DNA of 64,000 nt. Source: Bacteroidales bacterium. GTDB lineage: Bacteria; Bacteroidota; Bacteroidia; Bacteroidales; GCA-2748055. This document shows, one piece after another, positions 1 to 64,000 of this stretch. The DNA lies in NCBI GenBank assembly GCA_029210725.1, contig JARGFM010000008.1, forward strand, positions 62,001 to 126,000, read 5' to 3'. Every line of letters begins with the position of its first letter. Position 1 is the stretch's first letter. The position numbers and the translations under genes are program-made. Under the pieces are notes generated by a model that worked only from the letters and a program-made list of their open reading frames with translations, was not told the origin of the DNA and did not search any database.

Positions 1-552
1 GATGGCAAGCATCTGAATTTCGGAAACATTGGCTCCGGCGAACCCCAGATCAATGAACTGGGTCCCCAGTCCTACCGCCAGTCCGGCGTGCGGATCGGGA
101 AATGGGAAGTTGAGATGGGTGCCCATCCCTATGCCATGAACAACGATTATGCCGTATTCCGTCTGGCCGATGTGATCCTGATGAAAGCAGAAGCCCTCTG
201 GCGCCAGAATCCTGCCGATGCAGGTGTACTTCCTCTGGTCAACGAGGTCAGGGCACGCGCCGACGTAGACGATCTGGCCAGCGTGGACGGACCTGTCAGC
301 TTTGACATGGCAGGACCGTCAATCCCGGGTGGAGAGCTCCTGAACGAGATCGGACGCGAGATGGCCTTCGAGAACAACAGGCGCCAGGCTCTAATCCGCT
401 GGGATTTGTACACCCGTGTGGCTGACTGGATTCCTGTCTATAACAATCCCGGTGATGTAATTGGTGATGGTGATCATACGGTCCTCTTCCCCATCCACAG
501 GGACAAGATCGATGCCAACCCCAACCTGGTTCAGAATCCGGGGTATAATTAG
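1..552 (+). CDS. SusD/RagB-family nutrient-binding lipoprotein, C-terminal part (5' truncated by window edge)
   Basis: The reading frame is open from base 1, so this is the end of a longer gene that starts outside the window; a GTG at 88 is internal. The protein carries the typical SusD C-terminal blocks: FRLADVILMKAEA, then a block around REMAFENNRRQALIRW, and the closing LFPIHRDKIDANPNLVQNPGY. SusD proteins are surface lipoproteins that cap the SusC TonB-dependent channel and hand it an oligosaccharide or other nutrient. The substrate cannot be told from this fragment. It ends in TAG at 550-552 and is followed by a strong hairpin terminator, then by a long VCBS lipoprotein gene. A matching SusC is expected just upstream, outside the window. 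Confidence 0.93.
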   Translation, partial: DGKHLNFGNIGSGEPQINELGPQSYRQSGVRIGKWEVEMGAHPYAMNNDYAVFRLADVILMKAEALWRQNPADAGVLPLVNEVRARADVDDLASVDGPVSFDMAGPSIPGGELLNEIGREMAFENNRRQALIRWDLYTRVADWIPVYNNPGDVIGDGDHTVLFPIHRDKIDANPNLVQNPGYN

Positions 553-581
553 AAGTAGCAATTTGACTATATAGTTTTCCG

Positions 582-618
582 GAGAGCAGGCAATACTTAT
601 TGCTTGCTCTCTTTTTTT
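582..618 (+). terminator. Rho-independent terminator after the first susD
   Basis: A 12-bp stem (582-593 with 600-611, one G.T wobble), a six-base loop TACTTA and a run of seven T (612-618). It lies 30 bases after the susD stop and only 13 bases before the ATG of the next gene. It either ends the SusCD transcript or acts as an attenuator that lowers expression of the following lipoprotein genes. Confidence 0.85.
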
Positions 619-631
619 GTACCTTGCGCGA

Positions 632-3600
632 ATGATTCTTGGAGGAATTAAACGAGATCCGGCTGTGCTGATCCTGCTGCTGGTCCTGGCCCTGCAGGCT
701 TGCAACCCCGGGGGGACCGTCCCGGGGATTCCTGCCCGCTTCACTCTGCTGGATGAAACGGAGACCGGAATCCGCTTTCGCAATGATGTGGAATACAGCG
801 AGGACTATAATACCTATACCTACCGTAATTTTTACAACGGGGCCGGGGTCGGACTGGGCGACTTTAATCTGGATGGCCTCATCGACATCTATTTCTGTGG
901 AAATATGGTGGACAACAAGCTCTGCATCAACCGGGGTAATTTCCAGTTTGAAGATATCACTGAAGAGGCGGGAGTGGCCTGCGGGGGAGTCTGGTCGACC
1001 GGGGTAAGCATTGCCGATGTAAATGGCGATGGATGGCCCGATATCTACGTCTGCAAGTCAGGCCTTCCGGATACTCCCCACCGGAACAATGAACTGTTTA
1101 TCAATAACGGGGACCTGACCTTCTCGGAGCAGGCGGAAGCTTATGGCCTTGACGATATGGGGCTGTCCACCCATGCCACCTTTTTTGATTTTGACCGCGA
1201 CGACGACCTGGACTGCTACCTGCTCAACAACTCGTTCCAGTCGGTTACTGAATTTGATCTTGCGGAGGGAGAGCGTATGGTCAGGGATACCCTGGGAGCC
1301 AATAAACTCTACAGGAATGATGGAGATATCTTCGTGGATGTAAGTGAAGAAGCAGGTATATTTGGAAGCAAGATCGGCTTTGGACTGGGAGCCAGCGTGG
1401 CCGATCTGAACCGCGACGGATGGATGGATATCTATGTCTCCAACGATTTTTTTGAACGGGATTACCTCTATATCAACCGGCAGGACGGCACGTTTTCGGA
1501 AGAGCTCGAGGAGCAGTTCGGGGAGACCAGCCTGGGGGCCATGGGAGCGGATATTTCCGATATTAATAACGACTGCTGGCCCGATATTTTCGTTACCGAA
1601 ATGACCGCAGAAGGCGACCGGAGGCTGAAAACCAAAGTGCTTTTTGAAAGCTGGGAAAGTTACAGGAACAAGGTGGAAAAGGGATATCACCATCAGTTTG
1701 CCCGGAATGTATTGCAGTTAAACAGGAGAAACAACTCCTTCAGTGAGATTGGCAGGTACAGCGGGGTGGATGCCACCGACTGGAGCTGGGGAGCGCTAAT
1801 TTTGGATCTGGATAATGACGGGTGGCGCGATCTTTATGTGGCTAATGGGATCTATAAAGATCTGCTGGACCGCGATTATCTCGATTTTTACTCCAATCCT
1901 GCCCTGATGCGCTCCATGATCAGGAATGAAGAGCAGGCCATCCTAAGCATTATTGATCGCATCCCCTCGGAACGCGTTCCCAATTATGCCTTTTTTAACA
2001 ACGGCGATCTGACTTTTACCAACCTGGCCGATAGCTGGGGACTGGACACCCCTTCGCACTCCAACGGAGCCGCTTACGGGGACCTGGATAACGATGGCGA
2101 TCTCGACCTGGTGGTTAACAATGTGAATATGCCCCCTTTTCTCTACCGGAATAACAGCCGGGAGCTGGCTTGCTCTAATTTTTTGTCCATCGAATTAGCC
2201 GGCACTTCAGCCAACAGCTCTGCCATCGGAGCCTCAGCCACCCTTTATTTTCAGGGAAAGACCAGTTACAAGGAGCAGATTCCGGCCCGGGGATTTAAAT
2301 CATCCGTGGAACACCGGCTCCACTTTGGTCTGGGTGATGTGGCCCGGATCGACTCCATACAGATTCAATGGCCCGATGGGAGCTGTTCCATGCTTACTGG
2401 GATTGAGGCCAATCAGTTTCTTCAACTGAATCAGAAAAAGGCACGCATTTGTCCGGAGGTCCGGGCCCCTGAACCGGACTATGTATTTATCAGGAGCGAT
2501 CCTCCTGCAGGGCTGAATCATAAACATGTGGAAAATGAATTTAATGATTTCCGGAGAGAAAGCCTGCTGTTTCATATGCACTCCAATGAGGGGCCCCGCA
2601 TGGCCCTGGGGGATGTGAACGGAGACAAACTGGAGGATCTCTATATCTGCGGGGCCAGAGAGTCTGCAGGAGCCCTGTATATACAGAACAAAGACGGAGA
2701 GTTCGTTTCCTCCTCCCAGACTTTGTTCGAGGAGTACCGCAGCTCCGAAGAAAGCGGCTGTGCGTTGTTCGATGCAGACGGGGACGGGGATATGGATCTC
2801 TATGTGGCCTGTGGCGGCAATGAACTTCCCTCCAGCTCTTCCTCCCTGGCCGACAGGCTCTACCTGAACGATGGAAAGGGGAATTTCAGCTTATCAAAAC
2901 AAATCCTGCCTGCCGGACGCTATGAGAGCAGCTCCTGTGTGCGGCCCGCCGATTTTGACGGCGACGGGGATACGGACCTCTTTGTGGGCATCCGGCTCCG
3001 CCCCTTCCTTTATGGCATCCCCGCAAGCAGTTACCTGCTGGAAAACGACGGAGCCGGAAATTTCACCAGTGTGGGAACGGAGAAAGTACCCGGTCTGAAA
3101 GATTTGGGGATGGTCACCGATATGGTCTGGGCCGATGTGGATAAGGACCGGGATCCCGATATGGTGCTGGTGGGGCACTGGATGCCTGTAAAGCTGTTTA
3201 TCAATGAGCAGGGACAGTTTACCGACCGTTCTGAATCTTACGGCCTTACGGGAACAGAAGGATGGTGGAAGCGGATTGCGGCGGGCGACCTGGATGGCGA
3301 TGGAGATACGGACCTGGTACTGGGTAACCATGGATTAAACTCTCGTTTTTCTGCTTCACCGGAGAAACCGGTCAGCATGCATGTGAACGATTTTGACATG
3401 AATGGAAGCGTGGAGCACATTATCAGCGCTTATAACGGGGACAGCGCTTACCCGGTTGCCATGAAGGATGACCTGGTCAGACAGATTCCCGCCCTGGAAC
3501 GGAAATATGAAACCTTCCTTTCCTACAGCGGGCAGACCATCGGCAATATGTTCTCCGGGGAGATTCTGGAGCGTTCGGTAGTGCTTCAGGCCCGTATTCT

Positions 3601-3961
3601 GGAAAGCGTGATATTGCTTAATGAGGGGCAGGAGGGTTTCCGGATCAAAGCGCTGCCGGCGGAGGGCCAGCTTTTTCCCGTCTGTGCCATTTCAACCGGG
3701 GATTTCGATCACGATGGAAAGTGTGATATTCTGCTGGGTGGAAATCTGAGCCGGGCCAAACCGGAAACCGGTATTTACACGGCCGGACAGGGGCTTTTCC
3801 TGAAAAGAAACGGAAGAGAGGACTGGGTCGCTGTCCCCCCCGATAGTTCCGGTTTCTCTTCCCGGGGCGAGATCCGCGATTTCAAAATCATAAAAATAAA
3901 CGGAAAGCAGGTAATTGCTGTTGCAAGAAACAACGAGAATTTACACTTTTACACTTTCTGA
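632..3961 (+). CDS. Large FG-GAP/VCBS double-propeller lipoprotein with ASPIC/UnbV domain (paralog A)
   Basis: About 1,109 residues. The ATG at 632 is preferred over an in-frame TTG at 617, which lies in the terminator T-run; it gives a clean lipoprotein signal peptide with lipobox LQAC and Cys24. The body has FG-GAP/VCBS repeats with Ca-binding-type loops (DVNGDGWPD, DLDNDGDLD, DADGDGDMD and others) in two sets of likely beta-propeller blades, separated by an ASPIC/UnbV-like domain at about residues 515-605 (ARGFKSS, HFGLG, IQWPDG). The last quarter has a block shared with three paralogs in this window: NDFDMNGS followed by YPVAMKDDLVRQIP. Such CRTAC1-like proteins are presumed surface or periplasmic proteins; no enzymatic role can be assigned. 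Position after susD suggests a role in capture or handling of the SusCD ligand, which is inference. Confidence 0.9.
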   Translation: MILGGIKRDPAVLILLLVLALQACNPGGTVPGIPARFTLLDETETGIRFRNDVEYSEDYNTYTYRNFYNGAGVGLGDFNLDGLIDIYFCGNMVDNKLCINRGNFQFEDITEEAGVACGGVWSTGVSIADVNGDGWPDIYVCKSGLPDTPHRNNELFINNGDLTFSEQAEAYGLDDMGLSTHATFFDFDRDDDLDCYLLNNSFQSVTEFDLAEGERMVRDTLGANKLYRNDGDIFVDVSEEAGIFGSKIGFGLGASVADLNRDGWMDIYVSNDFFERDYLYINRQDGTFSEELEEQFGETSLGAMGADISDINNDCWPDIFVTEMTAEGDRRLKTKVLFESWESYRNKVEKGYHHQFARNVLQLNRRNNSFSEIGRYSGVDATDWSWGALILDLDNDGWRDLYVANGIYKDLLDRDYLDFYSNPALMRSMIRNEEQAILSIIDRIPSERVPNYAFFNNGDLTFTNLADSWGLDTPSHSNGAAYGDLDNDGDLDLVVNNVNMPPFLYRNNSRELACSNFLSIELAGTSANSSAIGASATLYFQGKTSYKEQIPARGFKSSVEHRLHFGLGDVARIDSIQIQWPDGSCSMLTGIEANQFLQLNQKKARICPEVRAPEPDYVFIRSDPPAGLNHKHVENEFNDFRRESLLFHMHSNEGPRMALGDVNGDKLEDLYICGARESAGALYIQNKDGEFVSSSQTLFEEYRSSEESGCALFDADGDGDMDLYVACGGNELPSSSSSLADRLYLNDGKGNFSLSKQILPAGRYESSSCVRPADFDGDGDTDLFVGIRLRPFLYGIPASSYLLENDGAGNFTSVGTEKVPGLKDLGMVTDMVWADVDKDRDPDMVLVGHWMPVKLFINEQGQFTDRSESYGLTGTEGWWKRIAAGDLDGDGDTDLVLGNHGLNSRFSASPEKPVSMHVNDFDMNGSVEHIISAYNGDSAYPVAMKDDLVRQIPALERKYETFLSYSGQTIGNMFSGEILERSVVLQARILESVILLNEGQEGFRIKALPAEGQLFPVCAISTGDFDHDGKCDILLGGNLSRAKPETGIYTAGQGLFLKRNGREDWVAVPPDSSGFSSRGEIRDFKIIKINGKQVIAVARNNENLHFYTF

Positions 3962-3973
3962 AATTGAAGCAAG

Positions 3974-4564
3974 ATGAAACGGATAAAATGGATGGTGCTG
4001 GCAGCATTGGCTGCAGTGATCGTGGGCGGATGCACCCCCGGACAAAAATATGAACGCCTGTTAAAACGGGAACTGGCCAGCGGAGTTAATTATGACTCCC
4101 TGTTCCTGGGGCTCTCCTTTGGAATGACAGAGAAGGAGTTCTTCCAGCAGTGCTGGGGATTGAACAAGGATAGCCTGGTGAGGCAGGGCACTGCCAATAT
4201 GAGCGTTCAGTATGATGTGAACGAGGAACTTACATACCCGGCCACCATGAACTTCTATCCCATATTCGACAGCGGCCGGATTGTAGAGATGCCAGTCCGC
4301 TTTATTTACAACGGATGGGCCCCCTGGAACAAAGAGCTCGCAGCCGGCAAGCTGGCACTGGATGTAAGGCGCTGGTACGAGGAGATCTACGGAAAAGGTT
4401 TTATCACCGTGGCGCATCCCACCAGGGGGGAGGCCTATATCAAGATCGACGGAAACAGGAGGATTACCATATATAATGAGAACGACCTCCACGTCTGGGC
4501 CATTTTTACTGATATGCTGTCGGCCGCTGAGAGCGATTCTCTCCCGGCAGCAAATCAGAATTGA
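3974..4564 (+). CDS. Small lipoprotein of unknown function
   Basis: 196 residues, starting MKRIKW, with a short hydrophobic signal and lipobox VGGC (Cys20). I do not recognise the family. The mature part contains the stretch LGLSFGMTEKEFFQQCW, which resembles a short substrate- or partner-binding helix, and ends in an acidic tail. No membrane segment lies beyond the signal. It begins 12 bases after paralog A and ends 7 bases before paralog B, so it is almost certainly co-transcribed with both and may be an accessory subunit. Confidence 0.8.
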   Translation: MKRIKWMVLAALAAVIVGGCTPGQKYERLLKRELASGVNYDSLFLGLSFGMTEKEFFQQCWGLNKDSLVRQGTANMSVQYDVNEELTYPATMNFYPIFDSGRIVEMPVRFIYNGWAPWNKELAAGKLALDVRRWYEEIYGKGFITVAHPTRGEAYIKIDGNRRITIYNENDLHVWAIFTDMLSAAESDSLPAANQN

Positions 4565-4571
4565 TACCCAG

Positions 4572-7500
4572 ATGAGAATCCTGCTCCACAGAATACTTCC
4601 CGGCCTCTGTCTTCTGCCGGCTCTTTTGCTCAAGCTCTCCTGCAGTCAGGAAGCAGATTCAGCGGCAGGGGATCCACTGTTCACCCTGATGCCCGCATCC
4701 TATACCGGTGCAGGATTTGTGAACCACCTGGACTATGATGAACAGTTAAAAAAGAAATTCAATATCTATACCTACCGGAACTTTTATAACGGGGGCGGGG
4801 TGGCCCTGGGAGATGTGAACAACGACGGACTCATGGATATCTTTCTCACCTCCAACATGGGCCCCAATGTGCTCTACCTGAATAAAGGAGAATTTAAGTT
4901 TGAGGATATTTCCGGCCGGGCCGGTATAGGCGGTCATGGCGAATGGTCCACCGGGGCCAGTTTTGCCGATGTAAACGGGGACGGGTGGACCGATATATAC
5001 GTTTGCAACTCGGGAAATGTGGAAGGAGACGAAAGGCACAACGAACTATATATCAATAACGGGGACCTGACCTTTACCGAAAGTGCCGCGGAATACGGGA
5101 TCGACGACCAGGGCTACTCTACCCACGGGGCCTTTTTTGATTATGACCGGGACGGGGACCTGGATCTCTACCTTCTGAACAACTCCTTTAAAGCCATTGG
5201 TAGTTTTGATCTTACCGAGAATCAACGCCTGGTCAGGGATCCGATCGGTGGCGACAAGCTGTTTCGCAACGACAACAACCAATTTACCGATGCCAGTGAG
5301 GAGGCGGGCATATATGCCAGCATTATCGGTTTCGGCCTGGGAGTTACTGTTGGGGATATTGACCAGGACGGGTGGATGGATATCTACATCTCCAACGATT
5401 TCTTTGAAAGGGACTACATCTACATGAACAACGGGGACGGGACCTTCCGGGAGACGCTCACCGGGATGATGCCTTGCATCTCTGCGGCATCCATGGGGGC
5501 TGATATGGCCGATATCAACAACGACCATTATCCTGAAATCTTCGTGACCGACATGATACCGGAGCATGATGCCCGGCTCAAAACCAAAACCACCTTTGAC
5601 AGCTGGGACAGCTACAAATCGAATTTTGAGAACGGGTACCACCACCAGTTCACCCGGAATATGCTGCAGCTCAATAATACGGATGGAACCTTCAGTGAGA
5701 TCGGACGCCTGGCAGGGGTCTATGCCACCGACTGGTCGTGGGGGGCCCTGATCCTGGATATGGATAACGACGGACTGAAAGACATATTTGTGGCCAATGG
5801 GATCTACCAGGATCTTACCGACCAGGATTATATCCAGTATTTCTCCAATCGCGATATGGTGGCCTCCATCATTTCCGGGAACGATGTCGATTACAAGACC
5901 CTGATCGATGCCATCCCGTCGGTAAAACTTCCCAGTTATGCCTTTAAGAACCAGGGGGACCTCCATTTCCGGAACATGGCCGGTGAGTGGGGACTGGCCG
6001 ACCCCAGTCACTCCAATGGTTCGGCATACGGGGACCTGGATAATGACGGGGATCTGGACCTGGTGGTCAATAATGTGAACATGCCCATGTTCCTTTACCG
6101 CAATGAGACCTCCCAAAAACTGCCGGATCACCACTACCTGAAAGTAATCCTGAAAGGGGAAGCCGGCAATACCGACGCCATTGGAAGCAAGGTGACCGCC
6201 TGGCACAAGGGCCACTCCTATTATCTGGAACAAATGTCCATGCGCGGATTCAAATCCACCATGGATCCACGTCCCAACCTGGGACTGGGTGCCCTGACCA
6301 GGATCGATTCGCTGGTGGTACTGTGGCCCGATAATACCAAAACCAGCCTGAAGGAGGTGCCTGCCGATCAGACCCTGACCCTGTACCAGAAAGAGGGCGT
6401 TCCCACTGCAACACCTTTGACAGACCGGTCGAAAAAGGAAGAGAGGTGGTTTTGTGAGATCACCGGGGAGGTTTCCGTGGATTTTAAACACCGGGAGAAT
6501 GAGTACGATGATTTTCGCAGGGAGAAACTGATTTACCAGATGCTCTCCACCGAAGGGCCCCGGGTTGCCACCGGGGATGTGGACGGAGATGGTTTGGAAG
6601 ACCTGTTCGCAGGCGGTGCCCGGGGCCAGGCTGGCAGCCTGCTTATCCAGCAGCGAAACGGGTCCTTTGTCTCTTCAAACCAGGAGTTGTTTGAGAAGGA
6701 TAAAGGGTCTGAAGATACCGATTGTGCGTTTTTTGATGCCGATGGCGACGGCGACCTGGACCTCTATGTGGCCAGCGGGGGAAATGAATTTTCCGGATCT
6801 TCTTCGGCCCTGGCCGACCGGCTCTATGTGAACAATGGCCGGGGAAATTTTACCCGGTCCCCGCAGATCCTCCCCGGGGGCCGTTTTGAAAGCACTTCCT
6901 GTGTCCGTGCCGCAGATTTTGACGGGGACGGGGTGATCGAGCTCTTTGCGGGCATTCGACTGTTGCCTTTCCTTTACGGCGTGCCGGCCAGCGGCTACCT
7001 GCTCGAAAATGACGGAAAGGGGCATTTCACGGATGTGACTGCTCAGATGGCCCCCGGACTGAAAGAAGTGGGCATGTTGCGGGATATGGTGTGGGAAGAT
7101 GTGGATGGGGATGGGGATCTTGATATGATCCTGGCCGGCGACTGGATGCCGCTTAAGCTCTTTATCAATGAGAACGGAAGCTTCCGGGAGAGCGGGGAGG
7201 CTTTTGGCCCGGAAACATCCGGCTGGTGGAACTGCCTGGCCTCCGCAGATTTTGACGGAGACGGGGACATCGACTTTGTGGCCGGGAACCATGGGCTGAA
7301 CTCCCGTTTTAAGGCAAGCCCGGACCGGCCCGTCACCATGTACGTAAATGATTTTGATTTGAATGGATCGGCCGAACAAATCATTTGTGTCTATGAAGGG
7401 AACAGCGCCTACCCCATGGCCCTTAAGCACGATCTGACCCGCCAGATACCGGTGTTGTTGAAGAAATACCCCAGATACGAATTCTATAAAGAACAGACCA

Positions 7501-7931
7501 TCACCGATATATTTGCTCCCGAACAGCTGAGTTCGGCCATCCGGCTGGATGTTGCCCAGCTGGCCTCCTGCCTGTTTATAAATGACGGAGCGGGGCGTTT
7601 CACCATGAAACCCCTGCCTCTCGAAACTCAGTTCTCCACGGTCATGGCGGCCGGAACCGGGGATTTTAACGGGGATGGGAATCCGGATCTGCTTCTGGGT
7701 GGCAACCTCTATCATGTAAAGCCGGAGGTAGGACGCTACGATGCCAGTTACGGACATTTCCTCGAAGGAAACGGAAAGGGTGGCTTTAAAGCTGTACCTC
7801 CGCACCAGTCGGGATTCAGACTGGAAGGAGAGGTCAGGGACATTCAGGAAATTGAAACTTCCGGCGGCACGGTACTGATTGTTGCGCGCAGCAACGATCC
7901 CCTGCAGCTTTTCAGGATACAAGCACAGTGA
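4572..7931 (+). CDS. Large FG-GAP/VCBS double-propeller lipoprotein with ASPIC/UnbV domain (paralog B)
   Basis: About 1,119 residues from ATG 4572. A longer open frame reaches back to 4476 inside the preceding gene, but only Met at 4572 gives a lipoprotein signal (lipobox KLSC, Cys24). The layout matches paralog A block for block: an N-terminal repeat set beginning near TYRNFYNGGGVALGD, an ASPIC/UnbV-like domain at about 519-606 (MRGFKST, LGLGALTRIDSL), a second repeat set with DADGDGDLD and DFDGDGD loops, and the shared tail block NDFDLNGS plus YPMALKHDLTRQIP. It is clearly a close paralog of A, which suggests tandem duplication. The stop at 7929-7931 is one base from the next ATG, indicating translational coupling with paralog C. 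Confidence 0.9.
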   Translation: MRILLHRILPGLCLLPALLLKLSCSQEADSAAGDPLFTLMPASYTGAGFVNHLDYDEQLKKKFNIYTYRNFYNGGGVALGDVNNDGLMDIFLTSNMGPNVLYLNKGEFKFEDISGRAGIGGHGEWSTGASFADVNGDGWTDIYVCNSGNVEGDERHNELYINNGDLTFTESAAEYGIDDQGYSTHGAFFDYDRDGDLDLYLLNNSFKAIGSFDLTENQRLVRDPIGGDKLFRNDNNQFTDASEEAGIYASIIGFGLGVTVGDIDQDGWMDIYISNDFFERDYIYMNNGDGTFRETLTGMMPCISAASMGADMADINNDHYPEIFVTDMIPEHDARLKTKTTFDSWDSYKSNFENGYHHQFTRNMLQLNNTDGTFSEIGRLAGVYATDWSWGALILDMDNDGLKDIFVANGIYQDLTDQDYIQYFSNRDMVASIISGNDVDYKTLIDAIPSVKLPSYAFKNQGDLHFRNMAGEWGLADPSHSNGSAYGDLDNDGDLDLVVNNVNMPMFLYRNETSQKLPDHHYLKVILKGEAGNTDAIGSKVTAWHKGHSYYLEQMSMRGFKSTMDPRPNLGLGALTRIDSLVVLWPDNTKTSLKEVPADQTLTLYQKEGVPTATPLTDRSKKEERWFCEITGEVSVDFKHRENEYDDFRREKLIYQMLSTEGPRVATGDVDGDGLEDLFAGGARGQAGSLLIQQRNGSFVSSNQELFEKDKGSEDTDCAFFDADGDGDLDLYVASGGNEFSGSSSALADRLYVNNGRGNFTRSPQILPGGRFESTSCVRAADFDGDGVIELFAGIRLLPFLYGVPASGYLLENDGKGHFTDVTAQMAPGLKEVGMLRDMVWEDVDGDGDLDMILAGDWMPLKLFINENGSFRESGEAFGPETSGWWNCLASADFDGDGDIDFVAGNHGLNSRFKASPDRPVTMYVNDFDLNGSAEQIICVYEGNSAYPMALKHDLTRQIPVLLKKYPRYEFYKEQTITDIFAPEQLSSAIRLDVAQLASCLFINDGAGRFTMKPLPLETQFSTVMAAGTGDFNGDGNPDLLLGGNLYHVKPEVGRYDASYGHFLEGNGKGGFKAVPPHQSGFRLEGEVRDIQEIETSGGTVLIVARSNDPLQLFRIQAQ

Positions 7932-7932
7932 T

Positions 7933-10900
7933 ATGAAAAAAAGCATTAATATTTTTCTGCTGCTTTTAGTGGCATTCGCATGCTCGCGGAATGAAAGCAA
8001 TCCTCTGTTTACCTCGCTCCCACCCTCCTCTACCGGGATCGGTTTTGAGAACCTGCTAAACGAAACAGAAGACTTCAATATTATTGAATACCTCTACTTC
8101 AATAACGGGGCCGGGGTGGCCGCCGGCGATATCAACAACGACGGACTGATCGATTTGTACTTCACGGCCAACCAGGCCGGGAACAGGCTGTACCTGAACA
8201 AAGGGGATCTGATATTCGAGGATATCACCGCATCATCGGGAGTAGCCGGCAGCGGCGACTGGAGCACCGGTGTTACCATGGCCGATGTGAATGGAGACGG
8301 CTACCTGGATATACATGTATGCACGGTGGGGGATTATAAGGGCCTGCAGGGACACAACCAGCTTTTCATTAATCAGGGGGATCTCACCTTCAAAGAGGAG
8401 TCGAAGGCATATGGAATTGATTTCTCAGGTTTTTCCACCCAGGCAGCCTTTTTCGATTACGACCTGGACGGGGACCTGGATATGTACCTGCTGAATCATT
8501 CGGTTCATACCTCGCGCAGTTACGGGATGGCCGACCTTCGCAAAGAAGAGGACCGGTGGGCAGGCGACCGGCTCTACCGGAACGAAAACACGGATGGTGG
8601 CCGGGTCTTCCGCGAGGTAACTTCGGAAGCCGGCATCTTCCGCAGTCAGATCGGATACGGACTGGGAGTCAATACCAGTGATATCAACGGAGACGGATAC
8701 CCCGACATCTATGTCTCCAATGATTTCCACGAAAACGACTATCTCTATATCAATCAAGGCGATGGCACCTTTTCCGAACAGCTTGCCGACATGATTGCCC
8801 ATACCAGCCGCTCCTCCATGGGGAACGATCTGGCGGACTTTAACAACGACGGTCGCACCGATATCATGGTGCTGGACATGCTGCCCGATGACCCGCAGAT
8901 CCTGAAACAATCGGGAACCGAGGATGAACTGGAGCTCTTCCGGATGAAACTCGATTATGGCTACGCCCCGCAATATGTGCACAATACGCTGCAGCTCAAC
9001 CGGGGAAAGGGCTTATTCAGTGAAATAGGGCGACTGGCAGGGGTCCACGCCACGGACTGGAGCTGGTCGGCCCTCTTCTGTGATCTGGACAACGATGGCT
9101 GGAAAGATATCTTTATTACCAGCGGCATCTACCGCAGGCCCAACGACCTGGACTATGTCAAGTACCTGACCGGCGGGAAGCGTTATTCACCCGCCAGGGA
9201 CACGGATACCCTCTCCGACAGGGCACTCTATGAAAGGATGCCGCTGCAGCCCGATATCAACCATGTATTTCGAAACAACGGGGACCTGAGCTTCAGCAGC
9301 ATGGAAGCCTCCTGGGGTTTTGACACCCCCGGCTACTCCAATGGCTCCACCTATGCGGATCTGGATAACGACGGTGACCTGGAACTGATTGTCAACAACA
9401 TCAACGGACCCGCCTCCATATACAAAAACAACTCCGAAACACTTCCCGACCGGCACTTCCTGACGGTTCAACTGGAAGGCAGTGAGCTGAACCGGAAAGG
9501 GATCGGCGCAAGCGTTGACCTGTATGCGGGTGGCCGGCTACAGGCAGTGCAGCTCGTATCTGCCAGGGGCTTTATGTCCTCCACTTCAGAGCACCTGCAC
9601 TTTGGGATGGGGCGGGACACTCTGGTCGATTCACTGATCGTCCGCTGGCCCGGGAGCCAGAAGCAGACACTTTATAATCTGGAGGTGGATCAGAAGCTTA
9701 TCTTGAATATCTCTGAAGCGAAAGCAAGCGTTCATACATCAGAATCCGATTCTCCGCCTGCACTTTTCAGAAGAACTGAGGTACCCGGTCTGCAATACAG
9801 GCATATGGAAAACAACTGGGAGGACCTGAACCGCGAAGCATTGATCCCGGCCAACCTCTCAGCCGAAGGTCCGGCGCTTGCCGTGGCAGATGTGAATGGT
9901 GACGGCCTGGATGATCTTTTTGTCGGAGGAGCCACCGATCAGGTTTCCGGGCTTTTTTTACAGCTTGAGGACGGTACTTTCTCACCCGTTAATTCCCCGG
10001 TTCTTTTTGGGGACCGCTTCACCGAGGATGTGGATGCCGCCTTTTTTGATGCCGACGGAGATGGCGACCTGGACCTGTACCTGGCCAGAGGAGGCAGTGA
10101 GGAATTTACAGGCAGCCCCATCCTGGCCGACCGCTTGCTGATCAATGACGGACAGGGGAATTTCCAGCACAGTGCCCCCGGGATGATCCCATTATTGATG
10201 CAGAACAGTTCCTGTGTCAGGCCCGCCGATTTTGACGGCGACGGCGATATGGACCTGTTCCTGGGAATCCGGTCCATCCCGGGAGCCTACGGAATCTCCC
10301 CGGAGCAGTTTATTCTGGAAAACGACGGATCGGGCCGGTTTATGCCCCTTTCCCCTGAAAGAACGGGGCCCCTGCAAAAAGCCGGGATGGTCACCGATGC
10401 CTGCTGGTTCGATTATGACCTGGACGGCGATCCCGACCTGGCGGTCGTGGGCGAATGGATGAAAGTTTCCATTTACCAGAACGACCAGGGATATTTTACT
10501 GATATCACGGAGCAAAGCGGACTGGCCGAAACTGACGGGTGGTGGAACTGCATTAAGGCGGTGGATCTGGACGGGGACGGGGACCTGGACCTGGTGGGTG
10601 GAAACCACGGGCTGAACAGCATGTTAAAAGCTTCGGTGAAGGAACCTGTTGAGCTCTGGCTGAACGACTTTGACAACAACGGCATTCCGGATCCCATCCT
10701 CTGTGCATACATCCAGGGAAGCAGTTATCCCATTGCCTCCCTGGATGAGCTGAAGAGGCAGATCCTCGGGATCGAAAAAAGATACCCCACCTATGCCTCC
10801 TTCGGCAGACAGAGTGCGGAAGATATTTTCGGAACAGAGAACCTGGCCAAATCGCTCCATAAAAAGGCGGTGTTCTTTGAAAGTGCGGTGTTTATTAAGC

Positions 10901-11256
10901 AGGGCGACGGGACCTTCGAGACACTCCCTTTGCCCGTGGAGGCCCAGTTTTCCCCCGTCAGGGATATCCGGGCCGGCGATTTTAATCAGGATGGGATACA
11001 GGACCTGATTCTGGCCGGAAACAATTATTCCACCAGGCCTTCCCTGGGACGGCAGGATGCTTCTTTAGGTCTCCTGATGCTTGGGAAAAAACCACTTGAT
11101 TTCGTCGTCATGGATGCTGAAAAAAGCGGTTTTCTGGTAAAGGGCGATGCACGGAAAATGAATCTGATTGAGATAGAGGATGAAGCGTACCTTATCCTCG
11201 TTCCCAACAATGGAAAAATCGAACTCTTCAGACACGGAAGCTCAGATGAACAGTAG
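7933..11256 (+). CDS. Large FG-GAP/VCBS double-propeller lipoprotein with ASPIC/UnbV domain (paralog C)
   Basis: About 1,107 residues from ATG 7933, one base after the previous stop; the open frame further upstream lies inside paralog B. Signal peptide with lipobox AFAC (Cys17). It has the same architecture as A and B but is more divergent: the first block is YLYFNNGAGVAAGD, the ASPIC/UnbV-like domain lies at about 506-592 (ARGFMSS, HFGMG, VRWPG), and the tail block reads NDFDNNGIPDPI followed by YPIASLDELKRQI. Ca-loop repeats such as DADGDGDLD and DFDGDGDMD are intact. It ends the first operon in TAG at 11254-11256; a weak TAGC/GCTA hairpin with a T-run follows. Confidence 0.9.
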   Translation: MKKSINIFLLLLVAFACSRNESNPLFTSLPPSSTGIGFENLLNETEDFNIIEYLYFNNGAGVAAGDINNDGLIDLYFTANQAGNRLYLNKGDLIFEDITASSGVAGSGDWSTGVTMADVNGDGYLDIHVCTVGDYKGLQGHNQLFINQGDLTFKEESKAYGIDFSGFSTQAAFFDYDLDGDLDMYLLNHSVHTSRSYGMADLRKEEDRWAGDRLYRNENTDGGRVFREVTSEAGIFRSQIGYGLGVNTSDINGDGYPDIYVSNDFHENDYLYINQGDGTFSEQLADMIAHTSRSSMGNDLADFNNDGRTDIMVLDMLPDDPQILKQSGTEDELELFRMKLDYGYAPQYVHNTLQLNRGKGLFSEIGRLAGVHATDWSWSALFCDLDNDGWKDIFITSGIYRRPNDLDYVKYLTGGKRYSPARDTDTLSDRALYERMPLQPDINHVFRNNGDLSFSSMEASWGFDTPGYSNGSTYADLDNDGDLELIVNNINGPASIYKNNSETLPDRHFLTVQLEGSELNRKGIGASVDLYAGGRLQAVQLVSARGFMSSTSEHLHFGMGRDTLVDSLIVRWPGSQKQTLYNLEVDQKLILNISEAKASVHTSESDSPPALFRRTEVPGLQYRHMENNWEDLNREALIPANLSAEGPALAVADVNGDGLDDLFVGGATDQVSGLFLQLEDGTFSPVNSPVLFGDRFTEDVDAAFFDADGDGDLDLYLARGGSEEFTGSPILADRLLINDGQGNFQHSAPGMIPLLMQNSSCVRPADFDGDGDMDLFLGIRSIPGAYGISPEQFILENDGSGRFMPLSPERTGPLQKAGMVTDACWFDYDLDGDPDLAVVGEWMKVSIYQNDQGYFTDITEQSGLAETDGWWNCIKAVDLDGDGDLDLVGGNHGLNSMLKASVKEPVELWLNDFDNNGIPDPILCAYIQGSSYPIASLDELKRQILGIEKRYPTYASFGRQSAEDIFGTENLAKSLHKKAVFFESAVFIKQGDGTFETLPLPVEAQFSPVRDIRAGDFNQDGIQDLILAGNNYSTRPSLGRQDASLGLLMLGKKPLDFVVMDAEKSGFLVKGDARKMNLIEIEDEAYLILVPNNGKIELFRHGSSDEQ

Positions 11257-11425
11257 CATTGAAGGCTATTTTTAATCATTCTAAATTGATGAGAAGCCCT
11301 CCGTTTCTTTGAAAAAAAAGCTATACTTGCTAACGAATGTTAAAGGCATTTGGAGCTAACTAACTAAAACTAAGTATAAACATAAACCAACTTGTATTCA
11401 TTTCTAACCTTAAACTACTTCTATT

Positions 11426-14400
11426 ATGCGTAGATCTACATTGTGGAAGAGTGGCGTATTATCGTTACTCCTCCTTGGCTTTGCGCTGAGTGTCACATTT
11501 GCTCAGCAAAGAACGGTTACAGGTACTGTAACTTCTGAGGATCAAGGAGCGCTTCCTGGAGTTAATATTGTGGTCCAGGGAACCACACAAGGAGCAGTCA
11601 CCGACGGACAGGGTAACTACAGTATCTCTGTTACCGGCGACGATGCCACCCTTGTTTTCTCATTTATTGGCTACTCCACCCAGGCAGTGCCCGTTGGCAA
11701 CCAGACCACCATCAACATTACTCTGGCTCCCGACGTTACCTCTCTGGATGAAATTGTGGTAACGGCTTATGCCACCCAGAAAAAGCAGGACCTGACCGGT
11801 GCTGTGGGTGTTATTCAGGCTGACGAGCTGACCTCGATGCCCCAGAGTAACGTGACCCAGCAGATGCAGGGCCGCGTGGCCGGTGTAACAGTTACACAGG
11901 ACTCCAGGCCGGGACAGTCCGGAAAGGTAAGGATCAGGGGCTTTAGTTCCTTTTCCAACAACTCTCCGCTGTACGTGGTCGACGGGGTACCAACCACCAA
12001 CGTGAACACCATCAATGCAGAAGATGTGGAATCCATGTCTGTGCTGAAAGATGCCGGTGCTGCTTCCATTTACGGATCCAGGGCCTCCAACGGGGTCATT
12101 GTGATCACCACCAAAAAAGGTTCTTCATCCGGAATCAAAGTAAACTACAACATGTACGCCGGTGTGCAGAATGCAGGCTCAGGTCCGGACTTCCTGGCAA
12201 ACGCCCAGGAATACGCGGACATTCAGTGGCTGGTATATGACAACGAAGGAACCGTGGAAGATCACCCCGTTTACGGGCCCTCCACCGCAGCTTCTCCTTC
12301 TTTCCCCAGCTGGGCAGCGGACACCAAGTGGTGGGACGAAGTTACGGTTAAGAATGCCGTGATTCAGAACCACGACCTTTCGATGTCGGGCGGAAACCAG
12401 AATTCGAAATTTTATGCCAGCCTGGGTTATTTCGACCAGGACGGTGTCGTGATGACAAACTGGTACAAGCGTTACAGCGGACGTTTCAACTCCGAATTTA
12501 ATATCAAGGACCGGGTAACCATCGGGGAAAACATCAACGTGGTGCACCGTTCCGACCATGGTACCTCTCCCAACGGTCAAGAAGGCGGAGCCGTGGCCAT
12601 GGGTGTCTACCGTACCCAGCCTATTATTCCCGTGAAATGGACAGGCGCCGACTATGTGGGTCTCTCCCATACCTTTACAGAAGGCGACTGGGGCGGAACC
12701 GGGATTGCTCCCCGTCTGGGTAACGGTGACAACTATGTTGCCAATGCCACCAGGGGCGAAGATAATACCTGGCAGGCCCTTCGCGTATTCGGTAATGTGT
12801 TTGCCGATGTGAAGTTCATCGAAGGCCTGAATTTTAGGACCTCTTTCGGTGGATCCTATGGCACCTCCTATTACAGGGGCTGGAACGGGAAGACCTACGA
12901 AAGTTCCGAGAACACGGCGACTTCTTCTTATCAGAACAGCGCCGATTACGGCGGAGAGTGGACCTGGACCAATACCCTGACTTTCGCCAGGCAACTGGGC
13001 AACCACAATGTTCTGGCTGTTGCCGGTTATGAGGCCGGAAAATACGGAATGGGCCGGAATGTCGGCGCACAGAAAGCCGGTTATTTCTCGGATGCCCTAA
13101 CCTACAGGACCGTAAATAACGGGGCCAATCTTCAAAATGGATGGGGCGGTTACTGGACCCCGAGAACCCTGGTGTCCCAGTTCTTACGGGCCGACTACAA
13201 CTACCTCGAAAAGTACTATTTAAGTGGTACCGTACGTAGGGATGGTTCCTCCGTATTCGGACCGGAGACCCGTTACGGGGTATTCCCGTCTGTATCGGCT
13301 GGCTGGAGGATCAGTGAAGAGTCCTTCCTGGCAGGTGCCGGATTTATCTCCGACTTTAAGATCAGGGGTGGCTATGGAACCATGGGGAACCAGCTGCCTG
13401 TTAACCCGGCCAACCAGTTCTATCTGTATGCTGGAAGCCCTAGGAATTCCTACTACGACCTGAATGGTACCACCAACTCCTCCCTGCTCGGCTTCTATCC
13501 TTCACGGATCGGGAACCCCAGTGCACAGTGGGAGACCAACATTACCATCAATGCAGGTTTCGATGCCCTGCTCTTCGACCGTAAACTGGAACTGAATTTC
13601 GACTGGTATGTGAAGGACAGCAAGGACCTGCTCTTCTCACCCGAACTTCCCGGTACGGCAGGAGCTGCCTCCGCACCTTCTGTGAATATCGGCGAGATGC
13701 ACAACAGCGGGATCGACATCCAGCTGATCTACCGCCAGATCTGGGGTGATTTCAGCCTGGAGGCCAATGCGACCTTCACGACCTACAAGAACGAGATTGT
13801 CAGCATTGCTGAAGGTTACGACTATTTTGATGCCGGCGGATCCAGGATCGGTGCCTTTAACCGGAACATGGTCGGAAACTCCATGGGTGAATTCTTTGGT
13901 TACAATGTACTGGGCCTGTTCCAGAGCCAGGGAGAAGTGGATGGTGCCGCCACGCAGGATGGTGCCGAGCCCGGAGTATTCCGCTATGAAGATGTGGATG
14001 GTTCAGGGGCCATTGATCCCGACGACCGGATGTTTATCGGGAATCCCAACCCGGATTTCACCTACGGTCTGAACCTGGTACTGGGCTATAAAGGCTTTGA
14101 TCTGACTGCCTTCTTCTACGGATCGCAGGGCAATGAGATCTTCAACTACAACAAGTGGTGGCTCGATTTCTGGCCCTCCTTCCAGGGACAGAAGAGTACC
14201 GACCTCCTCTATAACAGCTGGACGCCTTCCAATACCGACGCCACCGTACCGATTGCTTCCAACAAATCCAACTTCTCTACCAACCAGGTATCCAACAGCT
14301 ACTACATCGAAGACGGATCCTTTGTCAGGCTGAAGAACCTGCAGCTGGGTTATACCTTCGACAAAGCTGTTCTGGGCAATGTATTTGCCAATGCCAGGAT

Positions 14401-14551
14401 TTATGTACAGGGAACCAACCTCCTCACCATTACCAAGTACAGCGGACTGGATCCCGAACTGGCCAGTTTTGCCGATACCTTTATGGGTGTGGATGAAGGA
14501 AACCTGCCTGCCATTAAGCAGTTCCTGATTGGTGTGAGCCTTGGATTTTAA
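11426..14551 (+). CDS. SusC/RagA-family TonB-dependent outer-membrane transporter
   Basis: 1,041 residues. Order: signal peptide (about 1-26, cleavage near TFA/QQ), a carboxypeptidase-regulatory-like domain (about 28-105, VTGTVTSEDQGALPGVNI), a plug domain (about 110-235, with LDEIVVTAYATQKK, VRIRGFSS, YVVDGVPT and AASIYGSRASNGVIVITTKKG), then the beta-barrel ending in an aromatic residue (SLGF). This is the standard SusC layout and length: it imports a ligand captured by SusD, using TonB energy. The ligand is not evident. The 169-base leader has a possible -7 element TATACTTG at 11322-11329 but no convincing TTTG at the right distance. The partner susD follows after 28 bases. Confidence 0.96.
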   Translation: MRRSTLWKSGVLSLLLLGFALSVTFAQQRTVTGTVTSEDQGALPGVNIVVQGTTQGAVTDGQGNYSISVTGDDATLVFSFIGYSTQAVPVGNQTTINITLAPDVTSLDEIVVTAYATQKKQDLTGAVGVIQADELTSMPQSNVTQQMQGRVAGVTVTQDSRPGQSGKVRIRGFSSFSNNSPLYVVDGVPTTNVNTINAEDVESMSVLKDAGAASIYGSRASNGVIVITTKKGSSSGIKVNYNMYAGVQNAGSGPDFLANAQEYADIQWLVYDNEGTVEDHPVYGPSTAASPSFPSWAADTKWWDEVTVKNAVIQNHDLSMSGGNQNSKFYASLGYFDQDGVVMTNWYKRYSGRFNSEFNIKDRVTIGENINVVHRSDHGTSPNGQEGGAVAMGVYRTQPIIPVKWTGADYVGLSHTFTEGDWGGTGIAPRLGNGDNYVANATRGEDNTWQALRVFGNVFADVKFIEGLNFRTSFGGSYGTSYYRGWNGKTYESSENTATSSYQNSADYGGEWTWTNTLTFARQLGNHNVLAVAGYEAGKYGMGRNVGAQKAGYFSDALTYRTVNNGANLQNGWGGYWTPRTLVSQFLRADYNYLEKYYLSGTVRRDGSSVFGPETRYGVFPSVSAGWRISEESFLAGAGFISDFKIRGGYGTMGNQLPVNPANQFYLYAGSPRNSYYDLNGTTNSSLLGFYPSRIGNPSAQWETNITINAGFDALLFDRKLELNFDWYVKDSKDLLFSPELPGTAGAASAPSVNIGEMHNSGIDIQLIYRQIWGDFSLEANATFTTYKNEIVSIAEGYDYFDAGGSRIGAFNRNMVGNSMGEFFGYNVLGLFQSQGEVDGAATQDGAEPGVFRYEDVDGSGAIDPDDRMFIGNPNPDFTYGLNLVLGYKGFDLTAFFYGSQGNEIFNYNKWWLDFWPSFQGQKSTDLLYNSWTPSNTDATVPIASNKSNFSTNQVSNSYYIEDGSFVRLKNLQLGYTFDKAVLGNVFANARIYVQGTNLLTITKYSGLDPELASFADTFMGVDEGNLPAIKQFLIGVSLGF

Positions 14552-14579
14552 TGTTTAAGAGAAAAAATTCAACAGAGAT

Positions 14580-16346
14580 ATGAAAAAACTAAAATTTTTA
14601 TCAGTATTTGCAGTGATTGCAGGACTTCTGCTGATGAACTCCTGTAGTGAGGAATTCCTCGAGATCACTCCAAACGGATCATTGGATCAATCTGTACTTG
14701 CGACCTATACCGGTGTGGATGCACTGCTTGTAGGCGCCTATTCCCTGGTGGACGGGGTTACCGGCAGTTTTGGCTGGGATGCCGGCACCTCCGGGTGGGT
14801 TTATGGTTCCATCCGGGGCCTGGAAGCCAATAAAGGTACTGACTCGGGCGACCAGCCGGATATCAACCCCATCCAGACTTACTCAGAAACTTCAACAAGT
14901 CCCTATCTGAACAATAAGTGGCGGGCTGTGTATGAAGGGATCTCCCGGTGTAATTCAACCATAATAACGGCCAATATGGCTGCAGAAGCCGGAACCATCA
15001 CCTCGGATGAGCTGAGCTGGTTTATCAACCAGGCCAGGGCATTGCGTGGATGGTACCACCTGGAAGCCTGGAGGCTGTGGGCCGATATGAGCTCCAATAT
15101 TTATGTTCCCTATGTGGATGAGAACACCGATCAGGCCACTCTGACCAACGATGTGGATATCCGGAGCCTGATTATCGATGACCTCACTGCCGGAACCAAC
15201 CTTCCCAATGATATGGGGCAGGTGGGACGTTTCAACAAGACCGTCTGCCAGTTTTTCCTGGCCAAGGCCTATATGCAGATGTACCGCGACTATAACTCGG
15301 CCCTGCCTCTGTTAAACACGGTGGTGACCAGCGGAACCAATCCTGCCGGACAGGCCTGTAAATTGATGGACAAATACGGGGACATCTTTGATATTGAGAA
15401 CAGGAACGATGAGGAGTCGATCTACACCGTTCAGTATTCGGTAAATGATGCCTCAGGCGGCCGTAACGGCGGATTTGCCGAAGTGCTGAACTTCCCCTAT
15501 AAGTCGGGAGGCTCACCCGGAGGATGCTGCGGATTCTTCTGTCCGACACAGGATTTCGTAAACTCCTTCCGCACCGATGCAAACGGTCTGCCTTTGATCG
15601 ATCTGGCTGCCGGAACTTTCTCCTACAACGACGAGAAGGTTACCAATGACCAGGGGGTTGCACTTGACGCTGTTTACGTGGAGTATGCAGGCCGTCTCGA
15701 CCCGCGTGTTGACTGGTCCGTAGGTCGCCGTGGTATTCCTTACTGGGACTGGGGCATTCACACCGGACAGGACTGGATCAGGGATCAGACCTATTCCGGA
15801 CCTTATAGTCCGAAGAAGCAGGTATACAAGCAATCACAGGAAGGTACTTATACCGAAGTTGGTAACTGGACTTCCGGATATACTGCCAATGGATATCGCA
15901 TGGCCCGTTATGCAGACGCTATCCTGCTTAAAGCAGAATGCGAAGCGATGACAGGTGCCGATGACCTTGGATTTGGCGAAGTAAATGCCATCAGGGACAG
16001 AGCAGCCAATTCGGACGGCTTTGTTTACGAAGATGACGGAGTTACTCCTGCTGCCAACTATGTGATCAGTGAGTATCCCGCAGCTTTTGGCAGTGGTGCT
16101 CAAGCCATGGTGGCCATCAAGTTTGAAAGGAAACTGGAACTGGGCCAGGAAGGCCACAGGTACTATGACCTGCAGCGCTGGGGTGATGTTCAAAGCGAAC
16201 TGTCCCGCATCCTTGCCTATGAGAAGACCATGGAATGGGGGAACGCCCTGTACGGTTCTGCTACTATCGGAGCTGAAGATGTAAACTTCCCGGTACCCCA
16301 GCGTCAGATTGACCTGGCTAACGGAAACCTGATTCAGAACAGGTAA
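14580..16346 (+). CDS. SusD/RagB-family nutrient-binding lipoprotein
   Basis: 588 residues with signal peptide and lipobox MNSC (Cys22). It has the N-terminal SusD-like region (EEFLEITPNGSL start, tetratricopeptide-like helices, ALRGWYHLEAWRLWADM) and the C-terminal RagB/SusD blocks (RYADAILLKAECEA, FERKLELGQEGHRYYDLQRW). It forms the lid on the SusC transporter encoded just upstream and binds the substrate at the cell surface. Gene order and spacing are those of a classical SusCD pair. No glycoside hydrolase, sulfatase or sensor gene is adjacent, so this is not a typical polysaccharide utilisation locus; the linked genes are VCBS lipoproteins. Confidence 0.96.
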   Translation: MKKLKFLSVFAVIAGLLLMNSCSEEFLEITPNGSLDQSVLATYTGVDALLVGAYSLVDGVTGSFGWDAGTSGWVYGSIRGLEANKGTDSGDQPDINPIQTYSETSTSPYLNNKWRAVYEGISRCNSTIITANMAAEAGTITSDELSWFINQARALRGWYHLEAWRLWADMSSNIYVPYVDENTDQATLTNDVDIRSLIIDDLTAGTNLPNDMGQVGRFNKTVCQFFLAKAYMQMYRDYNSALPLLNTVVTSGTNPAGQACKLMDKYGDIFDIENRNDEESIYTVQYSVNDASGGRNGGFAEVLNFPYKSGGSPGGCCGFFCPTQDFVNSFRTDANGLPLIDLAAGTFSYNDEKVTNDQGVALDAVYVEYAGRLDPRVDWSVGRRGIPYWDWGIHTGQDWIRDQTYSGPYSPKKQVYKQSQEGTYTEVGNWTSGYTANGYRMARYADAILLKAECEAMTGADDLGFGEVNAIRDRAANSDGFVYEDDGVTPAANYVISEYPAAFGSGAQAMVAIKFERKLELGQEGHRYYDLQRWGDVQSELSRILAYEKTMEWGNALYGSATIGAEDVNFPVPQRQIDLANGNLIQNR

Positions 16347-16368
16347 TACACATTTCAATCCAAATAAA

Positions 16369-16400
16369 AGGGGCTGTATCAAATGGTACAGCCTCTTTTA
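16369..16400 (+). terminator. Rho-independent terminator after the second susD
   Basis: A 10-bp stem (16369-16378 with 16387-16396, one G.T pair), an eight-base loop and a short T-run. It sits 23 bases after the susD stop and upstream of paralog D, the same position as the terminator at 582-618 relative to paralog A. Confidence 0.75.
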
Positions 16401-16505
16401 CGTTATACCCGCTCGTCGCTTAAAATCTTTACTGTGTAAATATTTGTAGGCATTCTCGCCGGTATAACTTTCAAAATTGCCTATTGGCACAAGCTCTTTT
16501 TTTGT

Positions 16506-16536
16506 TTTGAGGAGGTAGCTTTTTTTTGTTTCTTTG
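16506..16536 (+). promoter_or_regulatory. Candidate Bacteroidota promoter for the VCBS lipoprotein (paralog D)
   Basis: TTTG at 16506-16509, a 19-base spacer, then TTTCTTTG at 16529-16536, which differs at one fixed position from the TAnnTTTG consensus. The start codon at 16570 lies 33 bases downstream. The region is T-rich, so a chance match is possible. Confidence 0.4.
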
Positions 16537-16569
16537 GACACTTCGATCATACAAACCAGTTTATTTGAA

Positions 16570-19500
16570 ATGAGGAATTATCTGCTTCTAGTACTCTCTC
16601 TCCTGCTTGTCTCCTGCAAGGAGGGACCCAGGTTTGAATTGCTTGATCCGGAGCAAACCGGGATCACCTTTAATAATGTGGTGTTGGAGAGCGATTCGGT
16701 GCATGTACTCAACTTTGAATACATTTACAACGGAGCCGGTGTGGGCATTATAGATCTGAACAATGACGGGCTGCAGGATATCATTTTTACCGCCAACCAG
16801 GTGGCCCCCCGTATCTACCTGAACCGGGGAGAGATGAAGTTCGAAGATATTTCAGACAGTTTCAGGGATCTGGACAACGGGCAGTGGTACAGCGGGATTA
16901 CCTTTACCGATATCAACAACGACGGATGGAAAGATATCTACCTTACCTCCACGGCTCATCCGGAAGCGGAAAGAAGAAAAAACCGCTTTTATATCAACCA
17001 GGGACCGCAGGAAGATGGCCGCCTGCTCTTTATCGACCGGGCTGAAGCCTACGGCCTGGCAGATGAGAGTTATTCGGTACACGCTGCCTTTCTGGATTAC
17101 GACAACGACGGGGACCTGGACCTCTACCTGCTGAATAATTTTGTTACCGAACGGCTCTCTGCCAGTTACAGGGCCAAGATCAACGATGGAAGCGCTGTCA
17201 GCAACGATGATTTTTACAGAAATAACGGGGATGGAACCTTTACCAATGTGACCATCGAAGCTGGTATTGTCTACGAAGGCTTCGGGCTGGGACTGGCCGT
17301 GGGAGATGTGAATAAGGATGGATATCCCGATGTATACGTCTCCAACGACTATATTTCCAATGACCTGCTCTATATCAACCAGCAGGACGGCACCTTTAAA
17401 AACGAGATTGCCACCCTGCTGTCCTACCAGACAAAATCCTCCATGGGAAATGACATAGCCGATATTAATAACGACGGCTATCCCGATATCTTTACCCTGG
17501 ATATGATGCCGGAATACTATTATAAAAAGAAACAGACCATCAACGGATTTGGATACATCTACTACATCAATGACGAGAAATACGGATATGAACGCCAGTA
17601 CCTGAGAAACATGATGCACCTGCATAACGGCAAAATCGATGAAGAAATGGTCCCCTACAGTGAGGTGGGCCAGATGATGGGTATTTACCACTCCGAGTGG
17701 AGCTGGTCGCCCCTTTTTGCCGATTATGACAACGATGGGGACAAGGACCTGTTCATTGCCAACGGATATCCCCGGGACATGACCGATAAGGACTGGACCC
17801 GTTATAAAGCAGCTGTATTCGGTTCCATTGCGGACCACAAACATGTCATAGAGAGGTGTCCGCCTTCAAAAATGAATAATTACGCCTTCGAAAATGTCGG
17901 CGCTTATACCTTCAGGGACAACAAACCAGGCTGGTTTGAACCCATCGAGTCCTATTCCTACGGGGCCGCTTTTGCGGATCTGGATAACGACGGCGACCTG
18001 GATTACGTGACCAACAACCTGAATGATGTGGCCTTTGTATATAAAAACAACACCGTTGAAAAAGGAAAAAAAGAAGCCAACTTCCTCCGTATATGCTTAA
18101 AGGGCGATACGCTCAATCCCGAGGCTTTCGGGGCCAAAGTGGAACTCTGGAGCGGAGACAGCTACCAGTTCCAGGAGCATTTCCTCTCCAGGGGCTATAT
18201 TTCCTCGGTGGACCCGGAGGTCCATTTCGGATTATCAAACCGGACCCTGATCGACTCTGTCAGGGTGACCTGGCCCACCAGCGGACTGGTAAGCGTTCTG
18301 AAACAGCTTCCTTCCAACCAGGTGGTGGAAATCGCTATAGAAAGTGCCATTGCCCCCCGGGAACCCTCTGAAGATCAGGATCAAGGCTCCCGGCTGTTTT
18401 CCAGGATGAACGGAGCTATCTCATACAAGCATGAGCAGAACGATGTGATCGATTACTATTTTATGCAGAATATCATTCCCCATAAGTTCTCCCAGATCGG
18501 GCCGCGAATTCAGCAGGGCGACCTGGACGGAGACGGATTGGAGGATCTGATTATCGGGGCCACCAATCTCACGCCCACCCGTGTTTATCTGAAACAGGGA
18601 GATAAGTATGTTCAAACCGAGATGGCTGGTCTCACTACCCGGAAGGACTTTTCTGAATCGGACTTTGCCATCCTGGACCTGAATGGAGACGGACAAAACG
18701 AGATCGTTGCACTGGCCGGCGGGTATGAGAACCGCACCGAAGAGTATATCCATTATTTGTATGAAAAAAAGGGGGACCGCTATATCAGGACCCCCCTCCC
18801 CATTCCTCCCTTCCCGGCCTCTGTAGTCCGGGTGCTGGATTTCGATCACGACGGGGATCTGGATCTCTTTATCGGAGCCAGGATCCAGATGACCCGCTTT
18901 CCCTTCGCAGAAGACTCCTGGCTGCTGATCAACCAGGAAGGCCGCTTTAGTCCGGAGAATTGCCGGAAATTAGACCTGGGAATGGTAACCGATGCCCTGT
19001 GGAGCGACTACGACGGCGATGGATGGGAGGACCTGCTTGTAGCCAGGGAGTGGAACTCCTCCCTGTTCCTGAAAAACATGGAGGGTGAGAGCCTGGTCAG
19101 CCAGGAAATTGCAGTGATGGAACAAATGCATGGGATGTGGTTCTCCGTGGGAACAGGCGACTTTGACCAGGATGGTGACCCGGATTATATCCTGGGGAAT
19201 CTGGGAGAAAACCACCGTTTCACCATCAGCGAAGCATATCCTTTGAGAATCTATGCCTTTGACCTGGATATGAACGGAACCCTGGATCCCATATCTACCG
19301 CCTACTGGAAAGACAGAAACGATGAAATGATCGAATATCCCATCAACTACCTGGATGAACTGGTGGGCCAATCCAACTTTTTTTTAAAGCAATACAAGTC
19401 CTACAAAGAATTCAGTTTTGCCTCCATCCCGGAGATGTTTGATACCGCTACCATGAACAGGGTCGATGAGATTTTTTATATCAATACCGCATCCAACTAC

Positions 19501-19854
19501 ATCCTCTGGAACGAGGAGGAGACCTTCCGGTGGGAAAAACTCCCTGTTGCAGCCCAGGTCGGACCGATCAAAAAGACCATTATACGTGATTTCAACGGGG
19601 ATTCATACCCCGATATTCTAATCGCCGGAAACGATCACACCTTTGATATAAGTACCGGCTATTACGATGCTATCAAAGGGCTCCTGTATATGAGCAGTGA
19701 CGGGAAAGCACTAAACAGGCTGGTCAGCCCTTCAGAAAGCGGGATCGTACTTCATGGAATGGTGGAATCATTGTTATACCTGGATGGGGAATCCCCGCTT
19801 ATTATAGCAGGAATAAACCGCGACAGCGTGTTAAGCTATTCGGTGAACAGGTAA
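16570..19854 (+). CDS. Large FG-GAP/VCBS double-propeller lipoprotein with ASPIC/UnbV domain (paralog D)
   Basis: About 1,094 residues from ATG 16570; an in-frame TTG at 16534 lies in the promoter candidate and would spoil the signal peptide. Lipobox LVSC (Cys16). Architecture as in A-C: first repeat set (FEYIYNGAGVGIID onward), ASPIC/UnbV-like domain at about 503-588 (SRGYISS, HFGLS, VTWPTSG), second repeat set (DLDGDGLED, DFDHDGDLD, DYDGDGWED), and the tail block FDLDMNGTLDPI followed by YPINYLDELVGQ. It is the most divergent of the four. It follows a complete SusCD pair across a terminator, repeating the arrangement at the window start. Confidence 0.9.
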   Translation: MRNYLLLVLSLLLVSCKEGPRFELLDPEQTGITFNNVVLESDSVHVLNFEYIYNGAGVGIIDLNNDGLQDIIFTANQVAPRIYLNRGEMKFEDISDSFRDLDNGQWYSGITFTDINNDGWKDIYLTSTAHPEAERRKNRFYINQGPQEDGRLLFIDRAEAYGLADESYSVHAAFLDYDNDGDLDLYLLNNFVTERLSASYRAKINDGSAVSNDDFYRNNGDGTFTNVTIEAGIVYEGFGLGLAVGDVNKDGYPDVYVSNDYISNDLLYINQQDGTFKNEIATLLSYQTKSSMGNDIADINNDGYPDIFTLDMMPEYYYKKKQTINGFGYIYYINDEKYGYERQYLRNMMHLHNGKIDEEMVPYSEVGQMMGIYHSEWSWSPLFADYDNDGDKDLFIANGYPRDMTDKDWTRYKAAVFGSIADHKHVIERCPPSKMNNYAFENVGAYTFRDNKPGWFEPIESYSYGAAFADLDNDGDLDYVTNNLNDVAFVYKNNTVEKGKKEANFLRICLKGDTLNPEAFGAKVELWSGDSYQFQEHFLSRGYISSVDPEVHFGLSNRTLIDSVRVTWPTSGLVSVLKQLPSNQVVEIAIESAIAPREPSEDQDQGSRLFSRMNGAISYKHEQNDVIDYYFMQNIIPHKFSQIGPRIQQGDLDGDGLEDLIIGATNLTPTRVYLKQGDKYVQTEMAGLTTRKDFSESDFAILDLNGDGQNEIVALAGGYENRTEEYIHYLYEKKGDRYIRTPLPIPPFPASVVRVLDFDHDGDLDLFIGARIQMTRFPFAEDSWLLINQEGRFSPENCRKLDLGMVTDALWSDYDGDGWEDLLVAREWNSSLFLKNMEGESLVSQEIAVMEQMHGMWFSVGTGDFDQDGDPDYILGNLGENHRFTISEAYPLRIYAFDLDMNGTLDPISTAYWKDRNDEMIEYPINYLDELVGQSNFFLKQYKSYKEFSFASIPEMFDTATMNRVDEIFYINTASNYILWNEEETFRWEKLPVAAQVGPIKKTIIRDFNGDSYPDILIAGNDHTFDISTGYYDAIKGLLYMSSDGKALNRLVSPSESGIVLHGMVESLLYLDGESPLIIAGINRDSVLSYSVNR

Positions 19855-19864
19855 GACCGGCCTG

Positions 19865-20563
19865 TTAAGGGTTTTTTATGCAGCATACGGATAAACCGCT
19901 TTTTTTGTCCGCTATATCGCGCCGGATATCCTGGTCGTCATAGCGCATATCCCGGTACACTAACTTTGGAGAACTTCCATACCAGCTCTTTAAGGTGGAG
20001 CTCCACCATAAACCATAGGTCCGCATCCAGTTAAATGTCCCGTTGTAACTACGATAACCTCCCGGACGCGCTGTAAATCCACTTTCGTTTGTGGCGGCCT
20101 TGTTTGGCGTTTTCCAGTAATCTGTTCCCTCCTCCTTCAAGGCAGCTCCGGCTATTATTGCACCTCCGAAGTACGTTTCAAGCTCGATCCACTCTGCATC
20201 GGTCGGTACGTGCCATCCTTCCTTACAAAGCTCTCCCGATTCGATGGCATAATAATTATACAGGGCCCCGAACTCTTCCCTGTTCAGGGAATCGTTGTTG
20301 TACCACGAATAAGCAGGAAGGCTCAGAGTTGCCCACTCGTCATAATTTTCTACCAGAGCCAGCGGACTGCCGTCACTGAAACGGGTCGTTTTAAGATTTT
20401 CACTCATCCAAACCTGACTGCCAATCTCCACCGTCTTATAGGAATTACCATCCACATCGCTGACTGTCTCACTACTGTTATCCTTTTCCTGACCCGGTTT
20501 GCAGGCCGTCAATAGAGATAAAAAAAAGAAAAAAGAGATGGCTTTAAATACATTGGAACCCAT
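19865..20563 (-). CDS. FISUMP-domain lipoprotein
   Basis: About 232 residues from the ATG at 20563; a GTG at 20587, directly after the upstream stop, would add eight residues. Signal peptide with lipobox LTAC (Cys21). The mature protein matches the Fibrobacter succinogenes major paralogous domain found in many Bacteroidota surface proteins: DGNSYKTVEIGSQVWMSENL, YNYYAI, CKEGWHVPTDAEW, a Gly-rich GFTARPGGYRS, LWWSST, and the closing SVCCIKN. The fold is related to formylglycine-generating-enzyme-like domains, but its function is unknown. It is co-directional with the VCBS gene upstream (stop at 20588), so the two form a small operon convergent with paralog D. Confidence 0.85.
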   Translation of the reverse strand: MGSNVFKAISFFFFLSLLTACKPGQEKDNSSETVSDVDGNSYKTVEIGSQVWMSENLKTTRFSDGSPLALVENYDEWATLSLPAYSWYNNDSLNREEFGALYNYYAIESGELCKEGWHVPTDAEWIELETYFGGAIIAGAALKEEGTDYWKTPNKAATNESGFTARPGGYRSYNGTFNWMRTYGLWWSSTLKSWYGSSPKLVYRDMRYDDQDIRRDIADKKSGLSVCCIKNP

Positions 20564-20587
20564 GGTTCTGCGTTTTCTAAGTATCAC

Positions 20588-21409
20588 TTATTTTTCTGAT
20601 AAAAGGGAGCTGTCGTTGATCCATAAAGTGACTCTGCTCATCCGGTCGAAAGGAGGATAGGGATACATCCCTCCCGTAACAAAATCGACCAGTCCGTCCT
20701 GATTGAAATCACCGCTTTGCATCACCATCAGGTGGGTGGGATCGCTGGCGATGTCCCGCCTGACATACTCCATATCCCCCACATTCTCCAGCCATATAAA
20801 ACTCTGTGCTTCGGGATTCTCCCACAAATTAAACGCACTCACGGCAAACAGATCCAGGTCTCCTGCCCGGATATCCGAGACCCGGGCAATGCGTTCAATA
20901 ATCGTATGCTTCTTAAAATGAAAGTCCCCGTCATTTTCCAGATAAACGATGGACCCGATCTTATCATTGGAAGGGTAAAGCAGGCCCAGAACAGCCACCA
21001 GCAGATCCTTGTCCCCGTCGAAATCAATGGCCTGGGCATGGACCGGGGCAATCAGATCAGAGGCCAGCACTGTTTCCGTATAGGTATCGGCCGGATACTG
21101 CCTGATCCAGGACACAAAGTTATCCAGGGCATCGCAAACAATGACATCCATCAGGCCATCCTGGTCCAGGTCTTCCGCCAGCACATGGGATATCATGGGT
21201 TTTGTGTCGTAATCCAGTCCGATGTGCCGGCGGACCAGAAAGTCTTTCTTCTCTCCCTCGCTTACCGTGCTGACCGGCAGGTTGCCGCTTTCCGACCCAT
21301 CGTTCCGGATCATCTTTCGCTGCACCACCTCCCGGATGGTCATTCCGCTCTTCCCGGACTGGTATTTCAAAATGGCATAGGGGACACCAAGCATTATTAC
21401 CAGCACCAT
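20588..21409 (-). CDS. Short membrane-anchored FG-GAP/VCBS repeat protein, possibly eroded
   Basis: 273 residues with an N-terminal hydrophobic segment (VLVIMLGVPYAIL) and no lipobox. It has FG-GAP-type blades: EDLDQDGLMDVIVCD, SGDFNQDGLVDFVTGG and two blades whose Ca loop looks shortened (DFDGDKDLLVAV and AGDLDLFAVSA; the usual pattern is DxDGDGDxDxxV). The frame is open upstream of the first ATG to a TAA and would encode a Lys/Arg-rich stretch that fits well before the membrane segment, but holds no ordinary start codon; a small indel at the 5' end is possible. The gene may be slowly decaying or simply divergent. It probably shares a transcript with the FISUMP gene downstream. Confidence 0.7.
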   Translation of the reverse strand: MVLVIMLGVPYAILKYQSGKSGMTIREVVQRKMIRNDGSESGNLPVSTVSEGEKKDFLVRRHIGLDYDTKPMISHVLAEDLDQDGLMDVIVCDALDNFVSWIRQYPADTYTETVLASDLIAPVHAQAIDFDGDKDLLVAVLGLLYPSNDKIGSIVYLENDGDFHFKKHTIIERIARVSDIRAGDLDLFAVSAFNLWENPEAQSFIWLENVGDMEYVRRDIASDPTHLMVMQSGDFNQDGLVDFVTGGMYPYPPFDRMSRVTLWINDSSLLSEK

Positions 21410-21736
21410 TACCAGGGTGAGTAAATTTCTGAACCGTTTTTTAAGCTTCTTGTTTTATCTTGAAGAATGCATGGCTGGTGACGTTTTTTTAATCAGATCT
21501 GAGAACACCTTTTGACTGCAAATAAATAACCACCGGGTCCAGTTTGCCCCGACCGGTTTTTTAAATATACTTCTGCCATAAAGCCTTATCCAGACAGGAA
21601 TCTTGAAATTGGTAACATGCTAATTATTGTTTTGACTGCTTTTCCCGCTTTTGGTTTAACCGGAATGTTCAAAACCCGGAAAAAGAAAACCGGTTTTTTA
21701 ACTACATTAGCCCTCAATTATCATTCACCCCAGTTT
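21410..21736. other. Divergent intergenic region (327 bases)
   Basis: It separates the minus-strand VCBS gene from the plus-strand cupredoxin gene and is AT-richer than its flanks. A weak promoter candidate for the plus strand is TTTG at 21543-21546, a 19-base spacer and TATACTTC at 21566-21573. The cupredoxin frame is open back to ATG 21617, so part of this stretch could be translated if that start is used. I see no repeat or RNA element in it. Confidence 0.5.
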
Positions 21737-22132
21737 ATGAGTAATGCCTTTTTAAAGATCCGGAATGTAACTATTGTCCTGATTCTGGGTCTTATTCCAG
21801 CCATTATTTGCCAGTTCTTTACCCGGGAACCCGTCGACCGGTATATTCATATCCGGAATTTCCGTTATGGGAAAGATCCCGCTGTGATCCGCTGCAACCG
21901 CGGCGATACCCTTCATCTGACTTTCTCATCGGATGATACGGGACACTCGTTTTTCCTGGAGGAGTTTGATATTGATTTAAAGGTTAGTCCCGCCGTTGAA
22001 GAGGTGACGGTATTTAAGACCTCGGATCCTTCTGCGACCCCGGTAATCACCAAAGAGCTGATCCTGGTTGCCGGGCATCCGGGAATATTAAACTACGTGA
22101 TTTCAAAAAGCCAGTATCGCTGCCATGTATAG
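21737..22132 (+). CDS. Membrane-anchored CuA-like cupredoxin domain, ending at an in-frame TAG
   Basis: 131 residues from ATG 21737 (an in-frame ATG at 21617 is less likely, as it puts 40 extra residues before the membrane anchor). One membrane segment (about 10-29, VTIVLILGLIPAIICQ) precedes an exported cupredoxin domain. DDTGHSFF (His70) followed by DIDLKVSP resembles the first CuA ligand region of cytochrome oxidase subunit II. The protein stops at CHV-TAG; the same frame continues CGPMH, so the full motif would be C-H-V-x-C-G-P-M-H, matching CuA spacing C-x3-C-x3-H (Cys129, 133, His137). The usual Glu and Met ligand positions hold Val and Glu. The break removes the second Cys and His. Probably originally one protein with the next gene. 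Confidence 0.75.
   Translation: MSNAFLKIRNVTIVLILGLIPAIICQFFTREPVDRYIHIRNFRYGKDPAVIRCNRGDTLHLTFSSDDTGHSFFLEEFDIDLKVSPAVEEVTVFKTSDPSATPVITKELILVAGHPGILNYVISKSQYRCHV
22130..22132 (+). other. In-frame TAG splitting a cupredoxin-ferredoxin fusion gene
   Basis: TAG lies between the two Cys of a CuA-like motif. Both sides are in one frame with coding character throughout (21737-23683, 647 sense codons). A single base change from TAC or TAT would restore Tyr. TAG is used as an ordinary stop for at least three other genes here (550-552, 11254-11256, 23681-23683), so code reassignment is unlikely. Confidence 0.85.
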
Positions 22133-22141
22133 TGCGGCCCC

Positions 22142-23683
22142 ATGCATGCATTTGAACAGGGGAAGCTGCTCATCCTTCCCAATACTTTGCTGTGCTTCAG
22201 CCTGGGAAGCTTTCTGGGTGTGATCCTGATCTGGATTCTCGGCCTGAATGGAAGAAGCAGCAGAAAAGAAAACCCGGGCGATGAAAAAACCGGTATGAAA
22301 GATCTGTTCCGGAGCAATGGTTTCCTGAAAAAACTGCTGGCTTCCCGCTGGCCGCAGTTTATTCTGACCCTGTTCGCCCTGACTCTCATCTATATCGTGA
22401 TCATGACCTCCCTCTTCGGCACCAAGATGTCGGGGCGGAACCTGGGAGTTCTGCTTATGTGGGCCGTGTGGCTCTTTTTAATCATCGGAGTTTTGACTCC
22501 CTTTGCAGGACGCGTCTGGTGCACCATCTGTCCCCTGCCCATGTTTGGCGACCTGATTCAACGTGGGTCCTTTTTTACTCCGAAAGCGGTACGAAGCATG
22601 GGCTATAATAATAAATTCTTCGGGCTTTCACTGAAATGGCCCCAAAGGCTGAGCAACAACTGGCTCCGGCTATTCGTATTTCTGATCCTGGCCACATTTT
22701 CCACCACCATGGTGGCTTCTCCCAGGATTTCGGGTCTGGCCATTCTATTGCTCTTACTGCTGCCGACCCTGATGGCTCCCATCTTTGAATTAAGGGCTTT
22801 TTGCCGCTACCTTTGTCCGGTTCATGCCTTTATCGGCCCTTTCTCGGGTATGAGCAAACTGGCCCTGCGTAATCGCTCGCAGGAGGTATTCGACAAGTGC
22901 AAGGCCCATTACTGTCAGAATGGAAACGCCAGGGGCTGGGCCTGTCCCTACAGCCTGAATGTGGCAGAGCTGAAGGAGAATGCAAATTGCGGACTTTGCC
23001 TGGAGTGCGTACGGTCCTGCACCTATGATAATGTGAGCCTCTATAAAAGGCCCTTTGCATCGGAAAGGAACATGTCCCACATGAGCGATGCCTGGCTTTC
23101 CATCACCATATTTACCATCGCCATCATCTATAGCATACTCTACCTGGGGCACTGGCCTGTTGTCCGCGATTATGTAAACATCCTGGATAAAAAGAACTGG
23201 GATCTCTTCGGCATCTATACTGCTGTTGTCTGGACCACGTCTCTAGTGGTGATGCCCGGATTGCTGTATCTGCTTGCCCGGGCCGGAAGCAGGATCTCCG
23301 TGGCAAAGCTTAGCTCCCGGAAGGTATTCCTGAGCTATACTTCTTCCCTACTGCCCTTTGGCTTATTGCTCTGGATGGCTTTCGTAATCCCCATGCTTTT
23401 TACCAATATCACCTTCGTGCTTCAATCCCTTTCGGATCCTTTTGGATGGGGCTGGGATTTTTTCGGTACCGCCAATACGCCGTGGCACCAGCTTATTCCC
23501 CGCTATATTCCATGGATACAGGCCATCCTGATATTAACGGGACTGCACCTGAGCCTCAGGAATATGACCCGGAGCAGCCGGGAGATGGACACGAAAGCGG
23601 GAAAGCAGGTTCTGATCTCGCTTCCCTATACCCTTTTCATAGCTGTTATCGCGCTTGGCCTTTTATTCTTTTTCACCAATTAG
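22142..23683 (+). CDS. NosR/NapH-like polytopic membrane iron-sulfur protein
   Basis: 513 residues from ATG 22142, nine bases after the TAG and in the same frame. Several membrane helices surround cysteine motifs typical of NosR/NapH/RdxA-like electron carriers: CTICP (Cys127, 130), CRYLCP (Cys221, 225), a Cys-rich stretch at 253-268, and a [4Fe-4S] ligand set CGLCLECVRSC (Cys283, 286, 289, 293). Such proteins move electrons across the membrane to periplasmic redox proteins. The N-terminus (MHAFEQGKLLILPN) reads as the end of the upstream cupredoxin domain, so a restarted product would carry one copper ligand (His2) but no Cys. No nosZ, nap or cbb3 genes are nearby; the electron acceptor is unknown. 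The 3' end overlaps the convergent gene by 21 bases. Confidence 0.85.
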   Translation: MHAFEQGKLLILPNTLLCFSLGSFLGVILIWILGLNGRSSRKENPGDEKTGMKDLFRSNGFLKKLLASRWPQFILTLFALTLIYIVIMTSLFGTKMSGRNLGVLLMWAVWLFLIIGVLTPFAGRVWCTICPLPMFGDLIQRGSFFTPKAVRSMGYNNKFFGLSLKWPQRLSNNWLRLFVFLILATFSTTMVASPRISGLAILLLLLLPTLMAPIFELRAFCRYLCPVHAFIGPFSGMSKLALRNRSQEVFDKCKAHYCQNGNARGWACPYSLNVAELKENANCGLCLECVRSCTYDNVSLYKRPFASERNMSHMSDAWLSITIFTIAIIYSILYLGHWPVVRDYVNILDKKNWDLFGIYTAVVWTTSLVVMPGLLYLLARAGSRISVAKLSSRKVFLSYTSSLLPFGLLLWMAFVIPMLFTNITFVLQSLSDPFGWGWDFFGTANTPWHQLIPRYIPWIQAILILTGLHLSLRNMTRSSREMDTKAGKQVLISLPYTLFIAVIALGLLFFFTN

Positions 23684-26600
23684 GGATCTGGTAAATACTT
23701 CCGTATCGACCACCCGGATATTGTATTCCTCCAGGTAGCGCTTATGTTCCGGATCCGAGGGATAGGCTTCCTCCGGACCATAGGGATAGCGGCTCATGCC
23801 GTGAAATGGCAGGGGTTCAACCGTTTGTCCGTGTGCCGTATTCAGATCCCCGTCTTTCACCCAACCCACACTGTGTACCAGAAAGTCCCTGGTCCAGCCC
23901 TCCGGAAGTACGGGCAGCCTGCCGGCATCGAATTCGATGATGGTTTCATCCCCTGCATTCTTAATCACGTACATATCATCAGAATCCAGGAGGAGGGGCA
24001 ATACATCCCCGAAGCGTGTGTAGTTCCCAGTCAGGTCGCGCCAGATGGGTTCGCTTGTTACCGTGCTGTAATCGAACCAGTGAGGGCCGTATCTTCCCCC
24101 CTTTCTGTAGGTCCTGGAAAATCCCCGGTAGTGCAGTTCGGCCACAGAGGGTTCCAGCCGGGTGGCATGGACCGGTGCATCCGGATCTCCCTGAGAGAAA
24201 AAGATCTGATCCCAGTGTATCTGCATATTGGTCCGGATGCGGATACGGGGATCCGATTTTAATAGTTTTCCGCTCAGGTCGGCCACCATCATTTTATCTT
24301 TGCCCATGGGGAAACCCAGGTTCTCCACGATGGGCGCCCACTCCCCCTCCCCGTTGATGGCCTCGATCATGGGCGGGATCATCCGGAGCCGGTCCGACTG
24401 TGAGATAGATGCATTGATACTGGCATCGGTAGGGAAGATCCATCCATAGAGGTAGAGGTATAGCTTCTGGTCCGTATCGATCTCTCCGGGGTCAATGGTG
24501 ATTTCTGACATCTCGGTAACTCCCTGGTAGGAACCCTGTTTCAAATAAGGCGTATACCGGCTGTCCATTTCAGAGACAATGGGCAGGAGATCGGTCCCGT
24601 ACTGGTCTCTGACAGATTCCGGCTGCAATTGCTCTCCAACCTGGAAGAGCCTGTAACCCGATAAAGCTGGGGGTCCCATACGCTCATCCACATACAAATC
24701 CACACTGTCGGGATGGTCCAGCACCACCAGTCCAATCTTATCCATATAGAGCGTCTCCCATAACTCTCCGGTGACCCGCAGGGTATAGCTCTTATCCTGC
24801 ATCTTCATCTGGTCTCCCGGGATCTTAATATAATCGACCGATGCATCTGAAGGAGCATAGGTGCCGGATTCGCCCATGATGCCCAGGGGCATACCCAGGG
24901 CACTCTGCCACATGATATCCTTGACAAACTGATATTCCTCCCCGTTCCAGGTGTAGAGGAAGGGGCAGGATCCCTTCAGCTGTTGTTGTTCGATCAGGTC
25001 CTGGTTGGTGGCGGGGAAAAACATATTCTGCGGGACCCCGTTGGTCCACAGGATGCGGATGACCTCTGCCTTTTCCCGCAAGCCAAGGCCAAAATGAATG
25101 TCGGGACCGGTAACCACCTTCGACTGATAGAGACTTCCGGCGCGGACCTCCACCTTGGCCCCTATCCCGTAATAGTTGTTCTTGGCGCTTCCTGCCCGGA
25201 GCCCCACCAGCTTCATCTTAATATAGTGATTGTTGTTGCCCCCGTCATTGCGCAGCAGCCGGATGCTTCCATCGGTTCCGGTAATGCCCACATCCAGGTC
25301 CCCATCATTGTTATAATCAAACGCAGTGATGCCACTTCCCGATTTCAGATCATCCGGGAGAATACCGGGGGAGAGCCAGAGTTTCCCGTTTCCGTCACTG
25401 TGATAAAGAATCACCCCTGCTTCGCCTTCCCGTGTGGATTCGCCTGCCACCAGGAGATCCAGGTAACCATCGTTATCAAAATCGAAGAGTTCGGCATCAA
25501 AAACACGTACGTTTTGCAGGCTTGTTCTTACCTCATCCGAGGTAAAATCTTCCGCAAATGTGCCATCTCCCCGGTTCAGGAACATCAGCGATCCGCCGGC
25601 CTCAGAGGAAGCCAGAAAGAGGTCCGGAAATCCATCGTTGTTATAATCCCCCACGCTCACCGCACTGGCTCCATCTATAAAAGGGATCCCAGCCTCCCTG
25701 GTAATATCTCTGAAAATCCCCTGTCTCTGGTTGGAATAGAGCCGGATGTTTCCATCGCTGTTTATAAGCAGTACGTCGATATCCCCGTCCTCGTCAAAAT
25801 CTCCAAAGGCAGCATCCACCGTTTCCGACTCTCCACCTGCAAGGCCCGACCGTTCTCCCTGTTCCAGAAAAGTACCATCCAGGTTGTTCCTGTAGAGCAG
25901 GTTGGCTCCTTCCCTGCCCACCAGAAGGTCCAGGTCACCATCGTGATCATAGTCAAAAAAGAGCGAAGCGGTTCCGGGAAGCTGATCTCCGCCAACCCCT
26001 GCCTGATCCGTAACATCCAGAAAGGACTCCTCTCCGTTGCTCCTGTACAGAATATTGCCTTCGACACCGGCCACATAGATATCCAGGAATCCATCATTGT
26101 CGTAATCAGCGAACTGAACGGAGTGCTCCGCACCCTGATGGCTTATTCCGGATGCCAGGGAGACATCCTGGAAGGAGCCCCATTCATTCTTAAGCAAATA
26201 GTGCCTGTATTCTCCGGTGGCAGGATCCCGGCGGCCGGCATACAGATCCACATCTCCATCCCCGTTATAATCACAGGCTGCCAGGTGGGTGGTCCCCCCG
26301 GTCTGTTCCGGTCCGGATCCTTTCAGCAGAAAATCGAGTCCTGCGGTGGCCGTAATATCGGTAAATTTTATGGCTGCCAGCATCTCCTGCCAGTCCGCCG
26401 CCTGGATACCCATCTGCTGCTCGGCAAAAGTGATGACCGGCGAACCTACCAGCGCCCCTCCCGGCCCTTTCAGATCCATCATGCCGGCCTGGTAGGGGGT
26501 CGTAACTTTCATATAGTTGTGGAAAATCATAAAAGAGACCGCTGCCTTTTCCAGGTCCTGCATTCTCAGGGCCTCCAGGGATTGATCGTAGTATTCAAGT

Positions 26601-27232
26601 GCTTCTTTGGGAAATTCCGGGAAAACCTGCTGCAACTCTTCCAGCAGTGCCAGGGAGCGGTCCGCCTGTCCTTCCTGGATCAGGATCTCCAGAAGGTTGA
26701 GCCGGGGAACAATATTGGCCGGCACCTTCTCCACCAGCGCACCGGTGTACCCGAGACGTTTTTCAAGTGCCTCTTCGCCGGGCATGGAGGCATACAGTTC
26801 TGTTAGGTTAAACAGGGATTTCACATGCCCGGGAGAGAATTCCATAATTTTTTCAAGCTCCTCCACAGCCTTCTCCGGCGCCCCGCCCATCTCATAGACC
26901 TTGGCCAGGATAAGCCTCACATCGGGATCCCCGGGCTGCATCCTGATGGCCTTAAGAAGCCACTCTTCGGCCTTATCAAAGGATCCCATCCGGAGATAAA
27001 CAATACCCAGGTTGGCATAACCCATCACCTCGTCCTCATCCAGGTCAAGGATCTTCAGAAACTCCGCCTCTGCCTCCTCCAGCTTGTTCTCCTCCAGATA
27101 AGCCAGTCCCAGTGTTTTTGCCGAAATCATTTCTTCGGCCCGTTCCGTTTCACTGCCTTTCTGTTGCTTACAACCCTGGTATGACAGTAATAACAAACTT
27201 GTAAGTAATATAATAAAGCTGTTGTATTTCAT
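23663..27232 (-). CDS. TPR - FG-GAP/VCBS - ASPIC/UnbV lipoprotein
   Basis: 1,189 residues, lipoprotein signal ending YQGC (Cys21). Domains in order: tetratricopeptide repeats (about 35-235, e.g. GLAYLEENKLEEAEAEFLKI), FG-GAP/VCBS blades (about 285-640, many DYDNDGFLD and DFDEDGDID loops), an ASPIC/UnbV-like segment (about 650-760, HFGLGLREKAEVIRILWTNG), then a roughly 400-residue C-terminal region beginning near CPFLYTWNGEEYQFVKD that I do not recognise. This differs from the four large paralogs at the window start, which lack TPRs and have a second propeller in place of this tail. Probably surface- or periplasm-exposed, with TPRs for protein contacts. No enzyme motif seen. It lies between the redox membrane gene (convergent) and a divergently transcribed redox lipoprotein, but a shared role is only a guess. 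Confidence 0.88.
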   Translation of the reverse strand: MKYNSFIILLTSLLLLSYQGCKQQKGSETERAEEMISAKTLGLAYLEENKLEEAEAEFLKILDLDEDEVMGYANLGIVYLRMGSFDKAEEWLLKAIRMQPGDPDVRLILAKVYEMGGAPEKAVEELEKIMEFSPGHVKSLFNLTELYASMPGEEALEKRLGYTGALVEKVPANIVPRLNLLEILIQEGQADRSLALLEELQQVFPEFPKEALEYYDQSLEALRMQDLEKAAVSFMIFHNYMKVTTPYQAGMMDLKGPGGALVGSPVITFAEQQMGIQAADWQEMLAAIKFTDITATAGLDFLLKGSGPEQTGGTTHLAACDYNGDGDVDLYAGRRDPATGEYRHYLLKNEWGSFQDVSLASGISHQGAEHSVQFADYDNDGFLDIYVAGVEGNILYRSNGEESFLDVTDQAGVGGDQLPGTASLFFDYDHDGDLDLLVGREGANLLYRNNLDGTFLEQGERSGLAGGESETVDAAFGDFDEDGDIDVLLINSDGNIRLYSNQRQGIFRDITREAGIPFIDGASAVSVGDYNNDGFPDLFLASSEAGGSLMFLNRGDGTFAEDFTSDEVRTSLQNVRVFDAELFDFDNDGYLDLLVAGESTREGEAGVILYHSDGNGKLWLSPGILPDDLKSGSGITAFDYNNDGDLDVGITGTDGSIRLLRNDGGNNNHYIKMKLVGLRAGSAKNNYYGIGAKVEVRAGSLYQSKVVTGPDIHFGLGLREKAEVIRILWTNGVPQNMFFPATNQDLIEQQQLKGSCPFLYTWNGEEYQFVKDIMWQSALGMPLGIMGESGTYAPSDASVDYIKIPGDQMKMQDKSYTLRVTGELWETLYMDKIGLVVLDHPDSVDLYVDERMGPPALSGYRLFQVGEQLQPESVRDQYGTDLLPIVSEMDSRYTPYLKQGSYQGVTEMSEITIDPGEIDTDQKLYLYLYGWIFPTDASINASISQSDRLRMIPPMIEAINGEGEWAPIVENLGFPMGKDKMMVADLSGKLLKSDPRIRIRTNMQIHWDQIFFSQGDPDAPVHATRLEPSVAELHYRGFSRTYRKGGRYGPHWFDYSTVTSEPIWRDLTGNYTRFGDVLPLLLDSDDMYVIKNAGDETIIEFDAGRLPVLPEGWTRDFLVHSVGWVKDGDLNTAHGQTVEPLPFHGMSRYPYGPEEAYPSDPEHKRYLEEYNIRVVDTEVFTRSLIGEKE

Positions 27233-27312
27233 GATTTTTTCCCTTGTAATCGTCGTTCACAAGATACAAAAAACATGCTACTTCAGTCACACGAATTTCC
27301 TAACTTTAGCCC

Positions 27313-27975
27313 ATGAAAAAGAGAGTGAACCGCCGTATTTTCCTGGCCAGGGCCACTCTGGCCACCCTCTCCGCGACCACCCTGGGCGCGTGCACGACCA
27401 GAGAAAACCCTCCCCCGGAAACAGCTGAATCCGTTTCTCCGGAAGAGAACGGCTTTCAGGAAGAATTGTCAAAAAACCGCCAGATGCCACGGGAGCTGGT
27501 GAAAAAGCTGCTGGATCAGAAAGTGGACCAATACATGCAGCTGTCGCACCACTGCGCCCAGAGCAGCTTTCTGGCCCTGAAAGAGCAGTTCGGGCTCAGG
27601 GGAGAACAGGTGGTCAAAGCGCTGACTCCATTGCCTGGGATGGCGGAGCGTGGAGAGACCTGCGGAGCGGTCACCGGTCCCCTGATGGCCCTGGGACTAA
27701 TCTATGGCCGGGATATACACCATCTGAATAACTGGGATACTTATCAGGCAGCACTGGTCCCCGCCGGGGCATTTTGCGAGAAGTTTGAGAAGGAATTTGG
27801 GACCACCCTCTGCCATGAGGTTCAGGAAGAAATGTTCGGACGCTGTTACCGCTTAAGGGATCCGGCCGAATTGCAGGAATTTCAGAATGCAGGTGCCACT
27901 GACAAATGCAGCGAAGTGGTCCGCAAGGCGGTCCATATGGCCGCAGAGATTATCCTGGAGGACAGCTCCATTTAA
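27313..27975 (+). CDS. C-GCAxxG-C-C family redox protein, probable Tat-exported lipoprotein
   Basis: 220 residues. The N-terminus has a twin arginine (Arg7-Arg8, NRRIFLARA) and a lipobox LGAC (Cys27), suggesting Tat export followed by lipidation. The mature domain has the conserved cysteine series of the C-GCAxxG-C-C family: HHCAQSSF, GETCGAVTGPLMALGL, CEKF and later Cys in TLCHEV, FGRCYR and DKCSEVV. Members are putative redox-active or metal-binding proteins of unknown reaction. The gene diverges from the TPR-VCBS lipoprotein with 80 bases between them. Confidence 0.85.
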   Translation: MKKRVNRRIFLARATLATLSATTLGACTTRENPPPETAESVSPEENGFQEELSKNRQMPRELVKKLLDQKVDQYMQLSHHCAQSSFLALKEQFGLRGEQVVKALTPLPGMAERGETCGAVTGPLMALGLIYGRDIHHLNNWDTYQAALVPAGAFCEKFEKEFGTTLCHEVQEEMFGRCYRLRDPAELQEFQNAGATDKCSEVVRKAVHMAAEIILEDSSI

Positions 27976-28000
27976 GAAGATCGGCTGTTTCCCAGGATAC

Positions 28001-29788
28001 CTACTTCTTCCCGAACTCGGGGTCGATTCTCAGGAAAGGGATCAGAATAAAGCTGGGAATGGTGCAGATCATTACCCAGATAAAGAAGTGCTGGTAGCCA
28101 ATCAGCTCCTGCAACCAGCCCGAAACCATTCCCGGGATCATCATACCCAGCGCCATAAAGCCGGTGGTCAGGGCAAAATGAGCCGTCTTATGCTTGCCTT
28201 CCGATACATAGATCATATAGAGCATATAGGCAGTAAATCCAAAGCCGTACCCAAACTGTTCCACAGCAACAGAAGCGGCCACGATCCACAGGGATGAGGG
28301 CAACAGGTAGGAAAGAAAGACATAGACCAGGTTGGGCAGGTTCATGGCTAATACCATCCACCAGAGCCAGTATTTCAGTCCCCGGCGCGATGCTGCAATC
28401 CCCCCGATAATACCCCCGATGGAAAGGGCAATGATCCCGATGGTCCCGTAGATCAGTCCCAAATCGCCGGTGGTTAAGCCAAGTCCGTTGGCCTCTCTGG
28501 AGTCCAGAAGGAAGGGAGATGCCAGCTTCACCAGCTGCGATTCGCCCAAGCGGTAAACCAGCAGGAAAAGCAGGATCACCCCAATATTCTTCTTCCTGAA
28601 AAAATCCGCGAAAGTGGCCAGGAACTCTTTCAAAAAACCACCCTCCCCGGACCGGTTACTTATGTCAGAAGCCGGACGTGGCAGGGCAAAGCGGTGGTAG
28701 ATATGGAATCCTGCAAAGAGCAGAGCTACAACGATGAAGACCATGGTCCATGCAAAACGGATATTCCCGCTCAGACCTGAAAAAGAGGCTGAGGATGCTT
28801 TTTCCAGTTTGGGATCCAGTTTGAAAACCGCAAATGCCGGTACTTCCCAGTTCTCCTCATTGAATTCGTAACGGTAACTGCGGGCCAGGGCAATACTCTT
28901 GTCTCCCTTCTCAAAGCTGAAATTCAGAACAATGTTCTCACCTTCCTCCGGTTTCGAACTAAGCCGGAACCAGGTATACCCCACATTGCCGGTTAGCTCT
29001 GCTTCGGCAGCATCTTCACCATGGTCCGAAACGTTTCCCTCTTCTGCCTGGTAAAATCCGTGCCCACTGTTCCATTCTTCCACCTTATGGTACAGCTTAT
29101 TTGCTTCCGCCTCCGTAATCCTTTCTGTCCCTATCCGGATCTCTCCGGGGGTAAGAAAATAGGTCTCTCCCCCCTCCGGTTCCACCGTGATTGCTTCCGG
29201 GTTAAAGGTGGCGGAGGTCTGCTCTTCGACCGCCCTGACCATAAGCTCTACCTCCGGGAGACCGGTTTTGGCTTCAAAATAACCGGCCAGGATGACCAGA
29301 AGTCCCTGGCCCGTAAGCATGGCCAGCCTGTAAAAGGTGCTTCTGATCCCGACAAAGAAGGCCTGGTCCCCCTTGGAGAGCCCCAGCATATAAAATCCAT
29401 CGGCTGCAATATCGTGGGTGGCCGAACTAAAGGCCAGAAGCCAGAAGAATGCCAGGGTAAACTGGAAAAACCGATCCACGGGAATGGTGAAGGCTACTCC
29501 TGCCAGTCCGGCTCCGATACAGAGTTGCATCACCAGGATCCAGAAGCGCTTGGTACGCAGAATATCCACCACCGGTCCCCACAGGGGCTTAATTACCCAG
29601 GGCAGATAGAGCCAGCTGGTATAAAGAGCAATCTCAGCATTTGAAATGCCCATACGTTTGTAAAAGATAACCGAAAGGGTCATCACCATCACATAGGGAA
29701 TTCCTTCGGCAAAATAAAGGGAAGGCACCCAGAGCCAGGGATTGGAAGCTCTCTTTTTACCGCTTGATTCAGGATTTGTATGACTCAT
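28001..29788 (-). CDS. AmpG-like MFS transporter (putative muropeptide permease)
   Basis: About 595 residues from ATG 29788; an in-frame TTG at 29800 gives four more. Polytopic MFS protein with an AmpG/PAT-like start (WVPSLYFAEGIPYVMVMTLSVI) and FFWLLAFSSATHDIAADGFY. It has a soluble insertion of roughly 150 residues between helices (about 195-340, acidic). AmpG proteins import anhydro-muropeptides from the periplasm for cell-wall recycling. Last gene of a six-gene operon with NamZ, an amidase-like protein and SpoIID/LytB, which fits that role. The start overlaps the end of the SpoIID gene by 20 bases. Confidence 0.85.
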   Translation of the reverse strand: MSHTNPESSGKKRASNPWLWVPSLYFAEGIPYVMVMTLSVIFYKRMGISNAEIALYTSWLYLPWVIKPLWGPVVDILRTKRFWILVMQLCIGAGLAGVAFTIPVDRFFQFTLAFFWLLAFSSATHDIAADGFYMLGLSKGDQAFFVGIRSTFYRLAMLTGQGLLVILAGYFEAKTGLPEVELMVRAVEEQTSATFNPEAITVEPEGGETYFLTPGEIRIGTERITEAEANKLYHKVEEWNSGHGFYQAEEGNVSDHGEDAAEAELTGNVGYTWFRLSSKPEEGENIVLNFSFEKGDKSIALARSYRYEFNEENWEVPAFAVFKLDPKLEKASSASFSGLSGNIRFAWTMVFIVVALLFAGFHIYHRFALPRPASDISNRSGEGGFLKEFLATFADFFRKKNIGVILLFLLVYRLGESQLVKLASPFLLDSREANGLGLTTGDLGLIYGTIGIIALSIGGIIGGIAASRRGLKYWLWWMVLAMNLPNLVYVFLSYLLPSSLWIVAASVAVEQFGYGFGFTAYMLYMIYVSEGKHKTAHFALTTGFMALGMMIPGMVSGWLQELIGYQHFFIWVMICTIPSFILIPFLRIDPEFGKK

Positions 29789-31133
29789 ATCGTTTTTCAA
29801 TGCCAGCGTCCATAAAATAGTGATTTAATATCTCTCTGTGGGAGTAGCCTTTGCCGGCCATAACCGCTGCACCGATCTGGCAGAGTCCCACGCCATGACC
29901 CCAGCCGGCTCCTCTCAACAGGTAGTGGCCAGGTACCCCGTTCTTAATCTCCAGTTTCTCCACTACAAAAGCAGAACTGTAAAGGTGAGAACTGCTTAAC
30001 CAGCGCCTGATCTCCAGCTCCTTCCCCATAATCAGCGTCTTCTTCGAGCCAATGATCTTCAGCCTGACCAGCCTGCCCGACTCTCCCCGCTCCACGGGTA
30101 CCAGGTCCAGGATCTGACCAAAATCCATCCCGGACTTCTCCCGGATCAGGGAGGCAATCTCCTCCTGGCTGTATTCCACCTCCCAGCGAAAAAAATCACT
30201 GGAGCCCTGGTCGTAATCATTCAGGACCTGCCGGAGCAGGTCCGCATCCGAGGTGTTACAAAAAGCCTCCGGCGAGTCCCGGATGAATCTGACCGCATTG
30301 GCCTCCACCTTCAGGTCCCCGCTGTGTAAGAGATCCGGGCGGGGATGGTCCTCCACCCGCTTCAGATAGGGATGAATCACGGGCTCCCAGCAGTACTGAA
30401 ACTCCTCCACCACTCCCCCGCAGCATTTGGAGAAGCGGGCATCGCATATCCTGCCTCCATATTCCAGCACCTCTCCCGCAGTCTCCCGGACGGCCTTCAC
30501 CACCTCCGGATTGTGCGAGCGGGTGGTGCCCTGGTAACGCTGGCAGTGATCATCGGCACAAACGTGAAAAAGCTCGTGATCCTCCCGGTCGTACCAGCGG
30601 ATGTACTCCTCATCAGTAAGGTGCTCCATGTTGTAGGCTTCTCCCGATCCTGCCAGAACATCCTGCTTTTCGATCTGGGCCAGAAGCCAGCTTCTGGATA
30701 TGATGGTATGAGCCTTTAACAGTTCCGGCGAACTGTCACCACGCATCTCCGAGGAAATCACCGAGATCAGGTAGTCCTCCACGGAGATTACATTTACCAC
30801 CTGGATCTCCCCACCGGAGAGCATCAGTTTCAGCGCCCCCTGGAACTCCTGGTCCTCCTTCTGCTCCCAGTGAAAGCCAATACCAATCACCACCTCCCTG
30901 AGGGTAAAGCGACCGAAAACCGGATCTTCCGGTTCAAGCAGAAAGGCCTCCTCCGTGACCAACTCTGTCTCCTGGCACCGGATCTCCAGCTTGCCGCCTG
31001 TCGCCCTTGCTTCCGCATCTCCGTGCAAAAGAGACCCGCTCCCCTGGATTCTGAACTCACCATCCAGCCTGAAACGGATCCTGTCCGACCTGATGATTCC
31101 TACTTCAATTTCCGGAACGTGTTTATTAGTCAT
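29769..31133 (-). CDS. SpoIID/LytB-domain protein
   Basis: About 454 residues from ATG 31133 (MTNKHVPEIEVGIIRSD); a start at 31154 would add seven residues. The C-terminal two-thirds match SpoIID/LytB: VEDYLISVISSEM, AHTIISRSWLLAQ, DARFSKCCGGVVEEF, and GAGWGHGVGLCQIGAAVMAGKGYSHREILNHYF. SpoIID is a lytic transglycosylase for denuded glycan in sporulating Firmicutes, and LytB an amidase enhancer; Bacteroidota do not make endospores, and no export signal is seen here. Placed between DUF4922 and the AmpG-like gene, with overlaps on both sides, it likely acts in murein or muropeptide processing. Confidence 0.9.
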   Translation of the reverse strand: MTNKHVPEIEVGIIRSDRIRFRLDGEFRIQGSGSLLHGDAEARATGGKLEIRCQETELVTEEAFLLEPEDPVFGRFTLREVVIGIGFHWEQKEDQEFQGALKLMLSGGEIQVVNVISVEDYLISVISSEMRGDSSPELLKAHTIISRSWLLAQIEKQDVLAGSGEAYNMEHLTDEEYIRWYDREDHELFHVCADDHCQRYQGTTRSHNPEVVKAVRETAGEVLEYGGRICDARFSKCCGGVVEEFQYCWEPVIHPYLKRVEDHPRPDLLHSGDLKVEANAVRFIRDSPEAFCNTSDADLLRQVLNDYDQGSSDFFRWEVEYSQEEIASLIREKSGMDFGQILDLVPVERGESGRLVRLKIIGSKKTLIMGKELEIRRWLSSSHLYSSAFVVEKLEIKNGVPGHYLLRGAGWGHGVGLCQIGAAVMAGKGYSHREILNHYFMDAGIEKRYESYKS

Positions 31134-32082
31134 ACGATTCAAATTTCTGTTCAATTACCTGATTCATCTGCCTGAAATGTCCAGGCGGGAAAGTAACCTG
31201 AGAAAAGATATCCTCAATATCCTCCCTGCTAATCTTCAAAAAGTCCTTCTCATGCGGAGTGATCAGGGTCCCTCCCATATCCACGGAGGCCGGACTTAAA
31301 AGGATGTTTTTTTCTCCCTCTTCAAAATATTGCCAGGGCCGGTGCCTGCCACGCGGAAAAAGCAGCACCTGCCAGGCAGTCGTGTAATAGGATAGCATAT
31401 TGATCATGGGCTCCTCCCCGCCCTGCAGTTTACGCAGGAAGCGGAATGCCCCCCGGCCAAAGTCCCCGATCAGCTCTTTGGAGCCAGACTCCAGTACATA
31501 GAATCGGCGGAGTCCGTCCGACACAGCCGTCACTCTGATTCCGCTATCGTTCAGAAGCACCTTCCCGTATTGATCTTTCAGGGCGGTGATCTCCTCCTCA
31601 ATGGGCATAAACCCCCTGTTCCCGGCCTGGAAATGCATGTGATCTGGTGCCGACGCCCCGCAGTCAGGGGCATTATAAAAGAGCGCCAGATCAGGAAGTT
31701 CCCTGCTGAGCTCAAGGAAACGGTCAAACTCCGGCTCAATCACCTGGGGGGTGTGTGTCGCTTTGGCAATGGTATAGTGCGCCCTGAAGATGGGAAAGGG
31801 GTTACACAGTATCTCATAATCGTCGCCTGCCCATACCTGTTTCTCTTCCGGCGGACGGTTCTCCGTGCAGAGGAAACATGCCCGCTGCCGGATGGAAGCC
31901 TGGTCCACTTTGGCAGCCGATGAAAGAATGCGTTTGGGATTGCACTGAACGCGGATGGTGAAACCGTCAAATTTAAACTGCTTTATCTGGGCCCCGTCCA
32001 GCTTTTCCCAGTTGGCACCGAGCAGTGGCCAGCTGGACAACTGATCCTCAAACAGGGCATCTGCTTTCTCCTGCAAACTCAT
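31126..32082 (-). CDS. DUF4922 protein with HIT-like nucleotidyltransferase motif
   Basis: 318 residues. It matches DUF4922 proteins of Bacteroidota: RACFLCTENRPPEEK near residue 90, NPFPIFRAHYTIA, and ALFYNAPDCGASAPDHMHFQAG, where HMHFQA resembles the catalytic HxHxQ-type motif of GDP-hexose phosphorylases and ATP adenylyltransferases. A sugar-phosphate or nucleotide-sugar phosphorylase or transferase role is plausible but unproven. It has no signal peptide, so it is cytosolic. Its ATG overlaps the stop of the GT2 gene (ATGA, 4 bases) and its end overlaps the SpoIID start, indicating tight translational coupling. Confidence 0.85.
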   Translation of the reverse strand: MSLQEKADALFEDQLSSWPLLGANWEKLDGAQIKQFKFDGFTIRVQCNPKRILSSAAKVDQASIRQRACFLCTENRPPEEKQVWAGDDYEILCNPFPIFRAHYTIAKATHTPQVIEPEFDRFLELSRELPDLALFYNAPDCGASAPDHMHFQAGNRGFMPIEEEITALKDQYGKVLLNDSGIRVTAVSDGLRRFYVLESGSKELIGDFGRGAFRFLRKLQGGEEPMINMLSYYTTAWQVLLFPRGRHRPWQYFEEGEKNILLSPASVDMGGTLITPHEKDFLKISREDIEDIFSQVTFPPGHFRQMNQVIEQKFESYD

Positions 32083-33551
32083 TCCCTCTCCCGGTTTAAT
32101 TCGATTCTCGCCTGCAGCTCAAAGCTCCTCAGCCGGTCCTTGTAGGTGTTGTGCCTGTTCTGAGCCTCCACACTGAGCGAAGCATCCGAATTGTCCTCCC
32201 AGCGGCGGCAAAGATAAAGCGGCTTATAGATCCGGCCGATCTGGTAATACCGGCTGATGGCCAGTCCCACCCCGTAATCTTCGCCATAACTCACGTTTGG
32301 AACATTGATCTTTCTCAGTACCGGGGTATAGAAGGCTCTCGGCGCACCCAGCCCATTGATGCGCAAAGCGTTGTTTCTTCCATTCTCCGGGGTCCACTCC
32401 TGATGATCGATCACTCCCGGCGGAATCTCCTCCAGCCTGAAGTTCGTCATTTTATAACTCCCTACGACCATGGCGCACTGCTGTTCGTAAAAAGCGGCCA
32501 CGATCTGCTTCAGGGTATTCTTATCGCTGTACAGATCATCGCTGTCCAGTTGAACGGCAAACTTGCCACACTCCGGATGATGTACCCCCACATTCCAGCA
32601 TCCGCCAATACCCAGGTCACGCCGCCAGGGAATCACATGGATCAGATTGGGATATTTTTCAGCCAGTCCGGCCACAATGGAAGTCGTCCCGTCGGTGGAA
32701 TGGTTGTCGACCAGGATCAGGTTAAAATCAAAACCGGTCTCCTGGAGCATCACCGATTCGATGGCATCGGCCACCGTCTTTTTCCTGTTCAGCACCGGAA
32801 CGATCACCGAAGCCTCCACAGGAAACTCGCCCTCGTCAAAGCGGATGGTTTTGAAGCGGGGTTCCAGGTAAGCTCCAATCTCCTTCAGATGGCTGGTCAC
32901 CGCCTGCTCCATCTCCACTTGCACCTCTCTGTTCGCGGGGTCCACGTAATCGAACATCTTTTTCCCTGAGGCTCTGGTATCCACAGGCTCCACCGCATAC
33001 AGATATTCAGGGATTCTCAGGGGCAAACCCTCCTGGCTCAGTTTTAGGCGCAACTGGTACAAACCGGCATACCCCAGCGACTCCCTGATCGCGCCTGCGG
33101 CCCTGATCAGGCTCTGACTTCTGAAAAACAGCACCGGTCCGAACTCAAAGTCATCGCGCAGACTTCCCAACTGATAATCGATCACCGGGTGGCCGGAAAG
33201 CCTTCCCTCCTCCATATCAAAATAGTCGGAATACAGCATCCCGGAACCCGTGGAGGAGGCCAGTTCAAAAAAGCGCTCCAGAGCCAGCATTCCAAAACGG
33301 ATCCCGGACTCGCGGGTAATCACCAGAGCATATCCGGCACCCCTGGAAAAATCTGCAATTTTCCGGATGGTATCGGTGCTGAAGCTGCCATTGGTGCGGA
33401 TAAATTCACAGCCACCGGGTACGGCAACGTCCTGCTCTTCTCCCAGCAGATAGATCCTGTTCACCAGGGGACTGGCGGATAGCTCCTGCAGGGTTTCTTT
33501 CCAAATCTCGACGGTATTACAATTAAGAAAACAATTGATCCTATTCATCAT
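32079..33551 (-). CDS. Family 2 glycosyltransferase (GT-A) with N-terminal extension
   Basis: 490 residues. A GT-A fold lies at about 245-450: ASVIVPVLNRKKTVADAI, LILVDNHSTDGT, and a DxD-type motif in QLDSDDLYSD. The first about 240 residues are an additional conserved-looking region (MNRINCFLNCNTVEIWKETL) that also reads as a degenerate sugar-transferase-like domain. No membrane segments, so cytosolic. The donor and acceptor are unknown; the operon suggests a cell-wall-derived or cell-wall-directed sugar. Its start overlaps the previous gene by 11 bases. Confidence 0.87.
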   Translation of the reverse strand: MMNRINCFLNCNTVEIWKETLQELSASPLVNRIYLLGEEQDVAVPGGCEFIRTNGSFSTDTIRKIADFSRGAGYALVITRESGIRFGMLALERFFELASSTGSGMLYSDYFDMEEGRLSGHPVIDYQLGSLRDDFEFGPVLFFRSQSLIRAAGAIRESLGYAGLYQLRLKLSQEGLPLRIPEYLYAVEPVDTRASGKKMFDYVDPANREVQVEMEQAVTSHLKEIGAYLEPRFKTIRFDEGEFPVEASVIVPVLNRKKTVADAIESVMLQETGFDFNLILVDNHSTDGTTSIVAGLAEKYPNLIHVIPWRRDLGIGGCWNVGVHHPECGKFAVQLDSDDLYSDKNTLKQIVAAFYEQQCAMVVGSYKMTNFRLEEIPPGVIDHQEWTPENGRNNALRINGLGAPRAFYTPVLRKINVPNVSYGEDYGVGLAISRYYQIGRIYKPLYLCRRWEDNSDASLSVEAQNRHNTYKDRLRSFELQARIELNRERE

Positions 33552-36537
33552 CTTTCTTTTTCAACAGGTAATTTATGGTACGGCTCATAAGGAGATCTCT
33601 CATCTCCTGTTCCACCAGGGTCTCAAAGGGGAATCCCAGGGCCACGATGCCATACTCTCCCCGGAAGGCCACCCCCGCGCTCATGTTATTCTCCGAATAC
33701 CTCATCAGGGTGATGGCCGTGGAATCGGCCGGTTCCAGGGCATCGGCACCCTCCACGGTATAAATGGCTGAATCTGCATCCGTATTAAAGTGAAACGGCT
33801 CGTCCATTTCCGCAAACACGGGATCCATACTGTAAACCAGTCCCAGGCGGGAAGCATTGCTGGTTCTCCATTTGAACTTAAAAAGGCTGCCTGCCACACT
33901 GTCCTGCTTCTGCATATGCATATCGGAGGCAATGTGCGCTCCTGTTACAAACAGGGCCCCTCCGCTCTTCAAATAAGCATCCAGCACGTTCAACATACCG
34001 GGGGACCAGACCTGGTAATGGCATACCGAATCGTTTTTCGGCATCCAGGTGGACCGCTCCTCCCCGGCCAGGTAGTCCACGAGCGCATAGCCCGACAGGT
34101 CCAGGGAATCACCGCTCACAGCTTCATCACTGAAGGAAACAAAGGAATAGCCGGCCTTTAGAATGGAGAGACCATGTATGTAGCTAAAATTAAAACTGTT
34201 ACCCGGAATTACCCGGGTTTCCAGGTTGGCATAAGAGGCTCCGTGACCGGGAGAGTCATCATCCAGCCAGGGCGACTCCTTGCTGAAATCGAACTGGTCC
34301 CCCACGGTATGGAGATCCACCAGGTAAGGCACGCCCTGATCGACCATATTCATGAACCCGGCGTGTTTCGTATCGTCGAACCAGGCCGGACCACTGGTAC
34401 GGTCAAAGGCGTTGATGATCGCCACGCTTCCTTTTGAATCAGGCGCTTTGCCTATGGAAAGTTCCTCCGACGGGAAACTCTCCCCCCCCCTGTTTACTGC
34501 GCAAACCTTAAAGGAGTAGATGGCACCGGCTTGTACCTGATCCAGAACAAAGCGTGTTTGACTCACCGCTGTACCACGATCATAACCACCCCCGTTAATC
34601 CGGGTGTAGACTATAAAACTTTCAGCCTCAGCGGTCGGTTCCAGTGGATCGCTGACCGCTTTCCAGCTCAGGACAATATTCCCATCCCCGTCAAAGCCGG
34701 ACTGAAAATGGTCCACAGGCAGGGGCTGCACCGTATATCTGGTCCCGTACTGGGTATCCAGGAACTTCAGGATCCCCTTGTAGATGGCGCGGCTCACATG
34801 AAAGCGGAACATGGGTTCCTGGCCAAAGCGCATATCTATGAAATTCTGGTGAGAGAAGAGTTCCAGCAGCATCGTCGGCACATTGGGCCTGAAAGCCTCG
34901 CTGTAGCCCCTGTCCCACATCCCTCTCCGGGTCCAGGCCGGATCATGGACTGCCCTCAGATCCTCCACAATCTGCGACTGTACCAGATCGGTCAGATCTC
35001 TGGAGGCCATTTTGGACAATCCTCCCGGAAAAACACCTCCCCGGGTGGTGGTGCTGTAGATGCCCAGGGTGCCAATCACGGTATCGTTGCCGGTGATTCC
35101 CGCGTCGGTATGAAAGGCCAGGGAGAGATCTACGGGAATACCCAGGCCCCTGGCCTGACGATTGGCTGCCGGACCGGACGGAGCACCCATCAGGTAATTG
35201 ACCCACTCGCCCCGGGACTGATAGTCGTCGTTATAGTCATTGGAATCGTTCAGTTTCCAGACCAGGGTATCGGGCATCCCGGCATACTGCAGGTAGTAGC
35301 GGGCACCCTCCTGATAGCGGGGGCGCTGACTGGTAAAGCCGTTCCTGGAAATATTCCCCATGCCCCCTCCGAACTTAACCGCATCGGCCGAAATAGTCTT
35401 TCCCCGCCTGGCCCCCTGGTTCAACAGGACCACCCTGCCACCGGCCGTATGAATTCCCTTTTCAAAACGGAACCTTCCCAGGTAGATCCAGGTGCCACCC
35501 CCCATTTGCTGGTTGATGTTAAATTCGCTCATCCCCCCGCTGTGATGCACCCGGTAGAGAGCATCACTGCTATTCTGCGGCGAGGCCTGATAGGAAACAT
35601 AGACGGCATAGTCGCCCGTTTCAGGAATTTCCGGGATCCACTGTATGGATCCGGTAGCCTGGCGGTCGGACTGCATGGTCTGGTAGGATCCCAGCCGAAA
35701 GGGATTTTCATTCACATAGGGCGGAAAACCCAGGCCAAATCCACTGCCCGGCACACTGGTCTCCAGGTATTCCGGTGCCACATAAAGGCTGTTTCCGCTG
35801 CTTCCGTCATTATCCACAATGACCTCATGCACCTGCCAGTCACGCTCACGGGGCATCAGCACAGTGGCCCCTGCGTTTTCCAGCATGGGGACCAGAAAAG
35901 GCAGGGTATAGGAGAGGGGATAGATATCCTCGACCGTCTGAAAGATCCTGGCACGCTGCCACTCCCAGCGGTTAAGTTTGGGTTCATAATACCAGCCGTG
36001 GCTGTGCCAGAGGGCAATGTTGATATTATGCAGGGCCGAGCGGGAAAGGTGAGGCCTGGAGAGATGGCTTACCAGCGGAGGGGATTTCCTTTTCAACTGA
36101 CCGGGGGTCCGGTTCCGGTCCATCAGTTTAGCGGAACTGCGATAGTGATTGGGTACCAGGGTCCGGATATTCACCCGGTCCGAAAAAAGTTCTATTTCGT
36201 AGCTGTCGTAGGGGGCTCCCAGGCGCGACCGGATCCCTGATAAAAGTGAATCAACAGTTGCCTCCCGAAAGGGAGCATAGGCCAGCTGTTTATCTGCATG
36301 CACCCAGATCCTGTCGGGCTTCTTCAGGATCGTAACCGACAATATGGAGGTGGAGTCTGTTTTCTGGTAGCCCGTCAGGCTGCGGAACCATGGACCGTTG
36401 AGCAATGAATCCGCATGGTGCCGCACCAGGGCCTTTGCCACAGAGTCTTTCATAACTGCAGGTTCCCGGGCGAATAGGGAGGTAAACAGAAATAAGTTCA
36501 ATAAGAAAAGGGCAGCGTGGTTCAGAAATCTATGCAT
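33541..36537 (-). CDS. Secreted N-acetylmuramoyl-L-alanine amidase-like protein with golvesin-like and FN3 domains
   Basis: 998 residues with a signal peptide (FLNHAALFLLNLFLFTSLFA). It has an Amidase_3-like core split by an inserted beta domain: ALWHSHGWYYEPK (about 175), FLVPMLENAGATVLMPRERD (about 215), then a golvesin-like domain (about 260-380, PETGDYAVYVSYQ and GTWIYLGRFRFEKGIH), then AFHTDAG (about 475) and MLLELFSHQN (about 560), the last two matching the Zn ligand and catalytic Glu regions. A fibronectin-III-like domain (about 600-690) and a C-terminal region follow. Such proteins are often mislabelled xanthan lyase. The likely reaction is cleavage of the MurNAc-L-Ala bond in murein. 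It sits 8 bases downstream of NamZ. Confidence 0.82.
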   Translation of the reverse strand: MHRFLNHAALFLLNLFLFTSLFAREPAVMKDSVAKALVRHHADSLLNGPWFRSLTGYQKTDSTSILSVTILKKPDRIWVHADKQLAYAPFREATVDSLLSGIRSRLGAPYDSYEIELFSDRVNIRTLVPNHYRSSAKLMDRNRTPGQLKRKSPPLVSHLSRPHLSRSALHNINIALWHSHGWYYEPKLNRWEWQRARIFQTVEDIYPLSYTLPFLVPMLENAGATVLMPRERDWQVHEVIVDNDGSSGNSLYVAPEYLETSVPGSGFGLGFPPYVNENPFRLGSYQTMQSDRQATGSIQWIPEIPETGDYAVYVSYQASPQNSSDALYRVHHSGGMSEFNINQQMGGGTWIYLGRFRFEKGIHTAGGRVVLLNQGARRGKTISADAVKFGGGMGNISRNGFTSQRPRYQEGARYYLQYAGMPDTLVWKLNDSNDYNDDYQSRGEWVNYLMGAPSGPAANRQARGLGIPVDLSLAFHTDAGITGNDTVIGTLGIYSTTTRGGVFPGGLSKMASRDLTDLVQSQIVEDLRAVHDPAWTRRGMWDRGYSEAFRPNVPTMLLELFSHQNFIDMRFGQEPMFRFHVSRAIYKGILKFLDTQYGTRYTVQPLPVDHFQSGFDGDGNIVLSWKAVSDPLEPTAEAESFIVYTRINGGGYDRGTAVSQTRFVLDQVQAGAIYSFKVCAVNRGGESFPSEELSIGKAPDSKGSVAIINAFDRTSGPAWFDDTKHAGFMNMVDQGVPYLVDLHTVGDQFDFSKESPWLDDDSPGHGASYANLETRVIPGNSFNFSYIHGLSILKAGYSFVSFSDEAVSGDSLDLSGYALVDYLAGEERSTWMPKNDSVCHYQVWSPGMLNVLDAYLKSGGALFVTGAHIASDMHMQKQDSVAGSLFKFKWRTSNASRLGLVYSMDPVFAEMDEPFHFNTDADSAIYTVEGADALEPADSTAITLMRYSENNMSAGVAFRGEYGIVALGFPFETLVEQEMRDLLMSRTINYLLKKKDDE

Positions 36538-36545
36538 CGGTGATC

Positions 36546-37784
36546 CTATTTATAAAGATAATACGGTGCGGAGCGCTGCCTGAACCCGTCCACATCCCTG
36601 TTCCAGTACTCCGACAGGGCAGAAAAGTCAAAGTTGCTCATCAGGGAGGTGCGAATGTGATCCGTGCCGCAAACCTTATCGAACATGTCGTACCTGCCCT
36701 CCTTTCCTTCGAAGGGATCAAAATCCGGATCCAGCTTCCGGGCCTCCTGCAAAAACCAGAATTGAATGCTGGTCAGCGGAGCCTTCCGGGGATCCGTCAG
36801 GTGTATCTGAACCCCTTGCAGGGGAGTTCCCTGTTTAGCCATATAGTAAGGCTTGAACCAGATGGGACGAAACTCTACCCCCTCTATTTCCAGGGAATTC
36901 ATAGCATGGGCCAGCCGGAGGGCATCGATATTTTCAGTGGCCAGCAGCTGAAACGGAAGGGTATATCCAATGCCGATCATATTGGGATCGAGTTCTCCGA
37001 TGATCCCGGTGGCCGGATAAAAAAAGGCGGTGTGGTAATCCGGAATATGGGGTGAGGCAGGTACCCAGGGCAGTCCGCTTGTTTCAAAAGTCATTTCCCG
37101 GTGCCAGCCCTCCATGGGAACCACCTGTAATTTACAGGTCCTGCCATCCTTCAGCATCCCCTCGCCGTTCAGCATCAGGGCCAGCTCCCCGCAGGTCAGA
37201 CCGTAGATATAGGGAATGCTGTACTGGCTTACAAAAGAGTGAAAACCCTCTTCCACCAGCGGCCCCTCCACCCGGAGCCCCCCCAGGGGATTGGGACGGT
37301 CGAGGATCAGCACCTCCTTGTCCATTTCGGCAGCCGCCTCCATCACCAGGCCCATGGTACTGATATAGGTATAGGAGCGAACCCCGATATCCTGGATGTC
37401 ATACACGATCACATCCACCTGTTCCAGCATCTCCCTGCTCGGTTTTCTGCTCTTCCCGTACAGGGAGTATACGGGGATCCCTGTTTGTGCATCCACCTGG
37501 TCCCCCACATGATCACCTGCAGAGAAGTCTCCCCGGACTCCATGCTCCGGACCGAAGAGAGCCGTCAGCTTCACATGTTCAAAGAGGATATCGATGGTGG
37601 AGCGAAGCGATTTGTCGACACCGGTGGGATTGGTCACCAGTCCGACCCGTTTGCCCCGGAGCAAATCAAAGTCCCGGTCAGCCAGAACCTCAATCCCGGT
37701 TTTTACCTGAGAATGTGCTGTTTGAAACATGGCGAAAAGAAGGAAAAGAAGTGCAAATTTGCGGTGAGCCGGGTGCTGTTTCAT
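36546..37784 (-). CDS. namZ: Exo-beta-N-acetylmuramidase NamZ-like (DUF1343, GH171)
   Basis: 412 residues with a signal peptide (FALLFLLFAMFQTAHSQ). It carries the DUF1343/GH171 signatures: GKRVGLVTNPTGVDKSLRST, ALFGPEHGVRG, PVYSLYG, VIVYDIQDIGVRSYTYISTM and LILDRPNPLGG. NamZ releases single MurNAc residues from the non-reducing end of peptidoglycan fragments in the periplasm. It is the first gene of the minus-strand operon running to 28001, together with an amidase-like gene and an AmpG-like permease; this supports murein recycling. The symbol is by family, not by demonstrated activity. Confidence 0.92.
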   Translation of the reverse strand: MKQHPAHRKFALLFLLFAMFQTAHSQVKTGIEVLADRDFDLLRGKRVGLVTNPTGVDKSLRSTIDILFEHVKLTALFGPEHGVRGDFSAGDHVGDQVDAQTGIPVYSLYGKSRKPSREMLEQVDVIVYDIQDIGVRSYTYISTMGLVMEAAAEMDKEVLILDRPNPLGGLRVEGPLVEEGFHSFVSQYSIPYIYGLTCGELALMLNGEGMLKDGRTCKLQVVPMEGWHREMTFETSGLPWVPASPHIPDYHTAFFYPATGIIGELDPNMIGIGYTLPFQLLATENIDALRLAHAMNSLEIEGVEFRPIWFKPYYMAKQGTPLQGVQIHLTDPRKAPLTSIQFWFLQEARKLDPDFDPFEGKEGRYDMFDKVCGTDHIRTSLMSNFDFSALSEYWNRDVDGFRQRSAPYYLYK

Positions 37785-37793
37785 GCTTCTGAA

Positions 37794-37823
37794 TTTGAAT
37801 TATAAAGATAATATTTAACTTTA
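37794..37823 (+). promoter_or_regulatory. Candidate Bacteroidota promoter for the FAD/Fe-S dehydrogenase gene
   Basis: TTTG at 37794-37797, an 18-base spacer and TAACTTTA at 37816-37823, which differs from TAnnTTTG only in the last base. The start codon at 37865 lies 41 bases downstream. It is in the short divergent gap with namZ. Confidence 0.45.
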
Positions 37824-37864
37824 CAAGTATAATACGTCATACCAATTATCGTGCCTTTCATCTC

Positions 37865-40642
37865 ATGAGCAGCCTTCAAAAAAGACTTTCCGGCGCCATC
37901 GGCAAAAACCTAGTTCACACCGACGATCTGACCCTGATTTCCACTGCAGCAGATGCAGGATGTTACCGCAAGATACCAAAGATTGTACTGAACCCGCAAA
38001 CGGAAAAGCAGCTTATTGAATCCCTGAGAATTCTGAATGAAACAGGAACTCCGGTCACTTTCCGTGCGGCCGGGACCAGCCTTTCCGGGCAGGCCATCTC
38101 CGATTCCGTACTTCTGCAGGCCAGGGGGGATCACTGGAGCCATTATGAGATTCTGGAAGAGGGTCGCCTGATCAAAGCTGAACCGGGAATCACCGGCACC
38201 AGGCTCAATCAGCTTCTGGCTCATTCGGGGATGAAATTCGGTCCCGATCCGGCCTCCATCTCTTCAGCCATGGTGGGCGGAATTATTGCCAATAATGCCA
38301 GCGGGATGAGCTGCGGGATCCATGCCAACAGCTATGCCACCATAAGGTCTGCCCGAATCATCTTTCCGGATGGCACCCTGCTGGATACAGCCAGCAGGGA
38401 AAGTTGTGAAAGCTTTCTCGGGTCCAGACCGGAACTGGTTTCAGTCATCATGAAGATCCGGGACGAAATCCTTTCCAGGCCTGAGCTTGTTAATAAGATC
38501 CGGAAGAAATACAGCATTAAAAACACCACCGGTTACGGGATGAACGCCTTCCTGGACTATGAAGACCCCATAGAGATCATCCTCCACCTGATGGTAGGTT
38601 CCGAAGGCACCCTGGGCTTCGTATCAGAAGCCACCTTTGCCACCCTTCCGCTTAAGCCATTCAGGGCCTCCTCGCTGATTTACTTCAAAGACCTGGAAGC
38701 GGCCTGTAATGCCGTTCCGCTGTTAAGGGAAGCCAGAGTCCCCGCCATTGAGATCATGGATCGCAAAGCCCTCCGGTCGGTGGAGAACAACAAGGGTATT
38801 CCGGAGTACCTCAAATCGCTGGGCAGGGAAGTGACCGCCCTGCTGATCGATCTGGAGGAAGAAAGCCCCGAGGCACTGGACACACTGATCGAAAGAACCC
38901 GGAAAGCTCTTTCGGGCTTTGAGCTGGTCAGGGATTTCGAAGTGACCACCGATCTGAAACAGATCACGGATTACTGGAATGTCCGCAAAGGGGTCTTCCC
39001 TTCAGTGGGAGGAATGCGTAAACCGGGAACCAGCGTGATTATCGAGGACGTGGCCGTCAGCGCGGAGCACCTGACAGACGCCGTTATGGAAATGCGCCGG
39101 ATGCTCGACAGGCTGGGCTATGAAGAGGCTGTCATTTATGGTCATGTGCTGGACGGGAATCTCCATTTCATATTTTCCCAGGACTTTCACAGGCCTGAAG
39201 AGCTGAAGCAATATGAAGAAATGATCCTTCAACTCACCAGGCTGGTCGTGGATAAGTATGACGGATCCCTGAAGGCCGAGCACGGCACCGGGCTTAATAT
39301 GGCCCCTTTTGTTTCCTATGAATGGGGGGAGGAGCTTTACTCTTTTATGAAAGAAATTAAGCAAACCTTTGATCCCGGGGGCATCCTGAATCCCGATGTG
39401 ATTATCTCCGGGGACCCTGAGCTTCATCTTAAGAATTTTAAACCGATGCCCGTCATCGATGAGGCGGTGGACCAGTGCATCGAATGTGGTTTTTGTGAGA
39501 TTAACTGCCTCACCACCGGACTGACTCTTTCGGCCCGTCAGCGTATTGTGGTTCAGCGGGAAATCGAGCGGTTGAGCCGCCTGGGCAAGAGCCCCGAAAA
39601 AGTCCGGAGCCTCGGCAAAGCCTTTGCATATCAGGGTGAGGGCTCCTGTGCGGGAGACGGACTCTGTGCAGTCACCTGTCCCCTCTCCATCGATACCGGT
39701 GTTTTGATCAAACACCTGCGTGCCAGAAACAATGAGCGGAAACGGCCCGGGAATCCCATCGCCACCCGGATCGGAGAGCACTTCCCGGCGATTCACTTTT
39801 TTGTGAGGTCGGGATTGGGATTTATGACCGCACTGTACAGACTCATCCCATTTAAAAAGATCTGGATCTGGGACCATCATATGCCCCGGCCGGTGAGGAA
39901 GAGCGCCCTGAAAGCGCCTGAATATTCAGGTGAAAAGGGAAAGAAGAAGGTGGTCTACTTCCCCAGCTGCATCAACCAGAGCATGGGGACCGCCGTACGG
40001 GAAAAACAAAAGAAATCTCTGGTGAAGGTGACGGTGGAAGTCCTGGAGAAGGCAGGCTTTGAGGTAATCTGTCCGGAACACATGAACAGGCTCTGTTGCG
40101 GTACTCCCTGGGAGAGCAAGGGATTCTTTGACATTGCCGATGCCAAATCCGGTGAACTGGAGAAAGCCCTTCTAAAAGCCAGCCAGGATGGAGCATACCC
40201 GGTGCTCTGCGATACCAGTCCATGCACCCACCGGATGAAACGGGTCATGACAAATAAGCTGGACCTTTACGAACCGGTAGAGTTTATCCACGACCACCTG
40301 CTGGACAAACTGGATCTGAAAAAAACGAAAGAAGCCCTGGCCTTCCATGTGTCCTGTACCAGTACCAGGATGGGGCTGGAGGAAAAGTTCAGGGCCGTGG
40401 CCAGGGCATGCACGGAGAACCCGGTCTTTCCGGAAGAGGTCGGTTGCTGCGGTTTTGCGGGAAATAAAGGCTTTACCCGGCCCGAAATTAATACCTGGGC
40501 CCTGAGAAACCTGAAACTGCAGGTGGACCGGCTTGCGGCAGGCTATTCCAATAGCCGGACCTGCGAAATTGGGCTCTCCCGGAACAGCGGAATTGACTAC
40601 AGATCCGTGATGTACCTGGTGAGGGACTCCATCAAAGAATAA
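37865..40642 (+). CDS. FAD-linked 2-hydroxyacid dehydrogenase fused to Fe-S (GlpC-type) domain
   Basis: 925 residues, no signal peptide. Order: PCMH-type FAD-binding domain (about 35-215, TFRAAGTSLSGQAI, GGIIANNASGMSCG), FAD-oxidase C domain (about 230-520, VYGHVLDGNLHF-type HVLDGN block and KAEHGTGLNMAPF), a ferredoxin-like region with CIECGFCEINC (from Cys538) and CAGDGLCAVTCP, and a C-terminal pair of CCG domains (CCGTPW and CCGFAG). This is the layout of quinone-linked D-lactate or D-2-hydroxyglutarate dehydrogenases, in which electrons pass from FAD via Fe-S to the membrane. The exact substrate is not evident. Its last 11 bases overlap the convergent GH16 gene. Confidence 0.93.
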   Translation: MSSLQKRLSGAIGKNLVHTDDLTLISTAADAGCYRKIPKIVLNPQTEKQLIESLRILNETGTPVTFRAAGTSLSGQAISDSVLLQARGDHWSHYEILEEGRLIKAEPGITGTRLNQLLAHSGMKFGPDPASISSAMVGGIIANNASGMSCGIHANSYATIRSARIIFPDGTLLDTASRESCESFLGSRPELVSVIMKIRDEILSRPELVNKIRKKYSIKNTTGYGMNAFLDYEDPIEIILHLMVGSEGTLGFVSEATFATLPLKPFRASSLIYFKDLEAACNAVPLLREARVPAIEIMDRKALRSVENNKGIPEYLKSLGREVTALLIDLEEESPEALDTLIERTRKALSGFELVRDFEVTTDLKQITDYWNVRKGVFPSVGGMRKPGTSVIIEDVAVSAEHLTDAVMEMRRMLDRLGYEEAVIYGHVLDGNLHFIFSQDFHRPEELKQYEEMILQLTRLVVDKYDGSLKAEHGTGLNMAPFVSYEWGEELYSFMKEIKQTFDPGGILNPDVIISGDPELHLKNFKPMPVIDEAVDQCIECGFCEINCLTTGLTLSARQRIVVQREIERLSRLGKSPEKVRSLGKAFAYQGEGSCAGDGLCAVTCPLSIDTGVLIKHLRARNNERKRPGNPIATRIGEHFPAIHFFVRSGLGFMTALYRLIPFKKIWIWDHHMPRPVRKSALKAPEYSGEKGKKKVVYFPSCINQSMGTAVREKQKKSLVKVTVEVLEKAGFEVICPEHMNRLCCGTPWESKGFFDIADAKSGELEKALLKASQDGAYPVLCDTSPCTHRMKRVMTNKLDLYEPVEFIHDHLLDKLDLKKTKEALAFHVSCTSTRMGLEEKFRAVARACTENPVFPEEVGCCGFAGNKGFTRPEINTWALRNLKLQVDRLAAGYSNSRTCEIGLSRNSGIDYRSVMYLVRDSIKE

Positions 40643-41711
40643 GCATCTGCCGGGTACTTGTATTGCTTCCGGCCTGAAGGCGGTAAGAATATAAACCCGG
40701 TTCAAGGATTCTGGCTTCCACGCCCACCGTGTGTGATCCGGGCCCGTAGCGTTCATTTGCCAGGGTTTGCACCTTTCTTCCGGTCAGGTCAAACACTTCC
40801 AGCAGCACATGTTGCTCGGAGGGAAGGGAAAAGGTGATGCTTGAATAATCGCCAAAGGGATTGGGGTGGTTCTGCCCCAGCTCCATCTGCAGGTCCTGCT
40901 CCAGCACGCTATTGTAAACAGGTTCGTAGACTCTCACATAATCGATCACCAGATCCTGGGGAAAAATGGTGCTCAGGTCGGGCGATCCGGGCCAGTTCCC
41001 GCCCACGGCCAGGTTGATCAGCAGGTGAAATCTCCGGTTAAAGGGTGCCGGGAAAGCAGCAGCACTGCTGTACCACATCCCGGTACCCAGGTTCTGGTAT
41101 CGTTCTTTATCCACATACCAGCGAAGCTCTCCCTCTTCCCACTCCAGGGCGAAGGTATGAAACTTGCTGTGGAAGGCGGTGTCATCTGTTATATAATCCG
41201 TTCCCCGGGACTGGTTTTGCGGATATGGCCCTCCATAGTGGATGGTCCCGTGCACCCGGGTGGTGTCGTGCCCCAGGTATTCCATGATATCGATCTCACC
41301 GCTGGCGGCCCAGTTGCCATAATCATTGTCCGTAGGAAGCATCCAGATAGCGGCCCAGAGTCCCTGTCCCACAGGCATCTTTGCCCGGAATTCAAAGCGC
41401 CCGTAGGTCCAGTCGCCCAGGTTGATGGTCCGGATCCTTCCCGAAGTAAACTGGCTCGTAGCAACATTCTCTCTTTTGGCTGTAATGGTCAGCATCCCAT
41501 CGGCCACCTTCACATTCTCCTCTTTGTAATACTGCAGCTCATTGTTTCCCCAGCCGTCCAGGCCGTATTCCGAACCCGTTCCGGTCATGTAGGACCACTT
41601 GTCCGTATCCAGGGCATCCCCGTCAAACTCATCGGACCACACCAGTTGCCAGTTCTGGCCGCTTAAAGTTGCAGCTAGGATAAAAAAACCAAATACAAAC
41701 AAGTGCTTCAT
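40632..41711 (-). CDS. GH16 endo-beta-glucanase (laminarinase-like) with T9SS sorting domain
   Basis: 359 residues, signal peptide about 1-18. The GH16 domain covers about 20-275: WSDEFDG, GWGNNELQYY, the catalytic block GEIDIMEYLG (Glu139 nucleophile, Glu144 acid/base by family), and WYVDKERYQ. The complete E-I-D-I-M-E motif is the non-kappa-carrageenase type, fitting beta-1,3(4)-glucan hydrolysis. The C-terminal about 80 residues are a type A T9SS sorting domain (NHPNPFGDYSSITFSLP, LEVFDLTGRKV, PGLYSYRL, RQMLIL), so the enzyme is secreted across the outer membrane. It is single-copy and not in a PUL here. Confidence 0.95.
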   Translation of the reverse strand: MKHLFVFGFFILAATLSGQNWQLVWSDEFDGDALDTDKWSYMTGTGSEYGLDGWGNNELQYYKEENVKVADGMLTITAKRENVATSQFTSGRIRTINLGDWTYGRFEFRAKMPVGQGLWAAIWMLPTDNDYGNWAASGEIDIMEYLGHDTTRVHGTIHYGGPYPQNQSRGTDYITDDTAFHSKFHTFALEWEEGELRWYVDKERYQNLGTGMWYSSAAAFPAPFNRRFHLLINLAVGGNWPGSPDLSTIFPQDLVIDYVRVYEPVYNSVLEQDLQMELGQNHPNPFGDYSSITFSLPSEQHVLLEVFDLTGRKVQTLANERYGPGSHTVGVEARILEPGLYSYRLQAGSNTSTRQMLIL

Positions 41712-41723
41712 GATCCTTTCCTG

Positions 41724-43073
41724 TTATTTCTTAATGCAATACAGTTTCTTATCTCCTTTAAATATATAGGCGTCCCCCGCCACAGCTACGGATGCCCAGA
41801 AACGGTCATCCAGGCTGTTCTCGTGCAAGAATTCAAATTCCCGGCCTGCCCGGATTACCTTGGTGATCCCCCTTTCGTCCGTAAAGAAGATCTTGTCCGC
41901 ATGCGCCCATGGGCTCGCCCAGCAGGCTCCGACACCATCCAGTTTTTCCTGATAAACGATCTCTCCCGTTTCAGCATCCAGGCAAGCCAGTTCGCCGCCC
42001 CTGCTCCCTAAAAGGTACAACAGCCCTTCATATAAGAGCGGGGATGGATTTCCGGTCGGGGCATCCGCCTTAAACCAGGCCAGTCCCTCCCTGGAAGCGC
42101 TGATGGAATCCGGGGAAATATCTCCTTCTGCTCCGGCCTTAATGGCAAAAAATGTTCCGGGTACATCCCGGAAGCCGGCATTGCCCATAAAAAGAAGAGT
42201 GTCGCTGGCCACAGGACCCGGTATGCTGTACCTTCCGTCCATCCGGAGTTCCCAGAACAATTCACCGGTAAGCGGATCATAGGAGCGAGCCCTGAGCCCC
42301 CCGGTCACCAGCTCGGTCCGCTTACTGTTCTTCCAGATAAAGGGAGTGCTGTAGCTGGTCTTCTCATCGCGCTTCACCCTCCATATCTCCTCACCGCTTT
42401 CCGGATCCAGTGCAAGCAGGAAAGAATTCTCTTCATTATCCACCTGTACATATAAACGGCCTTCATAAAGTAACGGAGATGCTCCCGTACCCCATCCGTT
42501 CTGGGTCTCATACGCACCCAGGTCCTTTTCCCAGACCAGCTCTCCCTCCAGGGTAAAGCAGTACAGCCCATTCATGCCAAAATAGACATATACTTTCTCT
42601 CCATCCGTTACAGGAGTCTCCCCGGCATAATTGGTATTGGGGTGCCTGGAAGTCCTCGGATTGCCCCTGCGGGCTACTCTTTTCCATATCTCCTCCCCGG
42701 TGAGAAGGTCCACACAGCTGACTTCCCAGCGATAAACATCCATCAGGTAGAGGTTCTGGTTTTCCTGTCCGGCGGAATCTCCCCCCTCCCCTGGTTTATT
42801 AATTTTCTCAGGGACCACCGTAGCCAGGAAGATCCTGTTGCCCCATACAACAGGTGAAGCCCAGCCATCACCCTCAACTTCATAGGTCCATGCCACATTC
42901 AGATCCTCCCCCCATTCATCCGGCAGATTCTCGCCTTCGGCAATCATACGGGCATCGGGCCCCCTGAACTGTGGCCAGTTTTTGTTTGACGCATTAGTGC
43001 AGGAACTTACAAGGATCATAGATACAATGATCATCCATCCGGTTCCGGATACTTGAGGAAGGGAAAGTTTCAT
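41724..43073 (-). CDS. PQQ-like (BamB-like) beta-propeller lipoprotein
   Basis: About 449 residues from ATG 43073; an upstream in-frame start at 43136 would precede the signal peptide by 21 residues and is less likely. Lipobox VSSC (Cys25). After NWPQFRGPDA, typical of Bacteroidota and planctomycete PQQ-repeat proteins, come repeated blades with paired YVYFGMNGLYCFTLEGELVW-like strands and ALDPESGEEIWRVKRD, SFLLALD, ACLDAETGEIVYQEKL. No PQQ-binding dehydrogenase residues are recognisable, so it is more likely structural or substrate-binding than a quinoprotein enzyme. Downstream GH16 is 12 bases away in the same direction, so both may be co-transcribed. Confidence 0.88.
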   Translation of the reverse strand: MKLSLPQVSGTGWMIIVSMILVSSCTNASNKNWPQFRGPDARMIAEGENLPDEWGEDLNVAWTYEVEGDGWASPVVWGNRIFLATVVPEKINKPGEGGDSAGQENQNLYLMDVYRWEVSCVDLLTGEEIWKRVARRGNPRTSRHPNTNYAGETPVTDGEKVYVYFGMNGLYCFTLEGELVWEKDLGAYETQNGWGTGASPLLYEGRLYVQVDNEENSFLLALDPESGEEIWRVKRDEKTSYSTPFIWKNSKRTELVTGGLRARSYDPLTGELFWELRMDGRYSIPGPVASDTLLFMGNAGFRDVPGTFFAIKAGAEGDISPDSISASREGLAWFKADAPTGNPSPLLYEGLLYLLGSRGGELACLDAETGEIVYQEKLDGVGACWASPWAHADKIFFTDERGITKVIRAGREFEFLHENSLDDRFWASVAVAGDAYIFKGDKKLYCIKK

Positions 43074-43177
43074 AATATTTGGTACATAGTTGAAAACTCG
43101 GGATACAAGATAAACCATCTTCCCCATATTCCCCAATCAAGAATTTCAACAGAATGCTCCGACAGTGAATTTCTGAA

Positions 43178-44689
43178 TCAGCCGTACCACTTCCTGGTAC
43201 GGTTCTGCAGTTTATTGAGAACATCGATGGTGATATTTACATCCTCCACGATCTGGAAGTCGAACATACCCACGCAGATGAAGTCGGCCCCTTTCTCAAA
43301 GGCCCAGTTAAATCCGTCTTCAGGTGCTATGGCCCCGGCGGCGAGCACTTTAAAGCCCATCACCGGCACGGTGGCCCGGGCCACAAACTCGGTGGTCTTA
43401 TCGGGAAAGAGGCAGAAGCAATTATTATGGAACTTATTATGATCCAGGTAATTCTTTCCGTCCACTTCAAAAGGAACCCGGTTCTCCATGGGATGAGCCG
43501 ACCAGTAATTATCGTGATGCATGGTCTTCATATAATAGTCCGGAATGATACCCGCTTCTTCGGTTGCAATAAGTGCATCCACGGTGTGCGAGGCCAGTCC
43601 GGCCACATAACCCTGCCTGCGGATATGATCCATCATCTTCTCCACCACATCGATGCGATCATCCCTTACCAGCCAGTCGACCTGGTTCCCCTGGATCTGA
43701 ACAATATCCACCCCGTAATCGATAGCTTTGTCAATATTCACATAGTAGTCTTCCTTCTCCATATCCGGATGGACCTGCGAGATGACCTTGATCTTGCTTC
43801 CGGTGGCTTTCTTGTATTTGGCGATCAGGACGTTGGTCGGGAAGCCTATGTTAATGGTATTGATCCCGGCCTGTTCGGCCAGCATCAGGGTTTCATAAAC
43901 CTTGCGTTCGGTGTTATAGGCTTTGAAAAGGGAGGAAACATAAATCAAGTCCCGGGCATGGGCCCATCCTCCAACCAGGTTGCCTCCGGCAACCAGCCTG
44001 CTGATCTCGTGCGGACCAATCTTACCTGAGGGAAGCTCTCCTTTCAGATCTGCCAGGGACTTAAAATTCAACTGGATGGTAGCACCGGACATCACATCCA
44101 CCTCTTTTCCCACATGACGGAAGGCGCCCCATCCCATGGCTCCCAGAATGGGAAGGGTGGCCAGGTTTTTCAGGGCCTCACGGCGTGAATTTGTTCCCTC
44201 TGCCCCTTGATTTTCCGCGGCTTCTTTGCTCTTCCACCACCGGTACAGGTTTGAAATCCCGTATCCGGCAGGAGTGCTTGCCACAAACCAGAGTAAGAGG
44301 AAAGCTTCAATAAAATTGCGGTTGACAATATAAAAGTGACCTTCCACCGAACCGAACAAAGAGATGCCAAAAGGCGGATAAGCAAAGTAATACAGTACCA
44401 GAAGGAGGATACCCCCTGCAGAAGCCAGCCGGATAAACAGCCCCAGGAACAGGGCCAGTCCAATAAGGATCAAGCCATAGACATTCATAAAATCGACCAT
44501 CCGCACCAGACTCTCCCCGGAGGCCAGCCAGTGGTAAAAGCCGGAAAGGAAGCCGGTGGCATTGGCCAGGTAACTCTGGGCCGACCAGTTCTCCATAAAG
44601 AGTTTGGAGAGACCCTCATATAGAAAGTGCCACCCGATGGCGGCACGAATAATGGTAATAAGCACTTGTTTTAAACCGGGATGTTTCAT
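43178..44689 (-). CDS. DoxX membrane domain fused to a TIM-barrel-like domain
   Basis: 503 residues. The first about 160 residues are a DoxX-type four-helix membrane domain (RAAIGWHFLYEGLSKLF, VYGLILIGLALFLGLFIRLAS, NRNFIEAFLLLW). A linker with SRREALKNLATLPILGAMGWGAF follows (about 168-195), resembling a Tat-type motif or second anchor. The rest (about 205-503) looks like an aldo/keto-reductase- or isomerase-like TIM barrel: EISRLVAGGNLVGGWAHARD, GINTINIGFPTNV, VDIVQIQGNQVDW, TVDALIATEEAGI, MGFKVLAAGAIAPEDGF and GADFICVGMFDFQIVEDV. The catalytic Asp/Tyr/Lys/His tetrad of canonical aldo/keto reductases is not obvious. Whether the barrel faces the periplasm is unclear. Confidence 0.8.
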   Translation of the reverse strand: MKHPGLKQVLITIIRAAIGWHFLYEGLSKLFMENWSAQSYLANATGFLSGFYHWLASGESLVRMVDFMNVYGLILIGLALFLGLFIRLASAGGILLLVLYYFAYPPFGISLFGSVEGHFYIVNRNFIEAFLLLWFVASTPAGYGISNLYRWWKSKEAAENQGAEGTNSRREALKNLATLPILGAMGWGAFRHVGKEVDVMSGATIQLNFKSLADLKGELPSGKIGPHEISRLVAGGNLVGGWAHARDLIYVSSLFKAYNTERKVYETLMLAEQAGINTINIGFPTNVLIAKYKKATGSKIKVISQVHPDMEKEDYYVNIDKAIDYGVDIVQIQGNQVDWLVRDDRIDVVEKMMDHIRRQGYVAGLASHTVDALIATEEAGIIPDYYMKTMHHDNYWSAHPMENRVPFEVDGKNYLDHNKFHNNCFCLFPDKTTEFVARATVPVMGFKVLAAGAIAPEDGFNWAFEKGADFICVGMFDFQIVEDVNITIDVLNKLQNRTRKWYG

Positions 44690-44700
44690 ATACAGACTGT

Positions 44701-45150
44701 TTAGGCCAGTTTAACCCTGACTGCAGCCGGACCCTTGGGGCCTTTCTCAACCTCAAAGGAGACCATATTCCCCTCTACAATATCGTCCTTGAATTCATTC
44801 ACATGAACAAAAACACTCTCCTGGGTTACTGCATCGCGAATAAATCCATAACCCTTGGAATCATTGTAGAAGGTGAGCCTTCCCCGGCGGATGGGATCCG
44901 GTTTCATGGAGTCGTCCATTTTGGGTACACTGACTTCAATATCTTCGGCCTTGGTTTTGGATTTGGTAGTTGGATCAGGGGGCGTGTCGGTAATCATTCC
45001 GTTCTCGTCCACATAGGCAATCATACTATCGAGCCCGCCCTGCTTATCCCCATCTTTTCTGGCGAGCCGTTTTTTCTCTTTGTCCTGTCTTTTTTTCGCT
45101 TTTTTCTTTCGAACTTCTTTCTTATTGAACGATTCCTGTGATCTGCCCAT
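44701..45150 (-). CDS. Cold-shock-domain protein with basic N-terminal tail
   Basis: 149 residues. The C-terminal about 65 residues form a cold-shock domain: GRLTFYNDSKGYGFIRD and ESVFVHVNEF carry the RNP1- and RNP2-like motifs for single-stranded nucleic-acid binding. The N-terminus is rich in Lys/Arg (KKEVRKKKAKKRQDKEKKR), followed by a disordered linker. This two-part layout is common in Bacteroidota and suggests an RNA chaperone role. It lies 11 bases downstream of nothing else on its strand and is 11 bases upstream of the DoxX fusion gene's start. Confidence 0.92.
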   Translation of the reverse strand: MGRSQESFNKKEVRKKKAKKRQDKEKKRLARKDGDKQGGLDSMIAYVDENGMITDTPPDPTTKSKTKAEDIEVSVPKMDDSMKPDPIRRGRLTFYNDSKGYGFIRDAVTQESVFVHVNEFKDDIVEGNMVSFEVEKGPKGPAAVRVKLA

Positions 45151-45183
45151 TAATGATAATTTAGTTTTTTAAGGTTTTCTCCT

Positions 45184-45191
45184 CAAAGTTA
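45184..45191 (-). promoter_or_regulatory. Candidate -7 element of the cold-shock gene promoter
   Basis: Read on the minus strand the box is TAACTTTG, a perfect TAnnTTTG match, 33 bases upstream of the ATG at 45150. No good TTTG is seen at the expected -33 distance. Confidence 0.35.
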
Positions 45192-45337
45192 ATGTTTATT
45201 TTCAGATAATCATGAGGATAGTCCTGTCTTGTCAGCTCCCTGCCTGACTGGCATTAAACCTTTTTGCTTCTCTTTGATCTAAAACTAAAAGAATACTCAG
45301 TTTTGTTATATTTTTAAACCTACTAAATACGACAATC

Positions 45338-45997
45338 ATGAAATACTATCTGATAATCGCCACCGCCCTGCTGGTCTCATTTACCGCACAGGCCCAAACC
45401 AGGGCTCTTCAGGGCAAACTGACCGCATATAACTCCTTCCCGGTAATGAACGTGGAGGTTAGCTCCAAAAAGGCAAAAGCCACGACCATGTCCGACTCCC
45501 TGGGGAACTTTTCGATCGTGTGCCAGGAGAAAGATGTGATCATGATCAAACCCAAAGGCTTCCAGCCGGTGAATGAAAAAGTGAGCGCTGATACCGATAC
45601 CCTGAAAATCAACCTGATATTTATCGATACAAAAAAGAACCGTGAACTGGCGGTAAATTCCGGATATATGACCGAGACCAATCTGAATTATGCCGTGGCC
45701 AACCTGCAGGAGGAGAACAACGATTACTGCAAGTACTCGGACATCCTCTCCCTGCTCAGGGCACTGGGTTCAGGCATTACAGTCTCCAACGGCGGAGTCA
45801 TCACCATCCGTGGCGGCAATACCTCCTTTTCCGGAATGGACCAGGCCCTGATTGTGGTTGATGGACAGCCCACCACCAGTATCGACTGGATACAACCCTG
45901 TAATGTCAGATCCGTGAATGTTTTGAAAGGCTCTGACGCGGCCATTTACGGATCGCGCGCAGGGAACGGGGTGGTAGTGATCACTACCAGAAACTAA
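45338..45997 (+). CDS. Stand-alone TonB plug-domain protein without beta-barrel
   Basis: 219 residues: signal peptide (MKYYLIIATALLVSFTAQA), a short carboxypeptidase-regulatory-like domain (about 22-95, ALQGKLTAYNSFPVMNVEVS) and a SusC-type plug domain (about 125-219, ITIRGGNTSFSG, ALIVVDGQPT, SDAAIYGSRAGNGVVVITTRN). It ends in TAA exactly where a barrel would begin; the following bases start another gene, so this is a complete small protein, not a truncated SusC in this assembly. Such barrel-less plug proteins exist in Bacteroidota, possibly as TonB interactors, but the role is unknown. It is 12 bases upstream of the S9 peptidase gene. Confidence 0.88.
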   Translation: MKYYLIIATALLVSFTAQAQTRALQGKLTAYNSFPVMNVEVSSKKAKATTMSDSLGNFSIVCQEKDVIMIKPKGFQPVNEKVSADTDTLKINLIFIDTKKNRELAVNSGYMTETNLNYAVANLQEENNDYCKYSDILSLLRALGSGITVSNGGVITIRGGNTSFSGMDQALIVVDGQPTTSIDWIQPCNVRSVNVLKGSDAAIYGSRAGNGVVVITTRN

Positions 45998-46009
45998 GCC
46001 TTAACACTT

Positions 46010-48769
46010 ATGAAAATTTTGGCCGGGCGCTTTCTTCTCGCCCTTTTCCTTAGCCTGTGCACCCTGGGGCTTGCTGCACAGGAGAACCGGGCCATGGAGG
46101 TCACTGATATTATGAAGTTTCAGCAGATTGAATCCCCCTCGGTCTCGCAGAATGGCCTTTGGGTGGTACATGCTGCTGTACCCGACCGGGGCGATCCCCG
46201 GGTGCTGGTCTACTCCAGTGACGGCCAGGTGCAGTATGAAATGGCCGGCAGCAAAGAACCGCTTATTTCGAACGACGGGCTCTGGATTGCAGCCGTCAAG
46301 GCTGTGCCGGCCAGTGAGCAAATGCTATCGGCGAAGGAAAAGAATCAGGGATCAAAAACCGGAATGCTCCTTTTAAATACTTCGACCGGAGAAGAGTTCT
46401 CCTACGAAAATGTGAAGTCGTTCACTTTCAGTAATAACAGCAGATGGCTGATTTATCATCACCATGGTAAAGAAGCTGAAAAAAAGGAGGACGAAAAGAA
46501 TCAAAAAAAACTGCAGGCGGGAAGCACCTTAACCATCCTGGAGCTGGGGAAAGCAGAAGGGGATAGCATCGCATTTGTATCAGCCTTTGCCCTGGATAGT
46601 ATTTCTCAGCACCTGGCCTATGTGGTGGCCGACACCGGGCAACTGGAGAACGGGATTTACTCGCTTGGTTTGTCCGCTCGCTCCGCCTCTCCGCTTACCC
46701 TCTATGCCGGCAGCAGTTCCTGGGCCGGAGAACTGAGCTGGAACAGCCGGACCGGGCAACTGGCATTCCTGGCAGGAGTGACCACGGATAAGGGAAAAAA
46801 GGGGGAAACCGGTCTATACCTGTGGAGGCCGGGAGCAAGGGAAGCTGAACGGGTGCTTTCAGACGAAGAACTTCAGAAGGAGTGGAAGATCTGGCACAGC
46901 AATAAACTACAATGGTCCAAAGACGGGCAGCGGCTCTTTCTGGGAACCAAACCCGGTTCTGAAATCCCTGAGCCGGAAGAGGAGAAACCCGACTCACTGA
47001 AAAGCCTTTACAGCAGTGAGGATATCCTGGCCGAACGGACCGTGGATGTATGGCACTGGAACGATCCTTACATTAACACCCACCAGAAGAAGAGGTGGGA
47101 ATCTGAAAAGAACCGCACCTATACCGGGGTATATTACCCGGACGAGGATCGTTTCGTCCAGCTGGCAGATCCGAAGATGCCCGATATCAGGATCCCAGAA
47201 AACCCTCATACAGCTCTGGGTTCGTCCTCACTACCCTATGCAAAGCGTATGACCTGGGATGGCCGTTACAGCGACTATTATCTGGTGAACCTGAGCTCTG
47301 GAAAGAAAGAACTGGTGCTAAGCGAACAACAGGGCAGTCCCTCCCTGTCGCCCGATGGAAAATATCTGAGCTGGTATGAAGACGGGGACTGGTACCTGAT
47401 GGATGCCCACAGCCTTGAATCCAGGAACCTGACTTCTGAGCTGGAAGTTCCTTTTGCTGATGAGGACTGGGACTACCCGGAAGATACACCGGGCTATGGA
47501 GTGGCCGGCTGGCTGGACAGTTCGGAAGCCCTGCTGCTCTATGACAAGTATGATATCTGGCAGTTTCCTGCCGTAACGGGCAGTCCGTTCTGTCTGACCG
47601 GGGGCAAAGGAAGGGAGGAAAAACTGCAGTTCAGAATCAGGGAACTGGACCTCGGGAAAACCTGCCTGGAATCCGGGGAACAATTGTTCCTTTCGGCTTA
47701 TCATGATCTCGAAAAATATACAGCAGTCTACCAGATGAAAGCAGGGAAACCGGGCGTATCCCCGCTTTCGGTCGGATTAAAAAAATACAATCTGCTGGCA
47801 AAGTCCAAAGAAGCCGACCTGCTCCTGTTCACCCGGCAGTCCTATACCGAATACCCGGACCTGTGGGTCACAGATCTGAAATTCAGGAACCCAAGAAAAC
47901 TTTCCGATCTGAATGCCCAGACCAGGGGCATTGCCTGGGGGGAGGCTGAACTGGTGGAATGGTCCTCTCTGGATGGCACCCCCCTGCAGGGGATCCTGAT
48001 CAAACCAGGAAATTACGAAGCAGGGAAAAAGTATCCGGTCCTGGTTTACTACTACCGCTTCTTCTCCAACCGTCTGTATGACTTTAACCGGGTGGAGTTA
48101 AGCCACCGGCCGTGCTTTCCCTTCTATGCAAGTAACGGCTATGCTATTTTTCTGCCCGACATTCGTTTTGATATTGGAAATCCCGGGTACTCGGCCACCA
48201 AATGCCTGGTACCAGGGGTACAGAAGCTGATCGACTCGGGCATTGCCGATCCCGGCGCCATTTGTCTGCACGGCCACTCCTGGAGTGGTTACCAGACTGC
48301 CTTTGCCATAACCCGGACCGATTTATTCACCTGCGCTATCGCCGGGGCTCCGGTCGCCAACATGACCTCTGCCTACAGTGGCATCCGCTGGGGAAGCGGG
48401 CTGGCCAGGCAGTTCCAGTATGAGAAATCGCAAAGCCGTATCGGGGGCAGCCTGTGGGAAGCCAGGGACCTGTATATTGAAAATTCCCCGGTCTTTTTCG
48501 CCGACCGGATTGAAACCCCTTTATTGATCATGTTTGGTGACGAAGATGATGCCGTGCCCTGGTACCAGGGCATTGAACTCTACCTGGCCATGCGCAGACT
48601 GGAGAAGGAGTGTCATTTCCTGCAGTACAGGGACGAACCGCACCATCCCAGGAAGTATGCCAACAAGCTGGATTGCACCCTGAAATACAAAGAGTACCTG
48701 GATCATTACCTGAAGGGGGAACCGGCAGCCGACTGGATCCTTACCGGGGTCCCTTATAAGGGAAAGTAA
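46010..48769 (+). CDS. S9-family prolyl-oligopeptidase-like serine peptidase, secreted
   Basis: 919 residues with a signal peptide (FLLALFLSLCTLGLAAQ). An N-terminal beta-propeller-like region (about 30-640, DPP IV/PREPL type with repeated SPSLSPDGKYLSWYEDGDWY-like blades) precedes an alpha/beta-hydrolase domain (about 660-919). Catalytic motifs are GHSWSGYQTAF (Ser757), GDEDDAV at 843-849 and DEPHHPRK at the C-terminus for the His. Such enzymes release dipeptides or cleave after Pro in the periplasm. It is co-directional with the plug-only gene 12 bases upstream; the pair may be co-transcribed, which would link peptide processing to a TonB-associated protein. Confidence 0.93.
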   Translation: MKILAGRFLLALFLSLCTLGLAAQENRAMEVTDIMKFQQIESPSVSQNGLWVVHAAVPDRGDPRVLVYSSDGQVQYEMAGSKEPLISNDGLWIAAVKAVPASEQMLSAKEKNQGSKTGMLLLNTSTGEEFSYENVKSFTFSNNSRWLIYHHHGKEAEKKEDEKNQKKLQAGSTLTILELGKAEGDSIAFVSAFALDSISQHLAYVVADTGQLENGIYSLGLSARSASPLTLYAGSSSWAGELSWNSRTGQLAFLAGVTTDKGKKGETGLYLWRPGAREAERVLSDEELQKEWKIWHSNKLQWSKDGQRLFLGTKPGSEIPEPEEEKPDSLKSLYSSEDILAERTVDVWHWNDPYINTHQKKRWESEKNRTYTGVYYPDEDRFVQLADPKMPDIRIPENPHTALGSSSLPYAKRMTWDGRYSDYYLVNLSSGKKELVLSEQQGSPSLSPDGKYLSWYEDGDWYLMDAHSLESRNLTSELEVPFADEDWDYPEDTPGYGVAGWLDSSEALLLYDKYDIWQFPAVTGSPFCLTGGKGREEKLQFRIRELDLGKTCLESGEQLFLSAYHDLEKYTAVYQMKAGKPGVSPLSVGLKKYNLLAKSKEADLLLFTRQSYTEYPDLWVTDLKFRNPRKLSDLNAQTRGIAWGEAELVEWSSLDGTPLQGILIKPGNYEAGKKYPVLVYYYRFFSNRLYDFNRVELSHRPCFPFYASNGYAIFLPDIRFDIGNPGYSATKCLVPGVQKLIDSGIADPGAICLHGHSWSGYQTAFAITRTDLFTCAIAGAPVANMTSAYSGIRWGSGLARQFQYEKSQSRIGGSLWEARDLYIENSPVFFADRIETPLLIMFGDEDDAVPWYQGIELYLAMRRLEKECHFLQYRDEPHHPRKYANKLDCTLKYKEYLDHYLKGEPAADWILTGVPYKGK

Positions 48770-48790
48770 GATGATCGTAAGCAGAGGGCA

Positions 48791-50668
48791 TCAGGAGAGC
48801 TGGTCCAGATCCATCCAACGCTCCATCTTCGCCTGAATCTCCTCCATGATCGAAGCGATGCGTATGGATTTACGGTTCAACTCTTCATAATCGAGCGAGT
48901 CGCTGTGCATCTCCTTTTCCAGAACTGATTTCTCGGTCTCCAGCTTTTCGATGGCCTCTTCCAGTCCGTCATACTCCTGCTGTTCCTTATAGGAGCGTTT
49001 GGTTTTTACCGGGTGAACTGCCTGTTTAGGCTTCAGCGCCTTCTCCGTGCTTCTGTTTTCTGCTTTCTTTCCGGATTCCTGCTGAAAGCGGTAATCGGAA
49101 TACGAACCGTAATGATCCCTGATTTTCCCCTCCCCCTCAAAAATAAAGAGATGATCGGTGAGCTTGTTCAGGAAATAACGGTCGTGCGAAACGATAATCA
49201 AACATCCTTTAAAAGCCAACAGAAACTCTTCCAGTTTATTCAGGGCAAACAGGTCCAGATCATTGGTGGGTTCATCGAGTACCAGGAAATTGGGATTTTT
49301 AATCAGGACCGTAAGCAGATGAAGCCGCCTGAGCTCCCCGCCACTCAGTTTTGCTATCCGCTTGTACTGGGCATCGGGCGAGAACATAAAGTATTCCAGG
49401 AAGCGCGAGGCGGAGATGGTCCGTCCATCCTCCATCTGGACTACCTCGGCAATCTCCTTCACCGCATCGATCACCCGCTGTTCCTCGTTCCAGGCGGGGC
49501 CCATCTGCCGGTAGTATCCCTGAACAAGGGTTTCACCGCTAATCACCCTCCCCGAGTCGGGCTGCTCCAGACTGGTGATCAGGTTCAGAAAAGTTGTCTT
49601 ACCGGTTCCGTTACGGCCAATGATCCCCAGCCGTTCTCCCCTGGCAAACTTATAGGAGAAATTGTCGATGATCAGAAGAGGGCCATATTGCTTTTTCAGC
49701 TTCTCGATCTCCATGATCTTCCCTCCCAGTCGTGGCGATTTTACCCGTAACACAAGCTCTCCGCCTTCCTCCACCAGCTTTGCTTTCTCTTCGATATCCC
49801 GGAAGGCATCGATGCGGGACTTCGATTTACCGGTTCTTGCCTTGGGCATCCGGCGTAACCATTCCAGCTCCCTTTTCATCAGCTGGCCCGCCCGGTGGGC
49901 CTCCACCTTGCGAAGATCTTCCCTGGCTGCCCTCTTTTCCAGGAAATATTCATAATTTCCCTGATATTGATAAAGTGTTCCCAGGCTCAATTCGAAAATC
50001 CGGTTACAAACCCTGTCCAGAAAAAAGCGGTCGTGGGTCACCATCAAAAGAGTCAGGCTGCTCCGCGACAAATAGACTTCCAGCCACTCAATCATATCGA
50101 TATCCAGATGGTTGGTGGGCTCATCCAGGATCAGGAAATCGGGTTCATCCAGCAGAACCAGGGCCATGGCCAGCCTCTTTTTTTCCCCACCGGACAACTG
50201 GCCAAAAAGCTGACTCGTCCGGGTGATGCGAAACAAATCCAGTAACTGCCTGAGCCGGCGCTCATAATCCCAGGCATGCAGGCGATCCATCTCCGCAGTA
50301 AGTGCTTCAAGACGGCCATCCGCCTCGTCCGGCTGCTGCCTGCCGTGTTCCAAAAGCACCTGCTCATACTCTTTAATAAGGGTCAACAGGGCTGTATTGG
50401 CCGAAAGAATCAGTTCATCGACAGTCAGGTCGGGATCCAGAACGGGACTCTGCTCCAGAAAGGCCACCTTGATATCGTTCCTGAAGGTGAAGGCACCGCT
50501 GTCGGACGACTCCAGACCTGCCAGGATTCGTAACAGAGTTGTTTTTCCGGTCCCGTTCCGGGCAATGATCGCTGTCTTCTCTCCCTTGGCCAGACCAAAG
50601 GTAATCTCTTCAAAGAGCAACTGGTCCCCGAAGGATTTTGATATATTCTCGGCCGAAAGGTAGTTCAT
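48791..50668 (-). CDS. ABC-F family ATPase (Uup/EttA-like)
   Basis: About 625 residues from ATG 50668 (MNYLSAENISKSFGDQ); the frame runs seven residues further upstream. Two ABC domains in one chain: Walker A GRNGTGKTTL in both (ARNGTGKTTLLRIL and GRNGTGKTTFLNL), signature LSGGEKKRLAMAL and LSGGELRRLHLL, Walker B DEPTNHLD and DEPTNDLD. There is a linker between them and a C-terminal coiled coil (about 560-625, EAIEKLETEKSVLEKEM). No membrane domains, so it is an ABC-F soluble translation or ribosome-associated factor rather than a transporter. The C-terminal extension favours the Uup-type subgroup. The gene converges with the S9 peptidase. Confidence 0.95.
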   Translation of the reverse strand: MNYLSAENISKSFGDQLLFEEITFGLAKGEKTAIIARNGTGKTTLLRILAGLESSDSGAFTFRNDIKVAFLEQSPVLDPDLTVDELILSANTALLTLIKEYEQVLLEHGRQQPDEADGRLEALTAEMDRLHAWDYERRLRQLLDLFRITRTSQLFGQLSGGEKKRLAMALVLLDEPDFLILDEPTNHLDIDMIEWLEVYLSRSSLTLLMVTHDRFFLDRVCNRIFELSLGTLYQYQGNYEYFLEKRAAREDLRKVEAHRAGQLMKRELEWLRRMPKARTGKSKSRIDAFRDIEEKAKLVEEGGELVLRVKSPRLGGKIMEIEKLKKQYGPLLIIDNFSYKFARGERLGIIGRNGTGKTTFLNLITSLEQPDSGRVISGETLVQGYYRQMGPAWNEEQRVIDAVKEIAEVVQMEDGRTISASRFLEYFMFSPDAQYKRIAKLSGGELRRLHLLTVLIKNPNFLVLDEPTNDLDLFALNKLEEFLLAFKGCLIIVSHDRYFLNKLTDHLFIFEGEGKIRDHYGSYSDYRFQQESGKKAENRSTEKALKPKQAVHPVKTKRSYKEQQEYDGLEEAIEKLETEKSVLEKEMHSDSLDYEELNRKSIRIASIMEEIQAKMERWMDLDQLS

Positions 50669-50675
50669 GTTCGCC

Positions 50676-50683
50676 CAAAGATA
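50676..50683 (-). promoter_or_regulatory. Candidate -7 element of the ABC-F gene promoter
   Basis: On the minus strand it reads TATCTTTG, a perfect TAnnTTTG match, ending only seven bases before the ATG at 50668. If used, the mRNA would be nearly leaderless. The -33 region has no clear TTTG. Confidence 0.35.
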
Positions 50684-50781
50684 ACTCAATTCGCATACAC
50701 GGTACAGGGAAAATTGCTTTCTCCGCTTCGGTGATCCTGTAAAAAATGGTAAATTGAAAACGAAACTGTAAAATACGAGCT

Positions 50782-51663
50782 ATGAAAATTCTACTTGTCT
50801 CCTTTGCAAGCATCGCTATCCTGTTCAGCTGCAACACTTCCGGTTCCAAACAGGCTCCTGATGAAAAGGAGGCTGAAATCAACTGGTCCTTAAAAGAAGT
50901 CTGGAGCACAGATACCCTGCTGGCTACCTGCGAATCGGTTCTCTATGACAAATCCAGAAATCTGCTGTTTGTATCCTGCATCAACGGGGCTCCCGCAGAG
51001 AAAAACGGGGAGGGTTATATCTCAAGCCTCCGGCCCGATGGCCGCATAGAGACGCTTAAATGGGTCACGGGTTTAAATGCTCCCAAAGGAATGGGGGTGA
51101 GCGGGAATCTGCTCTATGTAGCGGATATTGATCAGCTTGTAATCATTGATATAGAAAACTCGGAAATCATTGAAAGGCTGGACATTGAAGGGGCCTCTTT
51201 CCTGAATGATGTGGCTGTCGGAACCAGCGGCAGAGTATATTTTACCGATTCTGATACAGGCTTTATTTGGATATACAGCGATGGAAAGCTGGGAGCCTGG
51301 ATCACCGATAGCCTGGAGAGACCTAACGGGCTCTTTGTGGAGGAGTCAAGAATCCTTCTTACCTGCTCCGGAAGCGAGGACCTGAAAGTTATAAACAAAG
51401 CTACCGGAGCCGTAGAAACTGTGACCGGTGAGATTGGTCACGGCGATGGAATTGAGTTCACCGGAACCGAAGGCTACTATATCGCCACCAGCTGGAGCGG
51501 AGAAATCTTCATGATCGGTCCCGATTTCAAAAGGACAAGCCTTTTAAAGACTTCTGATAAGGAGATCAATTCGGCCGATATAGGATTCAACCTGGAGGAG
51601 CAGGTTCTCTATGTCCCCACCTTTTTTGATAACCGGGTAGTTGCCTATAAACTGGAGAGGTAA
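50782..51663 (+). CDS. SMP-30/gluconolactonase-like beta-propeller lipoprotein
   Basis: 293 residues, lipobox LFSC (Cys17). The mature protein is a six-bladed-propeller type with SMP-30/NHL-like blades: ESVLYDKSRNLLFVS, NLLYVADIDQLVIID, SFLNDVAVGTSGRVYFTDSD, ERPNGLFVE and GHGDGIEF. The usual metal-binding residues of gluconolactonases (Glu, Asn, Asp) can be matched to ESV, LNDV/PNG and HGDGI, but lactonase activity is only a possibility. It is the first gene of a plus-strand set: the next gene begins two bases after its stop. Confidence 0.85.
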   Translation: MKILLVSFASIAILFSCNTSGSKQAPDEKEAEINWSLKEVWSTDTLLATCESVLYDKSRNLLFVSCINGAPAEKNGEGYISSLRPDGRIETLKWVTGLNAPKGMGVSGNLLYVADIDQLVIIDIENSEIIERLDIEGASFLNDVAVGTSGRVYFTDSDTGFIWIYSDGKLGAWITDSLERPNGLFVEESRILLTCSGSEDLKVINKATGAVETVTGEIGHGDGIEFTGTEGYYIATSWSGEIFMIGPDFKRTSLLKTSDKEINSADIGFNLEEQVLYVPTFFDNRVVAYKLER

Positions 51664-51665
51664 AA

Positions 51666-52781
51666 ATGAGAACACTATGGACCCTCTGCATTCTTGGCTC
51701 AATGTGTCTGAACAGCCCGGGGCAGAATTCCGGGTCCGGTCTGCCCGAACCGGCTGTCCCGGGCGAAAATGCTTACCTGAGGAGTGAACTGATCTTCCGG
51801 CTTGACAACAGGCCCACCCCGGAGTGCCATGCCTCCACCCTGGTGGAGACCTCATCGGGCATAACAGCTGCCTGGTTTGGAGGCAGCCACGAAAAAAACA
51901 GGGATGTGGGAATCTGGATCTCTCACCTGGACGGTGACAGCTGGAGCACCCCGGTGGAGGTAGCCAATGGAGTACAGAATGATACGCTTCGCTATCCCTG
52001 CTGGAACCCGGTCCTGTTCCAGCCATTTAACGGCCCCCTGATGCTTTTCTATAAAGTGGGACCGAGTCCGCGCGATTGGTGGGGAGAGCTGATTACTTCT
52101 GAGGATCAGGGTTACAGCTGGTCGCCTCCCCGGAAATTGGGGGAGTCTGTACTGGGACCTCTGATCGGCCCGGTTAAAAACAAACCCATCCAGTTTGAAA
52201 ATGGCAGCATCCTCTGTCCCTCCAGTACTGAACGGATCGAGCAGGGCCAGACATACTGGCAGGTGCATTTTGAATTAAGCAGGGACCTGGGGAAAAGCTG
52301 GAAGGTGATCGGTCCCATCAATGACGGTATTGAATTTGATGCCATCCAGCCCAGCATACTCAGCTACGAAAATGGGGACCTTCAGATTCTCTGCCGGACC
52401 ATGCAGAATGTGATTTCTGAAAGCTGGTCCAGCGACGGAGGGTATCACTGGAGCCCGATGAAAGCAACGCAGCTCCCCAATCCCAGTGCCGGAACAGATG
52501 CGCTTACTCTGAAGGACGGAAGACAGTTACTGGTCTACAACCATTCGGAGCGGGGCAGGAATTCCCCCGGAAGAGGAATACTAAATGTGGCTCTTTCCGA
52601 AGACGGCATAAGCTGGACTCCGGTAATCACGCTTGAAAACCAGAAGGGAGAATTCTCCTATCCTGCAGTGATCCAGTCATCCGACAATCTGGTCCATATC
52701 AGCTATACCTATAATCGCAAATCGGTAAAATACGTGGTTTTTGACCCGGCGAAACTGGAACTGCCGCCCAGGAATAATTGA
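51666..52781 (+). CDS. Sialidase-like (BNR/Asp-box-type) secreted protein
   Basis: 371 residues with an N-terminal signal (LCILGSMCLNSPGQ). The fold is a six-bladed sialidase-type propeller: RPTPECHASTLVE, GGSHEKNRDVGIW, DQGYSWSPPRKL, SRDLGKSWKVIG and SDGGYHWSPM are Asp-box-like blades (S/T-x-D-x-G-x-x-W/T). The sialidase arginine triad and Tyr-Glu pair are not all recognisable, and some relatives are not sialidases (e.g. glycoside hydrolase- or BNR-only proteins). It overlaps or abuts the SSS symporter downstream and follows the SMP-30 gene, so it likely releases or binds a sugar acid taken up by that symporter. Confidence 0.82.
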   Translation: MRTLWTLCILGSMCLNSPGQNSGSGLPEPAVPGENAYLRSELIFRLDNRPTPECHASTLVETSSGITAAWFGGSHEKNRDVGIWISHLDGDSWSTPVEVANGVQNDTLRYPCWNPVLFQPFNGPLMLFYKVGPSPRDWWGELITSEDQGYSWSPPRKLGESVLGPLIGPVKNKPIQFENGSILCPSSTERIEQGQTYWQVHFELSRDLGKSWKVIGPINDGIEFDAIQPSILSYENGDLQILCRTMQNVISESWSSDGGYHWSPMKATQLPNPSAGTDALTLKDGRQLLVYNHSERGRNSPGRGILNVALSEDGISWTPVITLENQKGEFSYPAVIQSSDNLVHISYTYNRKSVKYVVFDPAKLELPPRNN

Positions 52782-52786
52782 GGGAA

Positions 52787-54265
52787 ATGCATTCACTGGA
52801 CATCCTTATATTTATCGCCTACATGGCCGGAGTAAGCCTGTTTGGGGCCTCTTTCTACAGGAAAAACAGGACCTCATCTGCCTTTACGCTGGGCAACCGG
52901 AATATCCCCGGTTGGGTGATCACCCTGTCCATTTTTGCCACTTTTGTCAGCAGCATCAGCTTCCTGGCCCTTCCGGGCACGGCCTATCAAAGCAACTGGA
53001 ATCCTTTTGTATTCAGCCTGACCATTCCACTGGCCGCTTTGATTGCTGTAAAATTCTTTGTGCCGCTCTACAGGAGGGTCAACAGTCCCTCTGCCTATAG
53101 TTACCTGGAGGAACGATTCGGGCCCTGGGCCCGGATTTATGCTTCGGTCTGCTACCTGCTCACGCAGTTAATGAGGGTTGGGACCATCCTTTACCTGCTG
53201 GCCCTGACCCTTCATGCTGTCTTCGGATGGAACATGGCCCTGATTATTGTGATTACCGGTTTCACCATTATGGCCTACTCCATGCTTGGAGGATTGCAGG
53301 CGGTGGTTTGGACCGATGCGATCCAGGGGATTCTGCTGATTTGCGGGGCCCTTTTAACTCTTCTTTTCATCCTGTTGCGAATGCCCGACGGGGGAGCTCA
53401 GGTTTTCCGGATCGCTGCGGATCAGGGAAAGTTCAGCCTGGGCAGTTTCGGACTGGATCTTTCTGCTTCCACCTTCTGGGTGGTCCTGGTATACGGCATC
53501 TTTATCAACCTGCAGAATTTTGGGATTGACCAGAACTACATTCAACGCTATATGGCCTCCAGGTCCGACCGTGCGGCAAAGAGATCGGCCCTGTCGGGCG
53601 GTTTGCTGTATATCCCCGTATCCCTGCTGTTTCTCTTGATCGGAACCGCCCTGTACGCCTTCTACACTTCCGGTGCCTCCCTCCTTCCGCCGGAACTGCA
53701 GGGTCTTGAAAAAGCGGATCAGATTTTCCCGCACTTTATTGTAAATCAACTTCCCAGGGGAGTAAGCGGGCTGCTTATTGCCTCCATTTTTGCGGCAGGG
53801 ATGAGCACCATCTCCACCAGCTATAACAGTTCGGCCACGGTCTTTCTTTCCGATTATTACAAGAAGTTCGGCAAGGAGGAAAAAAGTGAAAAGGAATCCA
53901 TGAAGGTCCTCTATATCTCCTCGGTGGTGATCTCCATCCTGGGAATCGGGATTGCGCTGGCCATGATCAATGTAAAATCTGCGCTGGATACCTGGTGGAA
54001 ACTGGCATCCATTTTCAGCGGTGGCATGCTGGGGCTTTTCCTGCTGGGGGCATTCTCCGGGAGAAGCAGCTCGCCGGCCGCTTTGACCGGAGTGATCCTG
54101 GGCATAGCGGTCATCGCCTGGATGAGCCTCTCTTCGCTGGCAGATGACCCGTCCAGGTACGGCAATATTTTTCACTCCTACCTGACCATCGTTTTTGGAA
54201 CCCTCACTATTTTTCTGGCAGGCTTTCTTATATCCGGTTTGGCGGCCAGACTCAAACCATCCTGA
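52787..54265 (+). CDS. Sodium:solute symporter (SSS family)
   Basis: About 492 residues from ATG 52787, preceded by AGGGAA; a TTG at 52778 overlapping the previous stop is a weaker start. Twelve to fourteen hydrophobic segments with SSS signatures: SSISFLALPGTAYQSNWNPF, AYSYLEERFG, GGLQAVVWTDAIQG, NFGIDQNYIQRYMASRS and SIFAAGMSTISTSYNSS. SSS proteins use Na+ to import sugars, sialic acids, amino acids or acids. Context with a sialidase-like and SMP-30-like protein suggests a sugar or sugar-acid substrate, which is inference. The C-terminus is followed by a 50-base gap and a phosphoesterase gene. Confidence 0.93.
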   Translation: MHSLDILIFIAYMAGVSLFGASFYRKNRTSSAFTLGNRNIPGWVITLSIFATFVSSISFLALPGTAYQSNWNPFVFSLTIPLAALIAVKFFVPLYRRVNSPSAYSYLEERFGPWARIYASVCYLLTQLMRVGTILYLLALTLHAVFGWNMALIIVITGFTIMAYSMLGGLQAVVWTDAIQGILLICGALLTLLFILLRMPDGGAQVFRIAADQGKFSLGSFGLDLSASTFWVVLVYGIFINLQNFGIDQNYIQRYMASRSDRAAKRSALSGGLLYIPVSLLFLLIGTALYAFYTSGASLLPPELQGLEKADQIFPHFIVNQLPRGVSGLLIASIFAAGMSTISTSYNSSATVFLSDYYKKFGKEEKSEKESMKVLYISSVVISILGIGIALAMINVKSALDTWWKLASIFSGGMLGLFLLGAFSGRSSSPAALTGVILGIAVIAWMSLSSLADDPSRYGNIFHSYLTIVFGTLTIFLAGFLISGLAARLKPS

Positions 54266-54315
54266 TTTCAGATCTCCCAAAAATCATTAGCTTTGATTCT
54301 GCCAAGTTTTTCAAG

Positions 54316-55008
54316 GTGCAATTAGCGATCCTGTCAGATATTCACGAGGACCTGAGCCGATTACGCAGGGTTCTGAAAAAGATTGACCAGAAAGGCTGTG
54401 ATCTGACCGTCTGTCTGGGAGATATTTCCGGATTCAGCGAACCATTCTACAGGTACCGGAAATCGCGAAATGCTTCTGCCTGCCTGGAGCTGGTCCGGAG
54501 AAAGTGTGACATTATTATCCCCGGCAACCACGACCTGCATGCCGCAGGAAAGATTCCGGAGCCGTCCACCTCCGTAAAGGATGAACGATGGGACCATCAT
54601 AAGGATCTGGATCCGGGATTCAGCGAGGAAGAGATCGCGTTCCTCTCAGCGCTTCCAAGCTTCCGGATTCTCCCGGGCCATGGGAAGGGAATCCTGCTCA
54701 GCCATTATGCCAGCCCCAATATTTCCGGTATTGTAAAAGGATTCTACACCCGTGGAAGTGAGTTTGCTTCTCATTTCCGGTTTATGCAGGAGAAGGGATG
54801 CGCTCTGGGCTTTACCGGCCACGCCCATGCGCGTGGATTCTACACGGTTGGCCTGCAAGGGGTCAGGCATTATTCCTACAGGCGATTGCTGCTGAAAGAT
54901 TTTCCGCTCATTATCGGGATTCCACCGGTAACCCGCCACAAATACCGCACAGGTTTTTGTATCTTTGATACAAACAGTAGTCTCCTTCAAGTCTTTAAGC
55001 AATACTGA
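54316..55008 (+). CDS. Calcineurin-like metallophosphoesterase
   Basis: 230 residues from a GTG start (54316). Metal-binding motifs in order: LSDIHED (D-x-H), LGDISGF (GD), GNHDLH (GNH[DE]), LLSHY and FTGHAHARGFY (GHxH). This is the complete calcineurin-like set for a two-metal phosphoesterase of the YfcE/MJ0936 type. No signal, so cytosolic. The substrate is unknown; a nucleotide second messenger or phosphodiester is possible. Its stop is one base from the ATG of the Cache-PAS-CBS-DUF294 regulator, so the two are translationally coupled. Confidence 0.9.
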   Translation: MQLAILSDIHEDLSRLRRVLKKIDQKGCDLTVCLGDISGFSEPFYRYRKSRNASACLELVRRKCDIIIPGNHDLHAAGKIPEPSTSVKDERWDHHKDLDPGFSEEEIAFLSALPSFRILPGHGKGILLSHYASPNISGIVKGFYTRGSEFASHFRFMQEKGCALGFTGHAHARGFYTVGLQGVRHYSYRRLLLKDFPLIIGIPPVTRHKYRTGFCIFDTNSSLLQVFKQY

Positions 55009-55009
55009 C

Positions 55010-57484
55010 ATGCCCAAGGACAACCTGAACCGGTTTTTTATCTCCATTGTATTGCCCTCCATTCTGGCCATCGGTCTTTTTGTCCTGACCATCTTTGTGG
55101 TCATTCTTCCATCTTCTGAAAGAAATATCATGGAGGGCAAGAAGGAGATGATCGCTGAACTGACCAATTCTGTTTGCAGCCTGCTGGAGGAGTACCAGCA
55201 GGAGGTCCTGGATAAGGGTATTCCGGTGGACTCGGCCAGGGAGCTGGCCATTAAGCGGGTGAGCCGGATCCGGTATGGCGATGAAAGGAAAGACTACTTC
55301 TGGATCATTGACAAAGAGCCTGTCATGATCATGCACCCCTACCGGCAGGAGCTGGTAGGGACCAGTCTGAACACTTACAAGGATCCGGATGGCAAGTTGC
55401 TTTTTGTAGAGTCGGTCCGCACTGTGGAAGAGTCAGGAGAGGGCTTTATCGACTATATGTGGCAGTGGAAAGATGATTCCTCTAGGATTGTACCCAAACT
55501 ATCCTATGTGCTGGAGTTTGAAGCATGGGACTGGATCGTTGGCACTGGAATCTACCTGGAAGATGTAAGAATGGAGATCCGTTCGCTGAAGAACCGTCTT
55601 CTCCGGGTGGTCCTGATTATCACGCTGCTAATCAGCATCCTGCTGGTGGTGATCATCCGGCAGAGCCTGAGCATTGAGAAAAAGAAAAAAAATGCGGAAG
55701 ATGCCCTTTTAATATCCAGGGAAAAGTACAAATCACTGGTGGAGGCCGCCACCGAAGGAACGCTGATGATGGTGAAAGGAGAATTTATTTTTTCAAATCT
55801 CCGTTTCAGTGACCTGAGCGGTTACACGCCTTCAGAGCTTAAAATTTTAAAATTCGAAGACCTGTTCAGTCTGAAATGGATAAATCTTGCCGGTGAATTC
55901 AAAGAGCCCCAAAAATCCATTTCCCGGGAAACCCTCTTAAACTGTAAGGCAGGACAGAAAAAAGAGGTGGTTATTTCTGTCTCCCGGATCACCTTTGCGG
56001 GACAGGCCGGCTACATCATTATAATCAAAGAAGTCAGCAGCCATATGCAGTTTGAAAAGGATCGCGAACTGCTTTCCGGGGAGCTTCAAACCCTGCTGCT
56101 GATGATGCACCAGCCTCTGAAGGCAATCTCCAGGGAGATCAGGCGGGTACATGCCGAAGCCTCTGTCAGGGAGGCTATCAGGATCCTGACCCGGAAACGG
56201 ACCGATATCCTCTTTGTCAATCACGGCGATAAAATTGTGGGTGTAATCAACCAGCATGATCTTACTGAAAGGGTCCTGGCCACCGGACTGGATATGGATA
56301 AGAAAGTGATTGAGATTATGAGCTCCCCGGTGGTCACCCTGCATGAAAATGCTCTCCTGTTTGAAGGACTCCTCACCATGAAAAAAAGAGGTCTTTCGCA
56401 TATTGCGCTGACAGGCACAAACAGGAAGATCAGCGGGGTGGTCGGGTACCGCGAGATTGGCGGTATTCAGGAAAACCTGGCAGGCTTCCTGGTCAAGGAA
56501 ATAACGGTTGCCGAGGGAGTGGATCAACTAAAACGCATATACGGCCGCCTGCCTGTCCTGGTTAAAGCCCTTACAGACAGTGGGGCAAAGACCCGGATTA
56601 TTACCCGGATTATCAGTTCCGTAGGAGATTCTATTCACCGGCGCCTCATCGATCTGGCCATGGAAGAGCTTGGACCCGCTCCCTGCAAATTCGCCTTTAT
56701 TGCGCTGGGCAGTCATGGAAGAGGAGAACAGACCCTGGCCACCGATCAGGACAATGCCATCATTACGGTGAACATGCAGGATAGTTACCGCCGGGAGGCA
56801 CAGGTTTACTTCCAGGTACTGGCAAATAAAATCAATATGGAGCTGGATGATGTGGGATACCGCAAGTGCCAGGGAGATGTTATGGCCAGTAATCCCAAAT
56901 GGAACCGGGAACTGGACGGCTGGAAAAAATATTTCAGCGAGTGGATCGGGAGCAGCACCCCGCAGGACATCCTCGATGCCGCCATCTTTTTTGACTTCCG
57001 CTGTATTTATGGGGAGCATATCCTGGTGGATCAGCTCCGCACCCATGTGAACAAAACCGTGAAGGGCAAAGCTGTTTTCTTTTACCATATGGCCCGCTCC
57101 ATTAATCAGATGAAGATTCCTGGAAAAGCCGATGAACATCACCTGGACCTGAAAAAGATCCTTTTACCGGTAAGCTCATATATCCGGCTCTATGCCATCC
57201 GTGAAAACCTGACGGTCACAGGCAGTACAGAAAGAGCAGCCCTGCTTCTGGAAATGGGGGTCTTTGATCCATCCCTGCACGATGAACTGGCAGAGGCTTT
57301 TGACTTCATCACAAACCTTCGTATCAGGAACCAGGCAGATAGCATTGCGCGGAACGAGGCTCCGGGAAATACAGCAGACGAGCGTTCGACGGACCGGATC
57401 GAAAAAATGATCCTGAAAAAACAACTGCATGATATTGCCGGTCTGCAAACCAGGCTAAGCGGAGAATTCAGTGGTACAGAGTAA
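55010..57484 (+). CDS. Membrane regulator: Cache - PAS - CBS pair - DUF294 nucleotidyltransferase
   Basis: About 824 residues from ATG 55010; the frame extends back to 54965 inside the previous gene. Order: membrane segment (about 10-32), extracytoplasmic sCache-like domain (about 40-190, DYFWIIDKEPVMIMHPYRQELVG), second membrane segment (about 195-215), PAS-like domain (about 230-345), CBS pair (about 370-490, DILFVNHGDKIVGVINQHDL), then a DUF294 nucleotidyltransferase-like domain (about 530-660, LGSHGRGEQTLATDQDNAI with GS-x-GRGE and DxD) and DUF294_C. DUF294 resembles the GlnD uridylyltransferase fold. It likely senses an external ligand and an adenine nucleotide and modifies a target protein. 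A regulatory target is not evident. Confidence 0.88.
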   Translation: MPKDNLNRFFISIVLPSILAIGLFVLTIFVVILPSSERNIMEGKKEMIAELTNSVCSLLEEYQQEVLDKGIPVDSARELAIKRVSRIRYGDERKDYFWIIDKEPVMIMHPYRQELVGTSLNTYKDPDGKLLFVESVRTVEESGEGFIDYMWQWKDDSSRIVPKLSYVLEFEAWDWIVGTGIYLEDVRMEIRSLKNRLLRVVLIITLLISILLVVIIRQSLSIEKKKKNAEDALLISREKYKSLVEAATEGTLMMVKGEFIFSNLRFSDLSGYTPSELKILKFEDLFSLKWINLAGEFKEPQKSISRETLLNCKAGQKKEVVISVSRITFAGQAGYIIIIKEVSSHMQFEKDRELLSGELQTLLLMMHQPLKAISREIRRVHAEASVREAIRILTRKRTDILFVNHGDKIVGVINQHDLTERVLATGLDMDKKVIEIMSSPVVTLHENALLFEGLLTMKKRGLSHIALTGTNRKISGVVGYREIGGIQENLAGFLVKEITVAEGVDQLKRIYGRLPVLVKALTDSGAKTRIITRIISSVGDSIHRRLIDLAMEELGPAPCKFAFIALGSHGRGEQTLATDQDNAIITVNMQDSYRREAQVYFQVLANKINMELDDVGYRKCQGDVMASNPKWNRELDGWKKYFSEWIGSSTPQDILDAAIFFDFRCIYGEHILVDQLRTHVNKTVKGKAVFFYHMARSINQMKIPGKADEHHLDLKKILLPVSSYIRLYAIRENLTVTGSTERAALLLEMGVFDPSLHDELAEAFDFITNLRIRNQADSIARNEAPGNTADERSTDRIEKMILKKQLHDIAGLQTRLSGEFSGTE

Positions 57485-57507
57485 ATATATAACTCCATTA
57501 TCCATAT

Positions 57508-57600
57508 ATTAAAAAGACGATCATCCTTTTTTTTTCTGGCCCTCCCCTTGTCCCTGTTTGCGCAGGGGACACAGAAAGCCGATGCACTGCTTCACCCAGG
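57508..57600 (+). pseudogene. Remnant 5' end of a gene for a secreted protein (signal peptide)
   Basis: The plus strand encodes a recognisable signal-peptide end, FFFLALPLSLFAQG, followed by TQKADALL. The basic start (IKKTIIL) is in another frame; one T less in the nine-T run at 57527-57535 would join them into a normal Sec signal peptide, and the first codon is ATT where ATG is expected. No further coding signal is found before the convergent thiamine diphosphokinase gene at 57639. The best reading is a decayed and truncated gene. Confidence 0.45.
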
Positions 57601-57638
57601 GATGGCCGCTAACAGGGCTCCAATGTGTTTGGCTCCGC

Positions 57639-58271
57639 TCACCATGCTTTATAAAGGATCAAAGGCTGAGGGGAGTCAAAATACAGGGTGAAGCTTTCGG
57701 CCAGGGCTTCATTCAGGCTTGCCCGGTACCAGTTGGAGAGCCTCAGATCTTGTAAAGGATATTTCAGGCCCCTCGAACTTACCCGGGTTCTGTTATCGAC
57801 CGCAAAAACGGAGATTTTTTCTCCGGCAAAGGACTCCACCTGCTGGCCACTCTGAACCAGGAAAAAGATACCAAAATCGGAGACTATGCTTGCCTCAATG
57901 CCGGGATAATATTCGAGCAAGAGGGAAATATTGCCCAGGGTATGATCCTCGCGCAGGCCGGTAGCCCCCAGGATGGTAACTGCCGGATAGGCTTTTTCGA
58001 TACAGTACTGAACCGCCTTGGTCAGATCATTGCTTTCCTGTTCCTCGGACCGGATCATGATGGAGCCGAATTGCTCCCTGACCCGGAAAGAAACAGAATC
58101 CATATCTCCAATAATCACTTGGGGAGTCATCCCCCTGGCAAGCAGCTTATCGGCAGCACCATCGCAGCAGATCACCAGTTCTGCCGAATTCAGAAGATCC
58201 AGTCCCTGCCTGGCCTCCGGGAAACTCCCGTTGGCCAGAATAACAATCCTATTTCCCCCCTTCATTTTCAA
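57639..58271 (-). CDS. Thiamine diphosphokinase
   Basis: 210 residues; Met3 at 58265 is a possible alternative start. It carries the TPK signatures: CCDGAADKLLARGMTPQ, IIGDMDSVS, EESNDLTKAVQY and LGATGLREDHTLGNISLL, plus SSRGLKYPL near the C-terminus for thiamine binding. It converts thiamine to thiamine diphosphate with ATP in the cytosol. It is last in the operon TonB receptor - PnuT-like - TPK, overlaps the transporter gene by 23 bases, and is expected to be controlled by the TPP riboswitch at 61333-61405. Confidence 0.94.
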   Translation of the reverse strand: MKMKGGNRIVILANGSFPEARQGLDLLNSAELVICCDGAADKLLARGMTPQVIIGDMDSVSFRVREQFGSIMIRSEEQESNDLTKAVQYCIEKAYPAVTILGATGLREDHTLGNISLLLEYYPGIEASIVSDFGIFFLVQSGQQVESFAGEKISVFAVDNRTRVSSRGLKYPLQDLRLSNWYRASLNEALAESFTLYFDSPQPLILYKAW

Positions 58272-58833
58272 TCTGCTTATTCAAATATTTTTTCCATTCC
58301 ATATACCCATAAACCGACATCCCTGCGTAAACTGCATAAAGAATGACCGTAGGATACAATCCTTTGTAAATATACAGACCCATGCTGACAACATTGGCAA
58401 TGATCCATAAAAACCACTGCTCTATAATCTTTCGTGTGAGCATCCAGGTGGCCACAATGGCCAGCGCAGTAGTAAAGGAATCACCCAGCGGAACGGTGGA
58501 GTCTGTATAGCGATCCAGGACCAACCAGATGCCCGCCCAGGAACAGGCAAAGAAAAGGAAGAGGAAAATGAACTGCAGCCTCCGGATCCGGATCACCGGC
58601 AGCTCCCCTTTTTCTGTTTTGGCTCCTCCCCTGGCCCAGTAGTACCAGCCATAGATACTGATTAACACATAGTACACCTGCAGGCCCATATCTGCATAGA
58701 ATTTCCCGTTGAAAAAGATATAGACGTAGGCTGCCGAAGTAATCAGTCCCAGGGGCCAGAGCAAGCGATCCTGCCTGACCTCCAGAATCACATAAAGAAT
58801 TCCTGTTACGACGCCGAATATCTCAATCCACAT
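58249..58833 (-). CDS. PnuC-family transporter, probable thiamine transporter (PnuT-like)
   Basis: 194 residues with seven predicted membrane helices and PnuC-family blocks: EIFGVVTGILYVILEVRQDRLLWPLGLI, YIFFNGKFYADMGLQVYYVL and IYGWYYWARGG, later WILANVVS-like IIANVVSMGLYIYKG. PnuC homologs import nicotinamide riboside, riboflavin or thiamine. Placement between a TonB receptor with a TPP riboswitch and thiamine diphosphokinase strongly favours thiamine (PnuT), with phosphorylation by the downstream enzyme trapping the vitamin. The gene begins 21 bases downstream of the receptor's stop. Confidence 0.9.
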   Translation of the reverse strand: MWIEIFGVVTGILYVILEVRQDRLLWPLGLITSAAYVYIFFNGKFYADMGLQVYYVLISIYGWYYWARGGAKTEKGELPVIRIRRLQFIFLFLFFACSWAGIWLVLDRYTDSTVPLGDSFTTALAIVATWMLTRKIIEQWFLWIIANVVSMGLYIYKGLYPTVILYAVYAGMSVYGYMEWKKYLNKQIENEGGK

Positions 58834-58854
58834 CTGGGCTAATTCTGAATTCCA

Positions 58855-61278
58855 TTAGAATCTGAGGCTCACCCTGGCCAGGTAATTGATGGTAGCCTGG
58901 GGAAAATATGCCGACCAGTAGTACTCCTCTCCATCCTGCCACCAGGTGCCGCCGTAAGCATTGTTTTCGTACAGGGCATTAAAAAGATTGTTGACCTGGA
59001 GCTGCAAAGTGATCAGGCCCACCTTCTTAACTGAGAAAGAGTAGTCCCATCTCAGATTATTTACAAACCAGGCTTTCAGCCTTAAATGCTCATTCATGGT
59101 ATTTACAAAATACTGCCGGCTCACGTACTGGCTGATTAGGTGCAGCTCCATGGAGCCAGCCAGGTGCAAAACCAGGTCGCTCGAGGAGATCACCGAGGGT
59201 GAATAGGCGATATCCACATCACCAAGCCCTCTGGAAGAAGGGTGTCCCTCCCAGGTATTTGAATCATAATCCACATAGTACTCTGTGAAATCCCTGATCC
59301 TGTTTCTGCTCAGAGTCAGGTTGGCATTCCATTCCAGAAAGGATGCCGGCTGGATCCCGAAAGTCATCTCCACTCCGGCCCGGTAACTTTTCTTCACATT
59401 GGTCATGATCGGGTAACCATCCTGGCTCAACTGGCCCGTGGGTACGAGCTGATTCTTATAATCCATATAGTACAGATTAAGGGCAGCGGCCAGATGGGTG
59501 GATGTGAAGGAGTAACCAATCTCCAGGTCCCTGAGCTGCTCCGGTCTGGGGGTGGATGCGGGATCGCCTGTTGCATCCTTGAAATTTTGCCTGGCAGGCT
59601 CCCTGTTAGCCACGGAAAAAGAGGCATAGGCCTGCTGGTTGCCGCTGATCTCCATCTGGGCTCCCAGCTTAGGATTGAAGAAGTGAAACAGGTGCTTCTG
59701 GTCCAGCACTCTCCTGTACCCGTCGTCATCGATGCCTTTCAGCAGATAGTAAACATAGCGGTACTGGACATCTGCAAAGAGATTCAGGCGATGAGTAAGC
59801 TGGTAATTGGATTTGAGATACAGGTTGCCATCCCACTTCTCCGAGTCGTTCCTGTACCACTCCTGCCCCTTTTCGGTTTCTCCTGCATATCGCATCCAGA
59901 TTATTTCTCCGAAGTGGTCGCCTGCATACCGGTTTATGCCCCCTCCTCCATAAAGCCTTAGCTGATCCCTGGAATAAATCAATGAGAACACAGTTCCGTA
60001 AAAATCATTATCGAGCCACTTCTGCCGGACCAGGTCTGTATTAGTAAGGGTATCAGATTCCACCACCAGATCGGGCAGATAATAATCATAAAGTGCTTCA
60101 TCCTGCCTGAACTGCTCGTAGTATCCTTTGCCATCGACGTAAAACAGTGCCGCATTCAGGAAAAGATCTTCAGAGAGCATGGTGGAATAAAGCAAATGGT
60201 AATGGTTCTGCCAGTAATTATCGGTCTGGTTCTCATAGTAACGGCTCTCTCCTGAAGGGGTCAGGTACTGACCCGCCGGATTGTAGGTCCGGTTGCTATC
60301 CAGGGTGGCCTCGTCGATCCCCCACCAGCTGATACCCGAATGCTGTTCACCCAGGATAACATTTGCTTTGATTCTGCCCCTTTTGGTGAAGTAGGAGCCC
60401 GAAAGCTGCATGGACTGGTTATCGGAAAAAGCGTAATCCACATAACCATCCGACTTCATATTGGAATAGCGCACATCCAGGCTTAGACGTTCCCTGATAA
60501 GTCCTGTGCCCGCTTTCACCGTATGGATCCGTGTATGATAGGAACCAAAGGTGCTGCTGATATCTGCGTAGGCCAGCTTTGAGGGAGTTGCCGTCTGCAG
60601 GTTGACCGAGGCCCCGAAAGCCGCCGCTCCGTTGGTGGAAGTCCCGACCCCCCTTTGCACCTGTATACTGTTTAAGGAGCTGGCAAATGCAGGCATATTC
60701 ACCCAGAATACCTGTTGTGACTCTGCATCATTCAGTGGTATGCCATCCACCGTGATATTTATTCTGCTTGGATCGGCGCCCCGGATCCGAAAGTTGGTAT
60801 AACCTATTCCCGTCCCCGATTCGGAAGACTGGACCAGCGAGGGAGTCAGACTCAGCAGGTAAGCCATATCCTGGCCCATATTCCGGGCTCTTATTTCCTC
60901 CTTCTCCATGTTTTCATAGGCCATGGGAGTTTTATTACCCGCTCTTGTTGCTCTGACAACCACCTCATCGGCAATAAACATGGAGGTCTGCAGTACTACT
61001 TCGTAATTCTCTTTGAATGGGGGTGCGACTTCGATAACCCTGGTCTCAAATCCCATGTATGAGATTCTTATCTCATAAGACTTTCGTGCATCCAGCAGCA
61101 ACTCAAAGGTTCCCGCTCTGTCTGTAATCACGCCCAGCCGGGTATGATTCACCACGACATTGGCTCCAGCCAGTGCCTCCCCCCTGGTATCAGTAACGGT
61201 ACCATGTATTTGAGCAACCTGGGAAAGGACCAGCACAGAAGCAGTCAGAAATATCGAAATGAGGCTTAACCTTTTCAT
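58855..61278 (-). CDS. TonB-dependent receptor, probable thiamine uptake
   Basis: 807 residues: signal peptide (about 1-20), carboxypeptidase-regulatory-like domain (about 22-105, IHGTVTDTRGEALAGANVVV), plug (about 110-230, YTNFRIRGADPSRINITVDGIPLND, VQRGVGTSTNGAAAFGASVNL) and barrel ending with an aromatic residue (ARVSLRF). Length and architecture are those of a vitamin or metal receptor, not a SusC. The TPP riboswitch 55 bases upstream, plus PnuT-like and thiamine diphosphokinase genes downstream, indicate thiamine or a thiamine phosphate as ligand; this matches known Bacteroidota thiamine-regulated receptor operons. Confidence 0.92.
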   Translation of the reverse strand: MKRLSLISIFLTASVLVLSQVAQIHGTVTDTRGEALAGANVVVNHTRLGVITDRAGTFELLLDARKSYEIRISYMGFETRVIEVAPPFKENYEVVLQTSMFIADEVVVRATRAGNKTPMAYENMEKEEIRARNMGQDMAYLLSLTPSLVQSSESGTGIGYTNFRIRGADPSRINITVDGIPLNDAESQQVFWVNMPAFASSLNSIQVQRGVGTSTNGAAAFGASVNLQTATPSKLAYADISSTFGSYHTRIHTVKAGTGLIRERLSLDVRYSNMKSDGYVDYAFSDNQSMQLSGSYFTKRGRIKANVILGEQHSGISWWGIDEATLDSNRTYNPAGQYLTPSGESRYYENQTDNYWQNHYHLLYSTMLSEDLFLNAALFYVDGKGYYEQFRQDEALYDYYLPDLVVESDTLTNTDLVRQKWLDNDFYGTVFSLIYSRDQLRLYGGGGINRYAGDHFGEIIWMRYAGETEKGQEWYRNDSEKWDGNLYLKSNYQLTHRLNLFADVQYRYVYYLLKGIDDDGYRRVLDQKHLFHFFNPKLGAQMEISGNQQAYASFSVANREPARQNFKDATGDPASTPRPEQLRDLEIGYSFTSTHLAAALNLYYMDYKNQLVPTGQLSQDGYPIMTNVKKSYRAGVEMTFGIQPASFLEWNANLTLSRNRIRDFTEYYVDYDSNTWEGHPSSRGLGDVDIAYSPSVISSSDLVLHLAGSMELHLISQYVSRQYFVNTMNEHLRLKAWFVNNLRWDYSFSVKKVGLITLQLQVNNLFNALYENNAYGGTWWQDGEEYYWSAYFPQATINYLARVSLRF

Positions 61279-61332
61279 GGCATTGGTTTAAATCAATCGT
61301 ACAATGAAAGGGGCCCGGAATAGTTATGCTCT

Positions 61333-61405
61333 GTTCCCTACGCTGGCATTATCCAGATCAGGTAAAGGGTTTGATCTCAGCCCGTACTATTAAGGCACCC
61401 CGTAA
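61333..61405 (-). promoter_or_regulatory. TPP riboswitch (THI element)
   Basis: Read on the minus strand: GGGGTGCC, then CTGAGATCAAACCC, then ACCTGATCTGGATAATGCC and AGCGTAGGGA. These are the conserved TPP-riboswitch core blocks in the right order and spacing. It lies 55 bases upstream of the TonB receptor ATG. Thiamine diphosphate binding should lower expression of the receptor, transporter and kinase genes. The aptamer is followed by a GGGCCCC stretch (about 61312-61318) that might act in the expression platform; I cannot tell whether control is by termination or by blocking translation. Confidence 0.96.
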
Positions 61406-61469
61406 TATCTGTAAAGATACAAGAAAAAATATTACTTTTACATATCATTTTATATACATATATAAATAT

Positions 61470-61718
61470 ATGCAATTCAAACAACTCGACCTGAAACCGC
61501 AGGGAAGCCGCCTCACACGCACCATTCATTCGCCCCGTATTAAAACTACAGCGATTGCCATTATCGTGGGAGCCGTGCTAGGATTCCTGTTTTTCTACTT
61601 CACCGAAGGGCGACTGATGGAGAGTATTCCTGCAAAGGAAATTGTGAAGAGCCTGCTAATCGGGGGCTTTTTCGGATTTTTCATTACCAACAGCCCCTGT
61701 GCCCGTGGGAGATGCTGA
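61470..61718 (+). CDS. Small two-helix membrane protein (DUF6132-like)
   Basis: 82 residues from ATG 61470. Two Gly-rich hydrophobic segments (AIAIIVGAVLGFLFFYF and LLIGGFFGFFI) separated by a short acidic loop, and a Cys-containing C-terminus (SPCARGRC). It resembles small Bacteroidota membrane proteins with Gly-rich helices and a CP- or Cys-rich end, but the match is approximate and function unknown. The last 63 bases overlap the convergent MscS gene. It diverges from the riboswitch-led operon. Confidence 0.55.
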   Translation: MQFKQLDLKPQGSRLTRTIHSPRIKTTAIAIIVGAVLGFLFFYFTEGRLMESIPAKEIVKSLLIGGFFGFFITNSPCARGRC

Positions 61719-62789
61719 TCTTTCCGACATTTCGATTCTTGACTTTGGAAGACTTTCGGGATAGTTACGCTGCAGATAATCAATCAGCTTTTCCCGCACA
61801 TGCACCCTCAGATCCCATGCCGAAGGGGAGTCTGCCGCACTCATCAGGGCCCTGATCTCCATGGTTTTTTCTGTGGAGTCGGTCACCTGCAGTACATTCA
61901 CTTTTCCATCCCAGTTCTTATCCGACTGCAGGATCCTGGTAAGCTCACCGCGCAGTTTATCAATGGGAACGGAATAGTCCGTAAAAATAAAAACGGTACC
62001 CAGTATATCTGCAGAAATCCGGGTCCAGTTCTGAAACGGTTTTTCTATAAAATAGGTGGTCGGAAGTATCAGGCGGCGCTTATCCCAGATTCTGACCACC
62101 ACATAGGTCAGGTTTATCTCCTCGATCCATCCCCATTCTTTCTCCACAATGACCACATCTTCAAGCCGGATGGGCTGAGCGATTGCAATCTGGAACCCGG
62201 CCAGTACATTTCCAATGAGCTTCTGCGCTGCAAAGCCCAGAATAATTCCGGCCACGCCGGCGGAAGCAAAGAGGCTCACTCCCACTTTCCTGATTTGCTC
62301 AAAGGTCATAAGGGCAATGGATATAGCTATCAGCAGCACGATAAAAATCAATATCCGTTCCATGATTTTAAACTGGGTATAGACTCGCCTGGCCTTCAGA
62401 TTGTCCTTTTCCTCTATATCATAGCGAAGCAGTACGATTTCCCGACCGAATTTGATGACCCGGATAATGAGCCAGGTAATAAAAAAAATGATAAGCAGGC
62501 TCAGCAGATGCATGAATATGTCAACCAGCTGATTTGCAGGGGCAAATGCAAAAAATACAAGATACAAGGCAATGGTCATAACAAGACCCAGGCTGGGATT
62601 TTTAGATTTTTGCCAGATGAGTCGTAATGTGGGCTTGTCTGATCTTTTAGTGAAACGTTTCAGCATCATAAAGCTGAGAGTGTGTATGACAAAACTACCC
62701 GCCAGAATTAAAACACTGACAATGACCGCATGTTGCCAATTGCCATTATCGTATTGATTTGCAAATTGTTGTGCCAGTTCATCAAACAT
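61656..62789 (-). CDS. MscS-family mechanosensitive channel
   Basis: 377 residues: about five N-terminal hydrophobic segments, then the MscS pore helix and beta-domain (VGVSLFASAGVAGIILGFAAQKLIGNVLAGFQIAIAQPI, EDVVIVEKEWGWIEEINLTYVVVRIWDKRRLILPTTYF). The G/A-rich pore helix and the following beta-domain are the family hallmark. It likely releases solutes on hypo-osmotic shock in the inner membrane. The C-terminus (about 355-377) is low-complexity and overlaps a small convergent gene. A 97-base gap separates it from the upstream hydrolase gene. Confidence 0.93.
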   Translation of the reverse strand: MFDELAQQFANQYDNGNWQHAVIVSVLILAGSFVIHTLSFMMLKRFTKRSDKPTLRLIWQKSKNPSLGLVMTIALYLVFFAFAPANQLVDIFMHLLSLLIIFFITWLIIRVIKFGREIVLLRYDIEEKDNLKARRVYTQFKIMERILIFIVLLIAISIALMTFEQIRKVGVSLFASAGVAGIILGFAAQKLIGNVLAGFQIAIAQPIRLEDVVIVEKEWGWIEEINLTYVVVRIWDKRRLILPTTYFIEKPFQNWTRISADILGTVFIFTDYSVPIDKLRGELTRILQSDKNWDGKVNVLQVTDSTEKTMEIRALMSAADSPSAWDLRVHVREKLIDYLQRNYPESLPKSRIEMSERSASPTGTGAVGNEKSEKAPD

Positions 62790-62886
62790 AACTTTCGGTT
62801 TTCAAGATTATTTTCAACGATTCCTCATTTAAGATTCCCCGGAATATCCGTCCTGATAATGATCTCTTATATAATAGCTTCCCTGT

Positions 62887-63822
62887 TTAACTAACTCCAA
62901 CCTGCATCACTGCATCGCCCTGGTGAAGTACCGGATCGTTATTCAGACTGATGACCTGTCCCGAAGTATGAGACTTCAGCCGAACCCTGTATTCTCCAAA
63001 AGGATCCGTGATAAACCCCACCGTCTGATTCTTTTTAATATCGTCGCCGCATTGAACCAGGCTTTGAAAAATACCTGATGTTCGCTCCCTGATCCAGGAT
63101 GAATGCATAAACACGCGGTTTTCATATTCCGGTGGGACCAGCGTATGGGAAGAGAGACCCAGATAATTCATCAAGCGCAGGGTGCCGCTGATGCCTTGTT
63201 CAATGACTCCTTCGTTCAGGCGTGATGATTCTCCCCCTTCAAAAACTATGATCTGTTTGCCCAGTTTTGCGGCAGCCTGGCTTAGGGAGCCGGGCCGGTA
63301 TTTGGCATGCAGAGTGACGGGCGCATAAAAGGCGTTCGCCAGTTCCATGTTAAGGGGATCATTTAACATGCAACGCACCTGGGGATGATTGGCCCGGTCG
63401 GCTCCGCCTGTGTGAAAATCTACCCCGCAGTCAATCTTTGGTACAATGTCTTTCATCAGGTAATAGGCAATCCTGGAAGCCAGCGAGCCACTATTATTGC
63501 CCGGGAAAGAGCGATTTACATCTTTACCGTCCGGAACATTCCGGGAAAAATTGATAAAGCCATAAATATTCAGAATGGGAATGCAAATGACGGTTCCTTT
63601 AACAGGGATGTGATGGTCCCTTTCAACGATGCGCCTGACAATTTCTATCCCGTTTATCTCATCACCATGCAGTCCCCCCAGCAGAAGCAATACAGGGCCC
63701 GGCTCTGCAGCCCTTGCCACCGTAACCATGATGTCAATGGCCGTACGGGAAGGAAGCCGGGCTATATTCACCTCAATACTGCCCGATTCTCCAGCCTGTA
63801 TCTCTGTGTTGTTGATGATCAT
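62887..63822 (-). CDS. Succinylglutamate desuccinylase/aspartoacylase-family zinc hydrolase
   Basis: 311 residues. Zinc-binding and catalytic motifs of the AspA/AstE family: GGLHGDEINGIE (H-x2-E), DVNRSFPG, CGVDFHTGG (second His) and FEGGESS-like IIVFEGGESSRLNEG. Enzymes of this family hydrolyse N-acyl amino acids; in many genomes homologs sit beside RimK-type ligases. That holds here: its start is 12 bases downstream of a RimK C-terminus on the same strand. It may trim glutamate-type or succinyl groups from a RimK product, which is inference. Confidence 0.9.
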   Translation of the reverse strand: MIINNTEIQAGESGSIEVNIARLPSRTAIDIMVTVARAAEPGPVLLLLGGLHGDEINGIEIVRRIVERDHHIPVKGTVICIPILNIYGFINFSRNVPDGKDVNRSFPGNNSGSLASRIAYYLMKDIVPKIDCGVDFHTGGADRANHPQVRCMLNDPLNMELANAFYAPVTLHAKYRPGSLSQAAAKLGKQIIVFEGGESSRLNEGVIEQGISGTLRLMNYLGLSSHTLVPPEYENRVFMHSSWIRERTSGIFQSLVQCGDDIKKNQTVGFITDPFGEYRVRLKSHTSGQVISLNNDPVLHQGDAVMQVGVS

Positions 63823-63834
63823 CGGTCCTTCAGA

Positions 63835-64000
63835 TTAAGCTCTGATCCTGTCTTTGGGCCTTCTCTGTCTGGCGATGGACAGCTCCACAAACTCAACGAT
63901 CTTACCGGCAATATCCACTCCGGTCGATTTTTCAATCCCCTCCAGCCCGGGTGAAGAGTTTACTTCCAGGATCAGGGGGCCTCTTCTGGACAGGATTTGC
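63835..64000 (-). CDS. RimK-family alpha-L-glutamate ligase, C-terminal end (5' part outside the window)
   Basis: Reading the minus strand from the window edge gives about 54 residues ending in TAA (63835-63837). The block [19 protein letters not shown] is the closing ATP-grasp motif of RimK-type ligases, with the Mg-binding Glu and Asn residues (E-x-N). RimK adds glutamate to ribosomal protein S6; Bacteroidota homologs can act on other substrates. The C-terminus is Arg/Lys-rich ([12 protein letters not shown]). Most of the gene lies beyond the window. The adjacent desuccinylase-like gene is probably in the same operon. Confidence 0.88.

Follow-up and report, generated by a model that had tools for sequence, protein, structure and literature searches.

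We found that lesions at one locus of the window (the whole stretch of DNA analyzed here, 64,000 nucleotides in length) affect both a fusion gene and its divergent partner while the neighboring genes stay intact. Because of this pattern, we prefer decay of the whole module, and a recently decaying two-gene redox module is very probably the best explanation of the locus. The in-frame TAG at positions 22130–22132 of the forward strand splits the 648-codon frame 21737–23683, whose natural stop is another TAG (23681–23683), into 131 codons on the 5΄ side and 516 on the 3΄ side. Around it the translation reads R-C-H-V-stop-C-G-P-M-H, with the first frame ending in R-C-H-V and the second opening with C-G-P-M-H; the upstream His of the fusion, H70, lies within DTGHSFF. 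The possible restart codon noticed in an earlier sequence-only reading, an ATG at 22142, is indeed present 9 nt past the premature stop. The fusion gene is single-copy in the genome (3.81 Mb, 70 contigs), and no second or intact copy was found elsewhere in this 98.6% complete assembly. The features of the locus are as follows.

19865–20587, reverse strand: FISUMP-type flanking gene, intact (control)
20588–21472, reverse strand: partner gene, a membrane-anchored FG-GAP/VCBS propeller, broken; its ATG at 21472 is kept
20861–20866, reverse strand: junction of an in-frame deletion of ~168 codons in the partner; nearly four of seven blades gone
21455–21457, reverse strand: premature TAA at partner codon 6, which is a Gln codon (CAA or CAG) in relatives L009–L012
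21473–21736: spacer between the divergent start codons, 264 nt versus ~73 nt in L009, exceeding that of the nearest relative by ~190 bp
21737–22129, forward strand: N-terminal half of the broken fusion, residues 1–131, transmembrane anchor and CuA-like cupredoxin; candidate ligands H70 (21944–21946) and C129 (22121–22123)
22130–22132, forward strand: premature TAG, codon 132; a Trp codon (TGG) in each of the 37 distinct relatives
22133–23683, forward strand: C-terminal part with C133, H137 and E140 (Met position), then the NapH/NosR-like membrane ferredoxin; natural stop at its end, possible restart ATG near its beginning
22589–22591, forward strand: codon 285, GTA (Val); Gly in all relatives
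22889–22891, forward strand: codon 385, TTC (Phe); Cys (TGC or TGT) in all relatives, the first Cys of the CxxCx4C...CP iron-sulfur motif
23663–27232, reverse strand: TPR/FG-GAP/UnbV-ASPIC flanking gene, intact (control)

Among 84,980 species genomes scanned, 38 loci carry relatives of the fusion, two of which (L007 and L040) encode an identical protein, so that tallies of 38 relatives mean 37 distinct ones. The relatives align over their full length, with the TAG position included, and a stop lies inside none of them. At codon 132, the 37 loci whose frame continues through the site have TGG without exception; the residue is thus Trp in every relative rather than Tyr, as the sequence-only reading had guessed. 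Two of its other proposals, that the frame is coding on both sides of a single TAG and that a cupredoxin–ferredoxin fusion was intact until recently, agree with these alignments and with the full-length fusions of the 37 distinct relatives; homologs that always end at this point as two separate genes are not what we observed. Five genomes of the same genus encode one unbroken protein of ~650 residues with 70–87% identity over its whole length. Hosts of intact fusions include the cultured Prolixibacter bellariivorans (L028) and one Deltaproteobacterium (L042), the others being Bacteroidota. Because the frame runs on with TGG in the relatives, the sequence comparison indicates that the unbroken fusion is the normal state and the window copy the exception.

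Two further observations concern the wider set of loci. In a Lac Pavin Bacteroidia MAG (L041, 2750–5427), the fusion lacks residues 1–174 (the copper domain) and has a frame shift near residue 297, and the partner lacks residues 292–398 and also contains a frame shift; the same pair is broken there by lesions unlike those of the window, which suggests independent losses or poor assembly. Neighbors that recur at the loci of intact modules (L009–L046) are a TPR protein (18 loci), a small cytochrome c (11 loci), a BamA-like outer membrane protein (10 loci) and a PQQ-type propeller (8 loci).

We compared the window fusion with the 142 alignment columns that are invariant across all relatives, and found that it departs at three of them (W132 to stop, G285V and C385F), compared with no departures in the three nearest relatives; not one relative has lost a Cys. 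The C385F substitution removes a likely cluster ligand. By themselves, G285V and C385F are weak evidence of decay, because some distant relatives also depart at one to three invariant columns. Taken with the rest of the locus, the gene has the marks of a unitary (single-copy) pseudogene formed by recent inactivation: a disabling change relative to intact orthologues at the same locus, and further lesions in the form of C385F, G285V and the stop and deletion of the partner, with the dN/dS of the fusion not yet raised.

At 37 of the 39 loci, the window included, the divergent partner adjoins the fusion. Within the genus the module is patchy (6/18 genomes), and the partner occurs at high similarity in exactly the same six genomes as the fusion (Fisher's exact test, P = 5e-5); a search of the genus located a stop inside the partner in the window genome only. 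The deletion junction in the window reads GGAGACCTGGA, and the two corresponding places in L009 both carry GACCTGGA, for which reason the deletion likely arose by slippage between short repeats. The intact partner is predicted to fold into seven blades with 28 strands (pTM 0.81), and its best fold matches are CRTAC1 (9etn) and aldos-2-ulose dehydratase (4a7k). It matches the Pfam family FG-GAP_3; by sequence, it had no match among solved structures at E 0.001. The partner thus resembles these FG-GAP seven-blade propellers in predicted fold. However, it differs from them in being membrane-anchored, in adjoining the fusion and in having invariant Cys, His, Trp and Tyr residues of its own, among many invariant positions that include H146, H243, H339 and H418. 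A second propeller copy, 62% identical, is present in genome G009 (L094, 1486–2880; also in G003), where its neighbor is a TPR gene and no accompanying fusion gene was detected. The propeller may accordingly have another partner besides the fusion.

Both flanking genes are full length. The extra DNA of the spacer contains two copies of ACCGGTTTTTTAA, roughly 135–140 bp apart; a mobile insert was considered for the spacer, and the 282 bp tested had no other copy in the genome. The two other in-frame neighbor pairs opened as candidate interrupted frames in the window (45278–48769 and 40632–43136) turned out to be distinct genes.

For the window and its nearest relative, dN/dS was 0.060 in the first half of the fusion and 0.074 in the second (~0.07). 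What is left of the partner gave ~0.10, compared with 0.05–0.10 among relatives. Such low values (fusion ~0.07, partner ~0.10) indicate that purifying selection acted on the module during almost the whole divergence, that constraint was lost late and that the decay is recent.

With regard to the copper domain, the best match in a profile search with the intact family was the CuA domain from subunit II of Thermus cytochrome ba3 (1ehk/2cua; E = 7.6e-4), and CuA domains were the top fold matches of the structure predicted for the intact protein of L009 (pTM 0.83; E about 0.004–0.02, probability 1.00). Both results point to a cupredoxin fold as in a CuA site. H70, C129, C133 and H137 are invariant in the relatives, so that all of them share the first His and the two-Cys/two-His C-x3-C-x3-H spacing with the CuA domain from subunit II of cytochrome c oxidase; in the window, the TAG cuts this site, and the copy is truncated within it. 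However, where a CuA site has its axial Met, 11 residues after the first Cys, all members of the family have Glu (E140), an unusual residue for such a site; its codon in the window is 22154–22156. The CuA-like site proposed in the sequence-only reading is therefore supported by its spacing, its upstream His and its profile and fold matches: the term 'CuA-like' is correct, yet the ligand set of CuA is incomplete. In contrast to subunit II, the domain is joined to a membrane ferredoxin and not to an oxidase. Trp132 of the family corresponds to Tyr152 in Thermus numbering. A link to N2O reduction was considered and rejected: the CuA part matches NosZ weakly, and the only match of the genome to the NosZ profile scored 22 bits over the last 59 positions of the profile (cut-off 625 bits).

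The membrane part contains the Cys motifs C262xxC265P, C356x3C360P, C385xxC388x4C393x9C403P and C418xxC421xxC424x3C428 in the family. Its match to the NapH/MauN profile (NCBIfam TIGR02163) is weak but genuine (33.7–35.7 bits, the latter corresponding to E = 6.5e-9) and falls far short of the cut-off of 213 bits, and the NosR profile gave no significant match (E = 0.086). Proteins of the NosR, NapH and RdhC types have a common membrane module with two CX3CP motifs, for which a role in quinol oxidation is proposed in the case of NapH; NosR and RdhC have, in addition, an FMN domain at the outer face (PMC5928378). The family has in common with NapH/MauN and NosR the paired Cys-Pro motifs and two groups of cluster Cys residues, and these, with the weak TIGR02163 match, uphold the earlier description of this part as NapH/NosR-like. 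NosR likewise joins an extracytoplasmic redox domain to such a membrane part (PMC5928378). In the family, however, this domain is a CuA-like cupredoxin rather than a covalent-FMN domain, and the C-terminal end has ~200 additional residues of helices compared with NapH and NosR.

Other explanations of the TAG have to be weighed against decay. A consensus or assembly error, in which the TAG is miscalled and the genome truly encodes an intact fusion, is improbable, although it would require only a single G-to-A difference in a draft assembly of 70 contigs that may hold consensus errors, and both halves of the fusion look strongly constrained. Such an error leaves unexplained the codon-6 stop and the 168-codon deletion of the partner, the lost cysteine and the lengthened spacer, and all lesions are confined to the module, with none in the flanking genes. 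Readthrough or recoding of the TAG as an amino acid, yielding the full fusion, is the least likely of the explanations considered: the frame is open before and after the TAG, but the 40 tRNAs found in the genome all have ordinary anticodons, with no CUA anticodon and hence none able to read UAG (the one Trp tRNA has CCA), and recoding or suppression is rejected on this ground. Other long frames in the window end in TAG, which thus terminates ordinary genes, as the sequence-only reading had argued; moreover, no relative has TAG at codon 132, and readthrough could not repair the partner, whose stop is TAA. That reading had retained a lone sequence error and readthrough as its alternatives, and the presence of several lesions in both genes makes either unlikely.

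It is also very unlikely, and only slightly less so than readthrough, that the locus encodes a working split, in which the first half is made as a short cupredoxin anchored in the membrane and translation restarts at ATG 22142 to give the membrane ferredoxin as a protein of its own. The ATG is near enough to the TAG for translational coupling, and both halves still resemble constrained coding sequence. The split fails because the stop sits between the two copper cysteines, so that neither half retains the copper site; furthermore, the ferredoxin part is without a cluster cysteine, the partner is broken, and no relative is divided at the TAG position. Translation of the fusion would halt at the TAG between these cysteines, and a restart would give a membrane ferredoxin lacking the copper domain and one cluster ligand; neither broken gene is expected to yield a functional product. 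Against decay of the module, the two substitutions at invariant sites (G285V and C385F) are few by themselves, nonsynonymous substitutions are not in excess, and the deletion in the partner is in frame, which leaves some room for a shortened partner product.

In the intact ancestor, the NapH/NosR-like membrane part would take electrons from quinol, and electrons would pass between the iron-sulfur clusters, facing the cytoplasm, and the CuA-like site in the periplasm. This site would serve the membrane-anchored propeller (an enzyme or a docking protein) or another periplasmic acceptor. A literature search for the fusion or the intact module returned nothing relevant, and no published description was found in the papers covered. 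We tentatively propose, as a possibility rather than an expectation, that the intact pair is an undescribed respiratory or redox module in which a NosR-like protein, its flavin domain replaced by a CuA-type site with Glu for Met, exchanges electrons, in one direction or the other, with a membrane-anchored seven-blade FG-GAP propeller as the enzyme, and that the window represents its loss in one lineage. The puzzle of the TAG is settled without exotic decoding, as one nonsense codon among several lesions of a patchily kept module. The breakage itself is ordinary, and the intact two-gene unit, which appears to be undescribed, is the more interesting object: the pair looks like an uncharacterized system for electron transfer whose copper site has an unusual set of ligands, and Prolixibacter bellariivorans is a cultured carrier of it.
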